From Prolixibacteraceae bacterium (lineage in GTDB: Bacteria; Bacteroidota; Bacteroidia; Bacteroidales; Prolixibacteraceae), in contig JAQUIJ010000003.1 in the NCBI GenBank assembly GCA_028683385.1, forward strand, positions 1 to 64,000: a DNA stretch of 64,000 bases, read 5' to 3'. Positions 1 to 64,000 of this stretch are shown piece by piece. The position numbers and the translations under genes are program-made. A model generated the notes under the pieces. It saw nothing but the letters and a program-made list of their open reading frames with translations, was not told the origin of the DNA and ran no database searches. The number at the start of each line of letters is the position of its first letter. Position 1 is the stretch's first letter.

Positions 1-112
1 TTAGGTGGTCAGTTTGCGCCGGCAAAGGGTGGTCAATTTGCGTCGGCAACCGGTGGTCACTTTGCTCCGAAACTGGTGGTCAATTTAAACTGGAATCAGG
101 TGGTCAATTTCA
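1..112. mobile_element. End of an IS21-like insertion sequence (body lies outside window)
   Basis: Five imperfect copies of a unit beginning GGTGGTCAATTTG start near positions 4, 28, 52, 75 and 99, about 23-24 bp apart. Multiple short repeats at the terminus, with a terminal TG...CA, are typical of IS21-family ends. Read outward, the last unit ends in CA at 111-112, which I take as the tip of the element. No transposase is in the window, so the family call rests only on the repeat pattern and on memory of similar Bacteroidetes IS21 ends. The tip supplies the last codons and the stop of the neighbouring zinc-ribbon gene. Confidence 0.55.
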
Positions 113-677
113 CCGTTTTTTCCAATTTAAAAATCTGTTCTTCTGTAAAACTGTGGTAAGCAGAGACCAATTCCCGAATTAACCCGGGGTGATCAATCGC
201 GAATTGGTGAATTTTCTGCTGTTCTTCGGTTCCGTAAAGCGCCACTTTTACTGGAATAGGGCGGTCTTTGTATTTCATCTCCATCGTTTCGCGGCACTTG
301 GGGCAATACGGCAACTCTTTGCTCCAATTGATGTTTCGCCCACTGCCACACGAATAACATTCAATATTTTCAATTGCCTTATTTTCGATAAACAACGTCT
401 TTTCTGAAGATGAGAAATCCATAGAACTATCGGGCAGGTGCAAATCGAATTCGGGGAATATTTCTTTCAATTCGAGGTAAGCTGGCAGAGTCATATAATC
501 CATTAATTCGCTCACCATCTTTTCGTGAATTACATTGCAATCCATACAGTGAAAGGTATCCATGTAATTCTGGTATGCTTCATCGTAAAATTTTTCTCCG
601 GCAACTTGTGCCTGATAACCGCACGACGGACAACGAAAATATCGGTAATAAAGATCGGGGAGGGATTGGTGTGACAT
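96..677 (-). CDS. Zinc-ribbon protein of unknown function, 3' end replaced by IS end
   Basis: A 193-residue soluble protein with four CxxC knuckles: C16/C19 and C44/C47 near the N-terminus, C107/C110 and C125/C128 further on. These could form two four-cysteine zinc sites. No catalytic motif is recognisable, and I cannot name a family. The ATG at 677 follows an AT-rich stretch with a small inverted repeat (TTGTAATT/AATTACAA). The final residues VKLTT and the TGA stop are read from the terminal repeat of the IS21-like element, so the original C-terminus has probably been cut off by insertion. Function may or may not survive. Confidence 0.6.
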   Translation of the reverse strand: MSHQSLPDLYYRYFRCPSCGYQAQVAGEKFYDEAYQNYMDTFHCMDCNVIHEKMVSELMDYMTLPAYLELKEIFPEFDLHLPDSSMDFSSSEKTLFIENKAIENIECYSCGSGRNINWSKELPYCPKCRETMEMKYKDRPIPVKVALYGTEEQQKIHQFAIDHPGLIRELVSAYHSFTEEQIFKLEKTVKLTT

Positions 678-805
678 TGTAATTAATTATTTTGAATTAC
701 AATTCTAATTTATTTATTACGAGATTGCTGTAGAAACTCACTTACGTTCATTCGTCCGTTAATAGTTTCCAAGCTTTAGGATTGACATTAATGCTTTTCT
801 ATATA

Positions 806-2512
806 TTATTGGTCAAACAATTTAGCAAGGTAATCACTCAAAAAAGTATCATTAATCATTCCCTTAATGTATTTATCAAATAATGGTTGACTTATAAAAT
901 TATCATTAATAAGCACACCGCCCCAACTTAATTCGTTATTAATAACATCGATTAAATCAAAATCCTTAATTTCATTGTTGTGTAGAACTTCTAAAAGATT
1001 TTTGTTTAACTGTCTATGAAATCCATCATTAGCAAAGTTCCCTTCGATAACTGTGATTTGAATGAAAGTTAAATAAAGAAAACTAATAGTTCTCGGAGAA
1101 ATGTATACATTGTTATTCAAAGCCAGATTTTCCCATCCTGTTCGATAAACTGCCGCAGACTCTGTTCCATAATCACTATATCTGTGAACTTCTGTATCTA
1201 TGATACGTTTTTCGTCAAATTTTTCAGGGAATTTTTTTAACGCTTCAAAATCGAAGTTGCCAAATAATGAAATTAACCAAAAATCAAGAACTTCAGAATA
1301 CCTTGTTAATAGCTCCACGCTCCAATTAACCGATGTGTTTGCAGAGATACAATTAATTGAATCATTCTGGTTAATAATATTTTGATAATTTATTTTATCA
1401 TCTCTCCATACCCAATAAGAATCATATTTCTCAATTAATTCATCAGACCAAGGTAAAGATGGATTTGAACTAAGAAAATTCCAATTCCACCTTGTGAAAA
1501 AGCATTCGATTAATGGTATTGACCACTTAAGACCTTTATTTTTACTCAAAGAATCGAAGTTTACCTTGTCATTGTATAATGTTATCAATTCTATACTCCA
1601 TTCTATCGCTTCATTTCTGCACAATTCTTCCCAGTCCCAGTATTCAATAAAACAATCTATCAGCTCTTTTGACCATTGGACTGAATGGGAAAGACTAATA
1701 CTTCCACAATATTGAGAATATCTATACTTATTATCGTCAGAAGGAAACCACTTGTAATAACTATAACCAAGTTTATTTTTTCTGATTTTAGATGAAAACA
1801 CAATGTAGTCAATGTATTTAAAAATGTATTCAATTGACCAGGTCAACGATGTATAACTGTATAAATAAGCCCAATTCAATTTATCAATATTAGCATCTAT
1901 TAAGTCAAAATTCCAAGTAATGGATTCATTTCTTTGCAAATCATCCCATTTCCAAAAATCTTTAAAATTTGTAATTAATTCATTATTCCAATCGATAGCT
2001 GTACTACATGATATATGACATGATTTATTACCTTTATCTATATTTATCTCCACATTCTTTGAGCTATTGTACTCATCAAGAAATTTTTCAAATTGACTTA
2101 ATTTTACAAAAACAACATTTTTATATTTTGATGTGGTTGTTTCATAAGTTTTAATAATATGCTCTTTAAGTTGCTCGTAATTGTTTGGAGTTAATCGTAT
2201 CCTAAAATATCCTTGATGATTTTCAATATAATTATTATTTTCTGTATTAGAATAGCCTGAGTAATATCTGATACCAATTTCACTATATAGTTGTTTACTA
2301 TACTTGTTAAAAAGTTCTATTGGCATTAAGCCCTTGCTTAACAATTTTAGCAAAATTGGCTTATTATAACGGAACAAAACACTTTGAATATCATTACTTT
2401 CTTTCAGCCAATTTATCATATCAGATTTCGAAAATATTTGATATTGAAGATTCAAATTTTCGGCTATTTTATTTGCTTTTAAAAAATTAATAAACTCATT
2501 AGGTAAACTCAT
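806..2512 (-). CDS. Large repeat protein of unknown function
   Basis: A 568-residue protein without signal peptide or membrane segment. From about residue 170 to 430 it is built of degenerate units of roughly 23-25 residues with the pattern L..N..I.WS.ELI..Y...W.W, visible at least eight times (for example ITWNFDLI, VQWSKELI, IEWSIELI, LKWSIPLI, LPWSDELI, VNWSVELL). Regular Trp-rich helical repeats suggest a solenoid used for binding rather than catalysis, but that is inference. The gene is clearly more AT-rich than the housekeeping genes further on, which fits acquisition by transfer. It sits 95 bp upstream, in map order, of another AT-rich small gene on the same strand. Confidence 0.55.
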   Translation of the reverse strand: MSLPNEFINFLKANKIAENLNLQYQIFSKSDMINWLKESNDIQSVLFRYNKPILLKLLSKGLMPIELFNKYSKQLYSEIGIRYYSGYSNTENNNYIENHQGYFRIRLTPNNYEQLKEHIIKTYETTTSKYKNVVFVKLSQFEKFLDEYNSSKNVEINIDKGNKSCHISCSTAIDWNNELITNFKDFWKWDDLQRNESITWNFDLIDANIDKLNWAYLYSYTSLTWSIEYIFKYIDYIVFSSKIRKNKLGYSYYKWFPSDDNKYRYSQYCGSISLSHSVQWSKELIDCFIEYWDWEELCRNEAIEWSIELITLYNDKVNFDSLSKNKGLKWSIPLIECFFTRWNWNFLSSNPSLPWSDELIEKYDSYWVWRDDKINYQNIINQNDSINCISANTSVNWSVELLTRYSEVLDFWLISLFGNFDFEALKKFPEKFDEKRIIDTEVHRYSDYGTESAAVYRTGWENLALNNNVYISPRTISFLYLTFIQITVIEGNFANDGFHRQLNKNLLEVLHNNEIKDFDLIDVINNELSWGGVLINDNFISQPLFDKYIKGMINDTFLSDYLAKLFDQ

Positions 2513-2607
2513 TACTTTATGTTTTTAGATAATTATTCAAGAGCTTATATAAGCTTAAATTTTTATAAAATGATATTTTATCGCACCCAATTTAGACATA
2601 AGGATTG

Positions 2608-2910
2608 TTAAATCGATTCCAAAATTGCACCTAATTCAGTCTCAAAAAAAGATAGTTCTGAGAAATAAAGTATATCATTCTCCTCAATTAAAAATTTGTC
2701 AATGACAAGACCTACTTGCAAATCACAATTGATAAATTCAACAATGGAATATTGAGGATCTAAAGTAGCCTTGTATTCTTGTACGAATTCCTGATATTTA
2801 ATAGGGTCAGTTGGATAGATAATTATCTCGTCGATTCTTCCACCACTCGTCAATTTCCCAATCAAATGGGTATTCATTTCTGCCAATTTAACCGCATCTA
2901 AAAATTTCAT
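2608..2910 (-). CDS. Small protein of unknown function
   Basis: A 100-residue acidic protein, no signal peptide or membrane helix, no recognised motif. It begins MKFLDAVKLAEMN, with an ATG start at 2910. Its size, acidity, AT-rich composition and position beside a large repeat protein resemble immunity-type or island cargo genes, but nothing in the sequence proves this. It is transcribed in the same direction as, and upstream of, the 568-residue repeat protein; the 95-bp gap allows but does not show co-transcription. Confidence 0.45.
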   Translation of the reverse strand: MKFLDAVKLAEMNTHLIGKLTSGGRIDEIIIYPTDPIKYQEFVQEYKATLDPQYSIVEFINCDLQVGLVIDKFLIEENDILYFSELSFFETELGAILESI

Positions 2911-3042
2911 ATTTTCTGGTTTTTCGTAAAGTTAACCAATAAAATTATGAAAACCTCTGCCTGGTGAAAACTTAGCTAGGCTTTCATAGCTAAATTAAAC
3001 GCGTTACTTTTGATTGGTTTTATGAGAGAAATACCCAGATTC

Positions 3043-3777
3043 TCAATTGTCTTTTACACACCGCACTGAAAATCCTACATTTTTATCCTTACTGCTAATG
3101 AAAATATTAGAGTAATCAGCATGAATCTGGACATAAGGACAAGTACTGTCTGTATCAAGAGTATATATCCACCAATTTGCCTTATAATTAATATATTCGA
3201 ATCCTAAATCATTTCGGATTCCACCCCCTAACGCTGTAAAGCCAGTTTCATTTGAACCAGGACTTTGACCATTCCAGTGTAAGTCACCTTTTTCTTTCAT
3301 CTTATCCACTTCAGTATATCCAATAAATTTCTTTAATACGTTCCAGTCATCATCAGTTGATACATGCCAACCTTTTGGTGCCAGTTTTCCGCCTTTTAAC
3401 GTATAGGCATTATAAATCCTGCCATAGGTTGCTATTGTATCAACATCCTTTGTATTATTATAATTACAGTATGCCCCATCTTTATATGTTTTCCAATCGT
3501 TTAACCAGATTGTCTCATCCGTGATATTTTTGATTTCTGTTCCATCATTGTATTTTGTGGTTCTAAGATTTTCGGCCATCCATGTTTGGCTACCAATTTT
3601 GATGGTTTTATAAATATTTCCATCCTGATCGGTTACTGATCCATAAGTCAAATTCGGATTAAATACGGCCGTTGTTTTTCCATTCGTTTCGTTACCGGCT
3701 TCAGGATTTTCATCCTTGCCACAACCGGAAAGAAAAAGGAGAAAGAGAATGAACGAGAAATAAAATCTGGATTCCAT
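3043..3777 (-). CDS. FISUMP-domain lipoprotein
   Basis: 244 residues. The N-terminus is a lipoprotein signal peptide with lipobox LSGC, lipidated at C19, followed by an Asp/Glu-rich linker. From about residue 44 to the end it matches the Fibrobacter succinogenes major paralogous domain (TIGR02145/FISUMP): the opening VTDQDGNIYKTIKIGSQTWM, then WMAENLRTTKYNDG, the GWHVSTDDDW block, FTALGGGIR, and the closing GFSVRCVKDN. Such proteins are surface-exposed in Bacteroidetes and usually occur in many paralogues; the molecular role is not known. The gene is monocistronic, and the interleaved inverted repeats at 3812-3910 lie directly upstream. Confidence 0.85.
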   Translation of the reverse strand: MESRFYFSFILFLLFLSGCGKDENPEAGNETNGKTTAVFNPNLTYGSVTDQDGNIYKTIKIGSQTWMAENLRTTKYNDGTEIKNITDETIWLNDWKTYKDGAYCNYNNTKDVDTIATYGRIYNAYTLKGGKLAPKGWHVSTDDDWNVLKKFIGYTEVDKMKEKGDLHWNGQSPGSNETGFTALGGGIRNDLGFEYINYKANWWIYTLDTDSTCPYVQIHADYSNIFISSKDKNVGFSVRCVKDN

Positions 3778-3811
3778 GGTGTTGTTTTTAGAATTTTGGG
3801 TTAATAAAAAA

Positions 3812-3910
3812 TGCGTGAGGCAGTCGCTTTATTACCATGCAAACAGATAATCATACCTGATGCTAAAGCTGCCCCACGCAAAATATTTTGTTGAAAAATG
3901 GTAATAAAGC
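3812..3910. repeat. Two interleaved inverted repeats upstream of the FISUMP gene
   Basis: Arm A (3812-3823, TGCGTGAGGCAG) pairs with 3869-3880 with one mismatch. Arm B (3826-3838, GCTTTATTACCAT) pairs perfectly with 3898-3910. The order A-B-A'-B' is that of an H-type pseudoknot if transcribed, or of overlapping protein-binding or recombination sites in DNA. It lies in the leader/promoter region of the lipoprotein gene on the minus strand. What it does is unknown. Confidence 0.5.
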
Positions 3911-4640
3911 AACACCTCAAAAGTAGGTTGCCCGATTGGAGGATACTAATTTCTGCAAGCTTGCAGTGAATAGGATTATTTTGTGATTTCGATTAACCAG
4001 GGAGACAATGTGATTCCTTTTGAAGAGGTGCAGATAAAAATAAAGGATCATTAACGCATGGCCTTCGTGCTTGCAGCCGGTTCGTCTCACTCATTCAACC
4101 GTTTCGTTCGTACCTCACTGCACTATTTCATTCTTTCACCTCACCAGCTTCAGCACCGCACGTGTAAGTGTTTCGTTCCTCAACACCCACCCTTTCACCA
4201 CCCACTACAACAGCATTCCCGCTTATTTTTACATGTGAATTGTTTGCCCCATAAAACTGATTCCCGATAATTGTCGCCCTAATCAGCCTTTATTGATTAT
4301 TTCATCATACTATTGAAATGAGAATAACTGCCTACGCACCTTCCGGTGCCAGTTATTTCCCAATTCAACAGCACAGCATCATCATGTCCGAAATTTGACA
4401 TTTCGGCTTTTTGAAAAAATAAAAACAGGTGTCGTTGTTGGGTAAACATCACTTGAAGGATATAATCACAGGGGGGGTATTTAAGCAGGCTGGGCCAGAT
4501 CGGACTAAATAATAAAAACACCGAACCTTACACTATTGGATTTGAAATTATATCACCATCGGACTACAGAAGTTATTGAAGTCACTTTTAACTTTCAATG
4601 TGAAATTTGGGACAATGGAAGTTGTGTGCAAATTGTGTGC
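3911..4640. other. Gene-free stretch with possible decayed gene fragments
   Basis: About 730 bp without a credible complete gene. Two short stretches read like protein: plus strand about 3985-4053 (ending INQGDNVIPFEEVQIKIKDH then stop) and minus strand about 4270-4123 (containing TIIGNQFYGANN and ending CGAEAGEVKE then stop). Neither has a proper start or length. The rest looks non-coding. I regard it as the remains of disrupted genes in the accessory region; confidence in any particular fragment is low. Confidence 0.3.
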
Positions 4641-4684
4641 AAATAAATAAAAAAGCAGTTACAAAAATATTTTGTAACTGCTTC
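4640..4684 (-). terminator. Rho-independent terminator of the tRNA gene
   Basis: A 14-bp stem (4653-4666 with 4670-4683) followed, on the minus strand, by a T-rich tract (complement of 4641-4652). It lies 13 bp beyond the tRNA 3' end. Confidence 0.75.
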
Positions 4685-4696
4685 TGTTTCAATGCG

Positions 4697-4770
4697 TGGG
4701 CCCAACTGGGCTTGAACCAGTGACTCCCTGATTATGAGTCAGGTGCTCTAACCAACTGAGCTATAGGCCC
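4697..4770 (-). tRNA. tRNA with CAU anticodon (elongator Met, or Ile2 if modified by TilS)
   Basis: A 74-nt cloverleaf: acceptor GGGCCTA pairing with TGGGCCC (one G-U), D-arm with AGCTCAGTTGGTTAGAGC, anticodon stem CCTGA/TCAGG with loop CTCATAA (anticodon CAT), and T-loop GGTTCAAGCC. The 3' CCA is not encoded. CAU can read AUG, or AUA after lysidine modification; the sequence alone does not let me decide. The initiator is unlikely because the acceptor pair 1-72 is G-C and the GGG/CCC anticodon-stem triplets are missing. Its 3' end faces the accessory region 1-4640. Confidence 0.93.
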
Positions 4771-4881
4771 TGAAATATTGTAATGGTTTTATTTCCAGGT
4801 AAAATTTCAAACTACTAATCTGAACGCGTTTTTTCGGAGTGCAAGTTTACTGAATTCAACTAAATTTAACAAGTAAAATAA

Positions 4882-5574
4882 TCAAATTCCTGACGATTCA
4901 TTTTCAGGAGCATTTTCAGTTACTTCTTCTTGATTTTGTTCAGTCGTTGATTCTTCTTTTTCTTTCCTGTCAAGGTTATTGAATTGTTTCCGGTAGAAAA
5001 TAATGATTGAGAAGATTCCGACAGAAATGGCAGAATCGGCAACATTAAATACCGGACGGAAGAATTGAAAATCAGTTCCTCCAACAAATGGAACCCAATT
5101 CGGGAAAACCCCTGAGAATAATGGGAAATAGAACATGTCAACAACGCGGCCATGCAAAAAAGAGGCATATCCACCGCCCGGAGGAAACAACGTAGAAACC
5201 TCTCCATAGCTGTCGTTGAAGATTAATCCGTAAAAGGCACTATCAATAATATTTCCGATGGCTCCGGCAAAAATTAACGAAACACACGCAATAAATCCCA
5301 TCGGTAAGCCTTTCTTTATGAGTTGGAGGATGTACCAACCAATTCCGAATACCGCAACAACCCTGAAAAGGCTAAGAAATATCTTTCCATAATCGCCGCC
5401 AAACTCGAATCCAAAGGCCATTCCGTTGTTTTCAACAAAATGGATGATGAACCAGTTGCCAATAACAGGAAACTCCTGACCAAGTGTCATGTTTGTTTTG
5501 ATCCATATCTTTAGGATTTGATCGACCAACAGAACCAAAACAACGATGAGAATTGATTTTTGTAATTTTGACAT
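4882..5574 (-). CDS. lspA: Lipoprotein signal peptidase (signal peptidase II)
   Basis: A 230-residue inner-membrane aspartyl protease that cleaves the signal peptide of prolipoproteins after diacylglyceryl transfer. Four hydrophobic segments lie at about 6-24, 66-84, 93-110 and 182-194. Family motifs are VENNGMAFG (48-56), GNIID (107-111), HGRVVDM (141-147) and FNVADSAI (176-183); D146 and D180 correspond to the catalytic pair. A ~25-residue insertion before the first catalytic Asp and a charged Glu/Gln-rich tail after residue 200 make it longer than the ~165 residues of E. coli, as is common in Bacteroidetes. It follows the DksA-like gene on the same strand after a terminator. Confidence 0.95.
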   Translation of the reverse strand: MSKLQKSILIVVLVLLVDQILKIWIKTNMTLGQEFPVIGNWFIIHFVENNGMAFGFEFGGDYGKIFLSLFRVVAVFGIGWYILQLIKKGLPMGFIACVSLIFAGAIGNIIDSAFYGLIFNDSYGEVSTLFPPGGGYASFLHGRVVDMFYFPLFSGVFPNWVPFVGGTDFQFFRPVFNVADSAISVGIFSIIIFYRKQFNNLDRKEKEESTTEQNQEEVTENAPENESSGI

Positions 5575-5587
5575 CTTTGATAATTAT

Positions 5588-5625
5588 AAAAAAATGATTG
5601 GAAGTATTTCTCTTCCAATCATTTC
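5588..5625 (-). terminator. Terminator after the DksA-like gene
   Basis: Stem AAATGATTGGAAG / CTTCCAATCATTT with a short loop, followed on the minus strand by TTTTTTTAT. It sits between the DksA-like gene and lspA, so lspA probably has its own promoter. Confidence 0.75.
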
Positions 5626-5645
5626 ATGCAGTATTTTAGCTTAAT

Positions 5646-6023
5646 TTATTTTTGACTGTTTTTAGCATCAATGCTAAGTGTTGCATGTGGAACTGCGCGC
5701 AACCGTTCCTTCGATATTAACTTTCCAGTCTCGCGACAAATGCCATAGGTTTTATTCTCGATTCGCACAAGAGCGGCCTGCAGATACTGAATGAATTTTT
5801 GCTGACGCTGCGCCAGTTTGCCTGCTTCTTCTTTCGAAAGCGTAGCTGCACCTTCTTCCAATACCTTAAAGGTTGGAGAAGTATCCTGAGTATCATTCCC
5901 GTCGCTCTGGGTTATGGAGCTCTTATACATCACATAGTCCTTCTGGGCTTTTTCGAGTTTATCAAGAATTATTGCTTTAAATTCCTGTAACTCTTCATCC
6001 GAATATCTATTTTTTTCACTCAT
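5646..6023 (-). CDS. DksA/TraR-family protein lacking the zinc-finger cysteines
   Basis: 125 residues: a Lys/Glu-rich helical coiled-coil N-terminal half (residues 8-90, with an acidic SDGNDTQD tip region near 40) and a C-terminal half resembling the DksA zinc-finger segment (YGICRETGKLISKERLRAVP, then HATLSIDAK). Family members act on RNA polymerase through its secondary channel, often with ppGpp. In classical DksA a C4 zinc finger is present; here only one of the four cysteines (in YGIC) remains, so zinc binding is unlikely. This degenerate form is, to my knowledge, common in Bacteroidetes. It lies between ileS and lspA on the same strand, an arrangement I recall from relatives. Confidence 0.85.
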   Translation of the reverse strand: MSEKNRYSDEELQEFKAIILDKLEKAQKDYVMYKSSITQSDGNDTQDTSPTFKVLEEGAATLSKEEAGKLAQRQQKFIQYLQAALVRIENKTYGICRETGKLISKERLRAVPHATLSIDAKNSQK

Positions 6024-6140
6024 AACTTTAAGCTTTAGTTCACTGCCTGTTTCAAGCTTTTAAGACCTGCCTCAGACTCTAAAAGTATAAAAATATTTCG
6101 ATTCCAAACAAGCTTTTAATCATTCTGGATTCTTTCCATA

Positions 6141-9100
6141 TTATGAATTCCTTACCACTTGAATGCGTGCTTCAACATCGGTGTCAATTTCCACCAGTAC
6201 TGAATTTTCTTCTTCCAGTTGGTCAACCATAACTAATTCAGAAGCAAGTGTTTGATTGCTGATGTATTCAGCAAAATTCGCTACAGCTAAGTTGTAGAAG
6301 TCGTGCTTCTGAATCTGAAGAATAATCCGGTCAGTCACTTCAAAATCGCTTTCTTTCCTGATATTTTGGATTTTATTGATGAATTCACGGGCAATTCCCT
6401 CTTGTTTCAGCTCTTCTGTTAAATTTATATCAAGAGCAATGGTTAATCCACCTTCACTGGCAACCAACCATCCGGGAACATCTTCGGTCTGAATTTCAAC
6501 ATCTTCCAAACTCAATGAAATTGTTTCTCCGCTAATGTTCAAATCGTAGTTTCCGGTTTTTTCCAGATTGCTGATGTCCTGCTGATTGAAGCCTGCGATT
6601 TCTCCGGAAATCTGTTTCATCAGCTTACCATATTTGGGTCCGAGCGTTTTGAAATTAGCCTTTATTTTTTTGCTGATAATACCAGCGGCATCAGTCAGAA
6701 ACTCAACTTCTTTCACGTTTACTTCCGAAAGAATAATGTTTTTTACGGCATCAAATTGCTCCTGAAATTCTTTTGTCAGAACCGGAACCATGATTTTAGC
6801 CAATGGCTGACGAACTTTCAGCTTTTCCTTTCGGCGAAGTCCTAAAATCATCGATGATGCTTTTTGAGCCAACGCCATTTTTAGTTCCAGATCGCTGTTG
6901 ATCATCGATTCATCGCAAACCGGGAAATCAGCCAGATGAACGCTTTGGTCAACCTCTTTACCCGTGATTTTATTCAGATCGGTATAAAGCAAATCAGCAT
7001 AGAAAGGTGCAATTGGAGCAGTCAGTTTGGCAATCGTACTCAAACAAGTATAAAGCGTCTGGTAGGCCGAAATCTTATCTTTATCGTAAGTTCCACCCCA
7101 ATAGCGTTTACGGCTCAGGCGAACAAACCAGTTGCTCAGGTTTTCTGAAACGAATTCAGAAATAGCGCGTCCGGCGCGGGTTGGCTCATACGTTTCGTAG
7201 CTTTCGCCAACTTCTTTCACCAATGTATTCAGCAACGAAATAATCCAACGATCAATTTCGGGTCGTTCAGAAACCGGGATTTCTGCTTCAGCATAAGTGA
7301 ACCCGTCAATGTTGGCATACATTGCGAAGAAGTTGTAGGTATTGTAAAGTGTTCCGAAGAATTTACGTTTCACTTCGTCAACACCATTGATGTCGAATTT
7401 CAGGTTATCCCATGGCTGAGAGTTGGTCAACATGTACCAGCGCAACGGGTCAGAACCGTTTTCGTCGATGGCAGCAAATGGCTCAACGGCATTGCCCAAC
7501 CGTTTCGACATTTTGTTGCCATTCTTATCCAACACCAAGCCGTTTGAAATGATATTTTTGAAAGCAACCGATTCGTTGATCATGGTTGAAATAGCATGCA
7601 ACGTGAAGAACCATCCGCGGGTTTGGTCAACTCCTTCAGCAATAAAATCTGCAGGATACACTTCGTTGAACTTTTCCTTGTTTTCGAACGGGAAGTGGCG
7701 TTGGGCGTATGGCATCGCTCCGGAATCAAACCAAACATCAATCAGGTCAGTCTCGCGGAACATTTTTTTGCCAGTTGCCGAAACCAGGAAAATGTCGTCA
7801 ACAAACGGGCGGTGCAGATCAATCTTTTCGTAGTTTTCTTTCTGATTGTTGCCAATCTCAAATCCTTCGAAAATGTTTTTATCCAAAACTCCGGCAGCAA
7901 CTGCTGCATTCATTTCGTTTATCAGTTCTTCGGTCGAACCAATACATTTTGTTTCGGTGCCATCTTCGGTTCTCCAGATTGGAAGCGGAGTTCCCCAGAA
8001 ACGAGAACGACTCAGGTTCCAGTCAACCAGGTTTTCGAGCCAGTTGCCGAAACGTCCGGTTCCGGTTGAAGCCGGTTTCCAATTGATGGTATTGTTGAGG
8101 GCAATCATTTTGTCTTTTACAGCCGTGGTGCGGATGAACCATGAATCGAGCGGATAATATAGAATTGGCTTGTCGGTCCTCCAGCAATGCGGATACGAGT
8201 GAACGTGTTTTTCAACTTTGAAAGCTTTGTTCTCTTTTTTCAGCATCACACAGATGTCAATATCTACCGTTGCATCGTCTTCGGTAAGCGTATCGTCATA
8301 TTCGTTTTTGACGTATCGACCAGCAAATTCGGTGTATTCTAGTTGATTTACATATTCAGAAACAAAGGCCGGATCCATATTTTCGATCAGGAAAAACCGA
8401 CCGTTGCGATCGACTAAAGGTTGACGTTTGCCTTCCAGATCGTCAACAATGAGCGGTGCAATGCCACTTTGTTTGGCCACGCGATCATCGTCGGCACCAA
8501 AAGTTGGCGCGATGTGAACGATTCCGGTTCCATCTTCGGTGGTCACAAAGTCGCCTGTTATCACGCGGAAAGCATCGCCTTTCGGTTTTACCCAATTGAT
8601 GAGCTGTTCGTAATTTACCCCTTCGAGCTGAGTTCCGGTGTATTCGCCGAGGACTTGGTATGGTATTTTTTTGTCGCCTGCACTATAATCTTCCAAAGCA
8701 AGTTCTGCGTTCTTTGGATCAAAATGAGCAGCCAACAGATTTTTGGCCAGAATCAGAGTTACAGGTTCTCCGGTATATGGATTGAATGTTCTGACTTTCA
8801 GGTATGAAATTTTAGGGCCAACGCACAATGCAGTATTTGAGGGCAAAGTCCATGGAGTTGTTGTCCAGGCCAGAAAATACAGATCGGTTTCTACATTTTC
8901 GAAAAGAAATTCCGATTTTTCGTTCCTGATGGCTTTAAACTGAGCTACTGCCGTGGTGTCTTTCACATCGCGGTAACATCCCGGTTGATTCAGTTCGTGC
9001 GAGCTAAGTCCAGTTCCGGCGGCAGGCGAGAATGGCTGAATGGTGTAACCTTTGTAAAGCAGATTTTTCTCGAAAAGCTGTTTCAGCAACCACCAAACGG

Positions 9101-9578
9101 TTTCGATGTAACGGTTGTCGTAGGTGATATACGGATCGTCCATATTCACCCAGTAGCCCATCTGACGGGTTAATTCTTCCCATTCGCGGGTATATTTCAT
9201 AACCTCGGTGCGGCAGGCAGCGTTGTATTCGGCTACACTGATTTTTTTACCAATGTCATCTTTTGTTATTCCAAGCGATTTTTCAACACCCAATTCAACC
9301 GGAAGTCCGTGAGTATCCCAGCCAGCCTTACGGTGAACGCGGAAGCCTTTCATGGTTTTGTAGCGGCAGAACGTATCTTTAATGGCACGAGCCATTACAT
9401 GGTGAATGCCGGGCATTCCGTTTGCAGATGGTGGTCCTTCGTAAAACACAAATGTGGGTTTGCCTTCACGAGTCGTTATACTTTTGTGAAATGTATCATC
9501 ATCTTCCCATCTTTTCAATACATCTTTATTGATTTGAGATAGGTCTAATTGCTTGTAAACCTGAAATTTATTGCTCAT
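6141..9578 (-). CDS. ileS: Isoleucine--tRNA ligase
   Basis: A 1145-residue class Ia synthetase charging tRNA-Ile in the cytoplasm. The HIGH motif appears as PGIHH (56-60) after FYEGPPSANG, and the KMSKS loop as KMSKR near residue 690. The editing CP1 domain lies between (WTTTPWTLPSN), followed by the anticodon-binding domain. Length and order match the long Bacteroidetes/eukaryote-like IleS form, without the C-terminal zinc cysteines of E. coli IleS. The ATG at 9578 is preceded by a TATATTTG box. Many long shadow frames lie inside the gene. Confidence 0.97.
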   Translation of the reverse strand: MSNKFQVYKQLDLSQINKDVLKRWEDDDTFHKSITTREGKPTFVFYEGPPSANGMPGIHHVMARAIKDTFCRYKTMKGFRVHRKAGWDTHGLPVELGVEKSLGITKDDIGKKISVAEYNAACRTEVMKYTREWEELTRQMGYWVNMDDPYITYDNRYIETVWWLLKQLFEKNLLYKGYTIQPFSPAAGTGLSSHELNQPGCYRDVKDTTAVAQFKAIRNEKSEFLFENVETDLYFLAWTTTPWTLPSNTALCVGPKISYLKVRTFNPYTGEPVTLILAKNLLAAHFDPKNAELALEDYSAGDKKIPYQVLGEYTGTQLEGVNYEQLINWVKPKGDAFRVITGDFVTTEDGTGIVHIAPTFGADDDRVAKQSGIAPLIVDDLEGKRQPLVDRNGRFFLIENMDPAFVSEYVNQLEYTEFAGRYVKNEYDDTLTEDDATVDIDICVMLKKENKAFKVEKHVHSYPHCWRTDKPILYYPLDSWFIRTTAVKDKMIALNNTINWKPASTGTGRFGNWLENLVDWNLSRSRFWGTPLPIWRTEDGTETKCIGSTEELINEMNAAVAAGVLDKNIFEGFEIGNNQKENYEKIDLHRPFVDDIFLVSATGKKMFRETDLIDVWFDSGAMPYAQRHFPFENKEKFNEVYPADFIAEGVDQTRGWFFTLHAISTMINESVAFKNIISNGLVLDKNGNKMSKRLGNAVEPFAAIDENGSDPLRWYMLTNSQPWDNLKFDINGVDEVKRKFFGTLYNTYNFFAMYANIDGFTYAEAEIPVSERPEIDRWIISLLNTLVKEVGESYETYEPTRAGRAISEFVSENLSNWFVRLSRKRYWGGTYDKDKISAYQTLYTCLSTIAKLTAPIAPFYADLLYTDLNKITGKEVDQSVHLADFPVCDESMINSDLELKMALAQKASSMILGLRRKEKLKVRQPLAKIMVPVLTKEFQEQFDAVKNIILSEVNVKEVEFLTDAAGIISKKIKANFKTLGPKYGKLMKQISGEIAGFNQQDISNLEKTGNYDLNISGETISLSLEDVEIQTEDVPGWLVASEGGLTIALDINLTEELKQEGIAREFINKIQNIRKESDFEVTDRIILQIQKHDFYNLAVANFAEYISNQTLASELVMVDQLEEENSVLVEIDTDVEARIQVVRNS

Positions 9579-9613
9579 CGGAACGTAAATTATAGCCTTA
9601 TTTTTTGAAAGGA

Positions 9614-9621
9614 CAAATATA
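9614..9621 (-). promoter_or_regulatory. Putative -7 box of the ileS promoter
   Basis: TATATTTG on the minus strand, 36 bp before the ileS ATG, fits the Bacteroidetes consensus TAnnTTTG. No clear -33 TTTG is present at the usual distance, so the call rests on one box. Confidence 0.4.
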
Positions 9622-9742
9622 GAAAAATTTACTATTGGTCATTCATCTGCTTTGCCGTGAAACGGAATCTGATGAATTGCAATAAATAATTAATATTCAG
9701 CGTAGATTTAACCCTGAAGCCTGATGGGAATCCGTAGAAAAG

Positions 9743-9788
9743 AAAAACCAGATAAATAGGCCGAGTAGGAGTATTTATCTGGTTTAAC
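9743..9788 (-). terminator. Terminator after the response regulator
   Basis: A 14-bp stem AAACCAGATAAATA / TATTTATCTGGTTT with a 13-nt loop, followed on the minus strand by TTTTCTTTT. It ends the two-component transcript and separates it from ileS. Confidence 0.8.
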
Positions 9789-9824
9789 AGATTCTTGCTA
9801 GCAAAAGAACAAGATTATTTGGTA

Positions 9825-10529
9825 CTAGTCGACAAATTTATAGCCGATTCCCTTTAGTGTTTTAATTTGATCGTTGCCAATTTTTTCGCGAAGCTTCCTG
9901 ATGTGAACGTCAATGGTTCGGTCGCCAACAACAACATTGTCGCCCCAAACTGAATAATAAATTTCTTCGCGGGTAAATACTTTTCCTGGTTTTGATACCA
10001 GAAGCGATAACAATTCAAACTCTTTTCGTGGGAGGATCATTTCTTCACCATCTTTCAGAATGAGGTAACGTTCCTTATCAATAACTAAATTTCCAATTGT
10101 AACCGTATGACCACTTTCGATGATTGTAACCGGTGCCGTTCCAACCGAAGAAGTGCGTTTGAGCAGCGCTTTTACCCGGCTGACAAGAACTTTAGGGCGA
10201 ATTGGCTTGGTAATGTAATCATCAGCACCAGCCTCGAATCCGGCGATTTGCGAATAATCCTCACCACGGGCAGTAAGGAATGCTATAATTGTGTGCTGCA
10301 AAATTGGAATTCTTCTAATTTCTTCGCAGGCGGCAATACCATCCATTTCAGGCATCATGACATCCAGAATAATGAGATCAGGAAGAACCTTCTCTGCGAC
10401 TTTTATTGCTTCTGCACCATTTTGGGCGGTATAGACTTTATATCCTTCTTTCTCCAAATTGTAGCTGATAAATTCCAGAATATCAACTTCGTCATCGACC
10501 AGCAGAATTTTTGATTGACTATCGCTCAT
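9825..10529 (-). CDS. OmpR/PhoB-family response regulator
   Basis: 234 residues: receiver domain (5-120) with acidic pocket DDE (12-14), phospho-acceptor D56 in LIILDVMMPEMDG and the conserved Lys in YITKPI, then a winged-helix DNA-binding domain (about 140-234) ending with VGDRTIDVHIRKLREKIG and TLKGIGYKFVD. It is expected to bind DNA when phosphorylated by the kinase encoded just upstream. The partner gene lies 144 bp upstream on the same strand. Target genes cannot be read from the sequence; the pair resembles PhoP/PhoR-type systems but a second, better candidate for PhoBR exists at 39.7-42.2 kb. Confidence 0.92.
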   Translation of the reverse strand: MSDSQSKILLVDDEVDILEFISYNLEKEGYKVYTAQNGAEAIKVAEKVLPDLIILDVMMPEMDGIAACEEIRRIPILQHTIIAFLTARGEDYSQIAGFEAGADDYITKPIRPKVLVSRVKALLKRTSSVGTAPVTIIESGHTVTIGNLVIDKERYLILKDGEEMILPRKEFELLSLLVSKPGKVFTREEIYYSVWGDNVVVGDRTIDVHIRKLREKIGNDQIKTLKGIGYKFVD

Positions 10530-10673
10530 AATAATATTGATTTTAAATATAAAAGTAAAAATTACTTTTGGATCAGTTGATAGGTTTACTCAATTTTGTT
10601 TGAAAATTAGCAAATTCATTTGATTTTCCACTTTTTACTTTCGCCTTTTTATCTTTGCCTTGATCTCCGGGTT

Positions 10674-11714
10674 TTACTTCGCTTTTTCAAGGGTAAATGT
10701 AAAGGTGGTTCCTTTGTCAATTACACTTTTTACATTGATGGTTTGATCGTGAGCTTCAATGATATGTTTTACAATCGATAAGCCAAGCCCGGTTCCGCCC
10801 TGCTCGCGCGAGCGTGATTTATCGACTCTGTAGAAACGCTCAAAAATGCGGTACAAGTCCGCTTTATCCATTCCAATACCATTGTCGCTGACCTCGATTA
10901 GGATGGTTTCGTGCAGGTCATAAAATCCAACTTTGACGTGTCCTTTCTTTTTCCCGTATTTAATACCGTTGCCAATCAGGTTATTCATTACTTCCATAAT
11001 CCGCTTTTTGTCGGCCCAGACCATGATCGGTTTGTCTGTTTTGGTTGCGAATTGCAGTGAAATATTTCGTTCGTTGGCAAGCATTTGTGCCAGTTCGAAT
11101 ACGTCTTCGGTTAGTTTAACAAGGTCTAATTCAACACAATTTAATGTTAATTCTCCCGATTCGAGCTTGGTTATCGACTCCAAATCTTCTACAATCGAGA
11201 TCATTCGGTCGATACTTTTTTCCGTCCGCTGAAGGTATAATTTATTAATTTTTGGATCGTCAATTCCGCCTTCGAGCAAAGTCAGCACGTAGCCCTGAAT
11301 GTTGAAGATGGGGGTTTTAAGTTCGTGCGAAACATTTCCTACAAACTCTTTTCGGTATTTTTCCAGATCTTTTAACCGGGTAATCTCCTGAGTCTGATTT
11401 TTGGCCCATTCTTCAACTTCTTTCTGTACATCCGAAATGTTTGTCGTGCTTATTGATTCGAGCAATTTCCCTTTTTTCCCGCTGATCGGAACTTCGCGAA
11501 TGGTTTTATAAATGGGTTTAATTTTGTCGTTGATGTATGTGTTCAGGATAAAAAGTACCAAAAAATACGAAACAGCGCAGAATAAAACGACGAAAATAAG
11601 AGAATAGGTCAGTCCAAAATCCTTTTTCGATTCAAGTAAAAAGAATCCAAAGTTGGAAAGTAGTAATAATACAGTGATGTATAAGGATAGTCGCTTGGCA
11701 GAGTATGTCTTCAT
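10674..11714 (-). CDS. Two-component sensor histidine kinase
   Basis: About 346 residues from the chosen ATG at 11714. Two hydrophobic helices at the N-terminus (roughly 9-28 and 36-58) with only a very short loop between them, so there is almost no periplasmic sensor. Then a linker, HisKA with the phospho-acceptor in FVGNVSHELKTP, and HATPase_c with N box (NNLIGNGIKYG), G1 (DNGIGM), F box (FERFYRVD) and G2 (GGTGLGLSIVK). A longer reading from 11783 exists, but a TAATTTTG promoter box at 11741-11748 lies inside it and favours the later start. It probably phosphorylates the adjacent regulator. Confidence 0.9.
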   Translation of the reverse strand: MKTYSAKRLSLYITVLLLLSNFGFFLLESKKDFGLTYSLIFVVLFCAVSYFLVLFILNTYINDKIKPIYKTIREVPISGKKGKLLESISTTNISDVQKEVEEWAKNQTQEITRLKDLEKYRKEFVGNVSHELKTPIFNIQGYVLTLLEGGIDDPKINKLYLQRTEKSIDRMISIVEDLESITKLESGELTLNCVELDLVKLTEDVFELAQMLANERNISLQFATKTDKPIMVWADKKRIMEVMNNLIGNGIKYGKKKGHVKVGFYDLHETILIEVSDNGIGMDKADLYRIFERFYRVDKSRSREQGGTGLGLSIVKHIIEAHDQTINVKSVIDKGTTFTFTLEKAK

Positions 11715-11740
11715 TTTCAAGTTTGTTTCTTGTGACGCTG

Positions 11741-11748
11741 CAAAATTA
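11741..11748 (-). promoter_or_regulatory. Putative -7 box of the histidine kinase promoter
   Basis: TAATTTTG on the minus strand, 26 bp before the ATG at 11714; matches TAnnTTTG. It decides the start, since the upstream ATG at 11783 would lie outside such a transcript. Confidence 0.45.
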
Positions 11749-11840
11749 ATTGATTTTGTGGAGCTTTTCATTTTTTGCTCCATCGGAAACCTATGTTTAA
11801 CTTTTAGGGTGCAAATGCAATGTGGAAATTTAAGAGAACA

Positions 11841-11873
11841 AAAAAATCCGAACCTTTCCAGATCCGGATTTTA
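11841..11873 (-). terminator. Terminator after metK
   Basis: Stem AAAATCCGG/TCGGATTTT (with a one-base offset) around a short loop and followed on the minus strand by TTTTTTT. It lies between metK and the histidine kinase gene, both on the minus strand. Confidence 0.7.
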
Positions 11874-11891
11874 GATGTCGGTTTTTGAGGA

Positions 11892-13145
11892 TTAAATGCA
11901 GAAAACGCTTTTAATCTGGTCAACATGGTCGAGTTTTTCCCAGGTAAACAACTCAACTTCCAGTTCAATCCTGCCATTGTAAGGCGATTCAAAAACTTTG
12001 GTCACCGTTTGTGGCTGGCGTCCCATGTGTCCATAGGCAGCAGTTTCGCGGTAAATTGGGTTGCGTAATTTGAGCCGTTGTTCGATGGCTGCCGGACGGA
12101 GGTCAAAAATCGCCTGAATTTTTTCTGATATGTCTGAATCAGAAAGACCTGCGATTGCGGTGCCTCTGGTTTCAACGTAAACGCCTACAGGCTTGGCAAC
12201 GCCGATGGCGTAAGAAAGCTGAACCAGCATTTCGCGGGCAACTCCGGCTGCAACCATATTTTTAGCAATGTGACGTGCAGCATAAGCAGCCGAACGGTCA
12301 ACTTTCGATGGATCTTTTCCGGAGAAAGCGCCACCACCATGTGCACCGCGACCACCGTAAGTATCCACGATAATTTTGCGTCCGGTAAGGCCGGTATCGC
12401 CGTGAGGTCCGCCAATCACGAATTTCCCGGTTGGGTTAACGTGATAGATAATTTCATCGGCAAATAAATCCTGAAGTCTTTTTGGTAATTGCGCTTTTAC
12501 CCGCGGAATCAGTATTTCAATGACATCTTTTTTGATTTTCGCCAACATGGGTTCGTCAGCATCAAAATCGTCGTGCTGGGTCGAAACAACAATGGTATGA
12601 ACTCGTTTGGGTGAATGATCGTCGTTGTACTCAATGGTAACCTGTGATTTTGAATCCGGACGAAGATAAGTCATCACCTTTTGCTCGCGGCGAATGACGG
12701 CCAGTTCAAGCAATATCCGGTGCGACAAATCGAGTGGGAGTGGCATGTAATTGTCGGTTTCGGAGTTGGCATAGCCAAACATCATTCCCTGATCGCCTGC
12801 ACCCTGATCCATTTTATCGGCTTTGTCAACGCCGCGGTTAATGTCGGGGCTTTGTTCGTGAATGGCACTGAAAACGCCGCACGAATCGCCATCAAAGCGA
12901 TATTCAGCTTTGGTGTAGCCAATTTGGTTAATAACACGGCGCGCAGTTTCCTGAACGTCAACATACGTTTTTGATTTTACCTCTCCGGCAAGAACTACCT
13001 GCCCTGTGGTAACCAGGGTTTCGATGGCAACTTTCGAGTTGGCATCGAATGCGAGAAATTCGTCCAAAAGTGCATCCGAAATCTGATCGGAAACTTTATC
13101 AGGATGACCTTCTGAAACTGATTCGCTGGTGAAAAAATAACTCAT
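11892..13145 (-). CDS. metK: S-adenosylmethionine synthase
   Basis: 417 residues from the ATG at 13145 (protein starts [20 protein letters not shown]). An open frame extends 24 codons further upstream but that part is not conserved in the family. Makes SAM from methionine and ATP, releasing PPi and Pi. Signatures are [30 protein letters not shown] and [19 protein letters not shown]. Slightly longer than the ~384 residues of E. coli, because of an insert with the [12 protein letters not shown] segment. The long leader (about 170 bp) contains TAAATTTG and TACATTTG boxes, and a palindromic repeat element sits further upstream. No known SAM riboswitch is apparent. Confidence 0.96.
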
Positions 13146-13301
13146 AATCTGTTTAATTTTAATACCTGATACAACAGCACACTCGCTGATTGTGTTCAGG
13201 TAAAATGATTTATACAAATAAAAGTTGTGGGTAAATGATAGAAAAGCAAGATAAAAAAAGCATTACGTTTTAGCATTTTTTTTCGTGGTTGCAATCAGAA
13301 C

Positions 13302-13335
13302 AAATTTATCCACATAACTGGTGCAAATGTATAAA
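13302..13335 (-). promoter_or_regulatory. Possible metK promoter region
   Basis: On the minus strand this stretch holds TACATTTG (near 13321-13330) and, about 15 bp on, TAAATTTG (near 13302-13310). Each fits TAnnTTTG; which is used is unclear. The transcript would have a leader of about 150 nt. Confidence 0.35.
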
Positions 13336-13371
13336 CTTTTTTCAGACAAAGAAGTCTTTATCTGAAAAATG

Positions 13372-13590
13372 GTATATTTTCTATCACCAGTGTCCGGTTA
13401 AAAGTTGAAGATTCATCGCTTCGCTCTGAATGACAGTTTGTTGTGTTTCTATCAGTTTTGGAGGGGCTGGTTGGCGGCTCTGCCGCCAACCAGCCCCTCC
13501 AAAAAAATGAAAATGATTGTCATTCAGAGCATAACGAAGTGGAGCGAAGAATCTAAATAACCTTACCTGACAACAGTATATTTTCTATCA
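13372..13590. repeat. Palindromic intergenic element flanked by 15-bp direct repeats
   Basis: Core 13409-13554: imperfect inverted ends (AGATTC..CGCT..CTCTGAATGACA at 13409-13435 and its complement at 13519-13554) surround a perfect 19-bp stem (13460-13478 with 13482-13500, three-base loop). The motif with GTCATTCAGAGC and GCGAAGAATCT is a sort I recall as dispersed in many Bacteroidetes genomes. The 15-mer GTATATTTTCTATCA occurs at both 13372-13386 and 13576-13590, like a target duplication. It fills the gap between metK and serB and has no gene. Confidence 0.65.
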
Positions 13591-13634
13591 AACGATTTCC
13601 CATTTCTTAATCGTTGACAATTGCTCGATAACTA

Positions 13635-14858
13635 TCAGCTATCAATGTGTATATCCCGAAATCCCAAGAAATATAACACGCCATCCAGACCAATGGTCGA
13701 AATCGATTGTTGAGCGTTAGCCTTTACTTTTGGCTTGGCATGAAAAGCAATTCCGAGTCCTGCCAAATTGAGCATGGGCAAGTCATTGGCTCCATCGCCA
13801 ACGGCAATAACTTGTTCTAAATCAATTTTCTCAACTTGAGCAATCAATTTTAACAATTCGGCTTTTCGTTTCCCATCTACAATATCGCCCAAATGTCTAC
13901 CGGTAAGCTTTCCGTCAACAATTTCCAGTTCATTAGCATAAAGGTAATCAACTTCGAAAAGTTTTTTCAGGTGATTGCCAAAATAGCTGAATCCTCCTGA
14001 AAGAATGGCTATTTTGAATCCGCATTTTTTCAATATGGACATTAGCCTCACAGCGCCATCCATGATAGGCAGATTTTCGGCAATTTCACGCATGACACTT
14101 TCGTCCAAACCTTCGAGTAATGCTACCCGTTGTTCAAAACTTTCCGAAAAATCAATTTCACCCCGCATGGCCTTTTCAGTAATGGCTCGTACTTGTTCGC
14201 CCACTCCGGCTCGGTCGGCCAGCTCATCGATCACCTCGGTTTTGATAAGGGTCGAATCCATATCAAAGCAAATTAACCGGCGATTGCGGCGAAACATATC
14301 GTCTTTCTGAAACGAAATGTCAATGCCTAGCTCTGCGGAATAGGCCAGAAACTGAGCCGAAAGTAGATTCTTGTCGAGCAATTCGCCCCTCACCGATAGC
14401 TCGATGCACGACCGAACGGCATTTTCATCATCGGTTTTCAAACTAGGCCTACCTGTTAAGCGTTTGATGGAATCAATATTTAAGTTTTGATCTGAAACGG
14501 CTTTTGTTACCCTCGACAATTGCTTGGCTGTTATTACTTTACCAAGTATGGTAACAATATATCTGCTTTTTCCCTGTCGGCCCACCCAGTTTGTATAACG
14601 TTCAGGAGTTACCGCAGTAAAACGTACATTTACATTTAGTTCCGAACATTTGAAAAGCACTTCTTTCAGGATATGTCCCGATTCGGCGTTATCCGACATT
14701 TTGAAAAGGATTCCCAACGATAATGTATGATGAATATCGGCTTGTCCAATGTCCAGAATAGTGGCATCGTATTTTCCTAGAATTTCAGTGATCGATGAGG
14801 TTACTCCGGGTTTATCTTCGCCCGATATGCTGATTAAAATTATTTCGCTATTTGGCAT
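13635..14858 (-). CDS. serB: Phosphoserine phosphatase with N-terminal ACT domains
   Basis: 407 residues. Last step of serine synthesis: hydrolyses O-phosphoserine. Residues 5-180 form two ACT-like regulatory modules (ISISGEDKPGVTSSITEIL at the start; IVTILGKVITAKQLSRV later) that may bind serine. The HAD catalytic domain follows: motif I CFDMDSTLI with nucleophile D199 and D201, motif II AILSGGF, and motif III VGDGANDLPML. Same domain order as mycobacterial and other long SerB proteins. It is followed on the same strand by the palindromic element and metK; upstream is gldA. Confidence 0.95.
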   Translation of the reverse strand: MPNSEIILISISGEDKPGVTSSITEILGKYDATILDIGQADIHHTLSLGILFKMSDNAESGHILKEVLFKCSELNVNVRFTAVTPERYTNWVGRQGKSRYIVTILGKVITAKQLSRVTKAVSDQNLNIDSIKRLTGRPSLKTDDENAVRSCIELSVRGELLDKNLLSAQFLAYSAELGIDISFQKDDMFRRNRRLICFDMDSTLIKTEVIDELADRAGVGEQVRAITEKAMRGEIDFSESFEQRVALLEGLDESVMREIAENLPIMDGAVRLMSILKKCGFKIAILSGGFSYFGNHLKKLFEVDYLYANELEIVDGKLTGRHLGDIVDGKRKAELLKLIAQVEKIDLEQVIAVGDGANDLPMLNLAGLGIAFHAKPKVKANAQQSISTIGLDGVLYFLGFRDIHIDS

Positions 14859-14914
14859 TGGTAAAATTTGGTTTTGTTTTAATATTCTTTGGCTTTTGCG
14901 AACAGTTGGAACAA

Positions 14915-15823
14915 TTACTTTGTCAAGTCCTGAAATACATTTTCGAGACTTTGCTGTTGCTCTTTCAATGAAAGCAGGACAAGCTGATTATTAACCGAAA
15001 AGTGAAAAAGGACTGGTCGTAAATCGACACTTCCGTCCGATTCGGCGATGAACGTTGTTGAATTAATTGCTTCAATTTTCCGAAGTCCCTGAATTTTCCG
15101 AATAGCTTCCAGATTGGGTGATTGATCGAATTCAACGAATACTGTTTGTTTTTGTGCAAATTGCCCGCCTTTGAGTTGATCGATAGAACCGTCAGCCACA
15201 AGACTTCCTTTGTTGATAATGATTACCCGACTACAAATGGCTTCAACTTCCTGCATAATGTGGGTTGAAAGCATAACCGTTTTGTTGGCACTTATCGTCC
15301 GGATCAATTGTCGGATTTCTTCGAGCTGATTGGGATCGAGCCCGGTAGTTGGTTCATCCAAAATAAGCACCGCCGGGTCGTGAATCAGTGCCTGCGCCAA
15401 TCCAACACGTTGTCGATATCCTTTCGAGAGCGCTCCAATTTTCTTATGCTGTTCGGTTTTGAGTCCGGTTAATTCAATCATCTTCAAAACCTGTTCTTTT
15501 TTATTCTGAAGCTGATAAAATCCTGCCACCATTTCAAGGTACTCTCTTACATATAAATCAGTATAAAGCGGATTGTTTTCAGGCAAATATCCAATTTGCG
15601 AGCGGATGGTAACGTTTTTTGTTTCAACGATTTCGCCATTTATGGTTACAATTCCTCCGTCAGAAGAAAGATAGCCGGTAATAATCTTCATTAGCGTCGA
15701 TTTTCCAGCGCCGTTTGGTCCCAGAAATCCCACCAACTCACCGGTCCCGATTTCAAACGAAACCTGATCGAGTGCTTTCTGACTTCCATAAAACTTACTT
15801 ACCTGCTCTATTTTGATGGTCAT
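14915..15823 (-). CDS. gldA: ABC transporter ATP-binding subunit, GldA type
   Basis: 302 residues from the ATG at 15823 (an extra eight codons with a TTG start are unlikely). Walker A GPNGAGKST, Q-loop region QIGYLPENNPLY, signature LSKGYRQRVGLAQAL, Walker B VLILDEPTTGLDP and H-loop STHIMQEVEA. The sequence around YVREYLE and HKKIGALSKGYRQRVGLA agrees closely with GldA of gliding Bacteroidetes, which works with GldF and GldG. Those partners are not in this window, so actual gliding cannot be concluded; GldA-like ATPases also occur in non-gliding species. It lies just upstream of serB on the same strand (57-bp gap). Confidence 0.88.
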   Translation of the reverse strand: MTIKIEQVSKFYGSQKALDQVSFEIGTGELVGFLGPNGAGKSTLMKIITGYLSSDGGIVTINGEIVETKNVTIRSQIGYLPENNPLYTDLYVREYLEMVAGFYQLQNKKEQVLKMIELTGLKTEQHKKIGALSKGYRQRVGLAQALIHDPAVLILDEPTTGLDPNQLEEIRQLIRTISANKTVMLSTHIMQEVEAICSRVIIINKGSLVADGSIDQLKGGQFAQKQTVFVEFDQSPNLEAIRKIQGLRKIEAINSTTFIAESDGSVDLRPVLFHFSVNNQLVLLSLKEQQQSLENVFQDLTK

Positions 15824-15978
15824 TTTATTCAGATTTGATCCTGTCAAAAGTAAAGATTTCTATTGATTCCGAAATCTGCTTTTCGAAATGGGACTGCTAT
15901 GGATTATTTTTATTAGTTTCGTCACCTGACTCTGTATAAATATGGATCATTTACTTTTCATTTTTATTAACTTTAAAT

Positions 15979-15986
15979 TAACTTTG
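15979..15986 (+). promoter_or_regulatory. Putative -7 box of the ispG promoter
   Basis: TAACTTTG, 20 bp before the ispG ATG, fits TAnnTTTG with a T-rich stretch upstream where the -33 element would be. Confidence 0.45.
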
Positions 15987-16006
15987 TCGCCCCCAATACA
16001 TGGCAA

Positions 16007-17866
16007 ATGAAGGATCAGAACTTTAACTACATAGAGGATTTGACGAAGTATCAGCGACAGAAAACATCGTTGGTGCGGATAGGAGGAGTATTGCTTGGAG
16101 ATCAAAATCCGATCCGGATTCAATCCATGACAGATACCGATACGAGTGACACCGAAGCCACGGTTGAACAAATCATTCGCATCATTAAAGCAGGAGCCGA
16201 CATGGTAAGGGTAACTGTCAGGGGCGTTGCCGATGCCGAAAATCTTAAAAACATCAAGAGTGAACTGGTAGCCAGAGGATTTGAAAATCCGCTGATTGCA
16301 GATATTCATTTTAATCCGCATTTAGCCGAAATAGCTGCAAAATATGTGTTCAAAGTCCGGATTAATCCAGGAAATTTCTACGATAAACGAGCTAAATTTG
16401 AGCACCATCTTTATACAAATGACGAATATAAATCTGAGCTTCAGAAGATAGAGGAGCAATTCGTACCTTTTCTTCAAATGCTGAAAGAAACCAATACGGC
16501 ACTCCGGATTGGGGCGAATCAGGGATCATTGTCTGACCGCATTATGAGTCGTTATGGAGATACTCCGGCCGGAATTGTTGAATCGGTCATGGAATTTCTG
16601 CGCATTTGCCAGAATCAGGATTTCGCCAATGTGGTTATTTCGATCAAATCGAGCAATACCCGCTCAATGGTTTACACTGTCCGTTTGCTCAACTACAAAA
16701 TGCGTCTCGAAGAAATGAGCTATCCGCTTCACCTTGGAGTTACCGAGGCCGGAGAAGGCGAGGATGGGCGAATCAAATCAGCAGTTGGCATTGGTGCATT
16801 ACTGGCCGACGGAATTGGCGACACCATTCGCGTTTCGTTAACCGAAGCTCCTGAAAATGAGATTTCGGTGGCGCGAAAACTGATCAACCACATTGAAACA
16901 TACAAAAATCATAAACCGATAAAAGCTCCGCTTTTCGCGCAGATTAATCCATTTGAATACGAACGGCGTTCTGTTCGTCCGGTTTTGAAGATGGGCGACA
17001 AAAATTTGCCGGTTGTTATGGCCGATTTACGTGGCCGTACACTTTCTGAAATTCTGCCATTACGCGGGAAACAAATTCCGGAGTACTTTTTCAATAATCA
17101 TGAAGTACTTGATTTGGAAGGCAATTCATATCCAGTTCTCACGCTTGAAGAATATTTGTTTGGAGGATCGCATTGGGGTCAAACCAAATTCATCCGGACC
17201 AACAAAGAGGAATTTGATCATTTCATGAATGAAAATCCGGAGATCATCACCAAACTGAAGCAAACCCGGAAGACCATATTGATATTGGAAAGTTTAAGCC
17301 GGAATCCATTTGCGGACCTTCGTGCTTTCTTCATGACTTTGGAATCGCACATCTGGAAAGTTCCGGTGGTGATTTTCAGAAAATACAACGAACGTTACCT
17401 AGAAAACCTTCAGATTAAAGCAGCCGCAGATCTGGGCGGTTTACTCATTGATGGTTATGGCGATGGAATTTGCATTACCAACGAATCGGAGCAAATCACG
17501 TTTACCGATCTGAAAGACCTGAGTTTTTCAATCCTTCAGGCCAGTCGGATGCGATTGACCAAAACCGAATTTATTTCATGTCCGGGTTGTGGCCGAACGT
17601 TGTTCGATTTGCACGAAACTACCATCAAAATCAAGACTCATTTTAATCATCTCGATCATCTAAAAATTGGGGTAATGGGTTGCGTGGTCAATGGTCCGGG
17701 CGAAATGGGCGATGTTGATTATGGATTTGTTGGCGCTGGCCCGGGAAATGTGAACCTGTATAAAGGGCAGGTACTTATAAAAAGACACATTCCTTTCGAG
17801 CAAGCGGTGGAAGAACTTGAAGCTCTTATTCGCGAAAATGGTGATTGGAAAGACCGCGAAGCTTAA
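16007..17866 (+). CDS. ispG: 4-hydroxy-3-methylbut-2-enyl diphosphate synthase
   Basis: 619 residues; the long form with a large domain inserted between the TIM barrel and the iron-sulfur domain, as in Bacteroidetes, Chlamydiae and plants. Converts methylerythritol cyclodiphosphate to HMBPP in the non-mevalonate isoprenoid route. The N-terminal barrel begins after RIGGVLLGDQNPIRIQSMT; the C-terminal domain carries the 4Fe-4S ligands in SCPGCGRT and GVMGCVVNGPGE. ATG at 16007; an overlapping ATG seven bases earlier is out of frame. The gene is alone on the plus strand, divergent from gldA. Confidence 0.96.
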   Translation: MKDQNFNYIEDLTKYQRQKTSLVRIGGVLLGDQNPIRIQSMTDTDTSDTEATVEQIIRIIKAGADMVRVTVRGVADAENLKNIKSELVARGFENPLIADIHFNPHLAEIAAKYVFKVRINPGNFYDKRAKFEHHLYTNDEYKSELQKIEEQFVPFLQMLKETNTALRIGANQGSLSDRIMSRYGDTPAGIVESVMEFLRICQNQDFANVVISIKSSNTRSMVYTVRLLNYKMRLEEMSYPLHLGVTEAGEGEDGRIKSAVGIGALLADGIGDTIRVSLTEAPENEISVARKLINHIETYKNHKPIKAPLFAQINPFEYERRSVRPVLKMGDKNLPVVMADLRGRTLSEILPLRGKQIPEYFFNNHEVLDLEGNSYPVLTLEEYLFGGSHWGQTKFIRTNKEEFDHFMNENPEIITKLKQTRKTILILESLSRNPFADLRAFFMTLESHIWKVPVVIFRKYNERYLENLQIKAAADLGGLLIDGYGDGICITNESEQITFTDLKDLSFSILQASRMRLTKTEFISCPGCGRTLFDLHETTIKIKTHFNHLDHLKIGVMGCVVNGPGEMGDVDYGFVGAGPGNVNLYKGQVLIKRHIPFEQAVEELEALIRENGDWKDREA

Positions 17867-17954
17867 AAAAAGCTGCCAGTCGCAGTTAGCAGTTACCGAG
17901 CTTGCTTTTCTGAAAACGGAACACTCTTCACCAACAGCACATAGGTTTCTATGC

Positions 17955-19268
17955 TCAGTTTTCCTTTATCAATGTTGAAATCGCATAAAGTGGAACAATT
18001 TCGATGTTTCCATCTCGTCCAAAATTTTCAAGGGAACAACGAATTCCCCGGATTAGGTTCTTCTCCTTCATGAACAGGCGCATGCTTTGCATTTTTCCGC
18101 TATAGCCCGACTTGATTTCGACAGGCACAATAGAACTGCCTTGGCGGATGACGTAATCGACCTCAGCATTGCTGCTTCTTTCCTGACGATGCCAATAGAA
18201 CAACTGTGGCTTTTCTAAAAACGACGATGCCTTGATCAGTTCCAATCCGGCATAAATTTCGGCCAGATTTCCCTTGTTCACCATGTCCATTTCTTCAACT
18301 ACCAGATACTCGCGAATATTCAGCCCCAGAATGTGTTGAAATATTCCGGTATCGTATAACAAAACCTTGAACTTCTTCGAATCGATCTGAGCGCCAAGCG
18401 GAAACCCATTGGCCGAAGTGTGATAAACCGGATAAGCCAGTCCGGCCTTTATTAGTAATTCGAGCGTTTCCTTTACCTGAGGTAGGCTTGCCTTTGCCAT
18501 TACGTTCGAATACACAAACTTGGCTCCGGCTTGCTCAACAATACTGGCAAATACTTCGCGGATGCGGCTTTCAGGAACCCGCTTGTGGTACTTCGAAAAA
18601 TCATCACGAATCGACAAAGCCAAATCGCTCAAAACATTCAATGCATCGTACAAGCTCTTGTTTTCGGCTAGTTGCCGCACCACTTCGGGCATTCCTCCGG
18701 TTAACAGAAACTTCCTGAAGTATTCGGTCAGTTTCTCGTGAAACACAGGGTTCATTGGTTGGTCGGGAGAAGCATTCCTGATCATTTCAACATACTGATC
18801 CATTTGGTTGGCCATCAGGAACTCATTAAACGACATCGGGTACATAAACATCGAACGGATACGGCCAACGCCAAACGAAGGAAGTTCAGCTAAGGCAAAT
18901 TCGAGCAACGAACCTGCTGCAATTACATGCAAGCCAGGCATATTCTCATAAAAGAATCTTAGCGCCGAAATAGCACGGGGACAAGCTTGAATCTCATCAA
19001 AAAACAGAAGTGTTTCGTTTTCAAGAATCGGCTTTCCGTAAAAGGCTGATAGTTCCTGACAAATGCGGTTTGGATCAAGATTTTGATTGAAAAACGGGCA
19101 AACATCAGAGTCAATCTCGAAGTTTACTTCAATATAATTAGCAAAAGTCTTTCCAAGTTCTCTTACCGTAAAAGTCTTACCAACCTGACGGGCTCCACGC
19201 AACAAAAGAACTTTCCTTTCGGCTGATTCCTTCCAATTGAGTAATTGATTAAAGATTATTCGCTTCAT
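17955..19268 (-). CDS. AAA ATPase with DUF4143 domain
   Basis: 437 residues. The N-terminal AAA_14 domain has Walker A in RGARQVGKTFTV (about 25-36) and Walker B LLFFDEIQAC near 90; sensor-like AAGSLLEFAL follows. The C-terminal DUF4143 part (from about 220) includes SYSNVMAKASLP-like and YHTSANGFPLGAQ regions and ends in a PD-(D/E)XK-like stretch EVDYVIRQ...VPVEIKSG. The family is large and patchily spread in Bacteroidetes; its role is not settled. Three phased 16-nt repeats lie immediately upstream, where its promoter should be. No obvious partner gene. Confidence 0.85.
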   Translation of the reverse strand: MKRIIFNQLLNWKESAERKVLLLRGARQVGKTFTVRELGKTFANYIEVNFEIDSDVCPFFNQNLDPNRICQELSAFYGKPILENETLLFFDEIQACPRAISALRFFYENMPGLHVIAAGSLLEFALAELPSFGVGRIRSMFMYPMSFNEFLMANQMDQYVEMIRNASPDQPMNPVFHEKLTEYFRKFLLTGGMPEVVRQLAENKSLYDALNVLSDLALSIRDDFSKYHKRVPESRIREVFASIVEQAGAKFVYSNVMAKASLPQVKETLELLIKAGLAYPVYHTSANGFPLGAQIDSKKFKVLLYDTGIFQHILGLNIREYLVVEEMDMVNKGNLAEIYAGLELIKASSFLEKPQLFYWHRQERSSNAEVDYVIRQGSSIVPVEIKSGYSGKMQSMRLFMKEKNLIRGIRCSLENFGRDGNIEIVPLYAISTLIKEN

Positions 19269-19300
19269 TGCCTTTTATTTGATGATTATCAATTTTATAA

Positions 19301-19382
19301 CAAAAAGTCAAGGCAAATTTACATCAAAAATACCAAAAAGTCAAGGCAAGTTTTAGGTATAAATCACAAAAAGTCAAGGCAA
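19301..19382. repeat. Three 16-nt direct repeats with exact 33-bp period
   Basis: CAAAAAGTCAAGGCAA occurs at 19301-19316, 19334-19349 and 19367-19382. The 33-bp step is about three helical turns, so all copies face the same side of DNA. They lie 33 bp upstream of the DUF4143 ATPase start and reach into the space before the HAD gene stop. Read toward the ATPase gene, the unit is TTGCCTTGACTTTTTG. This suits a cooperative operator, or repeated promoter elements; both are inference. Confidence 0.7.
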
Positions 19383-19392
19383 GTTGTTGCGA

Positions 19393-20022
19393 CTATAAAT
19401 ATTCCTGAAATATTTCTTCAACTTTTTGTCCGGGTTCAAGCCAAAATCCTTTGAGTCCTGAAGCTATTGCACTTTCCACATTCAGTAACGAATCATCAAT
19501 AAATAGTGATTCTGCCGGATTGATTCCCGAAAGCCTGATAATTTCCTGGTAGGCATTGGACGATGGTTTACGGTAGCCTATTTCGTTTGAATAGAAATCC
19601 TTATTGAAAAGTGTAGAAACTTCAAATCCGTGTTGGTTCCTGAAATTGGAATGAAATTTCTCAACATGGATGGCGTTGGTATTGCTGAAAAGGTAGATTT
19701 TGAAGTCTTTCCGTAGATTTTTTAGCAATTTAACCCTGATTGGCGGAAAATCGAGCAACATGGCTGTCCATGCGTCATCAATTTCCTGAAAAGAAACTTG
19801 AGTTGGGAGCAATTCGAGAACTCCCTGGCGGAATTCATCTGAAGTAATTTTGCCTTGTTCCATCAGATAAAATATTTCATGGTCATATGACAAGCCTTTA
19901 TCGCCAACCAATTGTTCCATCCCAAGATTTCCGAACGCATCAATCGTTTTTTTCGGATCAATATTCAGCAAGACACCACCAAGGTCAAAAATGATATTCC
20001 TAATCCCATTCAACATTTCCAT
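19393..20022 (-). CDS. HAD-superfamily phosphatase
   Basis: About 209 residues from the ATG at 20022 (the frame also opens at a TTG three codons earlier). HAD motifs: IIFDLGGVLLNID (motif I, with Gly in place of the second Asp, usual for YihX-like members), YLFSNTNAIH (motif II), and LFIDDSLLNVESA (motif IV). The cap is small and helical. YihX-like enzymes dephosphorylate sugar phosphates such as glucose-1-phosphate; the substrate here cannot be told. It is divergent from the mtnA operon, whose -7 box lies about 95 bp away. Confidence 0.85.
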   Translation of the reverse strand: MEMLNGIRNIIFDLGGVLLNIDPKKTIDAFGNLGMEQLVGDKGLSYDHEIFYLMEQGKITSDEFRQGVLELLPTQVSFQEIDDAWTAMLLDFPPIRVKLLKNLRKDFKIYLFSNTNAIHVEKFHSNFRNQHGFEVSTLFNKDFYSNEIGYRKPSSNAYQEIIRLSGINPAESLFIDDSLLNVESAIASGLKGFWLEPGQKVEEIFQEYL

Positions 20023-20115
20023 AACTTTCAATTTTCGAGTTCACAAAAGTCAGAAAAAATCTGGGAATTCAAAGTCAGATTGATGATCCTATCTTTTTTA
20101 AAACATCTGATCTCT

Positions 20116-20123
20116 TATCTTTG
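20116..20123 (+). promoter_or_regulatory. Putative -7 box of the mtn operon promoter
   Basis: TATCTTTG fits TAnnTTTG and lies 25 bp before the mtnA ATG, giving a short leader. It also overlaps the alternative upstream start of the frame, which it therefore argues against. Confidence 0.5.
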
Positions 20124-20147
20124 AGGAGGCAATCAATAGATATAATC

Positions 20148-21248
20148 ATGGGAAACCCACAAACGATTTGGTATAACAAAGAGAAGAATTTAGTCGAAAC
20201 CATTGATCAGCGATTCCTGCCATTTCAGAATCTGGTTGTTGAAATCGGATCTTTGGATGAGGCACGGTTTGCAATCACCGATATGATTGTACGCGGTGCA
20301 CCGTTGATTGGAGTTACCGCTGCTTACGGAATGTATTTGGCTGCCCGAGATTATTCAGGGGATGATTTCTATTTTGAAATGCAACGAGCCGCCGATTGGT
20401 TAAAATCATCGAGGCCAACAGCCGTGAATCTGGCATTTGCGGTCAATGAGGCGCTTTCTGTGATTTCAGATCAAAGGACAGTTTCAGAAAACATACAATT
20501 GCTATTTGATTATTCTGAAAACCTGAAGCAACGCGAAATTGGATTTAGCAAAAACATTGGCATTCACGGATTGGAACTGATCAAAGCGATCAGTAAAAAT
20601 AAAATGGGTGAACCGGTTCAAATTCTGACTCATTGTAATGCGGGACGGTTGGCCTGCGTGGAATTAGGAACAGCGACAGCACCGATTTACCTGGCTCATG
20701 AAGCTGGTATTCCGATTCATGTTTGGGTTGATGAAACTCGTCCGCGAAATCAGGGTGCTCGGTTAACTGCCTGGGAATTGGGCGAAGCGGAAATACCACA
20801 TACCATTATTCCGGATAATGCCGGCGGACATTTGATGCAGCACCAAATAGTTGATTTGGTAATCGTTGGCAGCGACCGCACTACCTTGAACGGAGATGTG
20901 GCCAACAAGATTGGTACTTACCTGAAAGCTCTGGCAGCAGCCGACAATTGTGTGCCGTTTTATGCAGCGTTGCCTTCAACAACAATCGATTGGAACCTGA
21001 ACGATGGAGTGGCGGAAATCCCAATTGAACAGCGCGATGGCCGCGAAGTTTGGATGATGGAAGGAATGCTAAATAATGAAGTGCATGAATTCAGGATACT
21101 TCCGGAGAAAAGCCCGGTTGCCAATTATGGGTTCGATGTAACGCCTGCCCGGTTAGTTACTGGTTTAATTACAGAGCGGGGAGTCTGTAAAGCAACAATG
21201 GAAGGCATCTTGGAACTTTTTCCTGAAAGGAGTCTGAACAATGACTGA
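20148..21248 (+). CDS. mtnA: S-methyl-5-thioribose-1-phosphate isomerase
   Basis: 366 residues from ATG 20148 (protein MGNPQTIWYN...). Isomerises the 1-phosphate of methylthioribose (or 5-deoxyribose) to the ribulose form. Family landmarks: MIVRGAPLIGVTAAYG, THCNAGRLA with the catalytic Cys, ETRPRNQGARLTAWEL, and VGSDRTTLNGDVANKIGTY with the catalytic Asp. It overlaps the next gene by 8 bp (shared ATGACTGA) and is the first gene of a three-gene operon. The substrate would come from the phosphorylase encoded third, so no kinase is required. Confidence 0.95.
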   Translation: MGNPQTIWYNKEKNLVETIDQRFLPFQNLVVEIGSLDEARFAITDMIVRGAPLIGVTAAYGMYLAARDYSGDDFYFEMQRAADWLKSSRPTAVNLAFAVNEALSVISDQRTVSENIQLLFDYSENLKQREIGFSKNIGIHGLELIKAISKNKMGEPVQILTHCNAGRLACVELGTATAPIYLAHEAGIPIHVWVDETRPRNQGARLTAWELGEAEIPHTIIPDNAGGHLMQHQIVDLVIVGSDRTTLNGDVANKIGTYLKALAAADNCVPFYAALPSTTIDWNLNDGVAEIPIEQRDGREVWMMEGMLNNEVHEFRILPEKSPVANYGFDVTPARLVTGLITERGVCKATMEGILELFPERSLNND

Positions 21249-21849
21249 AGGATACATCAAGTTTCAATGTAATTGGGAGGCTGAAGAAATTCATTTTCCG
21301 GAAGAATTGTTTTTATCGTTGGAAAAAGAGCGGTCAATGCTATATCAATTGAGTTTGATTGGAATGTATCCGGATGGAATTGGATTCGGAAATATTTCTG
21401 TTCGAACGGAAGGAGGTTCATTTCTGATTACTGGCAGTGCAACCGGCCAATTCCCGACGCTCAATCAATCACATTATTCAATGGTTTCTGAATCGGATTT
21501 TGAGCATAATTCTATTTCGTGCAAAGGCTTGACCAAAGCATCAGCCGAAAGTCTGACTCATGCCGCTGTTTACAAAGCTCTTTCCGAAGTTGGCGCTGTT
21601 GTTCATGTTCATTGTCTTTGGCTGTGGGAAAAGCTACTAAATAATTACCCAACCACTTCCGGAGAAATTGAGTACGGAACTCCGGAAATGGCTTTAGCGG
21701 TTCAGTCGTTGGCAGCCAAAATGGGAATGAGTGACGAAAATATCATCATCATGGGCGGTCATCGGGAGGGAATTCTGGCTTTCGGCAAAAATCTGGAAGA
21801 AGCGACACTACAAATTATCAATCTTTATAATCGTTATCGAAATGACTAA
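21241..21849 (+). CDS. Class II aldolase/adducin-family protein of the mtn operon
   Basis: 202 residues. Zinc-dependent family that includes fuculose-1-P aldolase and MtnB dehydratase. Visible: phosphate-site GNISVR and ITGSATGQ, catalytic Glu in SAESLTHAAVY, zinc histidines in VVHVHCLW and a third in GGHREGILAFG. These do not separate a methylthioribulose-1-P dehydratase (MtnB) from an Ald2/DrdA-type aldolase that splits the same substrate to dihydroxyacetone phosphate and an aldehyde. Because mtnC/D-type genes are not in this window, the aldolase reading is attractive. Overlaps mtnA by 8 bp and mtnP by 8 bp, so translation is probably coupled. Confidence 0.85.
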   Translation: MTEGYIKFQCNWEAEEIHFPEELFLSLEKERSMLYQLSLIGMYPDGIGFGNISVRTEGGSFLITGSATGQFPTLNQSHYSMVSESDFEHNSISCKGLTKASAESLTHAAVYKALSEVGAVVHVHCLWLWEKLLNNYPTTSGEIEYGTPEMALAVQSLAAKMGMSDENIIIMGGHREGILAFGKNLEEATLQIINLYNRYRND

Positions 21850-22588
21850 AATTGCCATCATTGGCGGCTCCGGATTGGAAAATCCTGCCATTCTGAAAAA
21901 TGCAACTGAGCTAAAAGTGGACACACCCTACGGATCAACAACGTCCGATTTTAAGTGTGGAGTAATTAACGGACAAGAGGTTGTGATTCTTTCCAGGCAT
22001 GGACGCCAGCATACGATTCCGCCAACCCAGGTAAATAACCGGGCAAATGTTTGGGCCATTCGCGAAATTGGGTGTACACACATTGTGGCAACAACAGCCT
22101 GTGGAAGTTTACGTCAGGAAATTGGTCGTGGCGATTTTGTAGTACTCGATCAGTTCATCGATTTCACCCGGCACCGGGCAGTGACTTTCTTTGAATCGTT
22201 CGAACCACGCGAAATGAAACATACGCCAATGGCCGATCCGTTCGACAGTTATCTCAGGTCAAAAATCATTGAAACTGCAAAGGAGCTAAATATGAAGATT
22301 TTTGAAAATGGAACAGTGGTTACCATTGAAGGTCCTCGGTTCTCGACACGTGCCGAATCGAATATGTTTCGGTTGTGGGGAGCTGATGTAATCAATATGT
22401 CGACTGCTCCTGAAGCTATTTTAGCCAATGAACTTGGAATTCCGTATGCAGCTATCGCCATGAGTACCGATTACGACTGTTGGAAAACCGATGAGGCTCC
22501 GGTAACCTGGGGTGATGTTTTGAAAGTTTTCAATGAAAATGTAAGTCATGTAATTGATCTGCTTATTCATACGATTGGGAAAATATAA
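21842..22588 (+). CDS. mtnP: S-methyl-5'-thioadenosine phosphorylase
   Basis: 248 residues from the ATG at 21842; a longer open frame upstream only overlaps the aldolase gene. Phosphorolyses methylthioadenosine (and likely 5'-deoxyadenosine) to adenine and the pentose 1-phosphate. PNP/MTAP signatures: IGGSGLENPAI, RHGRQHTIPPTQVNNRAN, TIEGPRFSTRAES, and INMSTAPEAILANELGIPY followed by STDYDCWK. The TDYDCWK element is typical of human-type MTAP rather than bacterial MTA/SAH nucleosidase. Last gene of the operon; its terminator is not immediately adjacent. Confidence 0.93.
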   Translation: MTKIAIIGGSGLENPAILKNATELKVDTPYGSTTSDFKCGVINGQEVVILSRHGRQHTIPPTQVNNRANVWAIREIGCTHIVATTACGSLRQEIGRGDFVVLDQFIDFTRHRAVTFFESFEPREMKHTPMADPFDSYLRSKIIETAKELNMKIFENGTVVTIEGPRFSTRAESNMFRLWGADVINMSTAPEAILANELGIPYAAIAMSTDYDCWKTDEAPVTWGDVLKVFNENVSHVIDLLIHTIGKI

Positions 22589-22792
22589 ACCGAGATTCGC
22601 AGGATTAAAAATTACTTTCTCTTTGTAATTTTAAGTGCGATCTGAAGATTGTTTGGCACATGTTTTGTAAAAAACTGAAACATATAAGTTGTCTCAAAGC
22701 CATGAACAATTTTATTAAGTAGATCGGTCAATTATAAGGTTAAAAGAGAAGAGGTTTAAAATAGATTGACTTGATTTCATACATCAAAGTTG

Positions 22793-22828
22793 GAGGCCAT
22801 TCCTGAATTTCAGGAGTGGCTTTTTCAT
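22793..22828 (+). terminator. Terminator downstream of the mtn operon
   Basis: 11-bp stem GCCATTCCTGA / TCAGGAGTGGC with three-base loop, then TTTTTCATTT on the plus strand. Confidence 0.75.
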
Positions 22829-22860
22829 TTCTACATCAAAATATAGAATCTCGCTGAAAT

Positions 22861-22883
22861 AAAAAAAGCTCCTTTTGGAGCTT
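22861..22883 (-). terminator. Terminator of the HU-SPOR gene
   Basis: Stem AAAGCTCC / GGAGCTTT with a short loop; T-run on the minus strand directly after the stop codon of the gene. Confidence 0.75.
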
Positions 22884-22890
22884 TCAGATA

Positions 22891-23805
22891 TTATGGGTTT
22901 ACGTGGATCCAGACACCGGATGCGGGATTTTTAGATAACAAGGAATTTAACTCCTTCTGAGCTTCATCCATTGTCGAAAATCCTTTCATAGCAACTCGGT
23001 TCAAACCTTTGAATACACCCAGGTTTTGTCCGTTGTATCCTTGCTCTTTAAGTTGCTGAATGTATTTATCGGCATTTTCTTCGCTTTTGAAGCTTCCACC
23101 AATGATAAAATATTTTAATTGTTCAGTCTCTGGGACAGTTACATTAAAGGAATTTTCAGTCGAATTCTGTTCCGGAGTTTGTATTGGCGCAGCCGGGGTA
23201 CTTTGCATCAGTGTTTCCCACATTCCCATATCCGATTTGGAAAGATACTCATTGTTCTTTTTCATCGGAATGAGTGCCATCGCAATCAATAAAGGAATAG
23301 CGATAGCGAGTTTCTTTAACTTGCGCTGCTGAAAAATAACGGGAACGGGTTCACGGTATTCAACCTTAATGGCAGGCTTGGGCATTTGCCGCTGGTAGAG
23401 TTTTTCGTAAGAGAAATTTTGTAGTCCGTACGATTCCACCAACAGGTTTTGTTTCAGTTGAGGTTCGAATTGCAAGTTTTCTCTTGAATCGTAATGCAAA
23501 TAGCCAACACCGTCAAAATAGACATTGCGGTTTCTTTCCAGATTCAGCATGGTTTCTTCAACAAAACTGTCGAGCTTCTGTTTGGCATTGAAATAATCGA
23601 GACCTTCAGCTTCCGAAATGTAATTAATCAGCAATCCATCGTTGGAAATAAGCTTGTTGTTAAAAGCAATTTCTTTTGTGGGTGGGAAAAACTGATTGTT
23701 TTCGATCGTAGCCGGTTTGTAGTTGGCCACAAATCCACCGAATTCAGGAATGATTACACAATCATTCAAAAGCAAGAGTTCCTTTATGTATTGACTAATT
23801 TCCAC
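22891..23805 (-). CDS. HU-CCDC81-like and SPOR-domain membrane protein
   Basis: 304 residues, GTG start at 23805 (the upstream ATG is followed at once by a stop). Residues 1-60 and 60-130 resemble the paired bacterial CCDC81-type HU modules (DCVIIPEFGGFVANYKPA, then VEETMLNLERNRNVYFDGVG). A single membrane helix near 170-185 (KLAIAIPLLIAMALIPM) and a C-terminal SPOR domain (residues ~225-304, YFIIGGSFKSEENADKYIQQ) follow. SPOR domains bind denuded septal peptidoglycan, so a role at the division site is expected; the cytoplasmic HU part may contact DNA or protein. Function of the fusion is not established. Confidence 0.85.
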   Translation of the reverse strand: MEISQYIKELLLLNDCVIIPEFGGFVANYKPATIENNQFFPPTKEIAFNNKLISNDGLLINYISEAEGLDYFNAKQKLDSFVEETMLNLERNRNVYFDGVGYLHYDSRENLQFEPQLKQNLLVESYGLQNFSYEKLYQRQMPKPAIKVEYREPVPVIFQQRKLKKLAIAIPLLIAMALIPMKKNNEYLSKSDMGMWETLMQSTPAAPIQTPEQNSTENSFNVTVPETEQLKYFIIGGSFKSEENADKYIQQLKEQGYNGQNLGVFKGLNRVAMKGFSTMDEAQKELNSLLSKNPASGVWIHVNP

Positions 23806-23937
23806 GCTTTACATGTTTAATTAGTCAAAAGTAAGAAATTTAAGCATTGCTTCAAGGCAAAGTTTTCAACAGTTAAACTTTTGTTATGTAAAAAATCTTT
23901 ATCTCGCACTTTAAGATTAAGGAATCCAGATTATTCA

Positions 23938-23945
23938 TAAATTTG
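23938..23945 (+). promoter_or_regulatory. Putative -7 box of the galE promoter
   Basis: TAAATTTG, 27 bp before the galE ATG; matches TAnnTTTG. The -33 region is only weakly T-rich. Confidence 0.45.
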
Positions 23946-23972
23946 CGACTCATCTAAAATAAAGGTCATAAC

Positions 23973-24998
23973 ATGAAACAAATTTTAGTTACCGGTGGCA
24001 CCGGATACATTGGCTCGCATACGGTAGTTGAGTTGCAAAATGCAGGTTTTGAGGTAATTATTGTCGATAATCTTTCAAATTCGAGCATGGAATCATTGGA
24101 TGGTATTGAAAAGATTACCGGTATTCGTCCGATCTTCGAGCAGTTTGACTTGATTGAGAAAGATAAGGTCGAAGCCTTTTTTACTAAATATCCAAAGATT
24201 GAGGCAATCATTCATTTTGCTGCTTCAAAAGCAGTGGGCGAATCAGTTGACAAGCCTTTATTGTATTACCGAAATAACCTGGTTTCATTGATTAACCTGT
24301 TGGAATGCCAGATTAAATTCGGGGTTTCGAATATTGTTTTTTCATCGTCGTGCACGGTTTACGGTCAGCCCGATAAACTACCTGTTACCGAGCAAACTCC
24401 CCGAAAAGATGCCGAGTCGCCTTATGGAAATACCAAAAAGGTGAATGAAGATATTTTGTGCGATACCATTGTTGCAAATCCTCAGATTAAAGGGATTGCA
24501 CTTCGCTATTTCAATCCGGTAGGAGCTCATCCATCGGCTCATATTGGCGAACTTCCTGTAGGCGTGCCGGCAAATCTGGTTCCGTTTATTACTCAGTCGG
24601 CTGCAGGTTTACGTGGCGAGCTAAAGGTTTATGGCGACGACTACAACACGAGCGATGGCTCTGCAGTTCGCGATTATATCAATGTAGTCGACCTGGCTAA
24701 AGCACATGTCATTGCCGTAAATCGTCTGATTGAAAACAAAAACAAGCAAGGATACGAGATTTTTAATTTGGGAACTGGAAATGGTGTTTCCGTTCTTGAA
24801 GCAATTCATGCTTTCGAAAAGGCTTCAGGCATAAAACTGAATTACAAAATTGTTGGTCGTAGGGCTGGAGATATTGAAAAAATATGGGCCGATACCACTT
24901 TTGCCAACGAGGAATTGGGCTGGAAAGCTGAAACCGGATTGGAAGAAACCATGCTCTCGGCCTGGCTTTGGGAAAAAAGGGTTAGAGGAATTAAATAA
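23973..24998 (+). CDS. galE: UDP-glucose 4-epimerase
   Basis: 341 residues. Interconverts UDP-glucose and UDP-galactose (NAD-dependent, cytoplasm), feeding envelope polysaccharides. Extended SDR features: Rossmann GGTGYIGSH (8-16), catalytic SSSCTVYG and YxxxK in SPYGNTKK, YFNPVGAHPSAHIGE, and the conserved substrate segment SDGSAVRDYINVVDLA. Length matches the family. Stands alone, closed by a strong bidirectional hairpin shared with the S46 peptidase gene. Confidence 0.95.
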   Translation: MKQILVTGGTGYIGSHTVVELQNAGFEVIIVDNLSNSSMESLDGIEKITGIRPIFEQFDLIEKDKVEAFFTKYPKIEAIIHFAASKAVGESVDKPLLYYRNNLVSLINLLECQIKFGVSNIVFSSSCTVYGQPDKLPVTEQTPRKDAESPYGNTKKVNEDILCDTIVANPQIKGIALRYFNPVGAHPSAHIGELPVGVPANLVPFITQSAAGLRGELKVYGDDYNTSDGSAVRDYINVVDLAKAHVIAVNRLIENKNKQGYEIFNLGTGNGVSVLEAIHAFEKASGIKLNYKIVGRRAGDIEKIWADTTFANEELGWKAETGLEETMLSAWLWEKRVRGIK

Positions 24999-25011
24999 AC
25001 TACCCATCAAT

Positions 25012-25062
25012 AACACAACAAAAAAGGTTTGCCATTTGCGGGCAGACCTTTTTTGTTGTGTT
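25012..25062. terminator. Bidirectional terminator between galE and the S46 peptidase gene
   Basis: Long stem AACACAACAAAAAAGGT / ACCTTTTTTGTTGTGTT extended by TTGCC/GGCAG-like pairing. A/T tracts on both sides fit termination of both convergent genes. Confidence 0.8.
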
Positions 25063-25105
25063 ATATTTCCGAGGAAGTTTTGAATCTGAAATTCAGTAGT
25101 TATAG

Positions 25106-27247
25106 TTATTTCGCGATATTCATTTCGTTCAGCAGATAACCAGCACCACCGAATTTATCCATGATAAAAAGTGTATATCGAATATCAAGATTGATGCATC
25201 GTTGCAATGACGGTTCAAAAATAATGTCACCGCTCATCGATTCCCAGTTTCCGTCGAACGCAGTACCGATCAACTCTCCATTTTTATTCAGAACCGGGCT
25301 TCCAGAATTGCCACCAGTAATGTCGTTGTTGGTGAGGAAATCAACTGGCATACGGCCATCTTTAAGTGCATATTGACCAAAATCTTTGGCGTTGTAGAGT
25401 TCTTTCAGTTTAGCCGGAACCACAAATTCCCAATTGTTGGGATCCTCTTTCTCCATCACGCCGTCCAATGTGGAAACGTAATCGTAGATCACTGCGTTTT
25501 TGGGTGAATAATTCAAAACTTTGCCATAGGTCAAACGCATGGTGAAGTTTGCATCAGGATACATGGCTTTTCCGGCATTCATATCTAGCGTTCCGGCGAT
25601 GTATTGTTTTTGACCTTTTGCGTAAAGCGAACGGTATTGCTCAATTTCGTGATTGTATTTTGAAATTGCATCAGCAATATTTTTCCCTGCTATATATGCA
25701 GGGTCGTCTGTAATCGCTGTTTGGTCGCCTGCCAATGCTTCTTTCATTTTTTCTTCTGAAACAAAAACCGATTGCTTAAACATGGCATCAACATAGGCGT
25801 CGATGTTGCCCTGATAGTCGGTATCAATTGTTTTATAGAAGTCGGGAAGGTCGGCTTGAGGCACTTTTTCTTTAAACAGCTTAAGCATAGCTTTTGCAAC
25901 ATTTATGTCGGTTGCAACATTGTAATCTTTGTAGAAATCAGACGGACTCATTACAATGTTTGGTCTGCCACCTCTTCCTTCACTCTGACTGTTTTCAGCT
26001 TTTGGTGCAAAGCGCATTGCGGCAGAAGTTAATTCTATCGAATTAAGCGCTTCCATGTAGTATTTCAAGGTAAATTGAAGCTTAGCACGTCCTTCAATTG
26101 CCGACTTCACATCGGATAATGCTTGTCCGTATTTTTCAACACGTTTAGGGTCGGCAGCAACCCATTCCGAAAACGCTTTTTCTTCAGCAACTCTTCGGTC
26201 ATAAACTTTCAGCTTGGCGAAAGTCTCGTTCATTCCAATTGACTTTTTCCATGAATTGGATGATCCGGCATATTTACTTGCATACATCAGCCTGATTTTA
26301 GGATCGGCCACCATGTCGGTCATCAAAATATTCTGGCGAACTCCTCGCACCAGAATCGTGATTGCATTGGTAATTTCGCTGGTTTCTTTCACTTCGAATG
26401 AAGTCATGAAACGGTTGGTTCTTCCTGGATAACCCATAATCATGGCAGGATCATTCTGATTCACTCCTTTGAGAGAAATCGTCAGAAATTTCTTTGGTTT
26501 AAATGTGACATTGTCTTTGGAGTATTCCGCAGGATTATTGTCTTTATCGGCATAAATCCGGAACATGCTGAAATCGCCGGTATGACGAGGCCACATCCAG
26601 TTGTCAGTATCTGCTCCAAATTTGCCAATTGAAGAAGGCGGTGCTCCGACAAAACGTATGTCGCTGTATGTTTTTGTAATGACAAGGTAGTATTGGTTGT
26701 TACCAAAAAACGAAACTACCCGGCCTTTTAGATATTTATTACCACCAATGGCCTTGTTGGAGAGTTGGTCAGATATTTTTTTCAGGGCTTCTTCTTTGGC
26801 CGTTGGATCTGTTGCTGAAGCCAAAGCCTCAGTGACTTCCTTTGTAACATCTTCAAATTGGTCGAGAAAAGTAACCGTCAGTCCGGGTGCGGGTATTTCT
26901 TCTTCGTGATTCTTTGCCCAGAAACCGTTCAGCAGGTAATTGTGATCGACTGAACTTAACTTCTGGATCGATCCATAACCGCAATGGTGGTTGGTCAAGA
27001 CCAGTCCGTCTTTCGAAATTATTTCAGCAGTACAACCGCCGCCAAATTGTAATACGGCATCTTTTAAACTCGAGTTGTTGACATCATAAATGTCTTTGGC
27101 CGAAAGCTTGAAGCCCATGTCCGACATGGTTTTAATGTTCAACTTTTGTATCAGAGGCAGCATCCACATGCCTTCGTCGGCTTTCAGAGTACCGCAAGTG
27201 AGAAGGGTTGCTAAAAGGAAAAATACAAGCTTTTTAATGTTTGTCAT
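25106..27247 (-). CDS. S46-family dipeptidyl-peptidase, DPP7-like
   Basis: 713 residues with a signal peptide (cleavage near LKADEG). Periplasmic serine exopeptidase removing dipeptides from N-termini; supports growth on peptides. Catalytic His in LTNHHCGYGSIQ (near 90) and Ser in ITGGNSGSPVLN (near 645); the Asp lies between. Eighteen residues after the Ser is a Gly (FDGNW), the position that in Porphyromonas separates DPP7 (Gly, hydrophobic P1) from DPP11 (Arg, acidic P1), so DPP7-like specificity is suggested. The short C-terminal stretch LLNEMNI resembles that of related enzymes. Single gene. Confidence 0.92.
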   Translation of the reverse strand: MTNIKKLVFFLLATLLTCGTLKADEGMWMLPLIQKLNIKTMSDMGFKLSAKDIYDVNNSSLKDAVLQFGGGCTAEIISKDGLVLTNHHCGYGSIQKLSSVDHNYLLNGFWAKNHEEEIPAPGLTVTFLDQFEDVTKEVTEALASATDPTAKEEALKKISDQLSNKAIGGNKYLKGRVVSFFGNNQYYLVITKTYSDIRFVGAPPSSIGKFGADTDNWMWPRHTGDFSMFRIYADKDNNPAEYSKDNVTFKPKKFLTISLKGVNQNDPAMIMGYPGRTNRFMTSFEVKETSEITNAITILVRGVRQNILMTDMVADPKIRLMYASKYAGSSNSWKKSIGMNETFAKLKVYDRRVAEEKAFSEWVAADPKRVEKYGQALSDVKSAIEGRAKLQFTLKYYMEALNSIELTSAAMRFAPKAENSQSEGRGGRPNIVMSPSDFYKDYNVATDINVAKAMLKLFKEKVPQADLPDFYKTIDTDYQGNIDAYVDAMFKQSVFVSEEKMKEALAGDQTAITDDPAYIAGKNIADAISKYNHEIEQYRSLYAKGQKQYIAGTLDMNAGKAMYPDANFTMRLTYGKVLNYSPKNAVIYDYVSTLDGVMEKEDPNNWEFVVPAKLKELYNAKDFGQYALKDGRMPVDFLTNNDITGGNSGSPVLNKNGELIGTAFDGNWESMSGDIIFEPSLQRCINLDIRYTLFIMDKFGGAGYLLNEMNIAK

Positions 27248-27437
27248 ATCTTATATGGTTATTGATTGCTTAACAAATTTATAACTACAATAATAGCATA
27301 AAAGTGCAGAGTTCAAAATGAGTTTTACCATCCTGAGAGATTATTAATTTGACATTTGAATCACGAGGAATTGTAATAAAAGACCCGAACTCTCGTTCTA
27401 TCTTTCAAAATCTATCGGGAGTTTCTGCCTAATTGAT

Positions 27438-27445
27438 TACTTTTG
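27438..27445 (+). promoter_or_regulatory. Putative -7 box of the rfbB promoter
   Basis: TACTTTTG, 23 bp before the ATG; matches TAnnTTTG. Confidence 0.45.
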
Positions 27446-27468
27446 TTTATTACTGAAAAACGAAACAG

Positions 27469-28521
27469 ATGAAGACAATTCTGATTACCGGAGGGGCCGG
27501 TTTTATTGGGTCACACGTGGTGCGGCTTTTTGTTAATAAATATCCTGAATATAAAATTGTTAACCTCGATAAACTCACTTACGCCGGAAATCTGGCCAAC
27601 CTGACCGATATTGAGAACAAACCCAACTACGAATTCGTGAAAGGCGACATTGTTGATGCCGAGTTTATCCTGAATTTGTTTATCGAAAGACAATTCGACG
27701 GGGTGATTCATCTGGCAGCCGAATCGCATGTAGACCGGTCGATCAGCAACCCGACCGAATTTGTGTTTACCAATGTGATTGGCACCGTGAACCTGCTGAA
27801 TGCTGTCCGTCAAATCTGGAAAGACAATACCGAAGGCAAACGTTTTTACCACATTTCTACCGACGAAGTGTATGGAAGTTTGGGCAACGAAGGCATGTTT
27901 ACCGAAGAAACCGGTTACGATCCGCACAGTCCATATTCGGCATCAAAAGCCAGTTCCGATCATTTTGTGCGTGCCTATCACGATACATTTGGAATTCCTG
28001 CGGTTGTTTCAAATTGCTCAAATAACTACGGTTCGTTCCAGTTTCCTGAAAAACTGATTCCTCTGTTTATCAACAATATCAAGTTCAACAAAGCGCTGCC
28101 GGTTTATGGAAAAGGCGAAAATATTCGCGACTGGTTGTGGGTTGAAGATCATGCCCGTGCCATTGATGTGATTTTTCATCAGGGTAAAAATGGCGATACC
28201 TACAACATTGGTGGTCATAACGAATGGACAAACATCGACTTAATTAAAGTAATGTGCCGTATCATGGATCGCAAGCTGGGTCGCGAATCCGGAGAATCGG
28301 AAAAACTGATTACTTACGTGAAAGACCGTGCCGGACACGATTTACGCTATGCCATCGATTCAACCAAACTTCAGAAAGAATTGAACTGGGTACCGAGTCT
28401 CCAGTTTGAAGAAGGTTTGGAGAAAACCATCGACTGGTACCTGGCCAATACCGAATGGATGGAAAATGTAACCAGCGGCGATTATCAAAGTTATTACGAA
28501 AAGCAGTATCAGAATAGATAG
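27469..28521 (+). CDS. rfbB: dTDP-glucose 4,6-dehydratase
   Basis: 350 residues. Extended SDR enzyme that makes dTDP-4-keto-6-deoxyglucose for rhamnose and other deoxysugars of surface glycans. Motifs: TGGAGFIGSHVV (6-17), HLAAESHVDRSI, HISTDEVYGSLG, YSASKASSDH with the catalytic Tyr and Lys, NNYGSFQFPEKLIPL, and RDWLWVEDHARAI. The other dTDP-rhamnose genes (rfbA, C, D) are not next to it, which is unusual but not rare. Terminated by a hairpin at 28547-28584. Confidence 0.95.
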   Translation: MKTILITGGAGFIGSHVVRLFVNKYPEYKIVNLDKLTYAGNLANLTDIENKPNYEFVKGDIVDAEFILNLFIERQFDGVIHLAAESHVDRSISNPTEFVFTNVIGTVNLLNAVRQIWKDNTEGKRFYHISTDEVYGSLGNEGMFTEETGYDPHSPYSASKASSDHFVRAYHDTFGIPAVVSNCSNNYGSFQFPEKLIPLFINNIKFNKALPVYGKGENIRDWLWVEDHARAIDVIFHQGKNGDTYNIGGHNEWTNIDLIKVMCRIMDRKLGRESGESEKLITYVKDRAGHDLRYAIDSTKLQKELNWVPSLQFEEGLEKTIDWYLANTEWMENVTSGDYQSYYEKQYQNR

Positions 28522-28546
28522 AATTTAGCTAACAGCAAAGAAATAT

Positions 28547-28584
28547 AAGTCAGGGTTTCATTTAGTTGAAGCCCCGACTTTTTA
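28547..28584 (+). terminator. Terminator after rfbB (member of a local sequence family)
   Basis: Stem GTCAGGGTTTCA / TGAAGCCCCGAC then TTTTTATTTT. Two hairpins of nearly the same sequence follow the next two genes. Confidence 0.8.
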
Positions 28585-28722
28585 TTTTGTGATAATTCGA
28601 AAAAAATCGGTGAAGCCACGCAACCCTTTTTAGGATTTCTCTCATCTATACGTTAAACAAAAGTTTCATAAATATTTTGTTTTTATTACATTCGTATGTG
28701 TTAGAAATACAAACAAATAGCC

Positions 28723-29958
28723 ATGAAAAACTCACTTATTTTTATTGTACTACTCGCATTGATTTCGTGCCAGAAGACCGAAAATGATCAGCCCGAAATT
28801 CCAAACCTTCCGGAGAAATCAGCCCAGCTTATTCATGCAGACAATACTTTTGGCCTCGACCTTTTTAGCCGGGTAGCCAATCAGGCCGAAAAGAATGAGA
28901 ATACAACAGTTTCTCCACTTAGCGTTTCTCTGGCATTGGCGATGGCATACAATGGTGCACAAGGTGAAACTAAAATAGAAATGGAAAAGGCCATGAAGCT
29001 GGCGGGTCTTACCACCGAGCAAATTAATAGTTCGCACAAGGCACTGGTTGCAGCTCTTCAATCGTCGGATCCCGATGTCGTACTTGAAATTGCAAATGCA
29101 ATTTATTATCATCAAGGATTTACGGTTCTCCCTGATTTTATTTCAGTCAATAAGAATTTTTACACTGCGGAAGTTAACGCATTGAACTTTGGCAATACAA
29201 CCGAAGCTCTTAATACGATAAATGGCTGGGTGGCTCAAAAAACTCATGATAAAATTCCAACAATCATCGATGCTATTGATCCGGATTTGAGGATGATCCT
29301 GCTCAATGCGATCTATTTCAACGGAATATGGAAAAATAAGTTTGGGGAGAGAGATACCCACAATTATCCATTCTACTTTGCCGATGGAACCCAAAAGGAT
29401 GTTCCGACCATGAAACTGGAAACTTCGTTGGAATACACGAGCAACGAACTGTTTAGTGCAGTGAATCTGCCATATGGGGATGGGCAGTTCCAGATGACTG
29501 TGCTACTTCCCAATGAGGGGAAAACGACAAAGAATGTGATTTCAGAACTTAATATGGATAACTGGCAAAAGTGGATGAAAGGCTTTGAAGCTGCAAAGCC
29601 GGTGGTTGTGAATATGCCTCGTTTCAAGTTTTCCTGGAAACTTAAATTAAATGATATCCTTCAAAGTATGGGAATGAAACAAGCATTTGTAAGTAATGCT
29701 GCAAATTTTAGTGGAATTAGCGGAGGAAAGGATTTATACATTGGTTACGTAATTCATAAAACCTATATCGACGTAAATGAAAATGGAACCGAGGCTGCTG
29801 CGGTAACGGCAGTTGGAATGTTTACAACAGGCTCTTTAGAGCCCGATCTCCGCAAATATTTCACAGTTAACCGTCCATTCCTGTTCACCATCACCGAGAA
29901 AACTACCGGAGCAATTTTGTTTATCGGCGAAGTTACCAATCCGGAATATCCTTTGTAA
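28723..29958 (+). CDS. Serpin lipoprotein (serine protease inhibitor)
   Basis: 411 residues. Lipobox LISC with the lipidated Cys at about residue 16, then the serpin fold: FSRVANQAEKNENTTVSPLS, MAYNGAQGETKIEM, AIYFNGIWKNKF, and the signature VNRPFLFTITEKTTGAILFIGEV at the end (in two parts). The reactive-loop hinge ENGTEAAAVTAVG agrees with inhibitory serpins (small residues at P12-P9). Counting from the hinge Gly as P15 puts P1 near Thr in FTTGS, though Met or Phe close by could also be cut. A cell-surface inhibitor of host, predator or own secreted proteases is likely. Single gene with its own terminator. Confidence 0.93.
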   Translation: MKNSLIFIVLLALISCQKTENDQPEIPNLPEKSAQLIHADNTFGLDLFSRVANQAEKNENTTVSPLSVSLALAMAYNGAQGETKIEMEKAMKLAGLTTEQINSSHKALVAALQSSDPDVVLEIANAIYYHQGFTVLPDFISVNKNFYTAEVNALNFGNTTEALNTINGWVAQKTHDKIPTIIDAIDPDLRMILLNAIYFNGIWKNKFGERDTHNYPFYFADGTQKDVPTMKLETSLEYTSNELFSAVNLPYGDGQFQMTVLLPNEGKTTKNVISELNMDNWQKWMKGFEAAKPVVVNMPRFKFSWKLKLNDILQSMGMKQAFVSNAANFSGISGGKDLYIGYVIHKTYIDVNENGTEAAAVTAVGMFTTGSLEPDLRKYFTVNRPFLFTITEKTTGAILFIGEVTNPEYPL

Positions 29959-29995
29959 AGAGCCTGTTTATTTTCGTGTGAATGAAAAGAGAAAT

Positions 29996-30038
29996 GAATC
30001 AGGGTTTCACCACAAAGTGAAGCGCTGATTTGTTTTTA
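29996..30038 (+). terminator. Terminator after the serpin gene
   Basis: Stem AATCAGGGTTTCAC / GTGAAGCGCTGATT with one mismatch, followed by TGTTTTT. Related in sequence to the hairpins at 28547 and 31676. Confidence 0.7.
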
Positions 30039-30096
30039 GCACATGTTGAATTCTTGAACTTTTTCTTACCTTGATGGTTCAATTTTACCTGAGCCT

Positions 30097-31668
30097 ATGA
30101 AACGCCGAAACTTCTTTAAAACCGCAGCATTGGGAGGAGGATCACTTGCTCTTGCTCCGTTAAGTTCTTGTGTGCAACCAACAGTTTCAACTTCCGTTCC
30201 GGAAGATTATTCAGCCTTCGAATTGAATGAAGTAACGATTACAGAACTTCAGGATGGAATGCATTCTGGGAAATTAACTTCCGTAGATATTACACAGAAA
30301 TACCTTGATCGGATTGATCGAATAGACAAGAAGGGCCCAGAATTGCGGTCGGTAATCGAGATCAATCCTGAAGCAATAGACATTGCAAAACAGATGGATG
30401 AAGAACGCAAATCGGGAAAAGTTCGTGGCCCGTTGCATGGAATTCCTGTTTTGATTAAAGACAACATCGATACCGGCGACCGGATGCAAACTACTGCTGG
30501 TTCGTTGGCATTAGTTGCTGCTACGGCTCCCGATGACGCTATTATTGTGGGTAAGTTGCGTGAAGCAGGTGCTGTCCTTTTGGGTAAAACCAACCTCAGC
30601 GAATGGGCTAATTTCCGTTCTTCTCACTCATCAAGTGGATGGAGTGGGAGAGGAGGCCAGGTGCGCAATCCGTTTTGTACAGACCGCAGTCCGTGTGGTT
30701 CAAGCTCCGGAACAGGTGCCGCCGTTTCGGCGAACCTTTGTGCAATTGGCATTGGTACCGAAACCGATGGATCGATCGTTTGCCCTTCAGGAATAAACGG
30801 TATTGTAGGAATTAAGCCGACGGTTGGCTTGTGGAATGGCGATGGAATTATCCCAATTTCGCACAGTCAGGATACCGCTGGACCAATGGCGCGTAATGTT
30901 TCGGATGCTGCAATTTTATTAGGAGCATTGTCAGAAAAAAATCAGGATTATACGAAGAGTTTGGACATTAACGGCTTGAAAAATGCACGAATTGGCATTG
31001 CTTCCGATTTTTTTGGCTTTCATTCCGGAGTTGAAAAATTGATGGCCGAAACTATTCTGACCTTGAAAAATGCAGGCGCTGTCATTGTTGAAAATCTGAA
31101 ATTTGAAAATCGGGAGGAATGGGGAAAGCTGGAATGGCAGATTCTGATTTCGGAATTCAAAGCTGATTTAAATACTTATCTGAAAGGTCGGACAGGTCTG
31201 AACGTTCAGTCGCTGGCCGATTTGATTGAGTTTAATAAAACGAATTTGGAGACAGAATTAAAATGGTTTGCTCAGGAAATATTTGAAGAGGCAGAAAAGA
31301 CGAAGGGCTTGGAAGATCCGGTTTATCTGGAAGCGCTTAAAAAAGCACACGAATTGACCCGCAAAAATGGAATTGATTTGCTAATGGACAAACATCAACT
31401 CGATGCGCTGATTGCACCGACCAACGGCCCTTCGTGGACAATTGATCTGGTGAATGGTGATCATTTTGGAGGTGGAAGTTCTGAACCGGCAGCCATTTCC
31501 GGATATCCAAATATTTCGGTTCCTGCAGGATATGTGCAGGGATTACCTGTTGGTATTTCATTCTTTGGGCGTGCCTGGAGTGAGCCTACCTTGATTAAAC
31601 TGGCCTATGCCTACGAGCAGGCCACTAAACACCGCAAAGCTCCGGGATTTTTGAAAAGTATTGAATAG
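30097..31668 (+). CDS. Amidase-signature enzyme exported by Tat
   Basis: 523 residues. N-terminus RRNFFKTAALGGGSLAL is a twin-arginine signal, with lipobox LSSC just after the hydrophobic core, so a Tat-exported lipoprotein is likely. Amidase signature: catalytic Lys in PVLIKDNIDT, cis-Ser in PCGSSSGTGAAVSA, nucleophilic Ser in IGTETDGSIVCPSG. Hydrolyses a carboxylic amide outside the cytoplasm; substrate unknown. GatA is excluded by the export signal and by the absence of gatB/C. Stands alone, with the serpin gene upstream separated by a terminator. Confidence 0.92.
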   Translation: MKRRNFFKTAALGGGSLALAPLSSCVQPTVSTSVPEDYSAFELNEVTITELQDGMHSGKLTSVDITQKYLDRIDRIDKKGPELRSVIEINPEAIDIAKQMDEERKSGKVRGPLHGIPVLIKDNIDTGDRMQTTAGSLALVAATAPDDAIIVGKLREAGAVLLGKTNLSEWANFRSSHSSSGWSGRGGQVRNPFCTDRSPCGSSSGTGAAVSANLCAIGIGTETDGSIVCPSGINGIVGIKPTVGLWNGDGIIPISHSQDTAGPMARNVSDAAILLGALSEKNQDYTKSLDINGLKNARIGIASDFFGFHSGVEKLMAETILTLKNAGAVIVENLKFENREEWGKLEWQILISEFKADLNTYLKGRTGLNVQSLADLIEFNKTNLETELKWFAQEIFEEAEKTKGLEDPVYLEALKKAHELTRKNGIDLLMDKHQLDALIAPTNGPSWTIDLVNGDHFGGGSSEPAAISGYPNISVPAGYVQGLPVGISFFGRAWSEPTLIKLAYAYEQATKHRKAPGFLKSIE

Positions 31669-31675
31669 AACTATT

Positions 31676-31713
31676 TAGTCAGGGTTTCACTTCAAGTGAA
31701 GCCCTGACTTTGT
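31676..31713. terminator. Terminator between the amidase and PepSY genes
   Basis: Perfect 16-bp stem AGTCAGGGTTTCACTT / AAGTGAAGCCCTGACT with a one-base loop centre, then a T-rich tract. Convergent genes on both sides; third member of the local hairpin family. Confidence 0.8.
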
Positions 31714-31715
31714 TC

Positions 31716-33272
31716 TTACTTTTTGTCTTCGTGTCTTTGTGGTTGTTTCGTTTTCCGGTAGCCCATCCACCAAATGAAGAATCCGCTGATCAGCACAATT
31801 AAAATACAGATTCCGGCGAGCGGAACATAGAGAATATAAAACATGCCCAAAATAGATTGGAAGATGCGCCCGGTATGAACTTCAAGTGAAAGATTCCACA
31901 GCGAAATGGGACTCTTTTGAATAATTTCAGCGCTCATTTTCCCAAATTCAGAGTTGTTCCGTATGGGCAACACTCCCAGATTGTAGTCAAAATAAAATTC
32001 ATTTCCGGAGGTGTCAGAAAACCAACCGTCAATCATGTCTTTCGAGATAGGAGGGCCAACTACTTCGGGCGCTTTATATGGATTTTCAGAGAGGTAGTCA
32101 AGGATTTGTCCGGTCAATGGATTCCACAGAAATAAACCATTGAAAGATCCGATCAGGTAAGTGCTTTCGCCTTTCTTCTCCAAAACATTGCAACCCATTA
32201 CACTGACCGGAGGCTCGTTTACCAGGCGACGTATCGGCTCGCGAAAATTCTCGTCAGTAAAGAAAATTCCTTCAGATGTCGAAAATAAAAACAGGTGTTG
32301 CTGCTCATCGTACAAAACGCGGCGAAGCTTGTCGTACCAAGGATTGGATGAACTCAAAACCGTTCCGGGAATGGGTGAAACCGTCGAACTGGCAATAGCA
32401 ATCAACAATGGAGGGCGCAAAAACATACCGGTTATGGTTACAAAAATCAGGAATGGAATGAATATCCAACCCAACCGGTTGTGCCAGTGTAGATTGGTAT
32501 TTCGTGCCGAAACCAGTTTGGCATTGTCTTTTTTCCTTTCTCGGCGATGTTTCAACCACTTCGGAAAAATAAAGTGCATCAATCCGGTGAGCGAAATAAT
32601 CAGGATGGCCAGACCAAATAAATCGACGATCAGTTTTCCGACCGAACCCCAGATTTCGCCGCTGTGCAGCAACCACAAGGTTTTAAACAAGCTGGCTTTT
32701 CCGTTGTAGCCTTCAGAAGCAGGGAGTTGTATGGGATGAAACGTAATTCCATCCTGACTTTTCATCAGGAACGACCGGGTTTGAACCATTAGCTCATTCT
32801 GCTTCAGAATCAAATCTGTAATTCGTTCTTCGGAAACGGGCAAAGGTATTTTTTCCCAATAATGGTGCTGAAACGAATATTGGAACAACCCAAAGTATGT
32901 TCCGGCAAACAGTTTCCCATCGGGAGTTTTCATCATTTTGCTGATTTTCCGGTTGTCGGTTCCGGCAGGAAATCCGGCATTCCAGTCCTGAAAAGTTTTG
33001 AAATGATCGGTTGTGAGCCACACACCAATGTTTCCATAAACCAGCGCCGAATCGCCCCCGAGCAGACAAACCGATTTTACGGCTCCCTTGTTCCAGTTTT
33101 GGTAACTGTATTCTTTTGGTAAAAGCGACCGGTTGATGTCGACAGCCGAAATCAGGTCGCGATGATTCATGAAAATTCCGGATAGACTGAAAAGAATCAC
33201 AAACAAAGTGATTACAATTCCGGGCCATTTGTGGAACTTCCGCAGTTTCTTTAATATGGAGTTTTTTGTCAT
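31716..33272 (-). CDS. PepSY-associated membrane protein
   Basis: 518 residues with four hydrophobic helices: about 17-38 (GIVITLFVILFSLSGIFM), 212-235, 270-290 and 482-505. PepSY_TM proteins of this layout often sit next to TonB siderophore receptors and are thought to reduce ferric siderophores or handle iron at the inner membrane; no such receptor is adjacent here. The periplasmic parts contain beta-propeller-like repeats (SALVYGNIGVWL, KLFAGTYFGLF, YLIGSFNGLFLW). The C-terminal residues QPQRHEDKK are encoded by a dispersed intergenic repeat of the type CTTCGTGTCTTTGTGG. A 16-bp palindrome lies upstream. Confidence 0.82.
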   Translation of the reverse strand: MTKNSILKKLRKFHKWPGIVITLFVILFSLSGIFMNHRDLISAVDINRSLLPKEYSYQNWNKGAVKSVCLLGGDSALVYGNIGVWLTTDHFKTFQDWNAGFPAGTDNRKISKMMKTPDGKLFAGTYFGLFQYSFQHHYWEKIPLPVSEERITDLILKQNELMVQTRSFLMKSQDGITFHPIQLPASEGYNGKASLFKTLWLLHSGEIWGSVGKLIVDLFGLAILIISLTGLMHFIFPKWLKHRRERKKDNAKLVSARNTNLHWHNRLGWIFIPFLIFVTITGMFLRPPLLIAIASSTVSPIPGTVLSSSNPWYDKLRRVLYDEQQHLFLFSTSEGIFFTDENFREPIRRLVNEPPVSVMGCNVLEKKGESTYLIGSFNGLFLWNPLTGQILDYLSENPYKAPEVVGPPISKDMIDGWFSDTSGNEFYFDYNLGVLPIRNNSEFGKMSAEIIQKSPISLWNLSLEVHTGRIFQSILGMFYILYVPLAGICILIVLISGFFIWWMGYRKTKQPQRHEDKK

Positions 33273-33289
33273 TGGTCTGTTTTATGGTT

Positions 33290-33297
33290 CAAATGTA
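33290..33297 (-). promoter_or_regulatory. Putative -7 box of the PepSY gene promoter
   Basis: TACATTTG on the minus strand, 17 bp before the ATG. The palindrome at 33319-33334 lies where the -33 element and upstream region would be. Confidence 0.45.
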
Positions 33298-33318
33298 GAA
33301 ATTGGTCTGGTCATAAAT

Positions 33319-33334
33319 TGTAACGATCGTTACA
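33319..33334. promoter_or_regulatory. 16-bp perfect palindrome, probable operator
   Basis: TGTAACGATCGTTACA is perfectly self-complementary. Sequence and length resemble operators of TetR-family repressors. It is 22 bp upstream of the -7 box of the PepSY gene and about 100 bp upstream of the aspartokinase start, so it more likely controls the former. No repressor gene is adjacent. Confidence 0.5.
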
Positions 33335-33399
33335 GTTTATGGATTTACTTTTTGCCTTTAAAGTTTTAGCATAAACCTCTTTTGACTGGCGCATTTTTC

Positions 33400-33407
33400 T
33401 ATTTTTG
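33400..33407 (+). promoter_or_regulatory. Putative -7 box of the aspartokinase promoter
   Basis: TATTTTTG, 25 bp before the ATG, with TTTG at 33381-33384. The 15-bp spacing is shorter than the usual 19-20, so confidence is limited. Confidence 0.35.
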
Positions 33408-33432
33408 TTGATCAAATTAATCAATCACACAC

Positions 33433-34680
33433 ATGAAAGTTTTCAAATTTGGAGGTGCCTCAGTAAGTTCTGCCGATGCTGTTCGTAATTCAGTCAACAT
33501 CCTGAAAATGTATCCCGGAAATAAAGTTCTGGTGATTTCGGCCATGGGAAAGACCACGAATGCGCTGGAAATTGTTGCCCGAAAATATTTCAGTCAGGAT
33601 CCGGAAATGTGGACTGCTTTTCAGGAAGTAAAGGATTATCACAATAAAATTATAACTGAACTTTGGGGTGAGCCAACTGAGCTTCCGGAGGTTGAAAAGC
33701 ATTTTGCGCAGCTAAGTAACCGCATCAAAGGAGAACGTTCGCTCAATTTCGACTATGAATACGATCAGATTGTTGCTTTTGGCGAGTTGTTATCGACTCA
33801 AATTATCAGTCTGTATTTCAATCGGATTGGCCTGAAAAACCGTTGGGTCGATGTTCGCAATTGCCTGAAAACCGATGACCAGTTCCGCGAAGCAAACATT
33901 AACTGGGAGCTTTCGGTGCGTTTGGCCAAGAGACAATTTACATTCGAGTCGGAAGATTTGTACATCACCCAGGGTTTTATTGGCGGGACTTTGACTAACC
34001 AAACCACCACGCTTGGGCGCGAAGGTTCGGATTATACAGCGGCTATTCTGGCCAATTTACTCGATGCCGAAGATGTGAGTATCTGGAAAAATGTACCCGG
34101 AATTCTGAATGCCGATCCCGATTTTTTCTCCAATACCGTGAAACTCGACGAATTATCGTACAAAGAAGCCATTGAGTTGTCGTATTCAGGAGCCAAAGTG
34201 ATTCACCCCAAAACAATTAAGCCGCTGCAGAACAAGAATATCCCGTTACTTGTCAAATCCTTTCTTGAACCTGAAAAGCCGGGAACTATTATTCATGAAG
34301 TTGAACATGCCCTCAAATTGGTTCCGGTAATTATCGTGAAAAAGAACATGGCGCTGATTACCTTGACGCCTAACGATTTTTCGTTTATCAGTATTGGCAG
34401 TGTTTCTGATGTTTTCGGATTATTCGCCAGGTATCGGTTGAAAGTTGGTCTTTTGCAGCAATCGGCCATCGACCTTTCGCTGGCTTTCGACGAACCGGAA
34501 CAAGGAATTGAAGGATTGATCAGCCAATTACAGCAAAAGTTTGAAGTGAAATACAATACCGGACTCGATTTGGTAACAATACGCTATTATACTGCTGAAT
34601 CGGTGGCTGAGATTTCTGAAGGCCGTAATGTTTATGTGGAGCAGAAGAGCAGAAGAACTGCGAGAATGCTTCTGAAATAA
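33433..34680 (+). CDS. Aspartate kinase
   Basis: 415 residues, monofunctional (no homoserine dehydrogenase domain). Phosphorylates aspartate as the first step to lysine, threonine, methionine and diaminopimelate. Kinase motifs: VFKFGGASVSS at the start, FGELLSTQI, the LGREGSDYTAAILA loop and SYKEAIELSYSGAKVIHP; C-terminal ACT modules from about residue 300 (SFISIGSVSDVFGLF) should give allosteric control. Bacteroidetes usually have two or three aspartokinases; this looks like the class-III-type single enzyme. A TATTTTTG box lies at 33400-33407. Alone, divergent from the PepSY gene. Confidence 0.92.
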   Translation: MKVFKFGGASVSSADAVRNSVNILKMYPGNKVLVISAMGKTTNALEIVARKYFSQDPEMWTAFQEVKDYHNKIITELWGEPTELPEVEKHFAQLSNRIKGERSLNFDYEYDQIVAFGELLSTQIISLYFNRIGLKNRWVDVRNCLKTDDQFREANINWELSVRLAKRQFTFESEDLYITQGFIGGTLTNQTTTLGREGSDYTAAILANLLDAEDVSIWKNVPGILNADPDFFSNTVKLDELSYKEAIELSYSGAKVIHPKTIKPLQNKNIPLLVKSFLEPEKPGTIIHEVEHALKLVPVIIVKKNMALITLTPNDFSFISIGSVSDVFGLFARYRLKVGLLQQSAIDLSLAFDEPEQGIEGLISQLQQKFEVKYNTGLDLVTIRYYTAESVAEISEGRNVYVEQKSRRTARMLLK

Positions 34681-34709
34681 GGAATTGTTGAGTCTTAATT
34701 ATTCTCTGC

Positions 34710-34745
34710 AAAAAATGCGGTAAATAACAAGTGTATTTACCGCAT
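34710..34745 (-). terminator. Terminator after clpP
   Basis: Stem TGCGGTAAATA (34716-34726) / TATTTACCGCA (34734-34744), followed on the minus strand by TTTTTTG. Confidence 0.7.
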
Positions 34746-34771
34746 CAATCTAATGTTTTTGGTGTAATCGA

Positions 34772-35374
34772 CTAGCTTTTCATGGTATAGATTCCATCCA
34801 CGATTCCGTATTCGACTGATTCTTTGGCATTCATCCAATAATCGCGTTCGAAATCATGTAAAACCTGTTCCAAAGTCTGGTTGCAGTTCTTAGCCAGAAT
34901 CTCGGCCGATAACGTTTTGGTTTTAAGAATTTGTTTGGCATGAATCTCGATATCGCTTGCCCGACCCTGCAAATACCCGATGCTGGGCTGGTGAATCATC
35001 ACTTCGCCCAATGGATAAATAAAACGCATGCCTTTTTCTCCTGCCGACAAAAGCAACGAGCCCATCGAAGCAGCCAATCCCATACAAACGGTTGAAACTG
35101 GCGATGAGATCAGGTTCATCGTGTCCAGGATTGAAAAGCCTGAAGTTACCATTCCGCCAGGACTGTTGATGAAAAATGTAATTTTTTCGCCAGGTTTAAT
35201 CGACTCCAGATAGAGTAATTTACTCACGATATCCTGGGCTGAATCATCGTCAACCTGACCCCAAAGAAATATTTTTCGCTGTTCCAGAAATTTTTCCTCT
35301 ACTTTTTTCTGGATATGTGGTTTTTTTCCTTCCGATTCCGGTTCTTCATCTTCATTCATTCTTCTTGTTTTCAT
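34772..35374 (-). CDS. clpP: ATP-dependent Clp protease proteolytic subunit
   Basis: 200 residues from the ATG at 35374 (a TTG 15 codons earlier is less likely). Serine peptidase S14: Ser in GLAASMGSLLL, His in VMIHQPS, Asp in FERDYWMNAKE, the GGMVTSGFSILD loop and the final EYGIVDGIYT. It assembles into a tetradecamer fed by ClpX or ClpC. No clpX or tig neighbours are found, whereas the principal clpP usually sits with them, so this may be a second ClpP. Charged, low-complexity N-terminus (RRMNEDEEPESEGKK) precedes the fold. Confidence 0.88.
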   Translation of the reverse strand: MKTRRMNEDEEPESEGKKPHIQKKVEEKFLEQRKIFLWGQVDDDSAQDIVSKLLYLESIKPGEKITFFINSPGGMVTSGFSILDTMNLISSPVSTVCMGLAASMGSLLLSAGEKGMRFIYPLGEVMIHQPSIGYLQGRASDIEIHAKQILKTKTLSAEILAKNCNQTLEQVLHDFERDYWMNAKESVEYGIVDGIYTMKS

Positions 35375-35566
35375 ATTGCTGTTTTTTAATGATTTATACC
35401 TATTTTGAACCAGATGCAAATAAATAACATCCAGATAATTCAGGCAAAATCAAGAAATATGAATATGCCTGAACCGAATTTTAAAATTACGATTATTTTT
35501 TTGATCAATGGTAGGGGAGCAGAATTGTTTTATTCGCTCATAGTTGATCTGATAACCAAATGGAGT

Positions 35567-35980
35567 TTATTTCTTCTGAATCAGCAAGGTAACAACCACA
35601 TAAGCAAGTTTATATTCGGTGCCGTATTTCGGATAAGGTTTTGCATCAACGATCTGAATGGTATATCCGGTTGGCTGTTTTGTCTGGTCGTTCATTACCG
35701 AATGGATTTCAAAGGGTGATTTGTTTCCGTTTTCTGTCCATTCGCCTTTCAGGGTAACTTCGCCCTGCCAAATGCATTGCACGCCTTCCGGACAGCGCGA
35801 ATCGCCAAAATCAGTAATCTTCAGGGTGTATTTCCCATCGGCCGAAGTGTAAAGTTGGTCAACCTGGAAGCTTGCTTCTTTTCCAATTGTAAATCCTTGT
35901 TCAATAACGGTTTCTTCGCAACCCATTCCGGCGAAAAGGAATAAAACCAGAAGATATTTTAGTGCTGACAGCGTTTTCAT
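35567..35980 (-). CDS. Small lipoprotein of unknown function
   Basis: 137 residues; lipobox AGMGC with lipidated Cys near residue 21. The mature part carries two Cys (CPEGVQCIWQGE) which could form a disulfide, and is beta-rich. The CPxxxxCxW arrangement is seen in several Bacteroidetes lipoproteins but the role is unknown. Single gene, convergent with clpP's upstream region and divergent from dusB. Confidence 0.7.
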   Translation of the reverse strand: MKTLSALKYLLVLFLFAGMGCEETVIEQGFTIGKEASFQVDQLYTSADGKYTLKITDFGDSRCPEGVQCIWQGEVTLKGEWTENGNKSPFEIHSVMNDQTKQPTGYTIQIVDAKPYPKYGTEYKLAYVVVTLLIQKK

Positions 35981-36158
35981 TTCAGTATGTTTTGTTTGAA
36001 CTAAGACGGAAGAACGACCGTTTTTGTTGCGTAAAACTAAAGATAAAGAGGCAAATTACCTAAAGGGCAAGGTACCAAAGGGAAAAACAAAAATTCAGGT
36101 ACTTTGCCACTTTGATACTTTGTTACTTACTTTGCACCATCAATGTAAATTAGAAACT

Positions 36159-37172
36159 GTGAAGATCGGATCAATTGATTTGGGGGAAATGCCGCTTTTT
36201 TTGGCGCCTATGGAGGATGTGACGTATAAATCGTTTCGGTACATGTGCAAAAAGTACGGTGCCGATGTGATGTACACCGAGTTTGTTTCGTCGGAAGCGC
36301 TGATTCGCGATATTCAGAAGACCAAGCAGAAAATGACTTTGTTTGATTTCGATCGCCCGGTAGCCATTCAGATTTACGGTCACGACATTCATTCGATGGT
36401 CGAAGCCGCCAAAGTTGCAGAAGAATGCCAGCCCGATTTTATCGACATCAATTACGGTTGCCCGATGAAAAAGATTATTCGGCACGGAGCAGGCGCCGGT
36501 ATGTTACTCGATCCGGATAAAATGCAGCGAATGACCGAGGCCATTGTGAAAGCGGTAAAATTACCGGTTACGGCCAAAACCCGGCTTGGGTGGGATCACA
36601 ATAGCAAAATTATTGTTGATGTTGCTGAACGGTTGCAGGACGCCGGGGTTGCAGCGCTTGCCATTCACGGTCGTACGCGCAGCATGTTATACACCGGGGA
36701 GGCCGATTGGTCGCTGATTGCTGAAGTGAAGAACAACCCTCGCATGAAAATTCCGATTATCGGGAATGGCGATATCAATGGTCCGGAGAAAGCAAAAGCC
36801 TTTCTGGATCAGAGTGGAGTTGACGCGCTGATGATTGGCCGTGGTTCGATTGGCCGGCCCTGGATTTTCTCGGAAGTGAAACATTACCTGAAAACCGGTG
36901 AAGTCCTTCCACCGCCAACGGTTGCCGAGGTGGTTCAGAATGTACGTGACCAACTCAACATGTCGATTGAATGGAAAGACAATGTGCGCAGCGGTATCCT
37001 GATGATGCGCCGTCATTTTGCCAAATATTTTCCAACTCTGCCAAATTTTCGGGAGCTTCGCATTCGGCTGTTGCAGGCTGAAACACTCGAATCTGTTCAG
37101 GAATTGTTGGATTTGATTGAAGCCGGTTACGGAGATACTCGGGTGGATTATACCAATGTGAGTTTGAAATAG
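36159..37172 (+). CDS. dusB: tRNA-dihydrouridine synthase
   Basis: About 338 residues from a GTG at 36159 (VKIGSIDLGEMPLFLAPMED). The frame stays open for 45 more codons upstream, but that part is Lys-rich junk (KGKVPKGKTK) over the probable promoter. FMN enzyme that reduces uridines in tRNA D-loops. Motifs: PLFLAPMEDVTYKSFR, DINYGCPMKKI with the catalytic Cys, AKTRLGWD, LAIHGRTRSMLYTG, and IGNGDINGP. Next gene follows on the same strand after a gap filled by a dispersed repeat. Confidence 0.93.
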   Translation: MKIGSIDLGEMPLFLAPMEDVTYKSFRYMCKKYGADVMYTEFVSSEALIRDIQKTKQKMTLFDFDRPVAIQIYGHDIHSMVEAAKVAEECQPDFIDINYGCPMKKIIRHGAGAGMLLDPDKMQRMTEAIVKAVKLPVTAKTRLGWDHNSKIIVDVAERLQDAGVAALAIHGRTRSMLYTGEADWSLIAEVKNNPRMKIPIIGNGDINGPEKAKAFLDQSGVDALMIGRGSIGRPWIFSEVKHYLKTGEVLPPPTVAEVVQNVRDQLNMSIEWKDNVRSGILMMRRHFAKYFPTLPNFRELRIRLLQAETLESVQELLDLIEAGYGDTRVDYTNVSLK

Positions 37173-37286
37173 CTGGAAGTCCGGAGTCCGGAGATGGAAG
37201 ACCGAAGTACCGCTCCCTGAGCGCGATGTTTCCTGAGCAGCGAAGCGTGTCGAAGAAAGTGTATCGAAGTGAGCAAATCTAATTAA
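37173..37286. repeat. Dispersed short intergenic repeats
   Basis: The gap has GGAGTCCGGAG-like and CCCTGAGCGC / TTTCCTGAGCAGCGAAGCGTG / GTCGAAG motifs, repeated within itself. Similar CCTGAG...TCGAAG units appear at 56505-56570. These are short repeats of the kind scattered between genes in this group; no gene is present. Confidence 0.4.
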
Positions 37287-37733
37287 ATGAAGAAATTTCG
37301 TACCATACAAATCGGGGCCAATTTATACAGCCTGTTTGCTGATGAATTTAAATCGGCCAGGTTCCGGAGACATTATTCGGATGCTTCGTTTTGGGATAAG
37401 CTGAAAAAATTTTCAAAGGTTGCAGGTATGAAGGTGGTGTATCCGGCGCTATTGCTTCAATATTTGATGAAATCGAATGATGTTCCACTCAAAGCAAAAC
37501 TAATTTTGTCAGCCGCTTTGGGTTATTTCATTTTGCCGGTCGATTTTATTCCTGATTTTGCTCCGCTAATTGGGTTTGCCGATGATTTGGGCGTATTGTT
37601 GCTGGTTCTTCGTCAAATGGCTGTTCATGTTACTCCTGAAATTAAAAATCAGGCTCGCGAACATCTTCGCAAATGGTTTGGTGAGACAGATACTACTCAA
37701 CTGGATCTTCTGGACAGGGAGTATTTGAAATAA
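37287..37733 (+). CDS. YkvA-like (DUF1232) small membrane protein
   Basis: 148 residues. DUF1232 core at about 55-120: KAKLILSAALGYFILPVDFI, PDFAPLIGFADDLGVLLL with the conserved DxxPD and DD motifs, containing one or two hydrophobic stretches. N-terminal part (FRRHYSDASFWDKLKKFSK) is basic. The family is widespread, role unknown. On the plus strand between dusB and a permease gene. Confidence 0.85.
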   Translation: MKKFRTIQIGANLYSLFADEFKSARFRRHYSDASFWDKLKKFSKVAGMKVVYPALLLQYLMKSNDVPLKAKLILSAALGYFILPVDFIPDFAPLIGFADDLGVLLLVLRQMAVHVTPEIKNQAREHLRKWFGETDTTQLDLLDREYLK

Positions 37734-37830
37734 TTAACGATTAATGATCAACGATTAAAGATTGTTGAAGTATAGCGATGCAAAAAATCGGTAATCCTCA
37801 TTCGGTAATCGTTAATCTTTGATCTTTTTT

Positions 37831-37838
37831 TACATTTG
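37831..37838 (+). promoter_or_regulatory. Putative -7 box of the TauE-like gene
   Basis: TACATTTG, 21 bp before the ATG at 37860; fits TAnnTTTG. The preceding 90 bp carry imperfect AACGATTAA / TTAATCGTT repeats of unknown meaning. Confidence 0.4.
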
Positions 37839-37859
37839 CCTCAAACTCATCATTGATAC

Positions 37860-38615
37860 ATGGAATTGCTGTCCTCACTTCAAATCAATCCTCTGGAATG
37901 GACAATCATCATGGCTTGTGGTATGCTTATCGGAATGTCGAAAGTTGGTGTTCCGGGAGTTTCTATGATTGTGGTTCCTGCCCTGGCCTTTATTTTTGGC
38001 GCCAAGCAATCGACTGGTGTGCTGCTTCCTATCCTGATGATGGCCGATATTTTTGGAGTAGCCTATTATCGACGGCACGCCAATTGGAATCATCTGATTA
38101 AAGTGATACCCTGGGCAGTAGTTGGTCTGCTGATTGCGCTGTGGGTTGGCAAAATGGTGAACGACAAACAATTCAAAAATCTGATTGCCATTCTCGTTTT
38201 TCTCAGCATTGCCCTAATGCTTTGGCAGGACAAGCGAAAAGGAACAAATCTTTTTCCTGATAAATGGTGGTTTGCTGCAACAATGGGGATTTTGGGTGGT
38301 TTTGCTACTATGATTGGTAATGTAGCCGGTCCCGTTTTCGCTATTTATTTGCTGGCCATGCATCTCCCGAAAAACAGCTTCATCGGAACCAGCGCCTGGT
38401 TTTTCATGATTATTAATTTCACGAAATTTCCGTTGCAACTGTTTGTCTGGAACAATATCACCCTGCACACTTTAACTATTGATTTATTTACTATTCCTGC
38501 GATTGCGTTAGGGGCGTTTGTTGGGTTTAAAGCTGTTAAAATAATTCCTGAACACATTTATCGAGGGTTCGTTATTGTGATTACGGCGATTTCTGCATTC
38601 TTATTATTGCTTTAA
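37860..38615 (+). CDS. TauE/SafE-family membrane permease
   Basis: 251 residues, about eight hydrophobic helices in two homologous halves (GMLIGMSKVGVPGVSM in the first; GFATMIGNVAGPVFAIYLL in the second, the typical repeated TauE/SafE signature). Such proteins are proposed anion exporters (sulfite, sulfoacetate and others); the substrate here is not evident. Alone on the plus strand; no sulfur genes adjoin. Confidence 0.88.
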   Translation: MELLSSLQINPLEWTIIMACGMLIGMSKVGVPGVSMIVVPALAFIFGAKQSTGVLLPILMMADIFGVAYYRRHANWNHLIKVIPWAVVGLLIALWVGKMVNDKQFKNLIAILVFLSIALMLWQDKRKGTNLFPDKWWFAATMGILGGFATMIGNVAGPVFAIYLLAMHLPKNSFIGTSAWFFMIINFTKFPLQLFVWNNITLHTLTIDLFTIPAIALGAFVGFKAVKIIPEHIYRGFVIVITAISAFLLLL

Positions 38616-38994
38616 AATTGAAGAGTCCTCTCTTTTTTTTTCATTTTAAACCCCGGAATTTTCGAATCGTTTGAATACGCTTTTATTGTTTTTATCAGCT
38701 AAATTTATTGTTTTTGCAATAAATCTTTATTTTTCAGGATACTGATGTAGTAGATTATGGTGTTGTATATCAATGTGATGTGTCGGAATTGAATTTGTTC
38801 CGATTTGTAGAAATAAAATAAATTAATCTTGCTGCAATAAAAATGTAATCACTCTTTAATTCTATTGATTCAATTTTGTGTTTTGAAAATCGTTCTGATC
38901 GAAACAAACTTCAGGTATTTATCGACAATTATATTTCCTTATCTTAGTCAGACGGTTAGTAGAGTTAAAATTAATAGATATAACGTGTTCAAAT
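38616..38994. other. Intergenic region before phoU
   Basis: 379 bp, very AT-rich, no open reading frame worth naming. It starts with a weak T-run terminator (GAAGAGTCCTCTCTTTTTTTT), then a small hairpin ATTTATTG / CAATAAAT near 38700-38730, then presumably the phoU operon promoter. I could not pick out a PhoB-binding direct repeat with confidence. Confidence 0.4.
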
Positions 38995-39675
38995 ATGTCG
39001 CAAAAGAAAGACGAAGCCATTGTAAATATTATTGCCGATTACGAGAAACTTGCCAATTTAGTGTTACGGCAACTCGACACTGTTGAAAAATTAATAGCCT
39101 CAGGAAAATTGCGTTTGGATGATTCGGTGCAAGAAGATTTTGTTAAAAATGAGGAAAAAATTAATAAGCTTGAAGTTAAGCTGAGTGAAGAAGTAATCAA
39201 TTCGATAGCCCTTTACCAACCTGTAGCTTCGCAGATACGCAAATTAATGTCATGCTACCGCATTACCATCAGTCTCGAACGAATTGGTGATTTGGCGTTA
39301 AATATCGTTAAACTCATGCGGCGGATTGAAAACGAAGAAGTATATACAAGTCTTTCAGGGTTTATTTCGAAAATGATGAATTTGAGTGTCGATATGTCCA
39401 GAAGATCCATGTTATCTTTTTTAAATCAGGATATGGAATTGGCCAAATGGACCATTAAATCAGAAGTAATAGTGGACGAATTCAACCACAAAATGCTAAA
39501 AAAAGTTGCTGAAAGAGTTAATCTTTTGGCTGAAGACAAGAATATTTTAATCAGTTTTATCAATATAAAAGAAATGGCTGCAAGCATTGAACGAATTGCT
39601 GATCATGCAGCAAATATTGCGGAGGCCTCGTTTTATTCTTTCGAGGGGAAAGATATTCGTCATAAGCGAAACTAA
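38995..39675 (+). CDS. phoU: PhoU phosphate-signalling regulator
   Basis: 226 residues, all alpha-helical, made of two three-helix PhoU repeats (IRKLMSCYRITISLERIGDLALNI in the first, parted here as CYRITISLERIGDLA; SIERIADHAANIAEA in the second), each with the E/DxxRIxDxAxN metal-binding motif. It links phosphate transport to the PhoR kinase and keeps the system off when phosphate is plentiful. First gene of an operon with a PhoB-like regulator and a PhoR-like kinase; pstSCAB is not nearby. Confidence 0.93.
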   Translation: MSQKKDEAIVNIIADYEKLANLVLRQLDTVEKLIASGKLRLDDSVQEDFVKNEEKINKLEVKLSEEVINSIALYQPVASQIRKLMSCYRITISLERIGDLALNIVKLMRRIENEEVYTSLSGFISKMMNLSVDMSRRSMLSFLNQDMELAKWTIKSEVIVDEFNHKMLKKVAERVNLLAEDKNILISFINIKEMAASIERIADHAANIAEASFYSFEGKDIRHKRN

Positions 39676-39704
39676 ATCCCTAAAAATTATCTAAACAGTG
39701 TGTT

Positions 39705-40385
39705 ATGAATCAGGACTATAAAATATTGGTCGTCGACGATGAACGGGATTTATGCGAAATCCTTCAGTTTAATTTGGCAAGTGAAGGGTTCGAGATAGAG
39801 GTTGCTTATTCAGGCGAAGAAGCGCTTTCCAAGTCCATTGAACGATTCGACTTATTGTTGCTTGATGTGATGATGGGTGGAATGTCGGGTTTTAAATTAG
39901 CCGATAAAATCAGGAAGGAAATGGGGCTTTCGGTTCCGATTATTTTTCTTACTGCCCGTGAAACCGAGAACGATATGTTGACTGGTTTTAATGTTGGAGG
40001 TGACGATTATCTGTCAAAACCATTTTCGATTAAAGAGCTGGTTGCAAGGATTAAAGCTGTTTTGCGCCGTGGAAAAAATGTTGAAGTGAAGCCAAAAGTT
40101 ATTACTGTTGACACCATGGAGTTGGATTTGAATCGAAAATCGGTGACCATCGACAATGAAAATATATTGCTTACCCGAAAAGAATTTGAGATTCTAAACA
40201 TGTTAATTTCGCACAAGGGTAAATATTTGAGTCGTCAGGAAATCCTTGATCGTATTTGGGCCGATGATGTAATTGTTACTGAGCGAAATGTGGATGTTAA
40301 TATTGCCCGGTTACGTAAAAAGATAAGTACCTACGGAAGTTGCATCAAGGGGCGATCTGGATACGGATATTGCTTCGAAAATTAG
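39705..40385 (+). CDS. PhoB-like response regulator
   Basis: 226 residues; receiver domain with DDE (11-13), phospho-acceptor Asp in LLLLDVMMGGMSG near 53, Thr in FLTARE and Lys in YLSKPF; winged helix 130-226 (LTRKEFEILNMLISHKG, ending GCIKGRSGYGYCFEN). Located 30 bp after phoU and overlapping or touching the kinase gene, so it is probably the phosphate-starvation regulator PhoB. Target boxes were not identified. Confidence 0.92.
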   Translation: MNQDYKILVVDDERDLCEILQFNLASEGFEIEVAYSGEEALSKSIERFDLLLLDVMMGGMSGFKLADKIRKEMGLSVPIIFLTARETENDMLTGFNVGGDDYLSKPFSIKELVARIKAVLRRGKNVEVKPKVITVDTMELDLNRKSVTIDNENILLTRKEFEILNMLISHKGKYLSRQEILDRIWADDVIVTERNVDVNIARLRKKISTYGSCIKGRSGYGYCFEN

Positions 40386-40435
40386 CTAAACGGTTAGAAA
40401 CAAACAGGATTATTTCATTATATAAAAACAGAGTT

Positions 40436-42208
40436 GTGGCTGTAAGACGTACCTTCAGAAAGCGAATATTAATAAACTACCTTGCTGTATTTTCTATTTT
40501 CAGTCTGGTTGTGCTGGCGTACCAATACGATCGGGAGAAGCATTATCGTACAGCTCAGCTCGAAAACACGCTCGATAATATTTCTGAATTTAGCCACCGC
40601 TATATTGAACACAAGAAGATTTTTGAAACGGGTGATTTTAGGTCGCTGGATACACTCAAGAGTTTGTTGCCAATTTCGAATACCCGTTTAACTGTACTCG
40701 ATCTGACAGGTAAGGTTGTATATGATAGCTTCGTTGCTAACGTTGAACATCTTGAGAACCATTTGAGTCGACCTGAGGTTCAAAAAGCATTGCAATTCGG
40801 AAAAGGATCAAGTATCAGGCTTTCAGCAACTACCAACCAGAAGTTTTATTACTATGCTAAAAATTGCCATAACTATTATGTCAGGACCGCTGCCGTTTAT
40901 AATGTCGACATCATCAATTTTCTAAAAACAGAACATATTTTTCTGGTATTTATCTTTTTCCTGTTTGTCCTGATGGGAATACTGTTTCATTTCACTACCC
41001 GCAGGCTCGGTGATTTCATTGTTAAGTTGAAAGATTTTGCATTGAAAGCTGGGCAGAACGAGGATATCTCGAAGATGGACAGTAATTTTCAGGACAATGA
41101 GTTGGGTGTAATCCGTCGGCAGATTGTACAAATCTACGATAACTTAAAAACCGCTAAAGATGAATTGACCACTGAAAAGGAAAAATTGTACGGACATTTA
41201 CAGGTGCTGAATGAAGGCATTTCTATTTTTTCTCCCGAAAAGCATAAAATATTGGCAAACAGCCATTTTATTCAGTTTATAAACATGATTTCGGAGAAGT
41301 CGACGATTTCGGCCGAACACATCTTCACTATTCCTGAATTTAGGAAAGTACTTGAATTTGTAGATCAGTACCGAGAAAATGAACTTCCGGCACTAAATAA
41401 AGAACTTCCGCAACTCGAATATACCATTGAAAAGAGTGAAAAATTCTTTCATGTCAGATGTATCATTTTTGTAGATCGCAGCTTTGAAGTTTTGATAAGC
41501 GATGTTACCAAACCAGAAAAACAAAAACTATTAAAACAACAACTTACCTCGAACATCGCTCACGAACTGAAGACACCATTGTCATCCATTAAAGGATACC
41601 TGGAAACGATCCTGAATAACCCTAATATTCCGGAAGAAAAGAGAAAGTACTTTATTGAAAAGGCATTTGCTCAGGCAGAACGCTTGACTGATTTGCTGAA
41701 CGACATTTCTTTGCTCAATAATATTGAAGATGCAGGTGGCTTGTTTGAGTTTAAAGCGGTAATGCTGAAACCGGTTATACATGATGTGGTTGAAAACCTG
41801 AAGCATCGGTTAAACGAGAAAAATATGGATTGCGTGGTAGATGTTAGTAAAGAAATAGTTGTTAACGGGAACGAATCTTTGTTGTTCTCTATTTTTCAAA
41901 ATCTGATTGAAAATTCGATTAATTACGCTGGAAACAATGCTTCGATTACCATCAGGAAATACCTTGAAGACGATAAATTCTATTATTTTCAATATTGCGA
42001 TACCGGGATAGGAATTTTAGATGAACACTTGACTCGAATTTTTGAACGGTTCTATCGTGTTGATTATGGTCGCTCGCGCGAAACGGGAGGTACCGGACTT
42101 GGACTTTCTATTGTAAAGAACGCAATCCTGCTTCATAAAGGAGAAATATCAGTCAGGAACAGACCAGAAGGAGGGCTGGAATTTCTGTTTTCGCTATCAA
42201 AAAAATAA
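40436..42208 (+). CDS. PhoR-like sensor histidine kinase
   Basis: About 590 residues from a GTG at 40436. An ATG at 40340 in the same frame would overlap the regulator by 46 bp and add a basic, unconserved segment. Membrane helix near 15-32, a ~120-residue periplasmic sensor (with ISEFSHRYIEHKK), second helix near 160-180, HAMP and PAS-like region, HisKA with ALELKTP-type motif (NIAHELKTPLSSIKGYLETI), HATPase with NLIENSINYAGN, DTGIGI, FERFYRVD and GGTGLGLSIVK. Third gene of the phoU operon, closed by a hairpin. Confidence 0.9.
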   Translation: MAVRRTFRKRILINYLAVFSIFSLVVLAYQYDREKHYRTAQLENTLDNISEFSHRYIEHKKIFETGDFRSLDTLKSLLPISNTRLTVLDLTGKVVYDSFVANVEHLENHLSRPEVQKALQFGKGSSIRLSATTNQKFYYYAKNCHNYYVRTAAVYNVDIINFLKTEHIFLVFIFFLFVLMGILFHFTTRRLGDFIVKLKDFALKAGQNEDISKMDSNFQDNELGVIRRQIVQIYDNLKTAKDELTTEKEKLYGHLQVLNEGISIFSPEKHKILANSHFIQFINMISEKSTISAEHIFTIPEFRKVLEFVDQYRENELPALNKELPQLEYTIEKSEKFFHVRCIIFVDRSFEVLISDVTKPEKQKLLKQQLTSNIAHELKTPLSSIKGYLETILNNPNIPEEKRKYFIEKAFAQAERLTDLLNDISLLNNIEDAGGLFEFKAVMLKPVIHDVVENLKHRLNEKNMDCVVDVSKEIVVNGNESLLFSIFQNLIENSINYAGNNASITIRKYLEDDKFYYFQYCDTGIGILDEHLTRIFERFYRVDYGRSRETGGTGLGLSIVKNAILLHKGEISVRNRPEGGLEFLFSLSKK

Positions 42209-42249
42209 GCCATCCACAAGCTACATCCTAATACATTTGCTATCAGATA

Positions 42250-42278
42250 TAAATCCCGGAATCCCGGGATTTTTTTTG
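42250..42278 (+). terminator. Terminator of the phoU operon
   Basis: 8-bp stem AATCCCGG / CCGGGATT and a run of eight T. Confidence 0.8.
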
Positions 42279-42430
42279 TTTTGATCAGTGATTTCGAAAC
42301 AGAACTCCTTTTAAATAGCCTAAAAACGTTACATGTTAAAGAGTAGATTTCAGTTCAAGTGTGAATATTTTTTTTAAATTTAACAACACGAGTATTACCA
42401 CTGAGATTAAGAAACGAAAGGAATCAAATA

Positions 42431-43846
42431 ATGGATATAATACACATAAGTGCAGAATGTTACCCTGCGGCAAAAGCCGGAGGATTAGGTGATGTTGTAG
42501 GTGCGTTACCTAAATATCAAAAAATGCTTGGCCATTCGGCTTCGGTAATTATGCCATTTTATCATGGGAAATTTAGTAGAGAAAATAAATTTTCAGTTAT
42601 TTTTTCAGGATTTGCAAGATTAGGCCATACCAATTTTGCATTTAATGTGCTAACTCTTGATGAAAACAATCTGGGTTACGACCTTTTCATGATTGATATT
42701 CCCGGTTTATTCGATCGCGAAAATATTTACTCCTATCATGATGACACAGAGCGGTTTATTACATTCCAGATAGCAACCTTAAATTGGCTGAACCAAAGGG
42801 AACTAATGCCGGATATTATTCATTGCCACGATTCGCAAACCGGATTTATCCCATTCATGATGTCGAAAGTTCGCGAATACAGCAAATTCGAACAGGTACC
42901 AACCATTTTTACCATTCACAACGGACAATATCAAGGGCAATTCGGATTCGATAAATTATTTTTCCTTCCTCCTTTTCACTCCTATTTCAACGGACTGGTC
43001 GAATGGCATAATCTGATTAATCCTCTGGCATCGGCAATAAAATGTGCATGGAGAGTTACCACGGTTTCCCCCAGCTATCTCGATGAAATAGGATATTCCA
43101 TGAAAGGAATGGAAGATTTATTACGTCAGGAACGAGGCAAATCAGTGGGTATTCTTAACGGTATCGATGCTGATGTATGGAACCCGGCAACAGATCAGAT
43201 GTTGGAGCAGAAATACAGCATAAAAAATATTACTGAAGGAAAAGCGGCGAACAAGGAAATCCTTTGCAAACAGTTTAACCTCAATCCGGAGAAACCACTG
43301 TTTACCTTTATTGGTCGTTTAGTTGGCGAAAAAGGCGCTGATGTGCTTCCAGAGATTATTTACAACATAAGTAAATTTAACCCTGGCGAGCAGAATATTT
43401 TGGTTTTAGGTTCGGGCGAAAAGCATATCGAAAATTCATTGCTTCATTTGGAATCTGAGTTTAAGGGAAGTTACTGTTCGTATATTGGTTACAATGAGAA
43501 GCTTTCACATCTGATTTATGCAGGAGCCGATTTTCTGTTGATGCCTTCGCGGGTTGAACCTTGCGGATTGAATCAATTATATGCACTTCGCTATGGTACT
43601 GTTCCCATTGTCAGGAGAACTGGAGGTTTGCGTGATACAGTGATAGATATTGGCGATGGTGGGTTTGGTATTTGTCACGACCAATGCTCGGCTTTCGATG
43701 TATTGCATTCTATGCAACGAGCCAAATCATTTTATCAGAAAAAGAGAGATTTTAATAAAATCAGAAAACAAATTATGCAGATTGACCATTCATGGAATAA
43801 AGCTGCACAGGATTACATCGAATTATACCAATCACTTAAAAGTTAA
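42431..43846 (+). CDS. glgA: Glycogen/starch synthase (GT5)
   Basis: 471 residues. Adds glucose from ADP-glucose to alpha-1,4-glucan. GT5 landmarks: ADP-binding KAGGLGDVVGALPK (15-28), DIIHCHDSQTGFIP, FTIHNGQYQGQF, VGILNGIDADVWNP, FIGRLVGEKGADVL, and the C-terminal MPSRVEPCGLNQLYALRYGTVPIVRRTGGLRDTV region (here in pieces). Followed 5 bp later by glgC, so the two form an operon for alpha-glucan synthesis. Upstream sequence is AT-rich with a T-tract, promoter not resolved. Confidence 0.94.
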   Translation: MDIIHISAECYPAAKAGGLGDVVGALPKYQKMLGHSASVIMPFYHGKFSRENKFSVIFSGFARLGHTNFAFNVLTLDENNLGYDLFMIDIPGLFDRENIYSYHDDTERFITFQIATLNWLNQRELMPDIIHCHDSQTGFIPFMMSKVREYSKFEQVPTIFTIHNGQYQGQFGFDKLFFLPPFHSYFNGLVEWHNLINPLASAIKCAWRVTTVSPSYLDEIGYSMKGMEDLLRQERGKSVGILNGIDADVWNPATDQMLEQKYSIKNITEGKAANKEILCKQFNLNPEKPLFTFIGRLVGEKGADVLPEIIYNISKFNPGEQNILVLGSGEKHIENSLLHLESEFKGSYCSYIGYNEKLSHLIYAGADFLLMPSRVEPCGLNQLYALRYGTVPIVRRTGGLRDTVIDIGDGGFGICHDQCSAFDVLHSMQRAKSFYQKKRDFNKIRKQIMQIDHSWNKAAQDYIELYQSLKS

Positions 43847-43850
43847 ACAT

Positions 43851-45125
43851 ATGAAAAAAAAAACAAGAACGCTAGCCATTGTTTTGGGAGGAGGACAGGG
43901 AACAAGACTAAACCCCTTAACTGAAACCAGGTCGAAGCCGGCAGTTCCGATTGCCGGAAAATATCGCCTGGTAGATATACCGATTTCGAATTGTATTAAT
44001 TCGGATATTAACCGAATATTTGTTTTAACACAGTTTAATTCTGCCTCGTTAAATCAGCATATAAAAAACACATACACGTTTAGCTTTTTCGACGACTCTT
44101 TTGTTGATGTACTTGCGGCAGAACAAACTCCGGATAATAAAAACTGGTTTCAGGGAACAGCCGATGCTGTTCGTCAATGTATGCAACATTTCGTGAATTA
44201 CGATTTTGAATATGCTCTTATTCTTTCGGGAGACCAGTTGTACCAGATGGATTTCAATGCTCTGATTGATGCACATGAAGCTGCTGGCGCCGATATTACA
44301 TTGGCGACTCTGCCTGTGAATGCAAAAGATGCTCCTGATTTTGGAATCCTTAAAGCGAATTCAGAAAATATTGTAACTGAATTTATTGAAAAACCTGCAA
44401 CAGAGCTGCTTCCTGACTGGATTTCTCCGGTTAGTGAAGAAATGCAAAACGAAGGGAAATTATACTTGGCATCGATGGGAATTTACGTGTTTAACCGCGA
44501 TTTGCTGATTGAACTAATGAATGTAAAAGACACTAAAGATTTTGGGAAAGAAATTATTCCACAATCCATTGGAAGAAATAAAGTGATTAGCTATCAATAC
44601 GAAGGATACTGGACAGACATTGGTAGTATTGATTCATTTTATGAAGCGACCCTTGAATTAACGGATGATATTCCAAAATTCAACCTTTTCGATAATTCGA
44701 ATGTAATTTACACACGCCCCAGATTACTACCACCTTCGAAAATATCAGGAACCATCCTATACAAAGCTGTAATTTCTGACGGATGTATTATCCAGGCCAG
44801 CAAAATTGAACATTCGGTAATCGGCATCAGATCGCGCATCGGAAAAGATACGACCATTGTTAGTTCGTATGTGATGGGTAACGATTATTATCAGAATTTG
44901 GAGGAAATTGATCAGGATCACAATGATGGCAAGGTGATGGGGATTGGTGAACGTTGCTATATCAGCACTTGTATCGTTGATAAGAATTGTCACATCGGAA
45001 ATGATGTAACAATAAAAGGTGGCAGTCATTTGCCTGACTCGAATAATAACCTCTATACCGTAAAGGAAGGAATCGTAGTAATTAAAAAAGGCGCTATTAT
45101 TCCCAATGGATTTGTAATTGAGTGA
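43851..45125 (+). CDS. glgC: Glucose-1-phosphate adenylyltransferase
   Basis: 424 residues from ATG 43851; a much longer open frame upstream only overlaps glgA. Makes ADP-glucose from glucose-1-phosphate and ATP. Nucleotidyltransferase motif LGGGQGTRLNPLTETRSKPA, then VPIAGKYRLVDIPISNCINS, SGDQLYQMDF, EFIEKPA, and YWTDIGSIDSFYEATLEL; the C-terminal left-handed beta-helix carries hexapeptide-like repeats (VISDGCII, VIGIRSRIGKDTTIV). The start codon is followed by a run of ten A, a slippery spot. Ends with a strong terminator. Confidence 0.95.
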   Translation: MKKKTRTLAIVLGGGQGTRLNPLTETRSKPAVPIAGKYRLVDIPISNCINSDINRIFVLTQFNSASLNQHIKNTYTFSFFDDSFVDVLAAEQTPDNKNWFQGTADAVRQCMQHFVNYDFEYALILSGDQLYQMDFNALIDAHEAAGADITLATLPVNAKDAPDFGILKANSENIVTEFIEKPATELLPDWISPVSEEMQNEGKLYLASMGIYVFNRDLLIELMNVKDTKDFGKEIIPQSIGRNKVISYQYEGYWTDIGSIDSFYEATLELTDDIPKFNLFDNSNVIYTRPRLLPPSKISGTILYKAVISDGCIIQASKIEHSVIGIRSRIGKDTTIVSSYVMGNDYYQNLEEIDQDHNDGKVMGIGERCYISTCIVDKNCHIGNDVTIKGGSHLPDSNNNLYTVKEGIVVIKKGAIIPNGFVIE

Positions 45126-45143
45126 TCATACCACTTAATGATT

Positions 45144-45186
45144 TAAAGCCCCAACTAGTTTAAATGCTGGTTGGGGCTTTTTTCAT
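45144..45186 (+). terminator. Terminator after glgC
   Basis: 11-bp stem AAAGCCCCAAC / GTTGGGGCTTT followed by T-run. Confidence 0.85.
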
Positions 45187-45203
45187 GACCTTTGGCACAA
45201 ACA

Positions 45204-45233
45204 GAAAAGGCTTCCATAAATGGAAGCCTTTCA
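45204..45233 (-). terminator. Terminator of the rplM-rpsI-rpsB-tsf operon
   Basis: 11-bp stem AAAGGCTTCCA / TGGAAGCCTTT with four-base loop; TTCTGTTTGT follows on the minus strand, about 20 bp after the tsf stop. Confidence 0.75.
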
Positions 45234-45253
45234 TATAATCGTGCGATTATTAA

Positions 45254-46081
45254 CTAGTCAGCAAGATTGTAGCGGAAGAATCCGGTAACAGTCAATCCTT
45301 TGTCTTGACTTTTCAGGAAATCCGATACAGTTTGTTTGTTTTCTTTAATGAAAGCCTGATTTAACAGGGTATTTTCTTTAAAGAATTTTTCCAATGCACC
45401 TTGTGAAATTTTATCGAGCATTGCTTCAGGTTTACCTTCCTGACGGAATTTTTCTTTGGCAATTTCGAGTTCTTTTTCAACAACTTCAGCAGGAACGTTT
45501 GCTTTGTCAACAGCAACAGGATTCATAGCTGCTACCTGCATGGCAACATCTTTGGTAACCTGAGCATCAACGTCAGCCTTGTTAAAGCCTACAAGTGTTG
45601 ACAACCTATTTCCCGGGTGAATGTATGCAACAACTGTTTCAGCATCCAATTTTGAGTAATATGGCAAGTCCAGTTTTTCACCGATAACACCTGTTTGTTC
45701 AATAACAAGATTTTCAACGGTACGTCCATCAAGAACCAATGCTTTAACTGCATCCAGATCTGCTGCATTATTAGCAATAGCAGCATCCAGAATTTTTTCA
45801 GCAAAAGCAACGAATGCTTCATTTTTGGCAACGAAGTCAGTTTCGCAATTCAAAACAAGAAGTGCACCCGATTTTTTTGATTCGTTAACCTTTGCAAGCA
45901 CTACACCTTCGGTAGCTGCTCTGTCAGCTCTCTTGCTGGCAACCAGTTTACCTTTTTCGCGAATAATGTCGGTAGCACGGCTAAAATCGCCTTCAGCTTC
46001 AGCCAAGGCAGACTTACAATCCATCATACCTGCGCCAGTTGCTTTACGCAACTTCATCACATCTGCGGCACTAATTTCCAT
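45254..46081 (-). CDS. tsf: Elongation factor Ts
   Basis: 275 residues. Nucleotide exchange factor for EF-Tu. N-terminal UBA-like part with LRKATGAGMMDCKSALAEAEGD (12-33), then SKRADRAATEGVV, NCETDFVAKNEAFVAFA and the dimerisation-type core. Matches the family in length and order. Follows rpsB on the same strand (32-bp gap), the near-universal rpsB-tsf pairing. Confidence 0.96.
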   Translation of the reverse strand: MEISAADVMKLRKATGAGMMDCKSALAEAEGDFSRATDIIREKGKLVASKRADRAATEGVVLAKVNESKKSGALLVLNCETDFVAKNEAFVAFAEKILDAAIANNAADLDAVKALVLDGRTVENLVIEQTGVIGEKLDLPYYSKLDAETVVAYIHPGNRLSTLVGFNKADVDAQVTKDVAMQVAAMNPVAVDKANVPAEVVEKELEIAKEKFRQEGKPEAMLDKISQGALEKFFKENTLLNQAFIKENKQTVSDFLKSQDKGLTVTGFFRYNLAD

Positions 46082-46113
46082 AATATTTTCTATTTTAAGG
46101 AGTTGTTGAACGA

Positions 46114-46953
46114 CTATTCATCAATTTCTTCGTCAAGATCTTCATCATCAAGATCTTCTACATCGTCATCTTCGCTGTCGATTGCAATTGATTTTTCGTC
46201 AGCAACTCTTGCTTTTCTACTTTTTACTTTTGTTTCTTTTTCGTCATCGTCTTTATCGCGTTCAACTTTGCGTTCCGAAAGTCCTTCGCGGATGGCATCA
46301 GTCATCGTTTGAACAATCAAACTGATTGACTGTGAGGCATCGTCGTTAGCAGGGATAACGAAATCAATTCCTTCTGGTTCTGAGTTGGTATCAACCATTG
46401 CAAAAACCGGAATTCCAAGACGTTGAGCTTCGCGAACAGCGATTTTTTCTTTCAATACGTCAACAATGAAAAGAGCTGCTGGAAGACGTGTTAAGTCGGC
46501 AATACTTCCGAGCATTTTTTCGAGTTTAGCACGTTGACGGCTAATCTGAAGTTTTTCACGTTTTGAAAGTACATCCCAGCTGTTGTCTTTGGTCATTTTG
46601 TCGATCGACATCATTTTCTTAACAGCTTTCCGGATAGTTGGGAAGTTGGTAAGCATACCACCTGGCCAACGCTCAGTAACGTAAGGCATGTTAACGCCAC
46701 CAACCAAATCAGCTACGATGTCTTTGGCTTGTTTTTTTGTGGCAACGAATAAAATTTTGCGACCCGATTTTGCAATTTGTTTGATTGCGAGGGCAGCTTC
46801 GTCAACTTTAACGATTGTTTTTTGAAGATCAATAATGTGGATTCCGTTTTTCTCCATAAAAATATACGGAGCCATGTTTGGATTCCACTTTCTTCTCAAG
46901 TGTCCAAAATGAACACCTGCATCCAATAAATCTTGAAAATTTGTTCTTGGCAT
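46114..46953 (-). CDS. rpsB: 30S ribosomal protein S2, with acidic C-terminal tail
   Basis: 279 residues. Core 1-225 carries DLLDAGVHFGHLRRKWNPNM, GIHIIDLQKTI, VTERWPGGMLTNFPTIR, PVFAMVDTNSEPEGIDFVIPANDDA. From about 230 on there is a long charged extension: a Lys/Arg part followed by a Glu/Asp-rich tail (EDDDVEDLDDEDLDEEIDE). Long acidic tails on S2 are known in this group, with unknown purpose. Upstream 120 bp has a candidate leader hairpin. Confidence 0.96.
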   Translation of the reverse strand: MPRTNFQDLLDAGVHFGHLRRKWNPNMAPYIFMEKNGIHIIDLQKTIVKVDEAALAIKQIAKSGRKILFVATKKQAKDIVADLVGGVNMPYVTERWPGGMLTNFPTIRKAVKKMMSIDKMTKDNSWDVLSKREKLQISRQRAKLEKMLGSIADLTRLPAALFIVDVLKEKIAVREAQRLGIPVFAMVDTNSEPEGIDFVIPANDDASQSISLIVQTMTDAIREGLSERKVERDKDDDEKETKVKSRKARVADEKSIAIDSEDDDVEDLDDEDLDEEIDE

Positions 46954-46959
46954 CTTTTT

Positions 46960-47060
46960 ACTTTTTTTTAAAAAATAATCTCTTGAAAAGCAATTGCTGG
47001 GTAGTCCGAGTCTTCGTAAAGAGGGAGTCTGAGCAATTTAGATCCTAAGCAGAATATTTT
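46960..47060 (-). promoter_or_regulatory. Candidate structured leader before rpsB
   Basis: In the 120-bp gap between rpsI and rpsB, AATTGCT (46992-46998) pairs with AGCAATT (47032-47038) around a GC-richer loop with two GAGTCT direct repeats. A hairpin AGTATTTTT / AAAAATATT lies upstream, near 47050-47072. This may be a ribosomal-protein leader or an attenuator; the pairing is modest and unproven. Confidence 0.3.
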
Positions 47061-47073
47061 TGTACTAAAAATA

Positions 47074-47460
47074 CTAACGTTTTGAGAACTGGAATCTTTT
47101 GCGTGCTTTTGGCTGACCTGGTTTTTTACGTTCAACCTCACGAGGATCTCTGGTCACGAATCCGGCAGCTTTTAATGCAGGACGTGATTCAGGATTGATT
47201 TCCATCAATGCCCGTGTGATTCCTAAACGTAATGCTTCTGCCTGTCCGGTGATACCACCACCATCAAGGTTTACATTGATGTCGTACTGACCAGCAACAC
47301 CTAACAGATTCAACGGTTGCAAAACAACATACTGCAGAATTCCTGTTGGAAAATAATCATTCAATTCTCTGTTATTGATTGTAATTTTTCCTTTGCCTTC
47401 GCTAACATAAACTCTGGCAACTGCGGATTTTCTGCGACCTAACGCGTTTACTACTTCCAT
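47074..47460 (-). CDS. rpsI: 30S ribosomal protein S9
   Basis: 128 residues. [22 protein letters not shown] start, [17 protein letters not shown], and the basic tail [25 protein letters not shown] (in parts), with the final KR entering the decoding site. ATG 6 bp after the rplM stop, the standard rplM-rpsI pair. Confidence 0.97.
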
Positions 47461-47466
47461 TAGTTA

Positions 47467-47922
47467 CTATTTAATTGTATTTAAATCAATTAATCTTGGG
47501 CTCTGAGCTTCCTGTTTGTGTTCTGATCCAACATACACTTTCAGGTTTCCATAGATTTTACTTCCCAGACGATTTTTTGGTAACATACCTTTAACTGCTT
47601 TTTCAACCAGTCTTTCAGGATATTTACTCATTAATTCTGCTGGAGTCTGTTTCCTTTGTCCTCCTGGATAGCCAGAATAACTTAGATAGATCTTGTCATT
47701 CAGTTTATTTCCTGTCAGACGCACTTTTTCTGCATTGATGACAATCACGTTGTCACCACAATCAACATGAGGAGTGAAGCTCGGTTTGTTCTTTCCTCTC
47801 AGGATTTTGGCTACTTTACTGGCCAAACGTCCGAGAACCACATCAGTGGCATCAACAAGAACCCACTCTTTTGTTACCGTAGCTTTGTTCGCTGAAACGG
47901 TTTTGTAACTTAGTGTATCCAC
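47467..47922 (-). CDS. rplM: 50S ribosomal protein L13
   Basis: 151 residues from a GTG at 47922 (MDTLSYKTVSANKATVTKEW, the usual Bacteroidetes start). Motifs: DATDVVLGRLASKVAKILRG, NVIVINAEKVRLTGNK, GMLPKNRLGSKI and the C-terminal YVGSEHKQEAQSP. First gene of the four-gene ribosomal operon. A good TAnnTTTG promoter lies 160 bp upstream, giving a long leader. Confidence 0.97.
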   Translation of the reverse strand: MDTLSYKTVSANKATVTKEWVLVDATDVVLGRLASKVAKILRGKNKPSFTPHVDCGDNVIVINAEKVRLTGNKLNDKIYLSYSGYPGGQRKQTPAELMSKYPERLVEKAVKGMLPKNRLGSKIYGNLKVYVGSEHKQEAQSPRLIDLNTIK

Positions 47923-48074
47923 TTGCTTATTTTTAATAAATTAAATACCAACTCGCAATAAATTAAATTTCAATTGTTTAGAGTTTTTAATTTTATCAAC
48001 TCGGAATTGTTAATAAGATCTACACACTCAACATTTTCAATTGCTTACAAGAACTACAAGTACGGACAATTATC

Positions 48075-48113
48075 GGGACTGCAAAAGTATTTCTTTTTTT
48101 TTTATTTGCAAGT
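48075..48113 (-). promoter_or_regulatory. Promoter of the rplM operon
   Basis: On the minus strand: TTGC at 48111-48108, 18 bp spacer rich in A, TACTTTTG at 48089-48082. This agrees well with the Bacteroidetes sigma consensus (TTTG / TAnnTTTG). The start would be near 48075, leaving about 150 nt of untranslated leader where autoregulation of L13/S9 could act; no clear fold was worked out. Confidence 0.6.
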
Positions 48114-48350
48114 ACTTATTTAAACGATATTAAAAATTAACACAAAGATTCTCAAACGATAAAGGTGTGTTGTTGATATAGCAAAACAATCCATTCAACA
48201 TTAAAACCGGTCATTTCATTTATTTTCCCTTATTTAAAGGTGATTCTCTCATATGTTTAGTTTAACTTCATGTCAGATTTGGCACTTTTATCTGATTAAA
48301 CTGCCTTTGGGTACATTAATTTGTTGGTTTGTCAACTTAAAAACTATTCT

Positions 48351-48611
48351 ATGGATTTTATTATTAAACGAATTAATATAGCGCTGATGATTGTTTTAGG
48401 GGTGACAATTGTCTCCGGCCTGATTTTGATGGCAACAGGGAATGAAAAACTTTCGACGGATTTTCTTTTGGTTGCTGCGGTAACCTCTCCCATTTTTCTG
48501 GCAACCAAAGGGATCGAATTTATAATTGAAAATCAACTACGGAAAGCCTTTCTGTCCATCCTGTTATTATCGGTGGTTTGTATGCTTTCAATCATCTTTG
48601 TTTTCGTATAG
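48351..48611 (+). CDS. Small membrane protein of unknown function
   Basis: 86 residues from ATG 48351 (ten more in-frame codons upstream are unlikely). Three hydrophobic helices: about 10-28 (ALMIVLGVTIVSGLILM), 35-50 and 62-85, i.e. mostly membrane. No motif recognised. AT-rich upstream region, alone on the plus strand between the rplM operon and a glycosyltransferase gene. Confidence 0.5.
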   Translation: MDFIIKRINIALMIVLGVTIVSGLILMATGNEKLSTDFLLVAAVTSPIFLATKGIEFIIENQLRKAFLSILLLSVVCMLSIIFVFV

Positions 48612-48792
48612 AAAGTACAGCATAGTCAGAGCTTAATCATAAACTGCATTTTGGCTGTATTCACAACAAACTTTCCAAATCGGGTTTAATTCTTTGATTT
48701 GTTGCTTTGCAATGATTTCCATGAACTTGAGAGAGTATTTTTTGAAGTGATCGATTTTAAAAGATACTTTTACCTGACAAAATAAAAGTCTT

Positions 48793-49758
48793 ATGGGAAT
48801 CAGTTCATTTTTGGCGAACAGAAAATACAAAAATAGCAGACCAATCTATTATCTCAGAGCCATTTTCAGAGAGCTTCTTCCTGGTTTCTTTTGCCGGATA
48901 CAACTTAAATCGAAGCTAAAAAATCAAAAAGATTTTGACATAGACTATATTCAAAAGCGGGTAAACTATTACAATAAGCTGGAGAATTGTAACCCAACAT
49001 CGGAATTTCTATTAGCACTTAAAGAATTCAAACTTCCCCCAAAAATAAGAGCCTATTATTTTGATAGCTATGAATATACCCGGTTTTTCAGCAAAAATTT
49101 GAGGGCAGCTTTTTTAGCAGGTGACATCACTCATGTCCCCGATTTTCCGACTATTCTGAAAAGCCGGCCAATAGGCGATAACAATGCAAATTCGGTAATA
49201 TTAAATTTAGATAAAACCAGGCACTTTATATTTGTGAACGACAAAATGCCATTTGCCGGGAAAAAAGATTTGCTTGTTGGACGAGGCGCTGTTACCCAAC
49301 CCCACCGAAAACGATTTCAGGAACTGTATTTCAATCACCCGTTGTGCAATATTGGGCAAGTAAATATGGACAATGAAGGGAACAAGTACTTTGTTGAGAA
49401 AATGACTATTGACGAGCAACTGGAATACAAATTCATATTAAGCCTGGAAGGGAACGACGTGGCTACCAATCTGAAATGGGTCATGTCATCCAATTCGCTG
49501 GCGGTGATGCCTCGCCCAAAATACGAAACATGGTTTATGGAAGGCACTTTAGTTCCAAACGATCATTACGTATTAATAAAGGATGACTTTTCTGATTTGG
49601 AGGAACGGTTAACTTACTATATCGAAAATCCGGAAGAAGCTATTGAGATAGCAAGGAATGCAAACGAATATGTCAATCAGTTTCGAAACAAAAAAAGGGA
49701 AGATGTTATTTCTCTTTTAGTTTTAGATAAATACTTCAGGGAAACAGGGCAATATTAA
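48793..49758 (+). CDS. Glycosyltransferase, GT90 (CAP10-like) family
   Basis: 321 residues, soluble or peripheral. Resembles bacterial GT90/lipid A or LPS core glycosyltransferases: KSRPIGDNNANSVILNLDKTRH, GRGAVTQPHRKRF, and the C-terminal KFILSLEGNDVATNLKWVMSSN with PRPKYETWF, LVPNDHYVLIKDDFSDL, the conserved CAP10 block. Donor and acceptor sugars unknown. Lies upstream of an O-antigen ligase gene on the same strand with an 84-bp gap, so an LPS/surface glycan role is likely. Confidence 0.82.
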   Translation: MGISSFLANRKYKNSRPIYYLRAIFRELLPGFFCRIQLKSKLKNQKDFDIDYIQKRVNYYNKLENCNPTSEFLLALKEFKLPPKIRAYYFDSYEYTRFFSKNLRAAFLAGDITHVPDFPTILKSRPIGDNNANSVILNLDKTRHFIFVNDKMPFAGKKDLLVGRGAVTQPHRKRFQELYFNHPLCNIGQVNMDNEGNKYFVEKMTIDEQLEYKFILSLEGNDVATNLKWVMSSNSLAVMPRPKYETWFMEGTLVPNDHYVLIKDDFSDLEERLTYYIENPEEAIEIARNANEYVNQFRNKKREDVISLLVLDKYFRETGQY

Positions 49759-49842
49759 TTTGTACTAAACAATTAATACTTTTAGGCTTTCGTTTTGCAT
49801 ATATTTTTAAGACTTGATAAACTTGTGAAGATACTTCAATAC

Positions 49843-51411
49843 ATGACTCAATCGCGGATTTACTATGCCTTGTTGATGGCCATGGCCGTTAGTTTGCCTT
49901 TGTCAAAAGCGTTCATGAGTATTTTTACGGGCTGCCTTATGCTGAACTGGCTAATTGAAGGTCATTTCCAGGTCAAACTTCAACGGCTAAAGCAAAGAAA
50001 ATCTGTTCTGCTGTTTATCTCTGTATTCTTTTTGTACTTGATTGGCCTATTGTGGACAAAAAGCATGCAATGGGGAATGCACGATCTTAAAATTCAACTG
50101 CCATTATTGATACTTCCGCTTGTAATTGGAACTTCAGAAGCGCTTAATCAGATACAACTCAAGCGAATCGTATATGGTTTCTCGGCAGCCGTAATTCTTG
50201 CGTCACTTTGCAGCGTTTTTGTTTTACTGGGTTTCTCCGGAAAGGTTATTCAAGATCCACGTGAAATGTCACTCTTCATCTCACACATCAGGTTCTCTCT
50301 TTTAATCAACATCAGCATATTCTCATTATTCTGGTTTGCGCTGAAAGCTGAAAAGCAAAGCTTCCCGGAAAAAGCATTTCTTTTTCTGGCAATGCTATGG
50401 CTAACTGTTTTCCTTGTTATCCTAAAGGCGGCAACTGGGTGGATCGTTTTCCTGATTGTATCTTCAGTTGTCATCTTTCAGAATATACTTACCATCAAAA
50501 ACAGGAGTGGTCGTGTAGTTCTTTTAGGTGTTTTGCTTTCCATTTTCCTTTTGCCTGCAATCTACATCGGATATGTGACTCAACAGTTTTATACAATTGA
50601 AAAACTACCGTCAGATCTCTCTAAAGAGAAAACAAGTAGAGGGAATGCCTACATGCACGACTTTAACAACAAAGAACTAGAAAACGGACATTACACCTAC
50701 CTTTTCATTAGTGACGATGAGATGCGTGAAGTCTGGAATAAACGAAGCAAGATTAATTACGACAGTACAGCAACATCCGGATATAACCACTATGTATTGT
50801 ACCGATACCTTACTTCAAAAGGTTATCGTAAGGATGCTGAAGGACTTGAAAAATTAACCGATGATGACATCCGGAATGTTGAAAACGGCATGACCAACTA
50901 TCGGTTTGTAAATCCTTTTTCGTTCTATAACCGGATTTATCAGATCATTTGGGAAATTGATGTATATAATAAAGGGGGAAATCCTTCGGGCCATTCGGTT
51001 ACACAGCGGTTGGAATATTACAAAATGGCTATCCAAATCATTAAAGAAAACTTTTGGTTTGGAAATGGAACCGGCGGCTATTACGAGGCCTATCAGGCAA
51101 AATATAACCAAAATAAATTCTTTCAGGGCAACAAATATCGTCAACGTTCGCACAACATGTTTCTGAGTTACTGGATCGATTTTGGACTGATTGGCATGTG
51201 CTACATTTGTTTTGCATTGGCAGCTCCGGTGTTTATTGAGCGCAAAACAAAGAGTTTTCTGCTGCTGATTTTCTTGCTAATTGTGCTCATTTCGTTTATG
51301 AATGAAGACACGCTGAACAACCACGACGCTATTTCGTTCTTCGCGTTTTTCTATCCGCTGTATTTATACTCTAAACCTGAAACTTGCAACCCGCAACCTG
51401 AAATTCTATGA
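49843..51411 (+). CDS. O-antigen ligase-like membrane protein
   Basis: 522 residues from ATG 49843 (the frame starts earlier only with TTG/GTG). About 10-12 hydrophobic helices, with a large hydrophilic insertion at roughly 250-395 before GNGTGGYYEAYQ and RSHNMFLSYWIDFGLIGM, the latter typical of Wzy_C/WaaL proteins (conserved RxHN with His). It joins or polymerises O-antigen at the periplasmic side. The C-terminus KPETCNPQPEIL comes from a dispersed repeat. Shares ATGA with the next gene. Confidence 0.82.
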   Translation: MTQSRIYYALLMAMAVSLPLSKAFMSIFTGCLMLNWLIEGHFQVKLQRLKQRKSVLLFISVFFLYLIGLLWTKSMQWGMHDLKIQLPLLILPLVIGTSEALNQIQLKRIVYGFSAAVILASLCSVFVLLGFSGKVIQDPREMSLFISHIRFSLLINISIFSLFWFALKAEKQSFPEKAFLFLAMLWLTVFLVILKAATGWIVFLIVSSVVIFQNILTIKNRSGRVVLLGVLLSIFLLPAIYIGYVTQQFYTIEKLPSDLSKEKTSRGNAYMHDFNNKELENGHYTYLFISDDEMREVWNKRSKINYDSTATSGYNHYVLYRYLTSKGYRKDAEGLEKLTDDDIRNVENGMTNYRFVNPFSFYNRIYQIIWEIDVYNKGGNPSGHSVTQRLEYYKMAIQIIKENFWFGNGTGGYYEAYQAKYNQNKFFQGNKYRQRSHNMFLSYWIDFGLIGMCYICFALAAPVFIERKTKSFLLLIFLLIVLISFMNEDTLNNHDAISFFAFFYPLYLYSKPETCNPQPEIL

Positions 51412-51914
51412 CAGATCGTCTTTCTCCTGACTTTTTTCTCCGCGATGTTTTGGAAGTTGCTCCTGAGTTGATTGGCAAATTGTTGGTCAGACAATTTGAT
51501 GATGGACGGATTGAGCGATACCGGATTACTGAAGTTGAAGCCTATCGGGGAGCTGAAGATTTGGCCTGCCATGCCAGTAAAGGACGTACTCCACGCACTG
51601 AAGTCATGTTTCAGGAAGGGGGTACTGTTTACGTTTACCTTATTTATGGCATGTACTGGCTGCTGAACCTGGTGACCGGTGCAGAAAGTGATGCTTCGGC
51701 GGTTCTGATTCGCGGAATTGAAGGCTGTTCAGGTCCAGGCCGTGTAGGACGAAAACTTCAACTTGATAAATCTTTTTATGGAGAGAACCTCTTCAATTCA
51801 TCCCGGATTTGGGTTGAAGATGCCGACCCTGTTTCTGAAATCAAAACTTCGAAACGCATTGGGATTGGCTATGCAGGAGAATGGGCCGCGAAATTGTGGC
51901 GGTTTTATGTGTGA
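51408..51914 (+). CDS. 3-methyladenine DNA glycosylase (AAG/MPG family)
   Basis: 168 residues, somewhat short for the family (about 190-200). Removes alkylated purines from DNA. Features: FFLRDVLEVAPELIGKLLVR, RITEVEAYRGAEDLACHASKGRTPR, GGTVYVYLIYGMYWLLNLVTG, AVLIRGIEG and SGPGRVGRKL, with the catalytic Glu in TEVEAY. Starts within the ATGA stop of the O-antigen ligase, so the two are translationally coupled despite unrelated functions. The C-terminal part after GPG is shortened, which may be natural. Confidence 0.92.
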   Translation: MTDRLSPDFFLRDVLEVAPELIGKLLVRQFDDGRIERYRITEVEAYRGAEDLACHASKGRTPRTEVMFQEGGTVYVYLIYGMYWLLNLVTGAESDASAVLIRGIEGCSGPGRVGRKLQLDKSFYGENLFNSSRIWVEDADPVSEIKTSKRIGIGYAGEWAAKLWRFYV

Positions 51915-53045
51915 TTAGTTAAATTTCTTCAGCAAGAAATCCGAGTTCAGCAACAGAAAAAATCCGTAACTATAAGAGAAGTCTCCGCCTGATAAATCTC
52001 TGTAAGCCTCAATCTGAAAAGCTACCCGAGCTTCTTTGGTAATGTTTTTTTGCCAAAAATATTTAGCGGTTAGCAGCGACCGGTTGGGTTGTATTAAGGT
52101 TGGATCTTTGTCGGAACCCGACTGGTACGGCAAACGACCTTTAGGTGCAATAAACTGAAAGGCGTTCCAGTAGTTTAGCGAAAAATGTGAATTTTGGGTT
52201 TGGGCATTTACTTCGAATAAATAGGCATGGCCCTTCCCAAAAGGCAAAGTATTCGAATCGGTAGTTACAGCTTTATAGCCCAGCCAATAGCCGTTCAAAT
52301 TAATTGTTTTTACTTTCTCCCCGGTATTTATCGCCAATTCCCATCCAGCCAAAACATTGGCATGGGTTTGTACGCGTGGCCTGGGTCCATTCGGATTGAT
52401 ATTAATTTCGCCTCCCTGGTGGTAAAACAATAAGTTTACCGGGAGTTTAACTGTCAACGCTGAGTTTTCAACCGCTTTCAAATCTCCAGTCAGTCCAAAC
52501 GTAAAATGCTCCTGATACGGGTCGTTTTGCTGAATAAACTGTTCCCAGCTTACCCAAGTTTGGGCATTCAGTTTTGTTCCTGAATACAAAAACTGAAGAC
52601 CGGCTTCAGGCTTATCGGTATAAATTCGCTCGGGCTCCCAAAGCTGTTCCGGAAGATTATGCAGGTTGTTTTGATCAAGATTTCCGGTCACTACCGAAAA
52701 ACGTTCCGAAAAGCGGTATCTGGCCGAGAACCATGGCAGGGCATTTACAACATTATCTTTCCCATTGTATTTAATCAGGTGAGCACCAACTTCTATATAT
52801 AAGTCATCGACCGGCGAATAGCTAAGCTTTGGTCGCAACATCGCTCCGGTTAATGTGTAGCCGTCGACAAGATCGCTAACGTATTCGTTATTTTGAAAAA
52901 ATCCCAGACTTTCGAACCTGAAGTTGAGTTCTCCTTCTTTGGTTTCATTCAATTCCTTGTACGACGAAGCAAAGCGCTGAAACGTTTGCGCGTCAAGTTG
53001 AACGACAGTCAATATCAGGCAGGTTATGATGAAGAGTTTTTTCAT
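51915..53045 (-). CDS. Outer-membrane beta-barrel protein of unknown function
   Basis: 376 residues from ATG 53045. Signal peptide KKLFIITCLILTVVQLDAQ, then alternating amphipathic beta strands with many aromatic residues (for example LYIEVGAHLIKYNG, WFSARYRFSERFSVVTGNL, ARVAFQIEAYRDLSGG), consistent with a porin-like barrel of about 14-16 strands. No family named with confidence. Directly downstream, in map order, of a POT-type transporter gene on the same strand (78-bp gap), so the two may form a uptake pair; that is inference. Confidence 0.65.
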   Translation of the reverse strand: MKKLFIITCLILTVVQLDAQTFQRFASSYKELNETKEGELNFRFESLGFFQNNEYVSDLVDGYTLTGAMLRPKLSYSPVDDLYIEVGAHLIKYNGKDNVVNALPWFSARYRFSERFSVVTGNLDQNNLHNLPEQLWEPERIYTDKPEAGLQFLYSGTKLNAQTWVSWEQFIQQNDPYQEHFTFGLTGDLKAVENSALTVKLPVNLLFYHQGGEININPNGPRPRVQTHANVLAGWELAINTGEKVKTINLNGYWLGYKAVTTDSNTLPFGKGHAYLFEVNAQTQNSHFSLNYWNAFQFIAPKGRLPYQSGSDKDPTLIQPNRSLLTAKYFWQKNITKEARVAFQIEAYRDLSGGDFSYSYGFFLLLNSDFLLKKFN

Positions 53046-53122
53046 GTTCAATTGCGTCTGTTCTTTGAGAGCGTACTTAAAAAGACAAAAAATCGCTTGA
53101 CGTTTGAAACATCTTCTGAAAA

Positions 53123-54571
53123 CTATCGGTTTTTTGTTGGAACGATAAACTTGTCATACAAAAATAGGAGAACTACGGCACTTAATGCAACGGAGCTGAA
53201 AATAATCCAGATCGACTGTGGATGATAACCGTTCCACAGAAAATCGGTTAACTGTTGCTGTGTGAAGTTCATTTGTCGCGCCGCCTCGTTGAAATAGTCG
53301 GTTTTGGTAAAGTTGTCGCCAATTTCAGGAACCGATAAACCACGTTTGAGGACTTCGGCCTTCAGGAGAAATAATTTGTCGGCAACTTTTTCGTAAGGCG
53401 CTCCGGAAAGAAAACCGGCAATTTGGTGACCCAAAGCAACAGCCAAAAACGACGATCCCATGTATAAAGCTTTTTTGTCGGCAGGCGCAATGTGTCCAAC
53501 ATATTCGGTAAACTTGGGTGAACTGCTCATTTCGCCCAGACCAAAAACAAGTAATCCAAACAATACGATCCATCCACTTTGCATGCCAAACATCAGGAAA
53601 AGCCCAATTGACAATACAAAGATTCCGCCCATCATTGCATTCAGCGGTTTAAACCGCATGACGAAGGCCGAAACTCCAATCTGGAAAGCGATGATAAAGA
53701 ACGAATCCATGCTGCTTAAAGTTACTGCCGATATGGTTCCTGAAGGTGTTCCGATCAGGTTGGCGAATGATGGAAAAATGGAGTGAATTCCCTGGTAAAT
53801 CGTTGCAGTGTTTACCCAGTCTTCAACGAAATTTGGGAAAGTGTAGTATATCTGGTTGAAAGCCGCCCAGAAAATTGACATGATGACCAGAAACATGGTA
53901 TACCGCCAGTTGATGAGCGTAATGAATATATTTTTGAAGGGCTGTGCGATGGATTGGAGTAGAGGAGTGCTTGTTTTTTCCTGTTTAGGCTCTTTAAAAA
54001 AAAGCAAGGTAATCAGGAAGTTAATGGCGATGGCGGCAATCGAAAGCATAAACACGAAATTCCATCCTTTGCCCAAAACAATTCCGGCAACAAACGGTCC
54101 GATAAATCCGCCAATGTTAACCATCATGTAGAAAATTCCGAATCCAATGGAAGCCGTTTCAGGATTAGTAGTTTTGGAAACCATGGCCGAAATGATAGGC
54201 TTGAAAAATGCCCCGCCAACGCAAATCCAGATAAACGACAGGAATACCATTTCGAAACTGCTGAAATGCTGGATCATGTAAAATCCGGAAGCATATATAA
54301 TAAATGCCAGTAACAACACTTTTTTGTACCCAATTTTATCGGCAATCGCTCCGGTGAGGATTGGTAAAAAATACAACAACATCGAGCCTGTTCCCATGAT
54401 GGTTCCTTTCTCAACCGGCGAAAAACCCATGGCGCCAGTTTCTTTCGAACCTACCAAAAAAAGGCCGAAGCCCATGTAAAAACCATACCATGCATAACGT
54501 TCGAACAGTTCTATGAGGTTAGAAAGCCAAAATATTCGGGGGTATTTCTTAAAAACTTGTAGTGCGGACAT
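53123..54571 (-). CDS. MFS/POT-family transporter
   Basis: 482 residues, about 12 membrane helices. The first helix motif LIELFERYAWYGFYMG is the ExxERFxYYG-like signature of proton-dependent oligopeptide transporters (PTR2/POT), and GGAFFKPIISAMVSK and FGIFYMMVNIGGFIGP follow in TM4-5. Probably imports di- or tripeptides with protons; substrate not certain. The C-terminal loop LFLLKAEVLKRGLSVPEIGD is hydrophilic. Convenient partner of the S46 peptidase in peptide use, though not adjacent. Confidence 0.82.
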   Translation of the reverse strand: MSALQVFKKYPRIFWLSNLIELFERYAWYGFYMGFGLFLVGSKETGAMGFSPVEKGTIMGTGSMLLYFLPILTGAIADKIGYKKVLLLAFIIYASGFYMIQHFSSFEMVFLSFIWICVGGAFFKPIISAMVSKTTNPETASIGFGIFYMMVNIGGFIGPFVAGIVLGKGWNFVFMLSIAAIAINFLITLLFFKEPKQEKTSTPLLQSIAQPFKNIFITLINWRYTMFLVIMSIFWAAFNQIYYTFPNFVEDWVNTATIYQGIHSIFPSFANLIGTPSGTISAVTLSSMDSFFIIAFQIGVSAFVMRFKPLNAMMGGIFVLSIGLFLMFGMQSGWIVLFGLLVFGLGEMSSSPKFTEYVGHIAPADKKALYMGSSFLAVALGHQIAGFLSGAPYEKVADKLFLLKAEVLKRGLSVPEIGDNFTKTDYFNEAARQMNFTQQQLTDFLWNGYHPQSIWIIFSSVALSAVVLLFLYDKFIVPTKNR

Positions 54572-54748
54572 GTAACAGTGATTAAAAATTCAGCGCGCAA
54601 AGTAGTAAAAAATGATTAGCTTTTTCACCGGAATTGCTCAGGAATTAAGGATTTTCCTTCGACTGTTTCGCGACTTCGGTGTAAATCACAGACTCATCCA
54701 TGCTCAAGAAACGAAACGCCGGATTTCAGCCTCCGGTCTCCGCACTTT
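54572..54748. other. Intergenic stretch between the transporter and radical SAM genes
   Basis: 177 bp with short inverted and repeated motifs (CTTCGACTG, TTTCGCGACTTCGG) of the dispersed-repeat type; nothing coding seen. Confidence 0.4.
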
Positions 54749-55528
54749 TTATCCTGAAACCTGAACAGTAAAACCAATTTTGCGGGCTCGGGAAGCAATT
54801 AACTCAAGCTCACCCAATTTTATTTTTTCCAAACCGGTTGCAGGAGTATCACGGTCGATGGTATAAATCATTACCTGCAATGGCTTTATTTCGGCAACTA
54901 ACTTTAGCCACGCTGCAATTTCATCTTCAGTTGTGTTGTCGATGATTTCACCTTTGAAATTTCCGCGTAAAAATAAGGTTTGAATAATCACTTTCCCATG
55001 GAATGATTTCAGGTTCTCAACAACAGCATTCAAACTGAAATTAGAGGCCGGGCAATCAATTTTCCGGATTGTTTCTTCAAAACCTGAATCCAATTTCTGG
55101 ATGTTGTCTTCCACCTTAAGTAAAGCCCTGACAACCGATGCTTTGTGCAACATGGTGGCATTTGATAAAACAGCGATGCGGGCCTTGGGAGCCAGTTGGT
55201 TGCGAAGTTCGATGGTGTCGTCAATAATGCCTTCAAATTCAGGATGCAAGGTCGGTTCGCCATTTCCGGCAAAAGTAATTACATCGGGCAGTTCGTTGTT
55301 TTCAACCATTTCTGCCAGCTTTTCTTCCATTTTTTGCCTGACTATTTCACGAGAAGGCAGAATGGCTTTTTTTTCGCGTTTCTTTGGCGTCCACCCACAT
55401 TCGCAATAAATGCAGTCGAACGAACACACTTTGCTGTCGGTAGGCATCAGATTTACTCCAAGCGAAACGCCCAGGCGGCGGCTCTTCACAGGCCCGAATA
55501 TGATTTGATCGAATAGAAAAGTTGACAT
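54749..55528 (-). CDS. Radical SAM protein
   Basis: 259 residues. N-terminal FGPVKSRRLGVSLGVNLMP followed by the cluster motif CSFDCIYCECGW (CxxxCxxC at 34-41) and later TFAGNGEPTLHPEF, NATML and IYTIDRDTP, the layout of the COG0731-like Fe-S oxidoreductases (related to the TYW1/wybutosine-type group). Uses SAM to make a 5'-deoxyadenosyl radical; substrate unknown. Its by-product 5'-deoxyadenosine could be recycled by the mtnP operon. Single gene. Confidence 0.87.
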   Translation of the reverse strand: MSTFLFDQIIFGPVKSRRLGVSLGVNLMPTDSKVCSFDCIYCECGWTPKKREKKAILPSREIVRQKMEEKLAEMVENNELPDVITFAGNGEPTLHPEFEGIIDDTIELRNQLAPKARIAVLSNATMLHKASVVRALLKVEDNIQKLDSGFEETIRKIDCPASNFSLNAVVENLKSFHGKVIIQTLFLRGNFKGEIIDNTTEDEIAAWLKLVAEIKPLQVMIYTIDRDTPATGLEKIKLGELELIASRARKIGFTVQVSG

Positions 55529-55574
55529 ATGCTTATCAAGGTAAAAAATAAAAAGGCAAAAGTAAAAAGTTGAT

Positions 55575-56051
55575 TTAAAGAATTCGTCTCAGTCTGCAAT
55601 TTGCAGTAAGCTTCAAAATTACCAGATCGCTGCCGGTTAAGAGATAAATTCCGGGCGTATTTTCTTTCCTGAAACCGCCATCTGTGCATAAGATATCTGT
55701 AATCCCTCTCATAATTTCAGTAATTATCATATCAGGGAAAAGTGCAGGAATTTTCTTGCAGATATCCAGCCACTTCACGATAGAAATTTCATCCATTCCT
55801 GAAATCTCTGGCAAAATTATTGAACTGAAACGCGAATCGAAATCAAATACGGGTAAGGCTTCGCGAACTTTTACGAAGGTAAATCCACCCAGGATAATTC
55901 CGTTGTGAAATTCGAGTCTCGCTATTTCCTGAAGCTGGCCTTCGGTATCAATGTATTCCAGCACCGAGCCATCGTCCTCAGCAATTACGATACCGTTTTT
56001 CAGCAATTCACCTGAATCTGAGATCAGGTAATTGGCCGCAAATTTTTTCAT
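55575..56051 (-). CDS. Conserved hypothetical protein
   Basis: 158 residues, acidic, no signal peptide or membrane helix. Recurrent blocks: NYLISDSGELLKNGIVIAED, LEFHNGIILGGFTFVKVREAL and IVKWLDICKKIPALFPDMI; I do not recognise a family, but the N-terminal segment suggests a metabolic-dependent protein (amidohydrolase-like N-terminal beta segment). It starts in the ATGA stop of the DUF4296 lipoprotein gene, so both are made from one mRNA. Confidence 0.6.
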   Translation of the reverse strand: MKKFAANYLISDSGELLKNGIVIAEDDGSVLEYIDTEGQLQEIARLEFHNGIILGGFTFVKVREALPVFDFDSRFSSIILPEISGMDEISIVKWLDICKKIPALFPDMIITEIMRGITDILCTDGGFRKENTPGIYLLTGSDLVILKLTANCRLRRIL

Positions 56052-56440
56052 TCTTTCTCAGCATCAAGTTTATCCTGGGGCTTGTACTGAAGTTCAGCCT
56101 CCTTGAGGTAATCCATGATTTGAACGTGCATTTTCTCGTATTCTTTTGGATAGCTGGAGTAATAAATCAGCGAACGGATAAATACGGTGTCAGGGACATC
56201 GTACTTCTTTAAAACAGAATAATACAGATCGGTTTGCGTAAGTTTTTTGTGTATCGTATCAATTTTCATGTCAATATTATATCCCTGAACAAGGTAAATA
56301 TCAACCATCATTTTAACAAACTTATCTTTTTTGATGAGCTTGTCTGGTTTTTCTATCGATGTTGAATAGCAGGATGAAAGTCCTGAAAGAATAGCTGCAA
56401 ACAGCAAAATTCCAATGAATTGTTTCATTTTACGCTTCAT
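56048..56440 (-). CDS. DUF4296 lipoprotein
   Basis: 130 residues from ATG 56440 (frame opens at a TTG five codons earlier). Lipobox GLSSC with the lipidated Cys near 23, then helical DUF4296: DKFVKMMVDIYLVQGY, IDTIHKKLTQTDLYYSVLKKYDV and the YYSSYPKEYEKMHVQIMDYL pattern. A common Bacteroidetes family without known function, often beside dihydroorotase-like genes. Overlaps the next gene by 4 bp. Confidence 0.82.
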   Translation of the reverse strand: MKRKMKQFIGILLFAAILSGLSSCYSTSIEKPDKLIKKDKFVKMMVDIYLVQGYNIDMKIDTIHKKLTQTDLYYSVLKKYDVPDTVFIRSLIYYSSYPKEYEKMHVQIMDYLKEAELQYKPQDKLDAEKE

Positions 56441-56499
56441 TAATTTCGGATTCAAAGGTAATCCGAAAAATTTAGATATGCACAGGGCAACAGACTAAA

Positions 56500-56570
56500 T
56501 TGTCGAAGTCTGGCGCCTGAGTTTATTGAAGCCTGGTGGCCGAGTTTATCGAAGCCAAACTTCTCAATTA
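56500..56570. repeat. Short degenerate tandem repeats
   Basis: Units resembling CCTGAGTTTATTGAAGCC occur near 56513, 56530 (GGTGGCCGAGTTTATCGAAGCC) and, less clearly, 56498. The same type of unit is found at 37220-37270. Dispersed intergenic repeat, not a gene. Confidence 0.45.
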
Positions 56571-56619
56571 ATTAACCAACGATTCACATTTCAATTCGAT
56601 TTTCTCAGTATCATTGCAA

Positions 56620-56800
56620 CTGTGTTGTCGGTTTCCATTTATTCGGAACTAAGAGGGAATCCTGTTCGAATCAGGAGCTGTCCCCGCAGCTGTAATCCTA
56701 TATCCGCAAGGAGGTTTTGCCGGAAATAACCACTGTCCCGTTCCGGGATGGGAAGGTTGGCAAAAATCGGGAGAGCCAGAAGACCTGCCTGCAACGAGAA
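56620..56800 (+). promoter_or_regulatory. Cobalamin riboswitch, without a downstream gene
   Basis: Contains AAGAGGGAATCC (56651-), the core AGCTGTCCCCGCAGCTGTAATC (56677-; shown in two parts in the sequence) and the B12 box GCCAGAAGACCTGCC (56775-56789). GTTGTCGG (56623-56630) can pair with CCTGCAAC (56788-56795) to close the domain. These elements are diagnostic of the AdoCbl/cobalamin class. It is read on the plus strand and is followed by a terminator-like hairpin at 56877-56911. No plus-strand gene starts until beyond 59.5 kb, and radA faces the other way. Confidence 0.88.
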
Positions 56801-56876
56801 GCTTTCGGGGTAAGAGCCAAAATCCCTGGCTTCACAGGTTTCAACGCTGCCATGTTCGAAACCGTGTAACTGTTGT

Positions 56877-56912
56877 AAAAGCTGATGGTCAGGGGCCTCA
56901 GCTTTTTTTTTG
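56877..56912 (+). terminator. Terminator of the cobalamin riboswitch
   Basis: Stem AAAGCTGA (56878-56885) / TCAGCTTT (56898-56905) then nine T. It would stop the transcript after the aptamer; with ligand the 5' arm may be formed or freed. The T-run is part of a 31-nt copy of the radA 3' end. Confidence 0.65.
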
Positions 56913-56926
56913 CAAATACATGCCTG
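56895..56926. repeat. Copy 1 of a 31-32 nt direct repeat (radA 3' end)
   Basis: GCCTCAGC followed by nine T and GCAAATACATGCCTG. Copy 2 is at 57447-57477 with eight T and contains the last codons and stop of radA. Confidence 0.85.
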
Positions 56927-56987
56927 TATTCATGGAACCATCTCAATCTATTGGGAATCGAATCTGTTGTTATGTAATAATGATATA

Positions 56988-57381
56988 GTCCTCAAGCCGG
57001 ACTGGCTGTTACTTTTTCCCTACAGCTGGAAAAAGTAACCAGACCGATGTATCGGGCCGCCGCCGCTGAAGGATAAAAAGCTAAAAACCGAATGCGTTCC
57101 GCTAAAAATTTCCAAACTCCTCCCGTTGGTCGTCAAACAGGGAAATTTTCTTAACGCTCACTTCTTCCATTTTTTTAACGCTTTTTATCCTTAGGCGGGA
57201 CGACACTCATGTAGCGCATATTTGCAGATAAATTTGATAAGAGTTTTGTTCTAGGCCTAGTAATACTTCAATCGAAGCGGGTGGGTTGGCCGTCAAAACG
57301 CCCGGCAGAGGGTTAGTTTTGACAAGATTTTTGCTTCCTTTTCATCGAATGGAAAAGGAAGAGCCAGTCCGGCTTGAGGAC
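56988..57381. mobile_element. Nested-palindrome element with perfect 20-bp terminal inverted repeats (MITE-like)
   Basis: Ends GTCCTCAAGCCGGACTGGCT (56988-57007) and its exact complement (57362-57381). Just inside the left end is a hairpin GTTACTTTTTCC / GGAAAAAGTAAC (57008-57039), and just inside the right end CTTCCTTTTC / GAAAAGGAAG (near 57334-57362). The middle holds further paired segments, GGATAAAAAGC (about 57070) with GCTTTTTATCC (about 57181), and GGAAATTTTC with a related complement. No ORF. Flanks AATGATATA and AATAATATA could be a degenerate target duplication. Most likely a non-autonomous mobile element or dispersed repeat. Confidence 0.65.
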
Positions 57382-57446
57382 AATAATATACTAATTCCAC
57401 ATCAGACATTTGTGTGTTTCTCCACAAGAATTTGAATAGAAAATTA

Positions 57447-57477
57447 GCCTCAGCTTTTTTTTGCAAATACATGCCTG
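57447..57477. repeat. Copy 2 of the 31-nt direct repeat
   Basis: GCCTCAGC, eight T, GCAAATACATGCCTG; includes radA residues RHVFAKKS and the stop. Copy 1 lies 552 bp to the left. Confidence 0.85.
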
Positions 57478-58817
57478 AAAAACAATTCTACGCGATCGAA
57501 CTGCAAAATCTCAATTTTAAATTTCTGAAGATTGATTCCCTTTCCGGCTTTGGGAATAAAAATACTGTCGAAACCCAGTTTTTCGGCTTCGGCAATACGT
57601 TGTTCCAATCGGTTTACTGCACGAATCTCTCCTGAAAGCCCTACCTCGCCGGCAAAGCAGACATTTTTTCGGATCGGTAAATCAAAGTTTGATGAAAGAA
57701 TTGCGGTAATCACAGTTAAATCAATGGCCGGATCGTCCACTCTAATTCCTCCGGCAATATTCAGGAAAACATCTTTGGTAGCCAGTTTAAAACCGGCCCG
57801 TTTTTCCAGAACTGCCAGCAACATGTTTAGTCGTCGTAAATCGAATCCGGTTGATGAACGTTGCGGAGTTCCATAAGCTGCTGTGCTTACCAATGCCTGA
57901 ATTTCGATCAGCAAGGGACGAATTCCTTCGATGGCGGCTGCAATGGCAGTCCCGCTCAGCCCTTCGTGTGCACGATTAATCAAAAGTTCGGATGGATTCG
58001 AAACTTCGCGCAAGCCCGAATTACCCATCTCAAAAATTCCGAGTTCCGAAGTCGATCCGAAACGGTTTTTAATGGCTCGCAATATACGATACATGTATTG
58101 ATTTTCGCCTTCGAATTGAAGTACCGTGTCAACAATGTGTTCCAGTACTTTCGGTCCGGCAAGTGAACCTTCTTTGGTAATGTGACCTATTAAAATGACC
58201 GGTACATTGTTTTCTTTGGCGTATTTCAGGATTCCGTTTGTGCACTCGCGAATTTGTCCTACCGATCCGGGCGACGATTCAATCGATTCGGTTGAGACCG
58301 TCTGGATGGAATCGATAACAAGCAAATCGGGAGCGACTTGTTTGCTTTGTGCCAAAATGTGTTCGAGTGATGTTTCGCTCAAAAAGTAGCAGTTCTGGTT
58401 TTCTTTCTGAAGTCGCTGAGCACGTATTTTGATTTGCTGAATGCTTTCTTCTCCGGAAACGTAAAGTATTTTTTTGTTCTTCAAATCCAAAGCCAATTGT
58501 AAAACCAAAGTTGATTTGCCGATGCCGGGTTCGCCCCCGATAAGCACCATCGATCCGGGAACCAGTCCGCCTCCCAGAACCCGGTTGAGCTCTTGATTGC
58601 AGGTGTCAATACGCTCCGTATTTTCCGACGAAACTTCGTGCAAAAGTTTAGGCTGATTGCCTGTTCCGGTTAGAAATGAAGCTACGCTGGAGCTTTCGCG
58701 CTCCACAATTTCTTCAACGAAAGTATTCCACTCGCCACACGAATTGCACTTTCCAACCCATTTGGGCGATTGCGCTCCGCAATTCTGACAGAAAAAACTG
58801 GTTTTAACTTTGGCCAT
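57450..58817 (-). CDS. radA: DNA repair protein RadA (Sms)
   Basis: 455 residues. Zinc ribbon C10/C13/C25/C28-like (CQNCGAQSPKWVGKCNSCGEW in pieces), RecA-like ATPase with Walker A GGEPGIGKST and Walker B LLVIDSIQT, the RadA-specific KNRFG (near 255) and a C-terminal Lon-like domain (GGIRVDDPAIDLTV, AEVGLSGEIRAVNRLEQRI). Helicase-like factor for branch migration in recombination. The stop codon is inside the 31-nt repeat shared with the riboswitch region. Upstream, ATG 58817 after a TTTGCCACAAAGGCACAG dispersed repeat. Confidence 0.96.
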   Translation of the reverse strand: MAKVKTSFFCQNCGAQSPKWVGKCNSCGEWNTFVEEIVERESSSVASFLTGTGNQPKLLHEVSSENTERIDTCNQELNRVLGGGLVPGSMVLIGGEPGIGKSTLVLQLALDLKNKKILYVSGEESIQQIKIRAQRLQKENQNCYFLSETSLEHILAQSKQVAPDLLVIDSIQTVSTESIESSPGSVGQIRECTNGILKYAKENNVPVILIGHITKEGSLAGPKVLEHIVDTVLQFEGENQYMYRILRAIKNRFGSTSELGIFEMGNSGLREVSNPSELLINRAHEGLSGTAIAAAIEGIRPLLIEIQALVSTAAYGTPQRSSTGFDLRRLNMLLAVLEKRAGFKLATKDVFLNIAGGIRVDDPAIDLTVITAILSSNFDLPIRKNVCFAGEVGLSGEIRAVNRLEQRIAEAEKLGFDSIFIPKAGKGINLQKFKIEILQFDRVELFFRHVFAKKS

Positions 58818-58903
58818 TTTTTTATTCTATTTGCCACAAAGGCACAGAGACACAAAGAATATTAATTATTTCTTCTTGACTTGGTGTCTTTGCGACTGAT
58901 TTC

Positions 58904-59401
58904 TTAGTATTTGTCTTTTATCTTCTGAATGAGGTCGGTAGTCGAAAAGCCTTCTGTTAGGTCAATGCGTTCAACTTTTCCACCGGCTGCTAAAACAATG
59001 TCGAATCCGGCAATTTCCTCAATCTGGTATTCAGCTCCTTTGACTAAAACATCAGGAACAACACTTCGAATCAATTCGTAGGGAGTTTCTTCGTCAAATA
59101 AAACTACGGCATCAACCATCAGCAATGAAGCCAAAAGAATTGCCCGCGACTGCTGATCGATCAGCGGACGGTTTTCGCCTTTTAGCAGCTTCACCGAAAC
59201 ATCAGAGTTCAGGCCAACAATTAACCGGTCGCCTAAATCGGCAGCTTTAGCCAGCGAATCGATGTGTCCGCGGTGAACCAAATCAAAACAACCATTGGTG
59301 AAAACCACCGTTTCGCCGGCTTGTTTCCATCGGTTTATAACGGGAATGAACAACTGCAAGTCCGTAAATATTTTGGTCTGAATAATTTCGGTGAATGTCA
59401 T
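58904..59401 (-). CDS. rfaE2: D-glycero-beta-D-manno-heptose 1-phosphate adenylyltransferase
   Basis: 165 residues: the stand-alone nucleotidyltransferase half of HldE. Makes ADP-heptose precursor for LPS core. Cytidylyltransferase motifs: [19 protein letters not shown] (34-52, HxGH), [12 protein letters not shown], and the ISSTS-like [15 protein letters not shown] end. The matching kinase half (rfaE1) is elsewhere. Same strand as radA but separated by a repeat. Confidence 0.92.
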
Positions 59402-59591
59402 TTCTTCAAAAGTATTTCTGTAAAAGTAATAAAACTTGTTGTTTCGAATATAGTTTTAGCTCATTCATCTTTTCAAGTCCGGAATTTAAATCTGTTCCGG
59501 TACTTCAGAAAAAATATTTCTAATTTTGTCGGAATTGTTACTTAACCGGCCAACCCAAATAAACACTCATCGATCAGAATGAAGAATATCC

Positions 59592-60440
59592 GTGCGTTGC
59601 ATTTTCTCGTTTATTTTCAGATTTTTCCCTTTGTTTTTGGGTGCCCAAAGCTTAATGAAGGGTTCCGAAAACTTGTCTTTACCTGTGCGCAATTATTTGG
59701 TCTATCAGTCTACCGGCTCCATGACTATTGATGGGAAGGCGGATGAACCTTCGTGGAATTATGCTGCCTGGACTGAAAATTTTGTGGATATTGAAGGACC
59801 TTTGAAACCCAAGCCAACATATCAAACCCGTGTGAAAATGCTTTGGGATAGCAACTACTTATACTTGTTGGCTGAGCTTGAAGAGCCTCATATTTGGTGC
59901 TATTACCGTCAACATGATCAAATCGTTTACCACGAGAATGATTTTGAAGTATTTATTGATTCCGATGGCGATGCGCTTAATTATTTTGAGTTTGAGTTGA
60001 ATGCTGCCAATACGTTATTCGATTTGTTTCTTCCAAAACCATACAGTTGCGGGGGAAAAGCGCTCCTGACGTGGGATGCAGAAGGATTTAAAAGTGCAGT
60101 TTCGATTGATGGAACGCTCAATAACCCGAACGATCGGGATAAAAAATGGACGCTGGAAATGGCTATTCCGTTTAAGTCGCTCAAAATGGAAACAGAAACA
60201 GAAACAGACGTACCGGCGGATGGCACAATCTGGAAGATTAATTTCTCGCGTGTGGAGTGGCAAACCAATGTTGTCAAAGGAAAGTACGAGAAAAAGAAGG
60301 ACGGGAAAACGGGTCAGTTTTTAAGCGAAAATAATTGGGTGTGGAATGCTACTGGCGAAATAAACATGCACATCCCTGAGCGTTGGGGATTGCTCCAGTT
60401 CTCCACACGATCGGTCATTACCGGAAAATTAAAAAATTAA
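59592..60440 (+). CDS. CBM9-like carbohydrate-binding protein, probable frameshift in signal peptide
   Basis: 282 residues from a GTG at 59592. After residue ~35 it matches the carbohydrate-binding family-9-like domain: GSMTIDGKADEPSWNYAAWT, MLWDSNYLYLLAELEEPHIW, FEVFIDSDGDALNYFEFELN, AIPFKSL and FSRVEWQ, with the end GLLQFST. An ATG at 59579 in another frame encodes MKNIRALHFLVYFQIFPFVFG, a perfect signal peptide; removal of one G from GGG at 59639-59641 would join it to AQSLMKGSENL. So the true gene was probably 59579-60440. Secreted, binds plant or other polysaccharide; followed by a glycosidase-like gene 3 bp on. Confidence 0.78.
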   Translation: MRCIFSFIFRFFPLFLGAQSLMKGSENLSLPVRNYLVYQSTGSMTIDGKADEPSWNYAAWTENFVDIEGPLKPKPTYQTRVKMLWDSNYLYLLAELEEPHIWCYYRQHDQIVYHENDFEVFIDSDGDALNYFEFELNAANTLFDLFLPKPYSCGGKALLTWDAEGFKSAVSIDGTLNNPNDRDKKWTLEMAIPFKSLKMETETETDVPADGTIWKINFSRVEWQTNVVKGKYEKKKDGKTGQFLSENNWVWNATGEINMHIPERWGLLQFSTRSVITGKLKN

Positions 60441-60443
60441 AAT

Positions 60444-61520
60444 ATGAAGAAAAGAGATTTTATTAAAGCATCTCTGTTGGGTGGAATTGGATTGATGAGC
60501 ACTGGCTCTTCTTTTGGAAATGAGTTGGAAAAACCAAGAAAAACAGGAGGTTTGAAACATTGGGTTTGGGAAAATCCTGATGTCAAAGATGACGAAAAAT
60601 CGTTGAAAGAAATATACGACAGCTATTTTGATGCCGGAATCCGCGGGATGTTTTTTGAAGCCGACAGTGAAAAACATTTCAGGATAGCAAAGTCCTCTGG
60701 ACTGGAAGCGCACCGCTGGATGTGGACCATGAATCGGGGAGAAAAAGAGTTGCTCGACAATCATCCGGAATGGTACGCTGTAAGCCGCGACGGCAAGTCG
60801 TGTGCGACGAACCCACCTTACGTTAATTATTACCGTTGGTTGTGTCCATCGAAACCCGAAGTTCAGGAGTACCTGAAAAATCAGGTGAAGAACATTCTGG
60901 CAAAAGACTATGTCGACGGAATTCACCTCGATTATGTGCGTTATTGCGATGTTATTTTGCCGGTTAACTTGTGGCAGAATTACGGAATTGACCAGACCCG
61001 CGAATTGCCTGAATATGATTTTTGTTACTGCGAAACGTGTCGCGCAAAATACAAGGCTGAGCATGGAATTGATCCGCTCGATATTCAATATCCCGATCAA
61101 AGTTTATCGTGGCGAAAATTTAGGTACGACCGGATTACGCACATTGTAAACAGTTTGGCTGAAATTGCAAAAGGTTCGGGAAAAGCAATTACCGCTGCCG
61201 TATTTCCTACTCCGGAAGTGGCCAGGCGCATTGTTCGTCAGGATTGGACCAACTGGAATCTGGATGGTGTTTGCCCGATGATTTATCACGGTTTTTACAA
61301 AGAACAGGTGAGTTGGATTGGCGATGCTGTTGAAGAAGGAATTCACTTTTTATGCGGCAGATTTCCACTTTATGCCGGAATTTTTCTTCCTGATTTTAAA
61401 TCAGATGATGAGCTGGAGCAAGGGATTAAAACCGCATTGTCGCATGGAGCGTCAGGAATATCTTTTTTTGGAAACGTTGGAGAGAATGTTCTCAATATTC
61501 TGAAAAAGGTTTCGGTGTAA
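60444..61520 (+). CDS. Glycoside-hydrolase-like (GHL10/DUF4434-type) secreted protein
   Basis: 358 residues. Signal-like N-terminus KKRDFIKASLLGGIGLMSTG (KR rather than RR, so perhaps Tat-like only). TIM-barrel features: IHLDYVRYCD (about 153-162), CYCETCRAKYKAEHGIDP, the AAVFPTPEVARRIVRQDW and DGVCPMIYHGFYK blocks, which resemble the glycosyl-hydrolase-like 10 group with conserved Asp in HLDYVRY. No activity is proven. Follows the CBM9-like gene by 3 bp, so probably one operon for a surface glycan. Confidence 0.75.
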   Translation: MKKRDFIKASLLGGIGLMSTGSSFGNELEKPRKTGGLKHWVWENPDVKDDEKSLKEIYDSYFDAGIRGMFFEADSEKHFRIAKSSGLEAHRWMWTMNRGEKELLDNHPEWYAVSRDGKSCATNPPYVNYYRWLCPSKPEVQEYLKNQVKNILAKDYVDGIHLDYVRYCDVILPVNLWQNYGIDQTRELPEYDFCYCETCRAKYKAEHGIDPLDIQYPDQSLSWRKFRYDRITHIVNSLAEIAKGSGKAITAAVFPTPEVARRIVRQDWTNWNLDGVCPMIYHGFYKEQVSWIGDAVEEGIHFLCGRFPLYAGIFLPDFKSDDELEQGIKTALSHGASGISFFGNVGENVLNILKKVSV

Positions 61521-61550
61521 ACTTTTCATTGCAACTTCTTCAAGACTGAA

Positions 61551-61583
61551 AAACCTCACTGCTAATGGAAGCAATGAGGTTCT
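61551..61583 (+). terminator. Terminator after the glycosidase-like gene
   Basis: Stem AACCTCA..GC / GC..TGAGGTT with weak interior pairing and a following TTCTTTATCTTTTTC. Confidence 0.5.
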
Positions 61584-61604
61584 TTATCTTTTTCTTGAAT
61601 GATA

Positions 61605-61955
61605 CTAAATTAACTTGTTGGTCTCGGTGTCAGGAAAAACCAACCAAGGTTTGAACGTTTTGGCTTCTTCAAAATCCATTTGGGCGTACGACATGATAAT
61701 GACCACATCGCCAACAGCTACTTTTCGGGCTGCGGGGCCATTCAGGCAAATTACTCCAGTTCCACGTTCTCCGCGAATCACATAGGTGTCGAGCCGTTCG
61801 CCATTGTTAATATTTACTACCTGAACTTTTTCGTTTTCAATCAAATTGGCAGCATCCATCAAATCCTGATCGATGGTAATACTTCCAACGTACTGTAAAT
61901 TAGCTTCAGTTACAGTAACCTTATGTATTTTCGATTTACAAACTTCAATGATCAT
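61605..61955 (-). CDS. panD: Aspartate 1-decarboxylase (precursor)
   Basis: 116 residues. Makes beta-alanine for pantothenate. Self-cleaves between G24 and S25 in YVGSITID to give the pyruvoyl group. Other marks: [36 protein letters not shown] with the catalytic Arg/Tyr, and [19 protein letters not shown]. Followed in the same direction by nothing close; the partner panC is 80 bp upstream on the same strand. Confidence 0.96.
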
Positions 61956-61989
61956 TTTACTAATTTCTATGTGAATATCTATTATTTAC

Positions 61990-62060
61990 AAGTTTGGAGT
62001 GCCTAAAGTGAGCTAAAGTTAACAACTCCGAATTCTAGGCACTCCGAACTCCAAACTCGA
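61990..62060. repeat. Inverted repeat of the GGAGTTTGGAGT type between panD and panC
   Basis: TTTGGAGTGCC (near 61993) pairs with GGCACTCCGAACTCCAAA (62038-62056). Overlaps the panC stop. Similar units with GGAGTCCGGAG occur at 37180. Possible weak terminator, but mainly a dispersed repeat. Confidence 0.5.
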
Positions 62061-62889
62061 TGTTGTCAATCAACCTTATTTTTCCGCAATGAACAGCGAT
62101 ACATCCAAACTTTTTGCAGCTTTCATCCCAGCTTTTCACGGGTAAAAGTGTCGTTTCATTAACAATCTCGAAGTACTCCGTGTTCAGGAATTCGTTTTCG
62201 TTGATGCGATTTATTACCCATTGGCACAATTCGTCTACGGATAATTCACCAATTTTGTTTGCCGCCTCAAATAAAGTAGCCGAAATATGAACGGCATTCA
62301 GTCGGTGTTCGGGGCTTAGCAGCATGTTGCGCGAGCTCATTGCCAATCCATTTGTTTCACGGATAATGGGACAGGAAACAATTTCGACCGGCAAATTCAA
62401 TTTTCGCATCATTTCGTTGATGATTGCCAGTTGCTGAAAATCTTTCTGGCCAAAAAAGGCTTTGTCGGGCTGAACGATGTCGAACAATCGGCTTACCACC
62501 TGGGCCACTCCATTAAAATGTCCGGGTCTGAATTTTCCTTCCATCACCTGTTCAAGCTGACCAAAATTAAATTGGCGGGTATCTGGTTCAGGATAAATTT
62601 CTTCAGGTTCAGGAGCGAAAATAAGCTGACAAGCACTTGTTGAAAGCAAATCGACATCTTTCTGAAGATTGCGTGGGTATCGGTCAAGGTCGCCTTTGTC
62701 GTTAAATTGAGTCGGGTTTACAAAGATACTGACAACGACGAAGTTGGTCTGTTCTCCGGCTATCTTAACTAACGAAAGGTGTCCTTCGTGTAGGGCGCCC
62801 ATTGTAGGAACAAACCCGATTTTTAAACCGTCTTCCCGCTTGATGTTCAGTATTGTCTGAAGATCACTAATGTGTTTTACTACCTGCAT
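62035..62889 (-). CDS. panC: Pantothenate synthetase
   Basis: 284 residues from ATG 62889 (frame opens 29 codons earlier, not conserved). Joins pantoate and beta-alanine with ATP. Motifs: GFVPTMGALHEGHLSLV (with HxGH), FVNPTQFNDKGDLDRYPR, FGQKDFQQLAII and ETNGLAMSSRN. Conserved protein ends at about RLIDNIEF; the extra GVRSA and stop are encoded by the dispersed repeat GAGTTTGGAGTTCGGAGT. In operon with panD. Divergent from the GT5-like gene. Confidence 0.96.
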   Translation of the reverse strand: MQVVKHISDLQTILNIKREDGLKIGFVPTMGALHEGHLSLVKIAGEQTNFVVVSIFVNPTQFNDKGDLDRYPRNLQKDVDLLSTSACQLIFAPEPEEIYPEPDTRQFNFGQLEQVMEGKFRPGHFNGVAQVVSRLFDIVQPDKAFFGQKDFQQLAIINEMMRKLNLPVEIVSCPIIRETNGLAMSSRNMLLSPEHRLNAVHISATLFEAANKIGELSVDELCQWVINRINENEFLNTEYFEIVNETTLLPVKSWDESCKKFGCIAVHCGKIRLIDNIEFGVRSA

Positions 62890-63115
62890 TTTGGTATAAA
62901 AATGAGGCAGCAAAGTAAATAAATAATTCAACACGGTAGTCTCTGAATGAAGTTTGAAAAATTGAAAGTTTAACATTGGCTATCCGCGCTGAGTCCAAAA
63001 TTGAAAGAATTTCAATGGGTTAAATCAGATTTTGAAACATCGGGTCATATTTAGCAACTTTAACATATCACGGGCATATCTTAAGGTTTTTTAATGTCTC
63101 TGAAAATCACGGGAA

Positions 63116-63145
63116 TTGAATATTGCCGATATTTTACTAATTTTG
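63116..63145 (+). promoter_or_regulatory. Promoter of the GT5-like gene
   Basis: TTG at 63116-63118, 19-bp spacer, TAATTTTG at 63138-63145: a good match to the Bacteroidetes promoter. The start codon is at 63169, giving about a 15-nt leader. Confidence 0.6.
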
Positions 63146-63168
63146 CGCAATTAACTTAGGCGATATAA

Positions 63169-63972
63169 ATGGAAAAGAAGAAAGTCTTATTTATTTCATC
63201 AGAAATTACCCCTTATCTTCCAGAGACAGAAATGTCGAAGAAATCCAGATACCTCCCACAGGGAATTCAGGAAAGAGGAAAGGAAATCCGGACTTTTATG
63301 CCAAGGTATGGTAGTGTGAATGAACGCAGGAATCAACTGCATGAGGTTATACGGTTGTCGGGTATGAATTTGATTATTGACGATACCGATCACCCATTGA
63401 TTATTAAGGTAGCTTCCATTCAATCGGCACGAATGCAGGTTTATTTTATCGATAACGAAGATTATTTTCAGCGGAAACATATTTTTAAAGATGCAAAAGG
63501 AAATGAATTCGCGGATAATGACGAAAGAGCTATTTTCTTTGCCCGGGGAGTACTCGAAACGGTTATCAAACTTCGGTGGGCTCCTGATTTAATTCATTGT
63601 CAAGGTTGGCTGACTTCACTTGTACCCCTATACATCAAGAAGGCATACAACGACGATCCCTTGTTTGTTAATTCAAAAGTAGTTTATTCTGTTTATAACG
63701 ATGATTTTAAGAAACCATTGGATGCAACTTTCAGGAGTAAACTAAAAATGAATAACATTACGAATGAAGATACCGAATTGGTTGATGACCCAAGCTATGT
63801 TAATCTTAGCAATATGGCGGTTCAGTATTCGGATGCAATTATTCAGGGAAGTCCGAAAATTAACACTGAAATAACAGAATTTATACAATCCTCCGGAAAA
63901 TTATTTTTAGATTACCAACCTGAACATACCTATATCGATGCTTACAATGATCTTTATGATAAAGTATTGTAA
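63169..63972 (+). CDS. Stand-alone GT5 N-terminal-domain protein (glycogen-synthase-like)
   Basis: 267 residues, equal to the first Rossmann half of a glycogen synthase: KKVLFISSEITPYLPETEMS, RYLPQGIQERGKEIRTFMPRYGSVNERRNQLHE, APDLIHCQGWLTSLVPLYI, VVYSVYNDDF. The donor-binding second half (E-X7-E motif) is absent and the KxGGL loop is degenerate, so ADP-glucose transfer is doubtful. Bacteroidetes often have such a gene beside panC. Perhaps a regulator or subunit of glucan synthesis. The window ends just after its stop. Confidence 0.85.
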   Translation: MEKKKVLFISSEITPYLPETEMSKKSRYLPQGIQERGKEIRTFMPRYGSVNERRNQLHEVIRLSGMNLIIDDTDHPLIIKVASIQSARMQVYFIDNEDYFQRKHIFKDAKGNEFADNDERAIFFARGVLETVIKLRWAPDLIHCQGWLTSLVPLYIKKAYNDDPLFVNSKVVYSVYNDDFKKPLDATFRSKLKMNNITNEDTELVDDPSYVNLSNMAVQYSDAIIQGSPKINTEITEFIQSSGKLFLDYQPEHTYIDAYNDLYDKVL

Positions 63973-64000
63973 GAAATAGGTTTAACAATTAAAAACAAAT

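Follow-up and report, generated by a model that had tools for sequence, protein, structure and literature searches.

What might a complete cobalamin (B12) riboswitch regulate when no gene follows it? The question arises near the end of the window (the whole 64,000-nt stretch analysed, from the genome called G000 below), where an earlier note had described a cobalamin aptamer and a terminator read toward the end of radA, with no gene to control for over 2.6 kb. A search with Rfam RF00174 placed a complete class-I cobalamin aptamer at positions 56612–56806 of the + strand (102.6 bits, E = 1.5e-24, model positions 1–189); the gathering score of that model is 31.5 bits, and the aptamer is therefore a class-I member. 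Judged by its score, it is not degenerate, a doubt that the note had raised itself. Folding revealed a hairpin and a U-run downstream of the aptamer, at 56877–56911, which puts the end of the RNA at ∼56911; a simple terminator scan gave no entry there, the hairpin being bulged, with a long loop. The RNA points toward the 3′-end of radA (57450–58817, − strand), and the next plausible + strand gene start lies at 59592, ∼2.7 kb downstream, in agreement with the distance originally reported. No convincing + strand gene was found to start between 56912 and 59592: the ORFs of at least 40 aa on that strand are all ≤114 aa; they fall inside a palindromic element or run antisense to either radA or the following − strand gene, the ORF at 59264–59545 only partially. 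The window genome has five cobalamin riboswitches, scoring 97.3–104.3 bits. Since an ORF starts 82–147 nt further on in the other four, only the copy at 56612–56806 is a genuine orphan. Elsewhere in the window there is also a SAM-II riboswitch (13260–13319, − strand, 55.5 bits). The features of the locus are these:

56048–56455, − strand: DUF4296 gene (PF14129), the divergent neighbour, the same partner in 18/18 members of the RNA family described below
56609–56616, + strand: putative −7 promoter box TATCATTG, just upstream of the aptamer, a motif recognized by eye and not a tool score
56612–56806, + strand: class-I cobalamin aptamer, full length
56681–56686, + strand: aptamer loop L5, UCCCCG
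56801–56817, + strand: P13 hairpin, with L13 (CGGGG, 56806–56810) complementary to L5
56798–56833, + strand: competing helix X, with an outer part GAAGC (56798–56802)/GCUUC (56829–56833) and an inner part CGGGG (56806–56810)/CCCUG (56824–56828)
56823–56828, + strand: switch segment UCCCUG, with L13 and the terminator loop as alternative pairing partners; CCCUG is invariant in 18/18
56837–56863, + strand: hairpin B, with the loop motif CUGCC
56865–56873, + strand: conserved linker UGUAACUGU
56877–56911, + strand: intrinsic terminator identified by folding, with the loop segment CAGGGG (56890–56895), invariant in 18/18
56895–56926, + strand: direct repeat of the radA 3′-end, the other copy being at 57447–57477
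56990–57382, no strand assigned: dispersed palindromic element between the two radA-end copies, not part of the RNA
57450–58817, − strand: radA, the convergent neighbour, with its stop codon within the second copy of the terminator 3′ arm

The palindromic element is MITE-like, with terminal inverted repeats of 29 nt that are 93% alike. Of the 23 genus genomes, 18 have relatives of it, the window genome (with one further copy) among them, and many of these relatives consist of the last ∼110 nt only. The two copies of the radA end are spaced 551 bp apart, and neither the RNA terminator nor the radA frame was disrupted by the insertion with the element. Among the members compared, the element is inserted at the RNA locus only in the window genome; G012, the nearest relative by radA, as well as G003, G008 and G014, have the same RNA without the element and still have no gene there. 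The element does not explain the orphan state: a replacement of the controlled gene by it was rejected, and the proposal that this gene had been lost is not supported either. In G013 and G016, a radA-end-like copy follows the RNA terminator beside a DUF4468-type gene; it is as if the slot between the terminator and radA took up DNA repeatedly.

The 23 genomes of the genus contain 79 cobalamin riboswitches, ten of the stand-alone type and 69 ordinary ones. A crude terminator test, requiring a perfect stem of at least 6 and then at least 5 T before the next gene, was positive for 9/10 of the stand-alone type versus 0/69 of the ordinary ones, while a gene of at least 120 aa started within 300 nt in 2/10 versus 66/69. 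The tenth terminator and a third downstream gene are found on another contig of G013, and the three ordinary exceptions without a near gene correspond to frames that open upstream (G010, G012) or that look broken (G004). The L5/L13 pair reads UCCCCG/CGGGG in all ten stand-alone members, loops that by complementarity could pair with each other. Among the 69 ordinary riboswitches it reads UACCCG/CGGGA in 44 and UGCCCG/CGGGA in 2, the remaining loops being resolved incompletely by the pattern (L5 only in 2, L13 only in 1, neither in 20; L5 is thus unresolved in 21/69); L5 is UACCCG or UGCCCG in 48/69. In G004, which lacks the stand-alone RNA, cobalamin riboswitches precede metE and, as judged by eye, a ribonucleotide reductase-like gene (L121, G004:C20).

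To define the distribution of the RNA, model R1, built with the 3′ domain of the ten genus members, was searched against 140 family genomes, some of them incomplete. Matches with E values up to 0.01 were obtained in 44 of the 140, of which 18 were accepted (≥52.9 bits; G013, where the RNA is on two contigs, was counted once). They include eight further strong members in other genera (52.9–107.6 bits), all eight with a cobalamin aptamer (99.7–120.5 bits) and all eight divergent from DUF4296. Aptamer, 3′ domain and terminator are common to 18 species in 6 genera, Prolixibacteraceae where named; within the genus the RNA is present in 10/23 genomes and was not found in 13/23. Twelve weak matches (L158–L169, 30.8–37 bits) were inspected and not taken as members: they resemble ordinary riboswitches, and a same-strand ORF begins from −43 to +324 relative to the end of the match. 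A further 14 matches, at 22.1–29.6 bits, lay outside this inspection. An order-wide search of 295 genomes under strict filters matched only the window genome. A terminator-only pattern run over 84,980 species matched 15 contigs, each with an RNA already found: they belong to Gaoshiqia, Mangrovibacterium (2), Sunxiuqinia (2) and Puteibacter, all Prolixibacteraceae genera, to strain JC049 and, for the rest, to MAGs labelled Prolixibacteraceae or Bacteroidota/Bacteroidetes bacterium. Named isolates bearing the RNA include Mangrovibacterium marinum DSM 28823, M. lignilyticum, Sunxiuqinia elliptica, Puteibacter caeruleilacunae and Gaoshiqia sediminis. A radA tree was built from 26 genomes, of which 12 bear the RNA, and leaves 10 of its 23 inner forks open; on it the presence and absence of the RNA requires five changes, with carriers on early branches (G034, G036, G005) and a patchy presence inside the genus. 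The tree and the conserved synteny fit an old RNA that would have been lost repeatedly. That it was not found in 13/23 genus genomes, and was accepted in only 18/140 family genomes, indicates that it is dispensable in many species.

All 18 members are divergent from the DUF4296 gene. In 15 of them no same-strand gene follows the RNA, as far as the downstream DNA examined reaches (only 452 nt in G014 and 270 nt in G135), so that the controlled gene expected directly downstream of a cis-acting leader is missing in these 15. In the eight out-of-genus members, no same-strand ORF past the terminator exceeds 141 aa, and those that occur overlap longer ORFs on the opposite strand; G036 has no same-strand ORF of 80 aa within 1.5 kb past the terminator. 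When the locus was compared within the genus (all genomes except G002 and G007), seven RNA-less genomes (G020, G010, G017, G019, G001, G004 and G021) showed a radA-DUF4296 gap of just 15–71 bp, while the locus of G006 has 636 bp without a match to the RNA or to a gene. With no conserved feature recognized downstream, the likely product is the RNA itself. The explanation that we favour, with a probability of about 0.6, is a stand-alone riboswitch-RNA gene of ∼290 nt with this RNA as its product, which would act in trans or bind a partner. A stand-alone regulatory RNA made in response to B12 had been among the suggestions of the earlier note; architecture, synteny and conservation back it, its responsiveness to B12 being putative. 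The RNA looks like a member of a small conserved family of stand-alone B12 sensors with their own terminator, confined so far to one bacterial family.

The nature of the convergent gene bears on a different reading, in which B12 controls termination and the read-through product is an antisense RNA against radA. In G012, G003, G008 and G014 the RNA lies between radA and DUF4296 with its terminator fused with the radA end (intergenic regions of 409–447 bp), and in G034 and G142, from other genera, it likewise ends at the radA end; the radA stop is thus in or near the terminator in these six genomes, and beyond the element in G000, while it is more distant in G135 (175 nt), G134 (885 nt) and G036 (∼2.2 kb). 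A helix between UCCCUG and CAGGGG could serve as an antiterminator, and there is a precedent in Listeria AspocR, an antisense RNA under a B12 riboswitch that, like the RNA studied here, combines a cobalamin riboswitch, a non-coding product, a terminator and a neighbour gene on the opposite strand (PMC8079631). However, the RNA is kept in G005, G018, G152, G106 and G133 facing a convergent ORF other than radA (in G018 and G005 it is away from radA and DUF4296 is still divergent), and in G013, G016 and G022 a + strand gene intervenes. Nor is radA known to have a B12-related role. Unlike an RNA with one conserved antisense target, this one is maintained while its convergent gene changes from member to member, and a PocR-like target was not found. 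As an explanation, antisense action on radA is rather unlikely, though it may occur in those members that have radA as neighbour.

The + strand gene just mentioned is of the DUF4468 type, an assignment for which the Pfam match (PF14730) was checked on the G022 protein only. It lies between the terminator and radA in G016 and G022, starting 159 and 176 nt after the aptamer, respectively, and beyond a contig break in G013. The locus could thus be the relic of an ordinary attenuator whose controlled gene, of DUF4468 type or other, was lost; in some members the slot lies between copies of the radA end, which makes a deletion by recombination possible. Nevertheless, G009 and G011, and G015 with a truncated copy where its contig ends, carry a DUF4468-type gene in this slot but have no RNA there, and the RNA loci of the deeper members examined (G005, G034, G142 and G036) lack such a gene. 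It is unlikely that this gene was the original target. A relic should moreover decay, yet the 3′ domain outlasts the silent sites of radA. Among genus members other than G013, the 3′ domain shares with G000, out of 119 positions, 119 in G012, 114 in G003, 112 in G008, 111 in G014, 108 in G022, 118 in G016 and 112 in G018 (104/120 in G005), while identity at radA four-fold sites is 70, 56, 50, 46, 43, 49, 42 and 41%, respectively. The silent sites of radA are near saturation while the 3′ domain hardly changes; outside the genus this domain is much less alike (89/136 in G036, 77/148 in G034). We consider the relic improbable.

Two further ideas fare worse. Control of an overlooked small ORF in or after the RNA might be suggested by NTG-TAA start-stop-like triplets seen by eye in the linker in 17/18 rows of the alignment, but it is most improbable, since no conserved ORF was recognized across members, the hairpin B stem and the insertions differ in sequence and length, and the sequence past the terminator differs as well. 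Hardly more credible is an RNA that buffers or scavenges cobalamin, for which its amounts would in our judgement probably be insufficient, or that serves only as a two-way terminator for radA: the terminator does overlap the radA stop in several members, but termination alone would call for neither an aptamer nor L13 nor hairpin B, and members with radA elsewhere have retained the RNA.

The alignment of the 18 members (A4; 17 distinct sequences) contains the invariant blocks UUUCGGGG, CCCUG, CUUxA, CUGCC, GUAACUG, GCUG, CAGGGG and CAGCU. A TA(N)2-3TTG box was recognized by eye at the place of the putative promoter in the 17/17 members listed (G013 left out); it resembles the Bacteroidetes element TAnnTTTG. 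P13 (56801–56817) is paired in 94.1% of cells, with one pair being C-G in 9 and U-A in 5 of the 17 sequences; its covariation score was reached by 5/500 shuffles, and a +1 slide gave 0.306 versus 0.356. Two rows with misses, G034 and G142, are apparently shifted in the alignment. The outer pairing of helix X holds in 98.8%, with two of its pairs altered at both positions (a number reached by 27/500 shuffles), and the inner part is 100% paired and never varies. In the best fold of the window RNA, the inner helix X is shifted by one (GGGGU:AUCCC), which is 0.9 kcal/mol better; forcing helix X costs 0.1–3.0 kcal/mol relative to the best fold (in G034 only the inner part was forced). The UCCCUG:CAGGGG helix is paired in 99% of cells and is invariant apart from one unpaired cell, for which reason covariation is no test of it. 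Hairpin B folds in 18/18 members (z from −1.8 to −4.7 versus mononucleotide shuffles) even with its stem sequence replaced between genera (GGUUUC/GAAACC, GCUCCC/GGGAGC, CAAGUCG/CGACUUG and others). A hairpin A (GAGCC/GGCUUC) included in the first model, R1, turned out to be genus-only, its pairs being broken in 5/6 of the next-best members shown; P13 and helix X take its place in the structure model. The invariant GUAACUG (56866–56872) has no pairing partner inside the RNA that could be found by eye. A similar UUGUAAUU precedes the start codon in some ordinary riboswitches of the genus.

According to the favoured reading, the stand-alone RNA gene would comprise, from 5′ to 3′, its own promoter, the class-I aptamer, P13/L13, a switching segment, hairpin B, the linker and the intrinsic terminator; it would need no downstream gene, its action being in trans or through a bound partner. 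In corrinoid riboswitches the ligand-bound state has an L5-L13 kiss that stabilises P13 (PMC10653944). L13 can pair with either L5 or UCCCUG, and UCCCUG with either L13 or CAGGGG, from which we infer that B12 would release UCCCUG. When B12 is bound, L13 (CGGGG) would kiss L5 (CCCCG) and P13 would form, and the freed UCCCUG would pair with CAGGGG of the terminator loop and mask it. Without B12, UCCCUG would be held by L13 in helix X and the CAGGGG loop would be exposed. B12 would thus set the access of a partner to CAGGGG/UCCCUG. Since all three folds examined have the terminator whether helix X is present or not, any dependence of termination on B12 would be hypothetical.

Partners were sought among possible targets. 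A perfect 11-nt complement of the terminator loop, searched for in 8 genomes, was found only at the own RNA locus and at one unshared site in G000 (a reversed-pattern control gave 0–3 sites per genome). As a trans target, metE was rejected, being present in 3/10 RNA-bearing versus 2/13 RNA-less genus genomes, which reveals no association; three short complements sought in 6 metE loci were not found. EutX of Enterococcus is a B12 riboswitch RNA with a function in trans, the sequestration of EutV. An ANTAR search gave matches in 0/18, its control being silent as well, and EutB was found in 1/23 genus genomes (G018, which bears the RNA) and not in the window genome.

The B12-riboswitch-driven free-standing RNAs found in print (PMC8079631) are Firmicutes examples. 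Among them, Listeria Rli55 is an RNA under a B12 riboswitch that sequesters EutV; a function in trans is what it would share with the RNA studied here. The same paper describes SreA, a Listeria SAM riboswitch whose terminated RNA can act as an sRNA. SreA also controls genes in cis, while the RNA studied here has no same-strand gene in 15/18 members within the DNA examined. This RNA is of RF00174 class I, whereas PMC11477304 assigns the riboswitches of ethanolamine genes in Listeria and Enterococcus to class IIb. The corrinoid riboswitch of P. megaterium metE shares with it the L5-L13 kiss and mutually exclusive structures around the terminator (PMC10653944), but riboswitches of that type control a downstream gene. 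Among the open-licence papers listed by the literature searches, none showed such an RNA in Bacteroidota.

In the phylum Bacteroidota, uptake of B12 shapes communities. We tentatively propose, at somewhat less than even odds, that the RNA represents a lineage-specific Bacteroidota family of B12-sensing, trans-acting RNAs, in which riboswitch, effector domain and terminator would be united in one free-standing gene; lacking the ANTAR sequestration of the Firmicutes type and a fixed antisense target, it would use a three-way competition between L13, UCCCUG and CAGGGG to expose or hide the effector loop. Riboswitches driving free-standing RNAs are rare, and 18 natural versions are available here in Bacteroidota. 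The family makes testable the idea that a riboswitch aptamer may be coupled directly to an sRNA effector.
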